From Bacteroidales bacterium (GTDB lineage Bacteria; Bacteroidota; Bacteroidia; Bacteroidales; UBA7960), in NCBI GenBank assembly GCA_003557385.1, contig PWON01000190.1:1-32225 (forward strand): a DNA stretch of 32,225 nucleotides. Direction: 5' to 3'. The notes below the pieces were generated by a model that saw nothing but the letters and a program-made list of their open reading frames with translations, was not told where the DNA came from and ran no database searches. Both the position numbers and the translations under genes were made by a program. Numbering within the stretch: position 1 is the stretch's first letter; every line of letters begins with the position of its first letter. This document shows, piece by piece, positions 1-32,225 of the stretch.

Positions 1-915
1 ATGGAGGATGATTTTGAGCGGTACACTGACCATTTAATGAACACCCCGGCCAGCTTTTTCATGTACAGGGATTTCCAGTCCAGAAATGTCATGATCAAGG
101 ATGGCCAACCATATTTTATTGACTACCAGGGCGGACGAAAGGGCCCGTTGGCTTATGACATTGCCTCACTTCTATTCGATGCCAAGGCAAATATTCCATA
201 TGATGTCCGCGAAGAACTGCTCGACCATTATATTGATTGTTTGAATGAAAAAACACGCGTCAACAAAAAAGCCTTCCGGAGGTCGTTCTACGATTTTGTA
301 CTGATGCGTATACTGCAGGCTCTGGGCACCTACGGTTTCCGGGGCGGGGTGGAAAAAAAGCCCCTGTTTCTGCAAAGTGTGCCATTTGCACTGAATAACC
401 TGGCATGGCTCGACGAACAGGGGTTGTTGCCTGAATGCATCCCATACCTGACCGGCATCATTCAAAAAATTGCCGCAAAGAAAGCCGGAGAAATACTGCC
501 CCCACCGGACGATGGGCTGACCATCCGCGTATGTAGTTTTTCCTATAAAAAAGGGATCCCTGCCGACAATTCCGGCAATGGAGGTGGGTTTGTTTTCGAC
601 TGCCGCGGACTGCCAAATCCCGGGCGGGAAAATCAATTTCAGGCACTCAGCGGGAAAGACGGCGAAGTAATTGAATTACTCGAAAGAAACAACAACGTAA
701 GGCTGTTCATAGATGCCGCAGGCACCATGGTGGAGCCCACCATATCAAACTACCTGGAGAGGGGATTTACCAGCCTGGCCATTTGTTTTGGCTGCACGGG
801 CGGCCAGCATCGTTCGGTATATTGTGCGGAAAAACTGGCCAAAAGACTACGTCAGAAATTCAGCAGCAGTGTCAATGTCATCGTCAAGCATTTTGAAGAA
901 ACAAACTGGCAATAA
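1..915 (+). CDS. Aminoglycoside phosphotransferase (APH)-type sugar kinase fused to a RapZ C-terminal domain; 5' end truncated by the window
   Basis: Catalytic-loop-like MYRDFQSRNVM and FIDYQGGRKGPLAYDIASLL (APH-type Brenner and DxD-like motifs) at the N-terminus, followed by a RapZ-C-like segment: VCSFSYKKGIP...FVFDCRGLPNPGR...FGCTGGQHRSVYCAEKLAKRLR. The kinase N-lobe is missing, so the ORF must begin upstream of base 1. Confidence 0.85.
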   Translation: MEDDFERYTDHLMNTPASFFMYRDFQSRNVMIKDGQPYFIDYQGGRKGPLAYDIASLLFDAKANIPYDVREELLDHYIDCLNEKTRVNKKAFRRSFYDFVLMRILQALGTYGFRGGVEKKPLFLQSVPFALNNLAWLDEQGLLPECIPYLTGIIQKIAAKKAGEILPPPDDGLTIRVCSFSYKKGIPADNSGNGGGFVFDCRGLPNPGRENQFQALSGKDGEVIELLERNNNVRLFIDAAGTMVEPTISNYLERGFTSLAICFGCTGGQHRSVYCAEKLAKRLRQKFSSSVNVIVKHFEETNWQ

Positions 916-927
916 ACCTTCCCTGCT

Positions 928-1668
928 ATGAAGGCCATGATTTTTTCGGCAGGCCTGGGCACCAGGCTCAAACCCATTACCCTTGCAAAGCCAAAAGCGC
1001 TGGTCCGCTTAAAAGGCAAGTCCATGCTGGTCCGGGTGGCTGAGAAACTAATTGCCGCAGGCGTTACCGATATCGTCGTAAATATACATCATCATGGGGA
1101 TGCACTGGAAACATTCATCAGGAAGCTATATTACCCGGGCGTAAGGTTCCACATATCCGATGAAACGGATCAACTGCTCGATACGGGGGGTGGATTAAAG
1201 AAGGCGGCCGGCTTGCTGCAGGGAGATGAAGCCATTTTCCTGTACAACTCAGACGTGTTATGCGATATAAACCTGGCTGACATGCTCAGGGCCCACAACC
1301 AACACCGCCCCCTGGCCACCCTGGCGGTTACCCGGCGTATGTCACCCCGGCACTTTTTATGGCTGGATGGAAAGCTGGCCGGCTGGGAAAACACCGTTAC
1401 AGGGGAAAAAATACGCTGCAGGGATCTGGCCAACCGGCAACCAGAAGCAATGGCATTCAGCGGCATCCATCTGGTGGAACCGGACATTCTGCCGCTTATC
1501 ACAGAAAACGGACGGTTCTCCATCAGGCAGTTGTACCTGAGATTGGCGCGGGATTATGATCTGATGGCTTATGTGCATGAAGCACGGTACTGGGCCGACA
1601 TTGGAACCCCCGGAAAACTAAAACATGCAGCCCGTTTGCTGGAGCAATATCCGGAACGATTTCAGTAA
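928..1668 (+). CDS. Sugar-phosphate nucleotidyltransferase, MurU/GlmU-N-like
   Basis: N-terminal MKAMIFSAGLGTRLKPITLAKPKALVRLKGKSML (GxGTRLxPxTxxxPKxL signature), FLYNSDVLCDI, YWADIGTPGKL; starts 13 nt after the upstream kinase ORF. Confidence 0.88.
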   Translation: MKAMIFSAGLGTRLKPITLAKPKALVRLKGKSMLVRVAEKLIAAGVTDIVVNIHHHGDALETFIRKLYYPGVRFHISDETDQLLDTGGGLKKAAGLLQGDEAIFLYNSDVLCDINLADMLRAHNQHRPLATLAVTRRMSPRHFLWLDGKLAGWENTVTGEKIRCRDLANRQPEAMAFSGIHLVEPDILPLITENGRFSIRQLYLRLARDYDLMAYVHEARYWADIGTPGKLKHAARLLEQYPERFQ

Positions 1669-1682
1669 AACAGCAAAAGCAT

Positions 1683-4565
1683 ATGCGCGCATTTTTAGAA
1701 GAAGTAAGTGACCATGTCCTGGAAAATTATCCGGATGACACCGGTGACCTTTGTATTGTCACACCGAACCGCAGGGCAGGTCTTTTCTTCCGGAAATATT
1801 TCGCTTCCAGGATAAAAGCCCCCATGTGGTCGCCCGAAGTCCTGAGTATAGAAGACTTTATCAACAGCATCAGCGGCTATGCCATCTGCGAAAAACCCGG
1901 CATTTTTTTTGAGTTTTATACGGTATACCGGCAAATTGAGAAGGAATCGGCCGACGACATCGACAGGTTTTTTGCCTGGGCTCCTGCCCTGATCCGCGAC
2001 TTTGACGACATCGACAATGCCCTGGCGGATCCAGAAACTCTGTTTGATTACCTTAAAAACATCCGGCACATCGACACCTGGAATCCCGACGGTTCGGAAT
2101 TAACCGATTTCCAGCAAGGCTATCTTTCCTTTATCAAGAAGATGGGAACATACCACAGCGCCCTGCATGAGCATCTGACCGGAAAGAATTTGGCCTGGCA
2201 GGGCTTGTCTTCGCGCCAGGCAGCCCGGAAAATCGAAGCCGGCGACACAAGTTTGCCCTGGAAAAAAATACTATTTACCGGTTTTAATGCCCTCACCGGG
2301 GCCGAAGAACAAATCATCCACACATTGCTCAGGGAAGGGCACGCCGAATACATAACAGATGCCGATCCTTTTTATGTGAATAATCCTGGGCACGAAGCGG
2401 GCCATTTTATCCGCAAATACCGTAAAAAATTTCCAGCAGTACAGCGCGAACAAGGGGAAGGATTTTTCCGGTCAGGGCTTAAAAAGATCCGCATTTACGG
2501 CCTGGCAAAAAACGTGAACCAGGCCAGGCTGGCCGGCAACCTGATCAAAGAAATACCCAGCATGTCCAACCATGAGTCCACCGCGGTGGTTCTGGCAAAT
2601 GAGCAGCTGCTCATCCCAATGCTCAATGCATTGCCAAAAGAGGCAGAAGACATCAATGTGACCATGGGCTACCCATTGTCAAAAACAAATATGTCGGGCT
2701 TTTTTGACACCCTCTTCCAGTTGCATCTCCGGGCATTTGCGCCAGGCAAAAACAAGGACAAGCAATGCGCTTTTTACCACAAAGACCTGTATCGTTTATT
2801 TTCGCACAGCAACTCCGGCCTTTTGTGGGATATGGATACAGGCGATGAGCAATGCTCAGGCCTGTTGCAAAGAATGAACGAATCCAATCAAAGCCATTAT
2901 ACTTTCGGGCAGTTGGTGTCTTTGTCGGAGGATCCCCGCCATTTTTCCGAACGTTTTTCTTTTTTGGACAAAAACTGGCAAACCGATGTGAAGGGCATTT
3001 TCTCATCCGTTTTGGCATTATCAGAACAATTTGACCTTTTGTTGCGCGAAAAAGCAGGCAAACAGGGCCGTGATATTGTCAACACCCCATTTTTCGCAGA
3101 CTTCGAATCCCTGTATTATTTTGCCAGAATATTCAGGCAAATGGAAAGCTTCCTTGCACGATTCCCTTTTCTGGCTTCACTGAAAACCCTCTACCGGCTC
3201 ATGAGGCAAATTACGGCAGAAACCCGGTTGTCTTTTTCCGGTGAACCCCTTAAAGGGCTTCAGGTGATGGGTATGCTGGAAACCCGGAGCCTTGACTTTA
3301 AAAACGTGATCCTGCTCTCCGTCAACGAAAACATCCTGCCCAAACCCAAAAGCAATTACTCTTTTATTCCTTATGAAGTCAAAAAATCCTTTGGCCTGCG
3401 GCTTTACCATGAGCAGGATGCCATCTATGCCTACCACTTTTACCGTTTGCTCCAAAGGGCCGAAAACATCTGTTTGATTTACAACACCCAAACCCAGGAC
3501 ATCGGGAGCAGCGAGAAAAGCCGGTACATTACCCAGCTGCAATATGAGATGCCGCAATACAATCCTAATACAGACATCAGGGAGGAGATTGTTTCCGTGC
3601 CACCCCCCATGAATGAATGCTCCGCAGAAATCAGCATTCCTAAAACGGAAGATGTCATGACGCAGCTGAACGAAATGGCCAAAAAAGGCTTTTCACCATC
3701 TGCCCTGGCCCGCTATATTAATTGTCCCCTGCAATTTTATTTTGAGCGGCTGGCCCGCATTGAAGAATCCGACGAAGTAGAAGAAACCCTGGAGGCGCGT
3801 ACCATTGGAAATATTGTGCACGGCGTGATGGAGGACCTGTATCGTAAACATACGGGCCAGATATTGCAAACGGCACACATTCAGGCCATGGAAAAACAAC
3901 TTGAAGAACACCTGAAAAAGCGTTTTGAGAAAGAATACAGGGGCGGAAACATCCATGCAGGAAAGAACCTCCTGTTATACCATCTCACCAGGCGGTTTGT
4001 TGAAAACCTGCTAAAAGCCGAAAGAACGGCAATTCAGCGATCGGAAACCACAGGTGAGCAAATTACCCTGCTCTCACTGGAAGAACCTTTACAGGCAACC
4101 CTTGAGATGCGGCAAAAAAATGGCGGAATGATTGAAGTCACCATTGCGGGCAAAGCCGACCGGATCGACTGCACGGCCAAAGCAGTCCGTGTAATCGATT
4201 ATAAAACAGGTAAAATTCAGTCTTCTGAACTGAGTTTCGCCGGTTGGGACCTGCCGTTTACAAAAAGCGAAAAATTAAAAAACTTTCAGCTGTTGTGTTA
4301 TGCCTGGCTTTATCACCAGGCACATTCCGGGGTAACACAGATTGAACCAGGCATTATCTCCACACGCAATCCTGCCAGGGGACTTCAAACCATGAAACAC
4401 CCGGGAGGAAAAGGCATCCTAAAACCGGACGACCTTCGTGCATTTGAAACAAGGTTCATACAGATGCTCGGGGAGTTAATGGATCCGGACATGCCTTTCA
4501 GGCAAACCGGGGAAGAAAAAAATTGCAGTTTTTGTATGTTCAGTCATGTATGCCGCAGGTTTTAG
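1683..4565 (+). CDS. PD-(D/E)XK nuclease family protein, AddB-like (inactivated UvrD-like helicase + Fe-S nuclease)
   Basis: N-terminal IVTPNRRAGLFFRKYFA; C-terminal CPLQFYFERLARIEE...GNIVHGVMEDLY...GKADRID...VRVIDYKTGK, and terminal NCSFCMFSHVCRRF, giving the four-Cys Fe-S pattern seen in AddB-type nucleases. Confidence 0.85.
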   Translation: MRAFLEEVSDHVLENYPDDTGDLCIVTPNRRAGLFFRKYFASRIKAPMWSPEVLSIEDFINSISGYAICEKPGIFFEFYTVYRQIEKESADDIDRFFAWAPALIRDFDDIDNALADPETLFDYLKNIRHIDTWNPDGSELTDFQQGYLSFIKKMGTYHSALHEHLTGKNLAWQGLSSRQAARKIEAGDTSLPWKKILFTGFNALTGAEEQIIHTLLREGHAEYITDADPFYVNNPGHEAGHFIRKYRKKFPAVQREQGEGFFRSGLKKIRIYGLAKNVNQARLAGNLIKEIPSMSNHESTAVVLANEQLLIPMLNALPKEAEDINVTMGYPLSKTNMSGFFDTLFQLHLRAFAPGKNKDKQCAFYHKDLYRLFSHSNSGLLWDMDTGDEQCSGLLQRMNESNQSHYTFGQLVSLSEDPRHFSERFSFLDKNWQTDVKGIFSSVLALSEQFDLLLREKAGKQGRDIVNTPFFADFESLYYFARIFRQMESFLARFPFLASLKTLYRLMRQITAETRLSFSGEPLKGLQVMGMLETRSLDFKNVILLSVNENILPKPKSNYSFIPYEVKKSFGLRLYHEQDAIYAYHFYRLLQRAENICLIYNTQTQDIGSSEKSRYITQLQYEMPQYNPNTDIREEIVSVPPPMNECSAEISIPKTEDVMTQLNEMAKKGFSPSALARYINCPLQFYFERLARIEESDEVEETLEARTIGNIVHGVMEDLYRKHTGQILQTAHIQAMEKQLEEHLKKRFEKEYRGGNIHAGKNLLLYHLTRRFVENLLKAERTAIQRSETTGEQITLLSLEEPLQATLEMRQKNGGMIEVTIAGKADRIDCTAKAVRVIDYKTGKIQSSELSFAGWDLPFTKSEKLKNFQLLCYAWLYHQAHSGVTQIEPGIISTRNPARGLQTMKHPGGKGILKPDDLRAFETRFIQMLGELMDPDMPFRQTGEEKNCSFCMFSHVCRRF

Positions 4566-7189
4566 CACCGTTCAAGTAATGTCTTTTTGCTTTCCGACAA
4601 CACCTTATCCAGGCCTTTGGGATCATTCCCGCCAGCAGTAGCAAAGAAGGGTTGTCCGCCACCACCTCCTTTGATGTGGGCGGCAAGTTCACGGACAAGG
4701 TTCCCGGCATGCAGGCCTTTTTCGTGCACCAGGTTCTCTGCGATCATCACGGCAATACCGGCTTTGTCTCCGTCTTCGTATCCGATCACGAGAAAGAGGT
4801 TGGGAACCTTGCCTTTTAGTTGAAAAGCAAGGTCTTTTGCAGCTTTTGCATCCATTTTGACCCGTGTAGAAATAAAATGCACCCCATGAATGTCTTCGGC
4901 ATTGCGTATCAGGTCATCAACCAATTGTTTTAATTGCATTTGCTGGTAGTTGGCCAGTTCCTTTTTCATTGCATCATTCTGGTCAAGCAGTTGGTTCAGG
5001 GCCGGCAAACTGTCCTTGGGGTATTTCAGCAAACGCTTTATCTCCTCCAGTTCATCCAGTTTAGACCGGATAAATTGTTCCGCTGCATGGCCGGTAACTG
5101 CCTCAACCCTTCTGATACCAGCAGCAATGGCGCCTTCAGAAACAATGGCAAACAATCCGATTTGTCCGGTCGCAGACACATGGGTTCCCCCGCACAGTTC
5201 CGATGAAAATTGATTGTCAAAAGACACCACACGCACTTTTTCACCATATTTCTCGCCAAACAGGGCCGTAGCACCCATCTCCTCAGCTTCACTCATACTT
5301 AGCTCCCTGTGTTCTTCCATCCGGATGTTCTCTCGTATTTTCTGGTTTACCAGTTGTTCAACCGCGTGGATTTCCTCATCGGTCATTTTGCCAAAATGTG
5401 CAAAATCAAACCGCAGACGCTGATCGTCTACCAGGGATCCTTTCTGTTGCACATGGCTGCCAAGTATTGTCTTTAATGCCGAATGCAGTAAATGAGTCGC
5501 CGTATGATTGTTCTCGGTAAGACGCCTTTTGGTCCCGTCCACAACAGCCGTCAGTTTTTCAGGCCATTGGGTGGGAATTTGTTGCATTTCATGAATGGTC
5601 AGGTTGTTTTCCTTCCGGGTGTCGGTCACCGGATACCGTTCACCCTCTATAACCAGCCAGCCCCTGTCACCTGCCTGTCCGCCCGACTCGGGGTAAAAAG
5701 GACTTTGGTCCAACACCACCTGATACAAGGTTTTTCCTTTGTTCCCAAGTTTCCTGTATTTGATGATTTTTGCTTCGGCCTCCAGCGTTTCATAGCCCAA
5801 AAAGCGGGTGTCTTCATGGTGTGGGCGCACCTCCTGCCAGTCCCCGGTATCTAAACCGGCGGCTTCGCGGCTGCGTGCCTTCTGGCTTGCCATGCCTTTT
5901 TGAAAGTCCTCCATATCCACATCCCAGCCTTTTTCCCTGGCCATTAATGTGGTAAGATCAATGGGAAAACCGAAAGTGTCGAACAGTTCAAAGGCAAACC
6001 GGCCGTCTATCACATTCCGGCCCGGATGAGTGGCCAGGTATTGTTCAAATTTTTGAATTCCCACGGCCAGGGTACGCAAAAATGACAGCTCTTCTTCTGA
6101 AATAACTTTGGAAATCAAGTCTTTTTGAGCTTTCAGTTCAGGGAAAGCATTACCCAGGTGCTCTACCAGCACAGGCACCAGGTGGTGCACAAAACTTTCG
6201 CGGAATCCCAAAAAAGTATACCCATAACGAATGGCCCTGCGTAAAATGCGACGGATCACATAACCGCCTTTGTTGTTCGAAGGCAACTCCCCGTCAGCAA
6301 TGGCAAAAGAAACAGCCCTCAGATGGTCAACCACTACACGCATGGCAATATCCGTATCTTTTCCGTCGCCATAAGATATTCCCGAAAGCCCTTCGAGTTT
6401 TTCAATATAAGGACGGAAAACATCCGTATCATAATTTGAGCGCTTGCGCTGTAAAACCATGCAAAGACGTTCAAAACCCATCCCGGTGTCCACGTGTTTG
6501 GCCGGCAGGTGTTTCAGGCTGCCATCCGACAAACGGTTGAATTCAATGAATACCAGGTTCCATATTTCAATCACCAGGGGATGCTCTTTGTTGACCAGGG
6601 TAGCCCCATCTACTTGTTTGCGTTCAAGGTCGTCGCGTAAATCCACATGTATTTCCGAACAAGGGCCGCAAGGTCCGGTTTCCCCCATTTCCCAGAAATT
6701 ATCTTTTTTGGAACCATAAAGAATACGACGTTCATCCAGATATGCCTTCCAATGATCATATGCTTCCTTGTCTTCACCCAGCCCTTCCTTTGGAGAGCCC
6801 TCAAATACCGTGGCATATAACCTGTCTTTGTCAATTTTGTAAACCCTGGTCAGCAATTCCCATGCCCAGGCAATGGCTTCCTTTTTGAAATAGTCACCAA
6901 AACTCCAGTTGCCCAGCATCTCAAACATGGTGTGGTGATAGGTGTCATGCCCTACTTCCTCCAAATCATTATGCTTTCCGGATACCCGCAAACACTTCTG
7001 CGAGTTTACCACACGCTTGTCGGCGGGTGCTGTATTTCCAAGAAAAATATCCTTAAACTGGTTCATGCCCGCATTGGTAAACAACAATGTGGGGTCGTTC
7101 CGTACCACCATGGGGGCAGAACGATATATCGCATGATTTTTCTTTTCAAAAAACCTTAGAAAGGAATCCCTGATTTGCGAAGCCTTCAT
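4562..7189 (-). CDS. alaS: Alanine--tRNA ligase
   Basis: MKASQIRDSFLRFFEKKNHAIYRSAPMVVRNDPTLLFTNAGMNQFKDIFLG start; HTATHLLHSALK and CGGTHVSATGQIG editing-domain motifs; C-terminal DHHA1-like GGGGGQPFFATAGG. Confidence 0.98.
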   Translation of the reverse strand: MKASQIRDSFLRFFEKKNHAIYRSAPMVVRNDPTLLFTNAGMNQFKDIFLGNTAPADKRVVNSQKCLRVSGKHNDLEEVGHDTYHHTMFEMLGNWSFGDYFKKEAIAWAWELLTRVYKIDKDRLYATVFEGSPKEGLGEDKEAYDHWKAYLDERRILYGSKKDNFWEMGETGPCGPCSEIHVDLRDDLERKQVDGATLVNKEHPLVIEIWNLVFIEFNRLSDGSLKHLPAKHVDTGMGFERLCMVLQRKRSNYDTDVFRPYIEKLEGLSGISYGDGKDTDIAMRVVVDHLRAVSFAIADGELPSNNKGGYVIRRILRRAIRYGYTFLGFRESFVHHLVPVLVEHLGNAFPELKAQKDLISKVISEEELSFLRTLAVGIQKFEQYLATHPGRNVIDGRFAFELFDTFGFPIDLTTLMAREKGWDVDMEDFQKGMASQKARSREAAGLDTGDWQEVRPHHEDTRFLGYETLEAEAKIIKYRKLGNKGKTLYQVVLDQSPFYPESGGQAGDRGWLVIEGERYPVTDTRKENNLTIHEMQQIPTQWPEKLTAVVDGTKRRLTENNHTATHLLHSALKTILGSHVQQKGSLVDDQRLRFDFAHFGKMTDEEIHAVEQLVNQKIRENIRMEEHRELSMSEAEEMGATALFGEKYGEKVRVVSFDNQFSSELCGGTHVSATGQIGLFAIVSEGAIAAGIRRVEAVTGHAAEQFIRSKLDELEEIKRLLKYPKDSLPALNQLLDQNDAMKKELANYQQMQLKQLVDDLIRNAEDIHGVHFISTRVKMDAKAAKDLAFQLKGKVPNLFLVIGYEDGDKAGIAVMIAENLVHEKGLHAGNLVRELAAHIKGGGGGQPFFATAGGNDPKGLDKVLSESKKTLLERC

Positions 7190-7224
7190 TAAAAGAATTT
7201 TTTAATTATTTCCCCGGTAAGCGG

Positions 7225-7232
7225 CAAAATTA
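7225..7232 (-). promoter_or_regulatory. Candidate Bacteroidota -7 element (TAATTTTG) for alaS
   Basis: Plus strand CAAAATTA, reverse complement TAATTTTG, matches TAnnTTTG; lies 36-43 nt upstream of the alaS start. Confidence 0.4.
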
Positions 7233-7244
7233 CATGATTTTTTT

Positions 7245-7252
7245 TAGTTTTG
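7245..7252 (+). promoter_or_regulatory. Candidate Bacteroidota -7 element (TAGTTTTG) for the M23 peptidase gene
   Basis: TAGTTTTG matches TAnnTTTG; in the divergent alaS/M23 intergenic region. No clear -33 TTTG found. Confidence 0.4.
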
Positions 7253-7355
7253 TATTACCGTATGTTGTTTTGGAAGTAAGGCGGCCTGTACGTAATCTGA
7301 ATTACCGGCAGTTTTGCCCCAAATCTTTTGTATTTAAAAGGATTGATTTAACGCA

Positions 7356-8324
7356 ATGGGCAAAGTTCAATATCGTTTTGATCCGAAATCCCTTTCTGTT
7401 GAACGCGTAAGAAAGTCTTTTGCCGACCGGCTGAAGGTGTTCCTGCATTATGTCTTGACCGGGCTGGTATTTTCTGTTGTTGTACTGATCATAGGCTTTA
7501 CTTTTTTCGATTCTCCCAAAGAACGCATACTCCAGCGCGAGATTGAACAATTCAGGGTGCAATACCAAATATTGAATGACCGCATTGATGTACTCAATAA
7601 TGTATTGGCTGACCTGCAAGAACGTGATGACCGCATTTACCGTGTGATCATGGAGGCAGACCCCATCCCCCGTCCGGTTCGTGAGGCCGCATTTGGCGGG
7701 ACCGACCGCTATGCCCACCTGGCCGGGTATCAAAACAGCGAGTTGATGTCAAAAACCATGCAGCGCATTGACCAGCTTTCGGCCAAATTATACGTTCAGT
7801 CGAAATCGTATGATGAAGTGTTTGATATGGCCATCAACAAGGCCGATATGCTGGCCTCCATTCCTGCCATAGTGCCCATACCGGATGGTGCCAACTATTT
7901 GATGTCCGGCTATGGAATGCGTATTCATCCTATTTATAAGACCATGCGGATGCATCACGGCGTGGATTTTACAGCAGATGTGGGTACCCCGATTTATTCC
8001 ACAGGCAACGGGGTGGTGACCAGGGCCGAAAGGAACCGGCATGGGTATGGGCTCATGGTCGAAATTGACCATGGTTATGGCTACACCACACTCTATGCCC
8101 ACATGAACAGCCTGGAAGTAAGGCGCGGCCAAAGGGTAAAGCGAGGTGAAATTATTGGAACTGTTGGCAATACCGGCACCTCCACGGCCCCGCACCTGCA
8201 TTACGAAGTGCACAGAAACAACCGTTCGGTAAATCCTGTTCATTATTTTTACAACGACCTTACCCCCGAAGAATTTGAAATCATCATCGAACGCGCCTCC
8301 CGCGTAAACCAATCATTGTCCTGA
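7356..8324 (+). CDS. M23 family (LytM-type) metallopeptidase with N-terminal TM segment and coiled coil
   Basis: TM helix FLHYVLTGLVFSVVVLIIGFTFF; GYGMRIHPIYKTMRMHHGVDFTADVGTPIYSTGNGVV and HLHYEVHRNNRSVNPVHYF contain the intact HxxxD and HxH zinc motifs. Confidence 0.95.
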   Translation: MGKVQYRFDPKSLSVERVRKSFADRLKVFLHYVLTGLVFSVVVLIIGFTFFDSPKERILQREIEQFRVQYQILNDRIDVLNNVLADLQERDDRIYRVIMEADPIPRPVREAAFGGTDRYAHLAGYQNSELMSKTMQRIDQLSAKLYVQSKSYDEVFDMAINKADMLASIPAIVPIPDGANYLMSGYGMRIHPIYKTMRMHHGVDFTADVGTPIYSTGNGVVTRAERNRHGYGLMVEIDHGYGYTTLYAHMNSLEVRRGQRVKRGEIIGTVGNTGTSTAPHLHYEVHRNNRSVNPVHYFYNDLTPEEFEIIIERASRVNQSLS

Positions 8325-8365
8325 TTCTTTTGCAAACGTTTGATCCGGCCATCCGGACGTATGAA

Positions 8366-8394
8366 AAAAACCGGTTGATTACTAACAGGTTTTT
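8366..8394 (+). terminator. Intrinsic-terminator-like hairpin downstream of the M23 peptidase gene
   Basis: AAAAACCGGTT-GATTACT-AACAGGTTTTT: 11-bp stem with one mismatch, followed by CTTATTTTT; lies 42 nt after the M23 stop codon. Confidence 0.55.
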
Positions 8395-8422
8395 CTTATT
8401 TTTACCGGCAAATTAAATCCCC

Positions 8423-8758
8423 ATGCCGAAAGAACATCCGGAACAAAGCAAGATATATTATTCCATTGGGGAAGTTGCCCGGATGTTTGACGTAAACACC
8501 TCCCTGATCCGTTTCTGGGAAAAAGAATTCGATATAATCCGCCCCCGTAAGAACAAAAAAGGGAACCGTTTATTTACAAAACAGGATGTGGACAACTTTC
8601 ACATGATATTTCATTTGGTCAAAGAAAGGGGATATACCCTGAAGGGTGCAAAAGAAAAACTCAACAAAAACCCGGAAGAAACCAGGCAGGACATGGAAAT
8701 CTTAAAAACCCTCCATAAAATGCGTGATTTTTTACTGGCACTGAAATCCAAATTATAA
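8423..8758 (+). CDS. MerR family transcriptional regulator
   Basis: YYSIGEVARMFDVNTSLIRFWEKEFDIIRPRKNKKGNRLFTKQDVDNF, a MerR-type winged HTH followed by a helical tail; no C-terminal effector domain. Confidence 0.92.
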   Translation: MPKEHPEQSKIYYSIGEVARMFDVNTSLIRFWEKEFDIIRPRKNKKGNRLFTKQDVDNFHMIFHLVKERGYTLKGAKEKLNKNPEETRQDMEILKTLHKMRDFLLALKSKL

Positions 8759-8769
8759 AAGAAAATTCT

Positions 8770-10704
8770 ATGGTAGCAAAAATCAAGAAAAAACTCCATG
8801 AGTCAAAAGCCGCGAGATGGGTGGTACTGATTGTAGTCAGTTTTGCCATGGCCACCAACTATTACTTTTACGATGCCCTGGCGCCCCTTGCAGACCTTAT
8901 TCGCATGAACCTGGGCTTCAGTTCCACCGAATACGGCTTTTTTATTTCTGCCTATTCCATTCCAAATGTGTTTCTGGCCATGGCAGTCCTGGGTGGCATT
9001 ATCCTCGACCGCATCGGGATCCGGATCACCGGGTTTTCTTTTATCTTTTTAATGGGCCTGGGGGGTACAATTACTGCCTATGGCGCTTCCGATGCCTTTC
9101 TTAGCGGGGGGGTCGGATATAACTTCATGAATTCATTTTTGACCGGCTATTCTCCGGCCCTGAAAATGATGTCGTTGGGTTTCTTTATTTTCGGTTTGGG
9201 TGCAGAAACCAGCATCGTGGTGTTGTCAAAGGTGATTGTAAAATGGTTTAAAGGCAGGGAACTTGCCCTGGCATTGGGGTTAAATCTGGCCATAGGTCGT
9301 TTGGGCGCAGCCCTGGCGTTTACAATGTCGCCCAGGTTGATCTATCCCGAATGGACCACGGCCATTTGGTTCGGCGCCATGCTGCTATGGTTGGGCCTGC
9401 TTGCCTTCCTGTTTTATATGTTCATGGACCTGAAGCTCGATCGCCAGGTGAAGATCAACGTGAAAGACCCCGAGGATGAATTCAAGTGGAAAGACCTGAA
9501 AGATTTGGTTACCAACCGCTCGGTAATCTATATCACCTTGCTTTGTGTGACCTTTTATTCAGCCGTATTTCCTTTCCTCAAGTTTGCCCCCGACCTGCTG
9601 ATGAATAAATTTTCCATGCCTCGGGCACTGGCAGGCGATGTAACCTCCTACCTGATGTATGGTACCATACTGCTGACCCCGCTGTTTGGGTGGGTAGCGG
9701 ATAACAAGGGTAAAAGCGCCACCCTGATGTACCTGGGATCGGCCCTGCTTATAATAGCCCACCTGATGTTTGCCAAAACATACATCGAACCACGCATACC
9801 CATTGTGTTGCTTGGCATCGCTTTCTCACTGGTCCCTGCTGCCATGTGGCCCGCCGTGACCAAAATTGTCAGGCAAAGCAAACTGGGCACGGCCTATGGT
9901 TTTATGTTCTCGGTGCAAAATATTGGGCTTTGGTTCTTCCCTTTACTCATTGGTTTTGTGCTCGATACATCCAACCCCTTTTACAGGACAGAAATCGGCA
10001 CTTTAGAATTTACCGGAATACAGCAAGACGATCTCCAATACAGGGGGAAATACATCAACAGAAAGGGGGAACCGAATGCCAATATGAGCATTCATGTGAA
10101 TGTTTCGGTCTTCGAAGACAGCATCAGCGGCAATGTCATTTGGCGTGAAGTGCATATGGTGGAAACCAATGCCGGCGGGGAGTTTGACATGCACTTCGGG
10201 CATGGTGACGTGATTTCCAATGTGGATTTCAGCCAACTGATTGAACATGTACCCTACCGTGCTGAGATCATTGCCACCAGAAGAAGCCAGGAAGCACGCA
10301 TCTATGACGGAAGGTTCGAAGCAGACCGGGAAGGATACTTTAAAACCCGGGTTGATCAGGCTTACAGTCATTTGTATGAAAATACCCTGCGCGGCTCCAT
10401 CACCCTTTATGATGAGGACTCAGGCAGCAGGGTGTGGCAGGAAAACATACGTTTTTTCCTTGATGAACAAGGCAGCATAAAACTGCCCATGGGATATGGC
10501 CGCCTGGTATTTGCCGATCCTGTGTACTTTGGCCTGGATGAGGGGATGCATCAGGCCGAGGTGATCAAGCCACTCGACTACACCAACGCCATGCTGGTGT
10601 TTTCATTGCTCGGATTCATAGGGCTGGTGTTCGCGTTTCTGCTTAAGCGCGAAGACAAAACATCAGGATACGGGCTGGAGCGGCCAAACAAGGATATGGA
10701 TTAG
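8770..10704 (+). CDS. MFS transporter (MFSD1-like) with a ~200-aa hydrophilic, beta-rich insert before the last TM helix
   Basis: ARWVVLIVVSFAMATNYYFYDALAPLADLI...YSIPNVFLAMAVLGGIILDRIGIRITG...WFKGRELALALGLNLAIGRLG resembles the MFSD1 family; final TM YTNAMLVFSLLGFIGLVFAFLLK lies after the insert (about aa 403-600). Confidence 0.85.
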   Translation: MVAKIKKKLHESKAARWVVLIVVSFAMATNYYFYDALAPLADLIRMNLGFSSTEYGFFISAYSIPNVFLAMAVLGGIILDRIGIRITGFSFIFLMGLGGTITAYGASDAFLSGGVGYNFMNSFLTGYSPALKMMSLGFFIFGLGAETSIVVLSKVIVKWFKGRELALALGLNLAIGRLGAALAFTMSPRLIYPEWTTAIWFGAMLLWLGLLAFLFYMFMDLKLDRQVKINVKDPEDEFKWKDLKDLVTNRSVIYITLLCVTFYSAVFPFLKFAPDLLMNKFSMPRALAGDVTSYLMYGTILLTPLFGWVADNKGKSATLMYLGSALLIIAHLMFAKTYIEPRIPIVLLGIAFSLVPAAMWPAVTKIVRQSKLGTAYGFMFSVQNIGLWFFPLLIGFVLDTSNPFYRTEIGTLEFTGIQQDDLQYRGKYINRKGEPNANMSIHVNVSVFEDSISGNVIWREVHMVETNAGGEFDMHFGHGDVISNVDFSQLIEHVPYRAEIIATRRSQEARIYDGRFEADREGYFKTRVDQAYSHLYENTLRGSITLYDEDSGSRVWQENIRFFLDEQGSIKLPMGYGRLVFADPVYFGLDEGMHQAEVIKPLDYTNAMLVFSLLGFIGLVFAFLLKREDKTSGYGLERPNKDMD

Positions 10705-10720
10705 AGAACAGCGTTATGCC

Positions 10721-11686
10721 ATGATCGTAGTAACAGGTGCAGCAGGTTTTATAGGCAGCTGCCTGATCAGTGAACTTAACAGGCAGGGTCACGGGGATAT
10801 TGTCCTGGCAGACGATTTTTCCCGCCCGGACAAAATGAAGAACCTTGCGGGAAAAACATATGCGGACATGCTTCATCGCGATGACTTGTTCAACTGGCTG
10901 GACAAACACCACCACCAGGTTTCTATTATTTTTCATTTTGGTGCACGCACCGATACAGCCGAACAGCGCAAAGCCGTCTTTGACCGCTTAAATCTGAATT
11001 ATTCAAGAAAAATATGGGATGCATGCGCATCGTACCGGATTCCGCTAATATATGCTTCATCTGCTGCCACCTACGGTGAAGGAGAACACGGATATTCCGA
11101 CGATCATGCACAGCTTGAGCAATTGAAACCGTTGAACGCCTACGGAAACAGCAAACATGCATTTGACTGCTGGGTACTGGATCAACCGGATCAACCACCG
11201 TTCTGGGCCGGATTGAAGTTCTTTAACGTTTTCGGACCCAACGAATACCACAAGCACAGGATGGCATCGGCCATTTTTCACTTGTTCAGGCAGATATCAG
11301 AAAATGGAGAGGTCAGGCTTTTCCGCAGCCACCTGCCCGGCATTCCGGACGGGGAACAACGCCGTGATTTTATTTACATCATGGATGTACTGGATGTTTG
11401 CCTGTTTTTGATGAACGAACGGCCTGAACCGGGTATTTACAATCTGGGCACAGGCCATGCAAGCAGCTACAGGGAACTGGCCGAAGTAAGTTTCCGGGCC
11501 CTGGACAAACCCCCTATCATCCGGTTTATCGACACCCCGGAAACCATACGCGACAACTACCAGTATTTTACCGAGGCAAACATGGAAAAATTGCGCAGCA
11601 CCGGTTATGATAAAGCCTTTTACTCACTCGGGGAAGGCGTGAATGATTATTTCAAAACCTATCTGGAGAAAAACCTGTACTTCTGA
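10721..11686 (+). CDS. hldD: ADP-glyceromanno-heptose 6-epimerase (HldD/RfaD-like, extended SDR)
   Basis: MIVVTGAAGFIGSCLISELNRQGHGDIVLADDFSRPDKMKNL; YASSAATYGEGEHGYSDD; LNAYGNSKHAFDCW (YxxxK); GLKFFNVFGPNEYHKHRMASAIFHLF. Confidence 0.88.
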   Translation: MIVVTGAAGFIGSCLISELNRQGHGDIVLADDFSRPDKMKNLAGKTYADMLHRDDLFNWLDKHHHQVSIIFHFGARTDTAEQRKAVFDRLNLNYSRKIWDACASYRIPLIYASSAATYGEGEHGYSDDHAQLEQLKPLNAYGNSKHAFDCWVLDQPDQPPFWAGLKFFNVFGPNEYHKHRMASAIFHLFRQISENGEVRLFRSHLPGIPDGEQRRDFIYIMDVLDVCLFLMNERPEPGIYNLGTGHASSYRELAEVSFRALDKPPIIRFIDTPETIRDNYQYFTEANMEKLRSTGYDKAFYSLGEGVNDYFKTYLEKNLYF

Positions 11687-11687
11687 T

Positions 11688-12293
11688 ATGAATTTTCTGG
11701 CCCATCTGTATTTGTCCGGCAATGATGATGACCTGATTGTTGGCAACTTTATCGCCGACATGGTGAAGGGGCAACAGATCAATGGCTACGATCCCGGAAT
11801 TATTCAAGGCATCCGCCTGCACAGGAAAATCGATCAGTTTACGGACAAGCACCATGTGTTCCTGCAAAGCAAGGCACGTTTGCGTGCGAAGTACCGTCTC
11901 TATGCCGGCGTGATCGTAGATATGTATTACGATCATTTTTTGGCCAGGTACTGGCCAGAATATTCCCGGCATCCGCTCAGCGAATACGTTGCCCGGACCT
12001 ATACCCTGTTGCAGAAACATATCGACATGCTCCCACCCCGCGCAAAGTTCATCCTTCCCTTTATGGTTGATAACAACTGGCTGGTCAATTACGCCGACCT
12101 GTCGAGCCTTGGTAATAATTTTGGGGGCATGGCAAGGCGCACACCCTTTGATTCAGGAATGGAAGAAGCGGTGATCGATCTGAAATCAAACTACCAAACC
12201 TATGAAACCGAATTCAGGATGTTTTTTCCCGAACTGACAGAATTTGTTGCCACACAGGGTGTTTCTCATGCACACCATGGTCTTCATGTTTAA
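11688..12293 (+). CDS. Acyl carrier protein phosphodiesterase (AcpH-like)
   Basis: MNFLAHLYLSGNDDDLIVGNFIADMVKG...GIRLHRKIDQFTDKH...YAGVIVDMYYDHFLARYW matches the ACP phosphodiesterase family. The ATG at 11688 directly follows the hldD stop; the longer ORF starting at 11643 overlaps hldD and is not favoured. Confidence 0.88.
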   Translation: MNFLAHLYLSGNDDDLIVGNFIADMVKGQQINGYDPGIIQGIRLHRKIDQFTDKHHVFLQSKARLRAKYRLYAGVIVDMYYDHFLARYWPEYSRHPLSEYVARTYTLLQKHIDMLPPRAKFILPFMVDNNWLVNYADLSSLGNNFGGMARRTPFDSGMEEAVIDLKSNYQTYETEFRMFFPELTEFVATQGVSHAHHGLHV

Positions 12294-12316
12294 TGTCCGG
12301 GCACAAAGATTTTTTT

Positions 12317-12324
12317 TAGCTTTG
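12317..12324 (+). promoter_or_regulatory. Candidate Bacteroidota -7 element (TAGCTTTG) for iorAB
   Basis: TAGCTTTG matches TAnnTTTG, 42 nt upstream of the iorA ATG; no convincing -33 TTTG seen. Confidence 0.45.
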
Positions 12325-12366
12325 TAACCCAAACAATGTCGAAGCATATTATTAAACCAACCTTCT

Positions 12367-13983
12367 ATGAACACACGATTGCTTCTTGGTGATGAAGCCA
12401 TTGCCCAGGCCGGAATAGATGCAGGCATGTCAGGGATATTCGCTTATCCGGGCACACCTTCCACAGAAATTACCGAATACGTTCGCAGTTCGGCGGAAGC
12501 CAAAAAAAAAGGCATTGCAGCCAATTGGGCTGCCAATGAAAAGACAGCGGCCGAACAAGCATTGGGCATGTCTTATGCCGGTAAGCGAGCCATGACCAGC
12601 ATGAAGCATGTGGGACTGAATGTGGCTGCAGATGTTTTCCTCAACGCTTCCATTACAGGCGCCAATGGCGGCATCCTCTTTGTCGTAGCCGACGACCCGT
12701 CGATGCACTCCTCACAGAATGAACAGGATTCCAGGGTCTACGGCAGGTTCGCCATGGTTCCCATCCTGGAACCATCCAACCAGCAGGAAGCTTACGACAT
12801 GGTGCATCTGGGTTTCGACATATCAGAAAAATTCCAGGTGCCGGTCATGCTTCGCATCACCACACGCCTGGCACACTCCCGCGCCGGGGTGGCCAGAAAA
12901 GAACAAAGGGCGCAAAACCAGTTCAGTTTGCCCGAAGACCTGAAACAATTTATCTTGTTGCCGGCCATTGCCCGGAAACGCTACCAAAAACTTTTAGACA
13001 ACCAGGATGCATTCCATGAATTATCGGAGACGTCACCCTATAACCAATACCTCCCCGGCGAAGACCGCTCTATAGGCATCGTTGCCTGCGGACTGGCCTA
13101 TAATTACCTGATGGAAAATTATCCCGGCAGGAAGGTTCCCCATCCTGTGGTTAAAATATCACAATATCCGTTGCCAAAAAATCACATCGAAAAGCTGTAT
13201 GATGAATGCGAGAGGATCATCGTGCTGGAAGAGGGATACCCGGTGGTTGAAGAGGTGTTGAAAGGGTTTATGAATCTTGGCAAGGAAATTAACGGACGTC
13301 TTGACGGTACCCTGCCAAGAACAGGTGAACTCAACCCGAATCTGGTTGGTGCGGCGCTCGGCTTCCCCCAGGAAAAGTTGGCTGCCATTCCGGACCTGGT
13401 AACCAGGCGACCCCCTTCATTGTGCAAGGGTTGCCCGCACATAGACAGTTTCCTTGGCCTGAATGAAGCAATTGCCGAATATGGCAAGGGGCGCGTTTTC
13501 TCAGACATAGGCTGCTATACCCTCAGTGCCCTTCCACCATACGAATCGATCAACACCTGTGTGGATATGGGGGCTTCCATTACCATGGCAAAAGGTGCGG
13601 CCGACGCCGGCATGCACCCGGCAGTAGCTGTCATCGGCGACAGCACGTTCACCCATTCCGGTATGACGGGCCTGCTGGATGCCATTAACGACCAATCAAA
13701 CATTACCGTTCTGATCCTCGACAATGCCACCACCGGCATGACCGGGGGACAGCCATCTTCGGCTTTTGGAAGGATTGAAGAGATTTGTCGCGGCCTCGGG
13801 GTGGAAGAGGACCACATCAGGGTCATCAAACCCTTAAGGAAACAACACGAAGAAAATACCCGTATTTTAAAGGAAGAACTGGCCTATGAAGGCGTATCAG
13901 TCATCATTCCGCGCCGCGAGTGCATTGTTACACTGAACAAACGGATGCGCCTGAAATTCAAAGACAAAAATAAATCAACATAA
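12367..13983 (+). CDS. iorA: Indolepyruvate:ferredoxin oxidoreductase alpha subunit (TPP-binding); lacks the C-terminal ferredoxin domain
   Basis: GIFAYPGTPSTEITEYV; SMKHVGLNVAADVF; RPPSLCKGCPHIDSF; DIGCYTLSALPPYE; GDSTFTHSGMTGLLDAINDQSNITVLILDNATTGMTGGQPS; ends RRECIVTLNKRMRLKFKDKNKST. Confidence 0.93.
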   Translation: MNTRLLLGDEAIAQAGIDAGMSGIFAYPGTPSTEITEYVRSSAEAKKKGIAANWAANEKTAAEQALGMSYAGKRAMTSMKHVGLNVAADVFLNASITGANGGILFVVADDPSMHSSQNEQDSRVYGRFAMVPILEPSNQQEAYDMVHLGFDISEKFQVPVMLRITTRLAHSRAGVARKEQRAQNQFSLPEDLKQFILLPAIARKRYQKLLDNQDAFHELSETSPYNQYLPGEDRSIGIVACGLAYNYLMENYPGRKVPHPVVKISQYPLPKNHIEKLYDECERIIVLEEGYPVVEEVLKGFMNLGKEINGRLDGTLPRTGELNPNLVGAALGFPQEKLAAIPDLVTRRPPSLCKGCPHIDSFLGLNEAIAEYGKGRVFSDIGCYTLSALPPYESINTCVDMGASITMAKGAADAGMHPAVAVIGDSTFTHSGMTGLLDAINDQSNITVLILDNATTGMTGGQPSSAFGRIEEICRGLGVEEDHIRVIKPLRKQHEENTRILKEELAYEGVSVIIPRRECIVTLNKRMRLKFKDKNKST

Positions 13984-13990
13984 CCGTAAT

Positions 13991-14578
13991 ATGAAGAATG
14001 ATATTATACTGGCCGGAGTGGGTGGTCAGGGCATACTGTCCATTGCGGCCATCATTGGATATGCCGCTGTAAATTCGGGGCTGTATCTTAAACAGGCCGA
14101 GGTGCATGGCATGAGTCAGCGCGGCGGCGACGTACAATCCCACCTGCGCTTGTCGTCTGATCAGATTGCCTCAGACCTGATTCCATATGGCAAAGCCGAC
14201 ATGATCCTGTCGGTCGAGCCAATGGAATCGCTCAGGTACCTGCCTTACCTTGGTCCCGAAGGATGGCTTATTACCAATACGGAGCCATTTATCAACATCC
14301 CCAATTATCCGCCCCTGGAGGAGATCATGCAGGAAATAAAGAAATTGCCCCGGCATGTGGCACTGGATGCAGGATCCCTTGCCGAAGAAGCCGGCTCAAA
14401 AAAGGCCGCCAATGTTGTCATCCTGGGGGCCGCTTCGCTGTTTCTTGACATCCCTTACGAAGGACTCGAAGAGGCCATCCGTTTTTTGTTTGGCAAAAAA
14501 GGGGATGATCTTGTGGAGTTGAACCTGAAAGCACTCCGGACCGGCCGTGAGACCGCGGCAAACAAAACCGTGAAATAG
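13991..14578 (+). CDS. iorB: Indolepyruvate oxidoreductase beta subunit
   Basis: DIILAGVGGQGILSIAAIIGYAAVNSGLYLKQAEVHGMSQRGGDVQSHLRLSS; immediately downstream of iorA. Confidence 0.95.
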   Translation: MKNDIILAGVGGQGILSIAAIIGYAAVNSGLYLKQAEVHGMSQRGGDVQSHLRLSSDQIASDLIPYGKADMILSVEPMESLRYLPYLGPEGWLITNTEPFINIPNYPPLEEIMQEIKKLPRHVALDAGSLAEEAGSKKAANVVILGAASLFLDIPYEGLEEAIRFLFGKKGDDLVELNLKALRTGRETAANKTVK

Positions 14579-14582
14579 ACCC

Positions 14583-14627
14583 CATGTTAAACAAACAGCA
14601 CCTGAATCAGGTTATATTAACAGCATG
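14583..14627. repeat. Nested inverted repeats in the iorB-gcvP intergenic region
   Basis: Outer CATGTTAA (14583-14590) with TTAACagCATG (14617-14627); inner perfect ACCTGA-A-TCAGGT at 14600-14612. Confidence 0.5.
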
Positions 14628-14690
14628 ATGTAAACCTGCGGAGAAGGCTTATGGAACTGAATTTTATCTCAAATAAAACGGATTAAACCT

Positions 14691-17576
14691 ATGATAACGA
14701 ACAACTTTATTGACCGCCACAATGGCATCCGGAAAAAGGATGAAGAAGTCATGTTAAAAACAATCGGCATTGACTCTGCCGATAAATTAATCGATCAGAC
14801 CATACCACCCAGTATTCGTCTGAAAAAAGCAATGGATATTCCGGACGGCCTCAATGAATATGAATACATACAACACCTGAAAGCCCTGGGGCAAAAAAAC
14901 AAAGTGTTCAAATCATTCATTGGGATGGGATACTACAACACCATCATGCCCGGAGTGATACAGCGCAACATCCTGGAGAATCCCGGTTGGTACACCTCTT
15001 ATACGCCTTACCAGGCTGAGATCTCACAGGGAAGGCTTGAGGCATTGCTGAATTTCCAGACGGTTATTACCGACCTCACCGGCCTTGAAATTGCCAACGC
15101 ATCCCTGCTCGACGAAGCCACAGCCGCTGCAGAGGCCATGATCATGTTGTTTAACAGCAGGCCGCGCCAGGCGGTAAAAAACGGGGTCAACAAGTTCTTT
15201 GTATCCCGGCGGTGCTTTCCACAGACACTCGATGTGTTGAAAAACCGTGCCAGGCCCCTGGGCATTGACCTGGTTATAGAAGACCATCACCAGGCCTCGC
15301 TCAATGACGGCTTTTTTGGGGCCCTGTTGCAATACCCCGACGGTTATGGGACCATTAATGATTACCAGGATTTTGTCTACCAGGCCAAAGAACTTGACAT
15401 CCGCATTGCGGTTGCTGCTGACCTGCTCAGCCTCACCATGCTTGCCCCCCCGGGTGAATGGGGCGCCGATGTGGTGGTTGGTTCCGCACAGCGGTTTGGA
15501 GTACCCATGGGATACGGCGGGCCCCATGCCGGCTATTTTGCCACCAGGGAGGAATTCAAACGCAACGTCCCGGGCAGGATCATTGGGGTATCAGTAGATA
15601 AAAACGGCCAATATGCCTTGCGCATGGCATTGCAAACACGCGAACAACATATCAAGCGCGAACGGGCCACGTCAAATATCTGTACAGCCCAGGCCTTGCT
15701 TGCCAGCATCGCCGCCATGTATGCCGTATACCACGGGCCAAAGGGACTGAAAAAAATTGCGCGTCATATCAACATCCTTACGGGTGTGTTGGCACAGGAG
15801 GCCGGCAAATACGGTTTTAAGCAGCTGAACCGCTATTTTTTCGATACGCTGCTGATCCAATTGCCCGAGAATGTGTTTTCCGGCAACATGAAACAATTGG
15901 CGATTGACCACACAATGAACTTCCGGTACATCGATGATAAACACATTGGGATAAGCCTCGATGAAACCAACACTCTGGAAGATGTAAATACCATCCTTTC
16001 GGTTTTTGCACAGGCCGCAGGCAAAACGTTCACAGCGTTTGTATGTGACCCGGCAGAATGCAGCAAAATTACCACCATCCCGGACCGGCTGCAACGCGAA
16101 AGCACCTATTTGCAGCAAGCATGTTTCAACGCCTATCATTCTGAAACGGAAATGATGCGCTACCTGAAAAAACTGGAGAACCGCGACCTGGCGCTCAACA
16201 GGACGATGATCCCGCTGGGTTCATGTACCATGAAGCTAAACGCTGCATCTGAAATGTTTGCCCTCAGCTGGCCGGAGTTTGCCGGCATCCATCCATTTGC
16301 ACCGGTTGATCAGGCCGCAGGCTACCACGAAATGATTCGCCGGCTTGAAAAAGATTTGTGCGAAATCACCGGATATGCAGGCATCTCGTTCATGCCCAAT
16401 TCAGGTGCTTCCGGCGAATATACCGGACTGATGGTCATCCGCGCATATCATGAAAGCCGTGGCGAAGGCCATCGCGATGTAACCATCATTCCCTCTTCGG
16501 CCCATGGCACCAACCCGGCAAGTGCCGTAATGGCAGGAACCAGGGTGGTTGTGGTGAAATGTGATGAACACGGAAACATTGACATCGATGACCTGCGCAA
16601 AAAAGCAGAACAACACAAAGACCACCTGGCAGCCATCATGGTTACCTATCCCTCCACCCATGGGGTGTTTGAAGAGGAGATCCTGGAAGTAACCAAGATC
16701 ATTCATGAAAACGGAGGCCAGGTATACATGGATGGGGCCAATATGAATGCACAGGTGGGTTATACCAACCCGGCCATTTGCGGGGCCGACGTATGCCACC
16801 TGAACCTGCACAAGACCTTTGCTATTCCACACGGTGGCGGAGGTCCTGGCGTAGGTCCCATTGGGGTGGCCGAACACCTGCTACCCTTCCTGCCAACACA
16901 TCCCATGCTTAAAACCGGCGGGGAAAGCGGCATACCGGCCGTGGCCGCCGCGCCATTTGGCAGCGCCTTTATCCTGACCATCACTTACGGCTACATCAAA
17001 ATGCTCGGCGGTCAGGGACTGAAGGAGGCGACCAAAGTAGCCATTTTAAGCACCAATTATCTCAAGGCATCACTGGAGAAATACTACAAGGTCCTCTATA
17101 CCGGCAAAAACGGATGGTCTGCCCATGAAATGATCCTCGACTGCAATCCGTTCAAACGCAATGCATCGATCGATGCCATTGACATTGCAAAACGGTTGAT
17201 GGACTATGGGTTCCACGCACCGACGGTTGCATTTCCCGTGCCGGGCACCCTGATGGTTGAACCCACCGAGAGTGAGCCGCTTTCGGAGCTGAACCGGTTT
17301 ATCGAAGCCATGATATCCATTCGCAAAGAAATACAGGAAATTGAAGAAGGCCAGGCAGATGCAGAAAACAACGTGATCAAAAACGCACCACATACAGCTG
17401 CCATGGCTGCAGCAGACAAGTGGGACAAACCATACAGCCGGCAACAAGCGGTATTTCCACTGCCATGGTCTGAAGAGATAAAGTATTTCCCGCCGGTCAC
17501 ACGCATTGACGATGCCTATGGCGACCGCAACCTGGTGTGCACCTGCGATCCGATTGAAAGTTACGCCCAGGACTAA
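14691..17576 (+). CDS. gcvP: Glycine dehydrogenase (aminomethyl-transferring), fused P1+P2 P-protein
   Basis: FIDRHNG...[113 protein letters not shown] (PLP lysine region). Confidence 0.98.
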
Positions 17577-17612
17577 TTCAAAAGGCCATCAAAAGCTTTG
17601 CGTTCTGCCATT

Positions 17613-17650
17613 AAGGAATAAAAAACCAGGGCTCAGGATTCCTTTTTATT
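17613..17650 (+). terminator. Possible terminator hairpin after gcvP, overlapping the 3' end of the convergent acyl-CoA ligase gene
   Basis: AAGGAAT (17613-17619) / ATTCCTT (17638-17644), 18-nt loop, followed by TTTATT. Confidence 0.4.
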
Positions 17651-19357
17651 GTCAGAATAGAGGAATCGTTTGATCTTTTTGGTAGGTGTCTTTTCAAATG
17701 GCTCCGTTTGTTCTTCGACAAGTGTAAGACGCGAAAAACGGCTGAGACGGGCATTGACCCGTTGCTGTATTTCACGAAGGTGATGTTTGACCTTTTGCTG
17801 AACATGATCATACAGATGGGCTGCAGATTCTTTCAGGTCCCGATGGGTCTGCCCGGCAGATTCCCTGAGTTCGTGGTAGCGCTTGTCAATTTCTTCATAA
17901 TTTAAGTGGACCCTGGCAATCAACTTGCCTTTTATTTCATATACAAGCGACTCAAGCACATGACGTTCGCTGTTGATCACAGCCTCAATGTCTTCAGGGT
18001 AAATGTTCTCGCCGGTTGAACTGATAATGATGTTTTTTATACGGCCCCTGATATACAGATATCCATCCTCATCGATAACACCCAGGTCGCCGGTTTTAAA
18101 CCAGCCGTCATCTGTGAATACCGTTTTGGTTAGTTCGGGCTCCTTATAATATCCCATCATGATATTGGGGCCCCTGGCAATGATCTCTCCTTCACCGGTA
18201 GCCGGGTCAGGATCCAGAATCCGGATTTCCTGGTCTGGCAATGAAAAGCCTGTCGACTGGAATTTTGTCAGCTTCGGGCCACACCCGGCAAGCAAGGGTG
18301 AAGTTTCTGTAAGGCCATAACCAATAGCATAGGGGAAACCGGCATCACGCAGAAAACGTTCGGTAACAGCACTCAGTTTTGAACCGCCTATCCCGAAAAA
18401 GTGCAGATGTCCGCCAAAGGCTTTATAGATCTTTTTACCGGCCAGTTTATGAAAGAGCTTACGGATACTTTTTGCACGCGAAAGCACCCGCATCACCGGA
18501 CTCCCGGTCAGTTTGGGTAACACCCTGTTTTGATAGACTTTTTCAATGATCAATGGCACAGTGAGCATCATGGTGGGTTTCACCTCCTCCATGGCGGGCA
18601 AAAGCACGGCCGGGGTAGGCAACTTATCAAGGTAATATACCGACGCACCATTCATAAAAGGGATCACAAAACCAATGGTGCATTCATAGGTATGAGGCAA
18701 AGGCAAAACAGACAGCAGCCTGTCGCCGGCAGACACCTGTTGAATGCCCATGGTATTGACGGCATTCGACAAGATATTCCTGTGGCTTAACATAACCCCC
18801 TTGGGTTTGCCTGTGGTACCTGATGTATACAAAATAGCAGCCAGGTCATCTTCTCCGGGAATCCCTGGTTCAGTCATCTGTTCTGACTTGCGGGAAACAA
18901 CGCGCTGGACACCGCCTGTGAGTTCAAGCTGCCCGAGGCTGATTTCTGAGAAGTCATCCGCCAGAATGGCTGATTTCAGCGTCCGGGGAAGGGCTGTTTT
19001 GAGCTTTTCGGCTTGTTTTTCTGAAACAATGATGGATTTGGCTTCGCTGTGTTCCAGTATTTTTGCAATCTCATGTGCAGAAAAATCAACCAGTATGGGT
19101 ACAACCACTGCGCCCATTGACGTGACGGCAAGATAGGACACACCCCAGTTGGGCATATTCTGCGATAGCAAAGCCACCCGGTCGCCCTTTGCAATGCCGC
19201 GCGACAGCAACAGCTGAATCAGCTCATTGACAGCAGCATTGACCGCCGCGTATGTCATGGGCTCCTGGCCTGTAAAACCGAGGGCCGGCCGGCCGGCATA
19301 TTGGCTTGTACTGTGTTCGAGCAATGATCGGAATGTACGTTTTTCGAGTACCTGCAT
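17633..19357 (-). CDS. AMP-forming acyl-CoA synthetase / long-chain fatty acid--CoA ligase
   Basis: AILYTSGTTGKPKGVMLSHRNI; GYGLTETSPLLAG; GWFKTGDLGVIDEDGYLYIRGRIKNIIISSTGENIYPEDIE; KTPTKKIKRFLY (C-terminal lysine region). Confidence 0.93.
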   Translation of the reverse strand: MQVLEKRTFRSLLEHSTSQYAGRPALGFTGQEPMTYAAVNAAVNELIQLLLSRGIAKGDRVALLSQNMPNWGVSYLAVTSMGAVVVPILVDFSAHEIAKILEHSEAKSIIVSEKQAEKLKTALPRTLKSAILADDFSEISLGQLELTGGVQRVVSRKSEQMTEPGIPGEDDLAAILYTSGTTGKPKGVMLSHRNILSNAVNTMGIQQVSAGDRLLSVLPLPHTYECTIGFVIPFMNGASVYYLDKLPTPAVLLPAMEEVKPTMMLTVPLIIEKVYQNRVLPKLTGSPVMRVLSRAKSIRKLFHKLAGKKIYKAFGGHLHFFGIGGSKLSAVTERFLRDAGFPYAIGYGLTETSPLLAGCGPKLTKFQSTGFSLPDQEIRILDPDPATGEGEIIARGPNIMMGYYKEPELTKTVFTDDGWFKTGDLGVIDEDGYLYIRGRIKNIIISSTGENIYPEDIEAVINSERHVLESLVYEIKGKLIARVHLNYEEIDKRYHELRESAGQTHRDLKESAAHLYDHVQQKVKHHLREIQQRVNARLSRFSRLTLVEEQTEPFEKTPTKKIKRFLYSDNKKES

Positions 19358-19376
19358 AAAACGTTGGTTTTAAACA

Positions 19377-19384
19377 CAAAGTTA
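19377..19384 (-). promoter_or_regulatory. Candidate -7 element (TAACTTTG) for the acyl-CoA ligase gene
   Basis: Plus strand CAAAGTTA, reverse complement TAACTTTG, matches TAnnTTTG; about 20 nt upstream of the start codon. Confidence 0.4.
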
Positions 19385-19476
19385 ATTAAAATATCCTGTC
19401 CTGTTAGATAAAAAAACATAAAATTGTGTATGCTGCTTCCGGTGTCATGTCAACGCCATTTAAGTTTAACCATAAA

Positions 19477-19520
19477 AATACCGGTTAACAGGCTTTGTTA
19501 TCAAGCTGTTAACCGGTATT
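19477..19520 (-). terminator. Strong intrinsic terminator downstream of the pyrophosphatase gene
   Basis: Perfect 15-bp inverted repeat AATACCGGTTAACAG / CTGTTAACCGGTATT, 14-nt loop; on the minus strand followed by TTTATGG (GGTATTTTTATGG). Confidence 0.8.
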
Positions 19521-19579
19521 ACATCATGCTTGTGGCCGCAATGGGCCCATTCATTTGTGGCCCTGCCGGCGAACCTGCT

Positions 19580-21781
19580 TTATAAGATTGCGTAAGTCAC
19601 GGCAACCCCCACAGTAACCACCGAAGCCATTACCATGAGTTTGATCAGGATGTTTAGACTGGGCCCGGAGGTGTCTTTAAAGGGGTCTCCCACCGTATCT
19701 CCGGTAACCGCTGCCTTATGGCTTTCGGAGCCTTTGCCTCCGAAATTTCCTTCTTCAATGTATTTTTTGGCATTGTACCAGGCCCCGCCTGAGTTGGCCA
19801 TAAAAATGGCCAGGGCAAACCCGCTTGATATGGTACCCAGCAAAAGGCCGGACACCCCGGGAACACCAAAGATCAGCCCAACCACCACAGGGATCAGCAA
19901 GGCAATCAGCGATGGCAGCAACATCTCCCTTTGCGCACCCTTGGTTGAAATGTGCACACAACGTGCATAATCGGGTTCTGCTTTGCCTTCCATGATGCCT
20001 GGTATGGTAGAGAATTGTCTGCGCACCTCATCCACCATTTTTTGTGCGGCACGCCCCACGGCATTCATCGTCAATCCACTGAATAAAAATACAGCCATTA
20101 CCCCGAGCAAAATGCCGACAATCACCTTGGGATTCATCAAATGCACCTCATAGTGATGCACAAAGTCCAGGAAAGAAGCCTCTATGGCAGGGATTCCATT
20201 GATCAGCTCAAACGGGCGGTCGAGGAATTTTACAAACATCATCCGGACCTCTTCAAAATAAGAAGCCAGAAGCGCAAGCGCGGTCAGGGCCGCCGACCCG
20301 ATGGCAAAGCCTTTGCCTGTTGCCGCGGTAGTATTGCCCAGGGCATCGAGTGCATCGGTGCGTTTGCGTACCTCATCGCCCAGGGCACTCATCTGGGCAT
20401 TTCCGCCGGCATTGTCGGCAATGGGCCCGTAAGCATCCGTGGCCAGGGTGATTCCCAGGGTGGAAAGCAATCCGACCGCTGCTATGCCAATTCCGTACAG
20501 GCCAATATTCAGGCTATCCGGATGGAAGGTAAAACCAGTGGCAAAAGAATACGCCAGGGTGATGGCTACCACAATGATCACCAGGGGAACTGCCGCCGAG
20601 ATCAGACCGGTTCCCACACCACTGATGATGAGGGTAGCATGCCCTGTCTGGCTCGATTCGGCTATTTTCCTGGTCGGACGGTATGCCGAAGCCGTAAAAT
20701 ATTCTGTAGACTGACCGATGGCAATGCCCGCCAGCAGCCCGGTCACAATGGAGCCCCAGAGGCCAAGATAATTCGGAAGCTGCAGAAAGTAAAGCACCAG
20801 AAAAGAAGCGATTACAATGAACACGGCACTCATATTCACACCAAAGCCGAGGGAGCGCAGCAACTGCTTTTGGGTAGCCCCTTCGCGGGTGCGAACCATG
20901 AATACCCCGGCAATGGAGAGCAGGGTACCCACGGCAGCGATCAGCATGGGTGCGATCACAGCATTGGCCTGCATGTGCAATAAGTCAGGTGACATGAAGG
21001 CTGCCGCACCAAGCAGTGCAGTAGCCAGTATTGAAGCGGCAAAGGACTCAAAAAGGTCGGCGCCCATGCCGGCAACATCCCCTACGTTGTCGCCCACATT
21101 ATCGGCAATGGTGGCCGGGTTGCGCGGGTCGTCTTCAGGGATCTCCGCTTCTACTTTACCCACCAGGTCGGCTCCGACATCGGCGGCTTTGGTATAAATA
21201 CCCCCTCCGACACGGGCAAAGAGTGCCTGGGTGGATGCCCCCATGCCAAAAGTGAGCATGATGGCCGTAATGGTCATCAGCTGATAGCCGGGCATGCTGA
21301 CGATTTCCGGAATAAAAATATTCAGCACAATAAACCATACGGAGATGTCAAGCAACACCAGTCCAACCACCACCAACCCCATCACAGCACCACTGCGGAA
21401 AGCCAGTCGCAAACCGCTATCAAGCGATTTGCGGCATGCATTGGCAACCCTGCCTGAGGCAAAAGTGGCTGCTTTCATGCCAAAAAAACCGGCAAGTCCT
21501 GAAAAGAAACCGCCGGTAATGAAAGCAAAGGGGACCCATTTGTTTTGAACCCCCAAACCGTAGGCCAGAAAAGAAAAAATCACCGTGATGATCAAAAACA
21601 CGATGATTACTACTTTGTACTGCTGACGCAAATAGGCAGATGCACCTTTTCGGACGTGGTCAGCAATTTTTTTCATCATGTCCGTGCCCTCATCCATGCG
21701 CATCATCTGCCGGAAAAAGAACCAGGCAAACCCCAGTGCCATGAGAGAGCTAATCGGAACCAACCAAAAAATTGAAGGCAT
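19580..21781 (-). CDS. hppA: Membrane-bound pyrophosphatase (ion-pumping), K+-dependent, probably Na+-translocating type
   Basis: [87 protein letters not shown]...[23 protein letters not shown]. Confidence 0.97.
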
Positions 21782-21833
21782 TTTTCGTTTTTTTGTAGGA
21801 TTAATTAAATAATTGGATTTGAATGAATGGCAG

Positions 21834-21863
21834 CAAATTTAAATATTAATTCGTATCACCAAA
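21834..21863 (-). promoter_or_regulatory. Candidate Bacteroidota promoter for hppA: TTTG-N18-TAAATTTG
   Basis: Minus-strand TAAATTTG (plus CAAATTTA, 21834-21841) with TTTG 18 nt upstream (plus CAAA, 21860-21863), a good match to the -7/-33 consensus. Confidence 0.6.
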
Positions 21864-22041
21864 CATTTTCATGGGGGGTTTTTTAAAATTTATCCCATGT
21901 AGTGGGAAACAATATATCAGCCCCACATCTGGATAAATCAACCTGCACCTGTATTGCAGATTATAACTTTCCGGAGTTTGTTGCTTTTTGCATAAGCGGG
22001 ATGTTGTGTTATTGTATTGTTGGGTACATAATAAAAAAACG

Positions 22042-22049
22042 TATTTTTG
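22042..22049 (+). promoter_or_regulatory. Candidate -7 element (TATTTTTG) for the bifunctional nuclease operon
   Basis: TATTTTTG matches TAnnTTTG; 55 nt upstream of the ATG at 22105. Confidence 0.4.
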
Positions 22050-22104
22050 TGTTTGATAGCTGCATTGGCAGATTTTTCAGGCATTTTTTGAAGGAGACAA
22101 GCCT

Positions 22105-22710
22105 ATGAAGAAAATCAAACTCGAAATTTTGGGAATCTCTTACAGCCAATCGCAATCAGGTGCCTACGCATTGATATTTGGCGAATCCGGCAAAAAACGC
22201 CGCCTGCCTATCATTATTGGCAGTTTTGAGGCACAAGCCATTGCCATAGAACTTGAAAAGATGAAACCCAGCCGCCCGTTGACCCATGACTTGTTTAAAA
22301 ATTTTGCCACCACCTTCAATATTTCGATCAATGAAGTGATCATCTACAAGTTCAGCGAAGGGATCTTTTTTGCAAAGCTGGTTTGTTTCGATGGTGTAAA
22401 GGAAATTGAGATAGACTCAAGAACTTCAGATGCAGTGGCCATCGCCGTTCGTTTCAAATGCCCCATTTATACCTATGAGAATATTTTAAATGCCGCCGGA
22501 ATTGTGATGCAGGAAGGCGATGAACCCATCGATACCGAAACCCATACAGAAAAAAAAGAAGCCGGGAAGACAGCAGGTCCGACTGACCAGTACAGCAATA
22601 TGACCCTCAAGGAGCTCGAAAAGAAACTTATGGAAGCCATTGATGCAGAGGCTTATGAAAAAGCATCCGTGATCCGCGACGAAATCAATAAAAGAAAAAG
22701 AAAGAAATAA
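22105..22710 (+). CDS. Bifunctional nuclease (BFN) family protein with C-terminal UVR motif
   Basis: LPIIIGSFEAQAIAIELEKMKPSRPLTHDLFKN (DNase-RNase/BFN domain); SRTSDAVAIAVRFKCPIY; C-terminal LKELEKKLMEAIDAEAYEKASVIRDEINKRK resembles the UvrB/UvrC motif. Confidence 0.92.
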   Translation: MKKIKLEILGISYSQSQSGAYALIFGESGKKRRLPIIIGSFEAQAIAIELEKMKPSRPLTHDLFKNFATTFNISINEVIIYKFSEGIFFAKLVCFDGVKEIEIDSRTSDAVAIAVRFKCPIYTYENILNAAGIVMQEGDEPIDTETHTEKKEAGKTAGPTDQYSNMTLKELEKKLMEAIDAEAYEKASVIRDEINKRKRKK

Positions 22711-22753
22711 ATCTGTCACCAGCCAACACTGAATTTTTTATCCTAAACCACAC

Positions 22754-24277
22754 ATGATGAATACAATAAAGAAGCTTTCCGGCCTGCTATTGTTGTTTAT
22801 GGCGCTGGGGTTCTTACTGCATGGATGCGGAGCAGATACCATCCAGGCTGAGCTTTCTGTACTGCCCGACATTCATACAGCCGATGAAACAACGTTTAAC
22901 GGGACGGATATGTCTGAGGCAGCGGCACCGGAGGACGCCAACCAAACCACCGGGCATACCACGGTGGAGATCCCTGAATATTCTTTCGGGATCACATCCA
23001 TTTTGCGGGGCCTGCTTGGCATGTTTGTACTCATTGGCATTGCCTGGATATTCAGTGTTAACCGCCGTGCCATCAGCTGGCGTGTTGTTGGCATCGGGCT
23101 GGGGATACAGGTTTTATTGGCTATTGGTGTGTTGCAGGTACCCCCAGTGCAGTATTTCTTTGAAATGATCGGTTCTGTTTTTGTGGTTATTCTTGATTTT
23201 ACCAGGGCAGGTTCCGAATTCTTATTCGGATCCATTCTTGATACGGAAACATTCGGGTTTATTTTTGCTTTCCAGATCTTGCCGACCATTGTCTTTTTCT
23301 CTGCACTGACCAGTCTTTTGTTTTATCTCGGGATCATTCAGAAAATTGTGTATGCATTGGCCTGGCTGATGACCAAGGCAATGCGGTTATCAGGTGCTGA
23401 AAGCCTCTCGGTGGCAGGCAACATATTTCTCGGGCAAACTGAGTCTCCCCTGCTGATCAAAGCTTACCTGCCAAACATGACCCGCTCCGAAGTACTTTTG
23501 GTGATGACAGGGGGCATGGCTACCATGGCGGGCGGTGTACTGGCAGCCTACATAAGTTTTCTGGGAGGCGATGATCCGGCACAGCGTTTGATTTTTGCCC
23601 AGCACCTGCTGGCAGCATCCATCATGGCAGCACCGGGAGCCGTGGTGATCACCAAGATATTGTACCCGCAAACAGAGGAGATCGATAAAACCATGGAGAT
23701 CTCCAAAGACAGGATCGGGGATAACATACTGGATGCCATTACCAATGGCACCGGGGAGGGGCTGAGGCTGGCAGCAAACGTGGCGGCCATGCTGCTTGTT
23801 TTTATTGCCTTTATAGCCATGTTCAATTTCATTGTCGGACGCCTGGGTGACCTGGCCAACCTCAACCCCATCATTGCAGAAGCCACTGACGGCCGCTATG
23901 ACAGCCTGTCATTGCAATTCATCCTGGGCTATACCTTTGCCCCCATCATGTGGCTCATAGGGGTCAGTCTTCCTGACATCACACTGGTTGGCCGGCTGTT
24001 GGGCGAGAAAGTGATCATGACGGAGTTTATCGGATATGTGAGCCTGGCTGAACTAAAAGAAGCCAATGCCTTTGCCGATCCAAAATCCATCATCATGGCA
24101 ACCTACCTGTTGTGCGGTTTTGCCAATTTCGCAAGCATTGGCATTCAGATTGGCGGCATCGGATCGCTGGCTCCGACCAAAAGGGTATTGCTGTCGCAAT
24201 TTGGTCTGAGGGCATTGCTTGGGGGTACCCTTGCCGGGTTGATGAGTGCTGCCATTGTGGGGATGATTCTGGGTTGA
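22754..24277 (+). CDS. Concentrative nucleoside transporter (CNT/NupC family) with lipoprotein-like N-terminal extension
   Basis: GNIFLGQTESPLLIKAYLPNMTRSEVLLVMTGGMATMAGGVLAAY and YLLCGFANFASIGIQIGGIGSLAPTKR are CNT signatures; N-terminus MNTIKKLSGLLLLFMALGFLLHGCGA. Confidence 0.93.
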   Translation: MMNTIKKLSGLLLLFMALGFLLHGCGADTIQAELSVLPDIHTADETTFNGTDMSEAAAPEDANQTTGHTTVEIPEYSFGITSILRGLLGMFVLIGIAWIFSVNRRAISWRVVGIGLGIQVLLAIGVLQVPPVQYFFEMIGSVFVVILDFTRAGSEFLFGSILDTETFGFIFAFQILPTIVFFSALTSLLFYLGIIQKIVYALAWLMTKAMRLSGAESLSVAGNIFLGQTESPLLIKAYLPNMTRSEVLLVMTGGMATMAGGVLAAYISFLGGDDPAQRLIFAQHLLAASIMAAPGAVVITKILYPQTEEIDKTMEISKDRIGDNILDAITNGTGEGLRLAANVAAMLLVFIAFIAMFNFIVGRLGDLANLNPIIAEATDGRYDSLSLQFILGYTFAPIMWLIGVSLPDITLVGRLLGEKVIMTEFIGYVSLAELKEANAFADPKSIIMATYLLCGFANFASIGIQIGGIGSLAPTKRVLLSQFGLRALLGGTLAGLMSAAIVGMILG

Positions 24278-24290
24278 ATGAGATGATAAT

Positions 24291-25082
24291 ATGATACAAT
24301 ACCTTGATCTATTAGACCACGTACTCCGGAACGGGGTTAAAAAAGATGACCGTACAGGCACGGGCACGCTCAGCATATTTGGCCACCAGATGCGCTTTGA
24401 CCTGAACGATGGGTTTCCGCTGGTCACCACAAAAAAACTGCATCTGCGCTCCATCATCCATGAGTTGCTTTGGTTTCTTAAGGGAGAGACCAACATCAGA
24501 TACCTCAACGAACAAGGTGTTTCCATTTGGGACGAGTGGGCCGATCAACACGGTGACCTGGGACCCATATACGGAAGTCAATGGCGCAGCTGGCCTGCGG
24601 CAGAAGGGAACATCGACCAGATATCCGCCTTGATTGACCAGATTAAGAACAATCCGGATTCCCGACGCTTAATGGTCAGTGCATGGAATGTGGGAGAACT
24701 GAAAAAAATGGCCCTGCCACCCTGCCATGTGATGTTCCAGTTTTACGTGGCTGAAGAAAAACTCTCCTGCCAGTTGTATCAGCGCAGCGCCGACATTTTT
24801 CTGGGTGTTCCTTTCAACATTGCTTCCTACGCGCTGCTCACCCGGATGGTTGCCCAGGTGAGTCGTCTGAAGCCAGGGGAATTTATTCACACTTTTGGCG
24901 ATGCCCATCTTTACCTCAACCACATAGAACAGGCAAAACTGCAGCTGAGCCGAAATCCACGTCCGTTGCCCCAAATGAAGATAAACCCGGATATTATGAA
25001 TATCTTTGATTTCCAGTTTGATGATTTTGAATTGGGTGGATACGACCCGCATCCGCATATCAAAGCACCTGTGGCCGTATAG
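24291..25082 (+). CDS. thyA: Thymidylate synthase
   Basis: [56 protein letters not shown] (catalytic Cys); [12 protein letters not shown]; ends [10 protein letters not shown]. Confidence 0.98.
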
Positions 25083-25130
25083 TTTCAAAACGGTTCTGAT
25101 CCGACTATCCACAAACCAAATCCGTTTCGT

Positions 25131-25634
25131 ATGAAATTATCACTCATTGCTGCAGTAGCCAACAACAACGTCATTGGGAGGGAAAACAAGCTGATCTGGT
25201 ATTTGCCTGCCGACCTGAAATACTTTAAAAACCTGACCATGGGGCACACGTTGATCATGGGGCGGAAAACCTTCGAATCAATCGGCAAACCCCTCAAAGG
25301 ACGTACAATCATTGTGCTGACCGGCAAAAAGGACTACGATGCCTTAGGTTGTCAGCTTGCCGCTTCCATCAAAGATGCCCTGAAACTGGTTAAAGATGAA
25401 AAAGAAGTGTTTGTTGCAGGGGGTTCTCAGGTTTATGAACAAACCATCGACCTGCATCATACTCGACGCCTGTATATAACGAGGGTATACGCCAACTTCG
25501 AGGGAGATGCTTTTTTCCCGGACATTGACCCGGAGAAATGGGAACTTGTGTCGATCGAAGAATATGAACCCGACGAAAAGAACAAATACCCTTATGCCTT
25601 TTTGCAATATAAAAGAAAGGTCCGACGCCTTTGA
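25131..25634 (+). CDS. folA: Dihydrofolate reductase
   Basis: LSLIAAVANNNVIGRENKLIWYLPADLKYFKNLTMGHTLIMGRKTFESIGKPLKGRTIIVLT; VFVAGGSQVYEQ. Confidence 0.97.
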   Translation: MKLSLIAAVANNNVIGRENKLIWYLPADLKYFKNLTMGHTLIMGRKTFESIGKPLKGRTIIVLTGKKDYDALGCQLAASIKDALKLVKDEKEVFVAGGSQVYEQTIDLHHTRRLYITRVYANFEGDAFFPDIDPEKWELVSIEEYEPDEKNKYPYAFLQYKRKVRRL

Positions 25635-25636
25635 TC

Positions 25637-26899
25637 TTATCTGGCAAGCAGAGTCTTTAAAGGTTCCTGCCTGGCAGCCGGAAACAACACATTATTGAGG
25701 ATCAGCCGGTAACCGGGTGAATTTGGGAAAAGGTCCAGGTCAGTTGGCGGGTCACCAACATGATGCCGGTAATCTTCCGGATCATGCCCTCCCAGGAAGG
25801 TAAATGTACCATTACCCCTTGATCCGTGGATATAACGTGCCTCATCCTTTGACCGGTTTTCACCCAGTATGGTAACAGTCGGTTTGATCACCTGCTTGTG
25901 GAATGCGGTGGTCTGTCCCATAAAGCCCTTTACAACTGTTTCATGGTTCTGTGTAAGCATGGTTGGCACCGGATCCCACTTGGCCGAAAACTCAAATAGG
26001 GTGAAGAAATCGGTTCGTTCGTTCCTGCCTGTTTTGGGCACATCAATATTGGATTTTTCGTAAATGGCCGGGTCGGGAACAACGACGAAGTGTTCAAATG
26101 CAAAGGTTCGGCTAAAATCGAGCCTTTCCTGTGCATCAGGATCGGGCGGGGTGCCATTGTACACCTCATGCAGGATGTCGACACCTTCGGCCGCCAGGGC
26201 GATATCGATGCTTTCCGGTGCCGAACACATGGCAAACATGTATCCACCCCCTTCTACAAAGTCACGGATTTTTTTTGCCACGGCAAGTTTCAGGTCCGAC
26301 ACCTGCGAAAACCCCATACGTCGCGCCATTTCTTCGGCCAACCGGACGTCTTCCTTATACCAGTCGGCATTACGAAACGCCAGCCAGAATTTCCCGAACT
26401 GTCCCGTAAAGTCTTCGTGATGCAAATGCAGCCAGTCATACAATGGCAATATCCCCGACAATACCTCCTCATCATACACTTCGTCGTAAGGGATCTCTGC
26501 ATAGGTCAGGGCCAAAGTTACCGCATCATCCCAGGGTAAACTGTTCGGGGGTGTATACACGGCAATGCGCGGAACCTTGTGCAAGCGTATTTCATCCATA
26601 TTTACTTCCGGATCGGATATTTCCCGGAGAATGCCTGCAGCCTGTATGTCGGCAATCACCTGGTAACCTACGCCACGCACCATCATTTCCTGCTCAAACT
26701 CCGGATGATGATCGAACATAAAACTGCCTCCACGGTAGTTCAGAAGCCAGCTTACTTCCACATCGTGGGTCAGGACATAATAGGCAATGCCATATGCTTT
26801 CAGATGATTGCGCTGGGTATTGTCCATGGGAATAAGGATTTGCGCAGCAAAAGCAGACAACGGCATCCATAACATAAAAAATGACAACAAATATTGCAT
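25637..26899 (-). CDS. Secreted protein of the family commonly labelled 'asparagine synthetase B' in Bacteroidota; true function uncertain
   Basis: Signal peptide MQYLLSFFMLWMPLSAFA; ILIPMDNTQRNHLKAYGIAYYVL...WLLNYRGGSFMFDHHPE...LYDWLHLHHEDFTGQFGKFW...GGYMFAMCSAPESIDIALAA. No recognisable AsnB glutaminase (N-terminal Cys) or PP-loop synthetase motif. Confidence 0.7.
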   Translation of the reverse strand: MQYLLSFFMLWMPLSAFAAQILIPMDNTQRNHLKAYGIAYYVLTHDVEVSWLLNYRGGSFMFDHHPEFEQEMMVRGVGYQVIADIQAAGILREISDPEVNMDEIRLHKVPRIAVYTPPNSLPWDDAVTLALTYAEIPYDEVYDEEVLSGILPLYDWLHLHHEDFTGQFGKFWLAFRNADWYKEDVRLAEEMARRMGFSQVSDLKLAVAKKIRDFVEGGGYMFAMCSAPESIDIALAAEGVDILHEVYNGTPPDPDAQERLDFSRTFAFEHFVVVPDPAIYEKSNIDVPKTGRNERTDFFTLFEFSAKWDPVPTMLTQNHETVVKGFMGQTTAFHKQVIKPTVTILGENRSKDEARYIHGSRGNGTFTFLGGHDPEDYRHHVGDPPTDLDLFPNSPGYRLILNNVLFPAARQEPLKTLLAR

Positions 26900-26942
26900 G
26901 GTTCAAAACATTGGGCCGGCAGATGGCCTGAATATAAATTCC

Positions 26943-28475
26943 TCAGAAAGGTACCTCATCATCGTCCATATCATTCATTTTCGATGGGATGGTGAGGGTG
27001 TTGGGTTGGTCTTCAAAAGCATCCGAGGGTCTTATGTCGGCAGGCACGGCAAAATCGCCGGCTTCATAGTCAGTAAATTTTGCAAAGTTTTGAATAAAAC
27101 GCAGGTCAATGTCTTTTAGTGCGCCATTGCGGTGTTTGGCAATGATCAGTTGTGCCAGTCCTTCGGTCGAATTGCCCTTTTCATCTTCTGTAATCTGATA
27201 GTATTCAGGGCGATAAATAAATAAGACCATATCCGCATCCTGTTCAATGGCTCCCGATTCGCGCAAATCCGAGAGGATCGGACGTTTCGACCCACCCCTG
27301 GTTTCCACTGCGCGGCTAAGCTGCGACACAGCAATGACGGGAATATTTAGTTCCTTGGCCAGGCTTTTCATCGATCGCGATATGTTGCTGATCTCCTGTT
27401 CACGATTTCCACGGTGGTTGTCCGTACCGGTAGTCATCAGTTGCAGGTAGTCAACAACCACCAGTTGCACATCCTGCTGGGCCTTCAGGCGCCGGCATTT
27501 GGCCCGGAGCTCAAAGATGCTGAGGGCAGGCGTGTCATCAATGAACAAGGGGGCATCTGTTAAAGCGCTTAACCGTGCATTGAGTTGTTCCCACTCGTAT
27601 TGTTCCAGTTGACCCCGCCTGAGTTTATCGGCCGGAAGTTCTGTTTCACTCGAGATTAAACGGGTAACCAGCTGCACACCTGACATCTCCAGGGAAAAGA
27701 TCGCAATCGGTTTTTTAAAGTCCACCGCCATATTCCTGGCCATGGAAAGCATTAAGGCCGATTTACCCATGCCCGGACGGGCAGCCAGGATCACCAGGTC
27801 CGATTTTTGCCATCCTGCTGTCACCCTGTCCAGTTCCGAAAAACCACTTGGGATGCCGCTGATATGGCCGTCCTGGTCTTTGGCACCCTCAATTTGCTTT
27901 ACGGCCTCTTTGATCAAAGAGTGCATGTCGTCGTAATTGCGCCGGAGATTGGTTTCGCTGACGGCAAACAATTCCTTTTCGGCTTTGTCCAGAATATCAA
28001 ACACATCCTTGGTGTCTTCATAAGATTCTTTGATGATCTCGGAGCTGATGCGGATCAACTCACGCTGCAGGAATTTTTGCAGGATGATGCGGGCATGGTA
28101 CTCCACATTGGCCGAACTGGCCACCCTGTTGGTGAGCATCGAAATGGTATAGGCACCGCCTACCATATCGAGTTCCCCGTTCTTTTTCAGCGCTTCCGTG
28201 ACAGTCAGGATATCTACAGGCTGGCCTGCCGAAAACAACTCATGTATTGCTGCAAAGATCTTCTGGTGTGTTTCCTTGTAAAATACCTCGGGCTTTAAAA
28301 TATCAATGACGTTGGTCAAGGCATTTTGCTCCAGCATGATCGCCCCCAAAACAGCTTCTTCCAGGTCTGTGGCCTGGGGCGGGACCCGCCCGTGCTCGGC
28401 ATAATCCATCGGAAGTGAAAATTTTTTGGTTTTCCGGGGAGTGGTTTCACGAACACTTTGTGCTTTCTTTTCCAT
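26943..28475 (-). CDS. dnaB: Replicative DNA helicase DnaB
   Basis: RVPPQATDLEEAVLGAIMLEQNAL; LVILAARPGMGKSALMLSMARNMA (Walker A); VVVDYLQLM; EISNISRSMKSLAKELNIPVIAVSQLSRAVETRGGSKRPILSDLRESGAIEQDADMVLFIYR. Confidence 0.98.
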   Translation of the reverse strand: MEKKAQSVRETTPRKTKKFSLPMDYAEHGRVPPQATDLEEAVLGAIMLEQNALTNVIDILKPEVFYKETHQKIFAAIHELFSAGQPVDILTVTEALKKNGELDMVGGAYTISMLTNRVASSANVEYHARIILQKFLQRELIRISSEIIKESYEDTKDVFDILDKAEKELFAVSETNLRRNYDDMHSLIKEAVKQIEGAKDQDGHISGIPSGFSELDRVTAGWQKSDLVILAARPGMGKSALMLSMARNMAVDFKKPIAIFSLEMSGVQLVTRLISSETELPADKLRRGQLEQYEWEQLNARLSALTDAPLFIDDTPALSIFELRAKCRRLKAQQDVQLVVVDYLQLMTTGTDNHRGNREQEISNISRSMKSLAKELNIPVIAVSQLSRAVETRGGSKRPILSDLRESGAIEQDADMVLFIYRPEYYQITEDEKGNSTEGLAQLIIAKHRNGALKDIDLRFIQNFAKFTDYEAGDFAVPADIRPSDAFEDQPNTLTIPSKMNDMDDDEVPF

Positions 28476-28479
28476 ATCT

Positions 28480-28487
28480 CAAAAATA
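28480..28487 (-). promoter_or_regulatory. TAnnTTTG match (TATTTTTG) immediately upstream of the dnaB start codon
   Basis: Plus strand CAAAAATA, 5 nt upstream of the dnaB ATG; no clear -33 element. Confidence 0.25.
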
Positions 28488-28575
28488 CGCATTCCATCAT
28501 GGGCCAACAACTATTTCTCCATAAATAATTATTAACAATGATCACATGCCTCCGTTATCCGTTATGATTCACCGG

Positions 28576-30540
28576 TTATTCCGCTTTCTGTTCTTTTTCC
28601 ATCCGCACCACCCTGAACTCTGTCCGCCGGTTATTGGCACGGCCCTCTGCTGTTTTATTGGTATCAACAGGTTGTGTATCAGCATAACCTGCATAGCTGA
28701 TCCTGTTTTTGGCAATGCCCTGGTCCGTCAGAAAATCGCGGACACTCATGGCACGTTTTTCCGACAAAGCCATATTGTAATCAAAGGAGCCTGTACTGTC
28801 TGTATGTCCGCTGATCTCGATTTGAATGCCGGGGTTTTCTTCTATAAAACGTAAAAGTTCAGCCAGTTCGGTACGCGATGATTCCCTGAGCCTGTGGCTG
28901 TCTGTTTCAAAGAATATGTTGCGCAGCACCACGCTTTGCCCCTCACCAACCGGCTGCAAGGAGATGTTTCGCAAGTAAGGCTCGGCAATGGTTCGCATAC
29001 CGGCATAATTAAAATGCTCCGAAAAGAATAAATAACCGTCTTTCGATACATTCAGCGCCAAATCCCGACCTGCAGGCAGTGCCACCAAAAATGACCCGTC
29101 TACAAGGTCAGAAACAGAACCTGTCACCAGTTGTTCGTTGTCTACATTCACAATCGTGAACCGGGCAGACAAAGGGTCACCGGTAATGGCATCGGTTACG
29201 ATTCCCTTCATATAAGTGTGCGGATGGGGTCGTGCGTCAGGGTATAACTCAAACGCATACAAATCGGTTTCCCCGTAACCACCCGCCTTGTCGGAAGCAA
29301 ACCAGGCCCGATGACCGGATGCCCCGACAATCAATGAGAATTCGTCTCCATGGGTGTTGATGGGATATCCCATATTCACGGGTTCCGTCCACTGCCCCAA
29401 ATCATCACGGCTGCTGTAAAAAATATCGAGGCCACCCATGCCCGGATGCCCGTCAGAAGCAAAATAGAGGGTTCGGTTGTCATAATGGATAAAGGGTGAC
29501 ATTTCACTGCCGCTGGTATTGATTACCGGTCCGAGGTTTTCCGGTTTGCTCCAGCTTCCGTTTGCATTTTTTGTTGCCTTCCAGATATCCATAGGACCTT
29601 TGCTCCCTTCCCTGTTGCTGCTAAAGTAAATAGTTGTCCCGTCGGCCGACACAGAAGGTTGCGAATCCCAGGCAGAAGAATTCAGAGGGGGTCCGGGATT
29701 GACAGGGGTACTCCAAGTGTCTCCCTTGCGGGTTGCATAATAGATATCGCAACTCCCCATGCCGTCGGGCCGGTTACAGGCGGTAAAATATAAATGCCTG
29801 CCATCAGCCGTGATGGTCTGTGCACCTTCATTGCCCGGGGTGTTCAAGGGGGGGCCAAGGTTTTCTGCCCTGGTCCACACCCCGTTTTGAAAATAACTGA
29901 TATAAAAATCCTCAAAATAGACCCCGTAATCTGCCGGGTAACCTTCCACGGGTTTTTTCCGGGTAAATATCAGGGTCATCTCGTCGGCCGTCAGGGCGGG
30001 ACTGTATTCAGCATATTCAGAATTAATCGCCCGGCCCGGGTTTTCGGGTGCAAAGGGTACCGGGTTACTTTTTGCTTCTGCAGCAAACCGGGAGCGCATC
30101 AAATAATCCCCACCACGGGCACGGAGGTTTGTGCTTATGTCCTTCATGCCGACAAACCTGTTTAAAACACGGATGGCTTCTTCGTAATCACCCGCTCTGT
30201 AAAGGGCAACCCCAAGAGAGTATTTTGCAGGAGGATAAAACAGCGGATCCAGGCTGATCACCTTTTGGTAGGGGGCAATGCTTTCAGCAAAATGTTCTTC
30301 AGAAAAATAAATTTCTGCCATCAGCAAATGGGCCTCGATAAAATCCGCATCCATGCCAACAGCACGCTTTAGGTGGTGGATTGCTTCCTGGTTGTTAAAC
30401 GCCCGGTAAGCCTCCTCGGCCAGCAAATATGTGCGCGCAGCCCGGCGGCTTCCGGTTGTGAGTTCGTCCTGTGCCTGGACCCAGAGGGTTCCTGCCAATA
30501 AGAGCCAGGCACCTGACAAAATAAAACACACTTTTCGCAT
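28576..30540 (-). CDS. Multidomain OmpA-family protein: TPR + PD40/WD40-like beta-propeller + carboxypeptidase-regulatory-like + OmpA_C (PorE-like architecture)
   Basis: Signal peptide MRKVCFILSGAWLLLAGTLWVQAQ; TPR-like NQEAIHHLKRAVGMDADFIEAHLLMAEIYFSEEHFAESIAPYQKVISLDP; repeated propeller blades (AQTITADGRHLYFTAC, QPSVSADGTTIYFSSNREG, MSPFIHYDNRTLYFASDGHPGMGGLDIFYS); MKGIVTDAITGDPLSARFTI; IEISGHTDSTGSFDYNMALSEKRAMSVRDFL...NNRRTEFRV. Confidence 0.92.
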   Translation of the reverse strand: MRKVCFILSGAWLLLAGTLWVQAQDELTTGSRRAARTYLLAEEAYRAFNNQEAIHHLKRAVGMDADFIEAHLLMAEIYFSEEHFAESIAPYQKVISLDPLFYPPAKYSLGVALYRAGDYEEAIRVLNRFVGMKDISTNLRARGGDYLMRSRFAAEAKSNPVPFAPENPGRAINSEYAEYSPALTADEMTLIFTRKKPVEGYPADYGVYFEDFYISYFQNGVWTRAENLGPPLNTPGNEGAQTITADGRHLYFTACNRPDGMGSCDIYYATRKGDTWSTPVNPGPPLNSSAWDSQPSVSADGTTIYFSSNREGSKGPMDIWKATKNANGSWSKPENLGPVINTSGSEMSPFIHYDNRTLYFASDGHPGMGGLDIFYSSRDDLGQWTEPVNMGYPINTHGDEFSLIVGASGHRAWFASDKAGGYGETDLYAFELYPDARPHPHTYMKGIVTDAITGDPLSARFTIVNVDNEQLVTGSVSDLVDGSFLVALPAGRDLALNVSKDGYLFFSEHFNYAGMRTIAEPYLRNISLQPVGEGQSVVLRNIFFETDSHRLRESSRTELAELLRFIEENPGIQIEISGHTDSTGSFDYNMALSEKRAMSVRDFLTDQGIAKNRISYAGYADTQPVDTNKTAEGRANNRRTEFRVVRMEKEQKAE

Positions 30541-30585
30541 ATTGCCCCGGTATTAAGACAGGTTTTTCGCACATTGCCCGCCATG

Positions 30586-30668
30586 ATGATGGTATTTCCG
30601 CTTACTGCCCTGTATGACTGTTCACAGAACAGCTGACGGGTCACCCCTTGATTAACCACAACCATCAT
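30586..30668. repeat. Nested inverted repeats between queE and the OmpA-family gene
   Basis: Outer ATGATGGT (30586-30593) / ACCATCAT (30661-30668); inner CTGTTC-ACA-GAACAG (30618-30632). Confidence 0.45.
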
Positions 30669-30674
30669 GTAAAG

Positions 30675-31283
30675 TTACGGGATATTCATGAATTTATGTG
30701 CCTGAAGCGACACCATCCACCGGGGATGCTGTTTCACATAATCCACAATCCGGGGAAGAATACGTTGATATTGGCTCCATTCAGGCTGTAAAAACAAGCG
30801 GCATTTTTCCTTTACCCGTCCTGCGTTCTCTTCGGCCCAGTAAAAATCCTTTTCTTCCCGGATGATGACCTTCAGTTCATCGGCCATATGCAGCATGTCA
30901 GGCCTGGGTCTGAGGTTTGGTTTCGGAGAGAGGCATATCCAGTCGTACTGGCCGGTCAGCGGATAAGCACCACAGGTTTCCAAATATATGCAGACACCGT
31001 TCTTTTTCAGGCCCGCACAAAGGGGTTCCAGGTTATAGTTCAGGGGTTCGCCTCCAGTGATGACCACTGCTTTGGCAGGAAAGGCACTAACGTAATCAAT
31101 GATATCATGGATTCCGGTCAGGGGGTGCAGGGAAGCATCCCAGGATTCTTTTATATCGCACCAGTAGCAACCCACATCGCAACCTCCAATGCGAACAAAT
31201 GCCGAGTCTTTTCCGGTATGAAAACCTTCTCCCTGCAGGGAACAGAACATTTCCATCACCGGCAGCAAAAGCCCCTCTTCCAT
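30675..31283 (-). CDS. queE: 7-carboxy-7-deazaguanine synthase (radical SAM)
   Basis: EMFCSLQGEGFHTGKDSAFVRIGGCDVGCYWCDIKESW (CxxxCxxC radical SAM motif); VVITGGEPLNYNLEPL; WICLSPKP. The supplied ORF extends to a TTG at 31331, but the ATG at 31283 (MEEGLLLPVMEMF) is the more likely start. Confidence 0.92.
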   Translation of the reverse strand: MEEGLLLPVMEMFCSLQGEGFHTGKDSAFVRIGGCDVGCYWCDIKESWDASLHPLTGIHDIIDYVSAFPAKAVVITGGEPLNYNLEPLCAGLKKNGVCIYLETCGAYPLTGQYDWICLSPKPNLRPRPDMLHMADELKVIIREEKDFYWAEENAGRVKEKCRLFLQPEWSQYQRILPRIVDYVKQHPRWMVSLQAHKFMNIP

Positions 31284-31332
31284 TTTTTTTTGTTCAGCGG
31301 GGCCCGGGTTTATGAGTTCATGGCCGGTCAAA

Positions 31333-32214
31333 TTATCCGTATATTTCTTTTTTCGATGCTTTTAGCGTATTCATCAGCAGCGAAACAATGGTCATTGGGC
31401 CAACACCCCCGGGAACAGGCGTAATGTATGAAGCCTTCTCAGACACTTCGTCAAACCGGACATCCCCGATCAGCCGGAAGCCCGATTTTGTTTTATCTGA
31501 CGGCACCCTGTGAATGCCCACATCAATCACCACAGCACCCTCTTTCACCATATCAGCGGTCACAAATTCCGGTTGTCCAATGGCCACAATAAGGATATCG
31601 GCACGCGATGTGACTTCACCCAGGTTCTGGGTTTTGCTGTGACACACGGTTACCGTGGCATTACCCGGTTCCTCGTTGCGGGACATAAGCAGGCTCATGG
31701 GTTTTCCCACAATATTGCTGCGTCCTAAAATCACACATTGCTTTCCCCTGGTTTCAATGCGGCTGCGCATGATCAATTCCATGATTCCATTGGGAGTTGC
31801 CGACACATAGGAAGGCAACCCAATGGTCATGCGGCCAACATTCACCGGATGAAATCCATCCACATCCTTTTCGGGGACAATGTGTTGTATAACCTTTTGG
31901 TTGTCAATGTGCCCGGGCAGTGGCAACTGCACGATCAGGCCGTCAATCTCCGGGTCATTGTTGATGAATTCAACGGCCTCAAGCAGTTCCGCCTCCGTTA
32001 CATCGACCGGAAAGCGATAGGTGGAAGAATCAAACCCCACCTGTTTACAGGCCCTGGCCTTGCTGTTCACATAGGTTTCACTGGCCGGGTCTTCGCCTAC
32101 CAGGATCGCCGCCAAATGGGGCACCTTGCCCTCCTGGTCCTTGATCCGCTGGACCTCCCCGGCAATTTCCTGTTTAATGGTTTCCGCAATCTGTTTTCCG
32201 TCAATCAACCGCAT
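31333..32214 (-). CDS. folD: Bifunctional methylene-THF dehydrogenase/methenyl-THF cyclohydrolase
   Basis: [126 protein letters not shown]. Confidence 0.98.
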
Positions 32215-32225
32215 ATCTTACTAAC

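Follow-up and report, generated by a model that had tools for sequence, protein, structure and literature searches.

The question raised by this locus is what a folded domain of some 200 residues may be doing between the last two transmembrane (TM) helices of a transporter of the MFS, and what such a transporter may carry. The gene occupies positions 8770..10704 on the + strand of the window, by which we mean the whole stretch analyzed (32,225 nucleotides, contig PWON01000190.1 of the Bacteroidales assembly GCA_003557385.1), and encodes a protein of 644 amino acids. Pfam recognizes in this protein MFS_1 alone (aa 24-389, 95 bits against a cut-off of 33), its sole PDB sequence match at E ≤ 0.01 is mouse MFSD1 (8r8q_A, E 2e-44), and the same structure is the best fold match of the transporter in Foldseek. 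A profile of the family matches MFSD1 in the PDB at E 1.6e-78, with no second match at 1e-20, and none of the POT/PTR2 (SLC15-like) models is matched by the protein, MFS_1 being the one family listed by Pfam and a POT model being absent from the NCBIfam matches. The full-length AF2 model, built from an alignment of 59 sequences, has 12 TM helices (pLDDT 90.3, pTM 0.86); together with the alignment, it places TM helices 1-11 of the core at aa 13-401 (8806..9972, +), of which TM11 is aa 369-401, and TM helix 12 at aa 605-632 (10582..10665, +). By sequence and predicted fold, then, this protein is an MFSD1-type transporter of the MFS. As to its substrate, we took from the published structure (PMC11252000) the residues that line the dipeptide site of MFSD1, and found the counterparts of D60, E150, R181, Y276, F280, W373, and Q396 identical in 59/59 bacterial relatives, those of Y56, Y59, N397, and L400 being kept in most of the 59. 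The invariant set includes D35 (8872..8874), equivalent to D60 of the dipeptide site, E146 (9205..9207), equivalent to E150 at the dipeptide N-terminus, and R177 (9298..9300), equivalent to R181 at the dipeptide C-terminus, all on the + strand. The sequence and fold match to MFSD1 in the PDB, combined with the conserved dipeptide site, points to dipeptides as the predicted substrate. Dipeptide transport was assigned to mammalian MFSD1 only in 2024, and in the open-access papers searched we found no bacterial MFSD1 that had been assayed.

Gene neighborhoods further support dipeptide import, because MFSD1-like genes often adjoin a gene for a PepD-type dipeptidase (TIGR01893, 625 bits against a cut-off of 344). 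Such a gene is adjacent to, and co-directional with, the MFSD1-like gene in 9/29 loci from across the phylum, each taken with only ~1.5 kb of flank, and the same arrangement is seen in the insert-bearing genomes G650 (L189) and G496 (L252). One example of a more elaborate arrangement is shared by G650 and its relative G792 (L245), in which an S9 dipeptidyl-peptidase-like gene, a PepD gene, and two MFSD1-like genes form a single cluster. No dipeptidase gene stands beside the window's own transporter gene, whose neighbors encode an M23 peptidase, a MerR regulator, an epimerase, and AcpH; the genome from which the window derives has two PepD genes. An earlier, sequence-only reading of this DNA had noticed the resemblance to MFSD1, which the sequence match, the fold match, and the site residues now substantiate, and had suggested peptides as the substrate, a suggestion that the invariant dipeptide site and the related genes adjoining PepD genes make likely. 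In one other locus (L098, 5977-10491), three different MFSD1-like genes are arranged in tandem. Within the window, the acyl carrier protein phosphodiesterase gene (11691-12293) lies on the + strand, whereas in relatives it occupies the same place on the - strand, apparently through inversion of this single gene; the 420-aa product of positions 25637-26899 is predicted to be secreted and has no Pfam match.

Where the protein leaves the membrane can be specified precisely. Because the TM11-12 loop is ~15 residues long in relatives with 60-71% core identity, and ~200 residues long in the window gene, alignment defines aa 403-601 (9976..10572, +) as a clean insertion, only three nucleotides shorter than the segment between the last two TM helices (9976-10575) that the sequence-only reading had pointed out. 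Modeled alone, with 33 homologous inserts aligned, this segment folds in AF2 into beta strands and short helices (pLDDT 95.6, pTM 0.86), and TM11 and TM12 of the full-length model are separated by such elements only. Additional TM helices, a possibility raised in the same reading, are ruled out by hydropathy, which over 19-residue stretches peaks at 0.75 in the insert, versus 1.26-2.67 in the TM helices, in agreement with AF2. By MFS convention the TM11-12 loop lies on the periplasmic side, and from this convention and the loop charge we infer a periplasmic position for the insert. A beta-sandwich had also been proposed, of which the mainly beta character is upheld by the model and the sandwich fold is without support, Foldseek finding no PDB match for the insert at E ≤ 0.001, and no interpretable match against the PDB and viral models together. 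Neither was the window's insert recognized as a known domain by sequence, with nothing in Pfam, nothing useful in PHROGs, and no sequence match in the PDB.

Profile comparisons are more informative as to the origin of the insert. Unit 1 (~aa 420-516, 10027..10317, +) and unit 2 (~aa 523-601, 10336..10572, +), the latter a diverged copy of the domain of the former, match each other over nearly their whole length (hhalign 96.8%, E 4e-10), and with divergent families added the match reaches 98.7% (E 4e-16), versus ~0.1% for reversed controls. The two related beta-rich units of the earlier reading are thereby borne out as homologous on profile evidence, making the insert a duplication. In 47 genomes of the family, the insert profile matched dozens of other ORFs, down to E 4.5e-9, through unit 1 only; in the secreted ORFs that were fetched, the match starts directly past a signal-peptide-like N-terminus, as judged by eye, and follows the pattern FNYQAVLRD..G...V.V.I.IL.GS..G.VVF.ETH..TN..GL.NL.IG. 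One secreted ORF with such a domain is encoded in the window's own genome (L128). Compared with this secreted-protein domain, unit 1 gives hhalign 98.1% (E 7e-14, reversed control 0.2%), while unit 2 gives 89.8% (E 2e-6, reversed controls <0.4%) with a wide profile including divergent inserts, and no significant match with a narrower one. By these comparisons, the units of the insert are homologous, unit 2 more weakly, to a domain that many secreted proteins of these bacteria carry past their signal peptide; in the transporter it is located between TM11 and TM12 and not, as in the fetched ORFs, past a signal-like N-terminus. The proposed likeness to surface or tail-fibre-like proteins of Bacteroidota thus stands as to a secreted-protein domain, but "tail-fibre-like" is too specific, because secreted proteins of many different kinds have this domain past their signal peptide. 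A 3746-residue ORF (L154:7333-18570) also opens with this post-signal-peptide domain. In unit 2, the region between the first two long strands holds a variable, often acidic, lineage-specific loop of 0 to ~42 extra residues (L068, L070, L086).

A more distant likeness is to the N-terminal domain of the Bdellovibrio mosaic adhesive trimer, which is reported to lack structural homologues among PDB entries (PMC10769870). The respective NCBIfam model (NF053851, Bdello_MAT_N) matches 30/33 inserts weakly (best 5e-8), at 23 bits against a cut-off of 60, and it also matches secreted proteins of the same bacteria distantly. The two share this distant sequence match and the absence of a structural relative in the PDB; they differ in that the former is N-terminal in a surface fibre, whereas the insert, far below the family cut-off, is doubled within a transporter loop.

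The distribution of the insert, which the sequence-only reading had proposed to survey, turns out to be patchy. MFSD1-like genes are present in 344/393 genomes of the order, and most of these genes, including others from soda-lake MAGs, are without the insert, which was detected in 14/393 genomes at E 1e-12, with at least four more among long ORFs, in nine families in total. Most genomes of the window's own family possess it, and in the window's own clade every full-length gene has kept it. Among 395 genomes sampled from the class, it was found in none except the window's own, and, judged by ORF length, it was found in none of the phylum sample. Since the insert recurs across many assemblies independent of one another, the one-contig genome G650 among them, an assembly artefact is ruled out. 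In two loci (L109, L114), taken from the relatives with 60-71% core identity, the neighbors are as in the window (alaS, M23, MerR, transporter, epimerase, acpH, iorA) and the insert is absent, and in five genomes (G492, G522, G542, G639, and G710), inserted and uninserted copies are found side by side.

As to how this distribution arose, a single gain in one clade was indicated by a first tree, restricted to close relatives, and was overturned once other families were added. The core tree with these families calls for 7-8 changes of insert state, at least six of them forced by well-supported branches. Multiple losses alone are disfavored, since uninserted genes at nested positions within inserted groups share the ordinary 15-residue NPGV...YDYTN loop of distant uninserted genes, and for this reason we infer from the sequences that repeated deletion is a less likely history than exchange with uninserted copies or repeated gain. 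One telling example is presented by the tandem paralogues of G515 (L227), whose residue identity is 57% over TM1-6, 69% over TM7-11, and 84% over the insert, and whose nucleotide identity is ~0.62 over the first two thirds of the gene and 0.83-0.98 across the insert, in a group where inserts from different families are only ~20-30% identical; these identities make it evident that one paralogue received its cassette from the other. The sequences, then, depict the insert as a patchy, exchangeable cassette in nine families of the order. In two genomes of the same family (G423, L168; G422, L169), the same TM11-12 loop holds an unrelated, long, charged, and probably helical insert of ~130-210 residues; as far as sequences tell, this site accepts different inserts. 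In L168-L172, L178, and L189:8556-10322, ~70-90 extra residues past TM7 resemble two more TM helices, a possible 14-TM form.

Insert and core also differ in their constraint. In close pairs with similar dS, dN/dS is ~0.1-0.15 for the insert versus ~0.02 for the core, and mean identity over all pairs is 43% versus 83%, with the ORF intact and the two-unit architecture kept across the nine families. By these estimates, the insert is under purifying selection, yet it changes several-fold faster than the core, and such free divergence appears unlike that of a part of the transport cycle; it fits a partner-binding surface, and it also fits weak constraint.

Two precedents make a docking role plausible, the ectodomains of the mammalian MFS peptide transporters PepT1/PepT2 and the complex of MFSD1 with GLMP. 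The former consist of two tandem immunoglobulin-like units between TM9 and TM10; they bind trypsin, no binding of peptides to them was observed, and transport is not appreciably impaired by their removal (PMC4597091). They are similar to the bacterial protein in that two tandem beta units are placed in a loop of the C-terminal half that faces outward, and they differ in belonging to another MFS family (SLC15, POT) and in the place of insertion, TM9-10 versus TM11-12; in place of a recognizable immunoglobulin-like fold, the bacterial insert has no match in the PDB at the above threshold. GLMP is a separate, glycosylated, beta-sandwich subunit bound to lysosomal MFSD1 (PMC11252000, PMC10990142). 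Here sequence and predicted fold assign both transporters to one MFS subfamily, they share dipeptide-site residues, and in both cases a beta-type domain is found at the outer or luminal face near the end of TM11, but it is part of the same polypeptide in the bacteria, and no relation between GLMP and the insert is detectable in sequence or fold. A search for GLMP itself (Pfam NCU-G1) was positive in 0/47 genomes, the control genomes also giving 0. Both parallels, as we compare them, are of position and role, not of descent.

We propose that this is an inner-membrane MFSD1-type importer of dipeptides with an accessory, probably partner-docking ectodomain, derived by duplication from a secreted-protein domain, a reading to which, taken whole, we give an even chance. 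The transporter would take up dipeptides from the periplasm, and cytosolic dipeptidases such as PepD would split them, maintaining a favorable gradient, much as cleavage on the far side has been proposed to drive the lysosomal MFSD1, a dipeptide uniporter (PMC11252000). The two-unit beta module in the periplasmic TM11-TM12 loop would remain outside the transport cycle as an accessory ectodomain, and our best guess is that a partner from the periplasm or the envelope may dock on it, next to the transporter, in a role like that of the trypsin-binding ectodomains of PepT1/PepT2. A bolder and more tentative extension, which we consider less likely to hold than to fail, is that the TM11-TM12 loop may be a plug-in site, at which a recombining cassette derived from a surface-protein domain, or in another genus the unrelated charged insert, would tether to the importer periplasmic partners that differ by lineage, for instance peptidases; this would be a bacterial counterpart, separately arisen, of the PepT1/PepT2 and GLMP arrangements.

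The main rival is that the module may be a built-in stabilizer, protecting or holding the C-domain at the outer face as GLMP does for MFSD1. Tyr416 of MFSD1, directly past TM11, contacts GLMP (PMC11252000), and the bacterial insert begins where the MFSD1 alignment ends, at residue 415, one residue before; GLMP is required for the stability and protection of MFSD1 and not for transport (PMC10990142), and retention of the insert by every full-length gene of the window's clade would suit such a function. However, most MFSD1-like genes of the order, the other soda-lake ones among them, do without it, packing on so conserved a core conflicts with the divergence of the insert, and GLMP is absent among the fold matches shown, so that we regard this explanation as somewhat unlikely. 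Substrate capture, which the sequence-only reading had raised beside partner docking, with both units binding peptides and passing them to the pore, as the position of the insert on the substrate entry side near the conserved dipeptide site might suggest, is quite improbable, given that no conserved ligand pocket is recognizable from the insert sequences, that the invariant residues (W/F..E.H, glycines) are mostly those common to the secreted domain, and that the removable PepT ectodomains bound no peptide. Least probable is a tolerated decoration, a foldable cassette of little function spreading by recombination between MFSD1-like genes, which would agree with the patchy distribution, the copying between paralogues, the fast divergence, and the unrelated insert that another genus has in this loop, but not with purifying selection or with an ORF and two-unit architecture kept in nine families.

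In conclusion, MFSD1 and ectodomains of MFS transporters were already known, but in the open-access papers searched we found no description of a bacterial branch of MFSD1 into which a surface-protein domain has been inserted, there to be duplicated and to recombine. This branch combines a conserved dipeptide site with PepD neighbors, and it offers natural controls, in the form of related transporters with and without the ectodomain, sometimes adjacent in one genome. It also presents a case in which a surface-protein domain appears to have been reused within a transporter and exchanged as a cassette.
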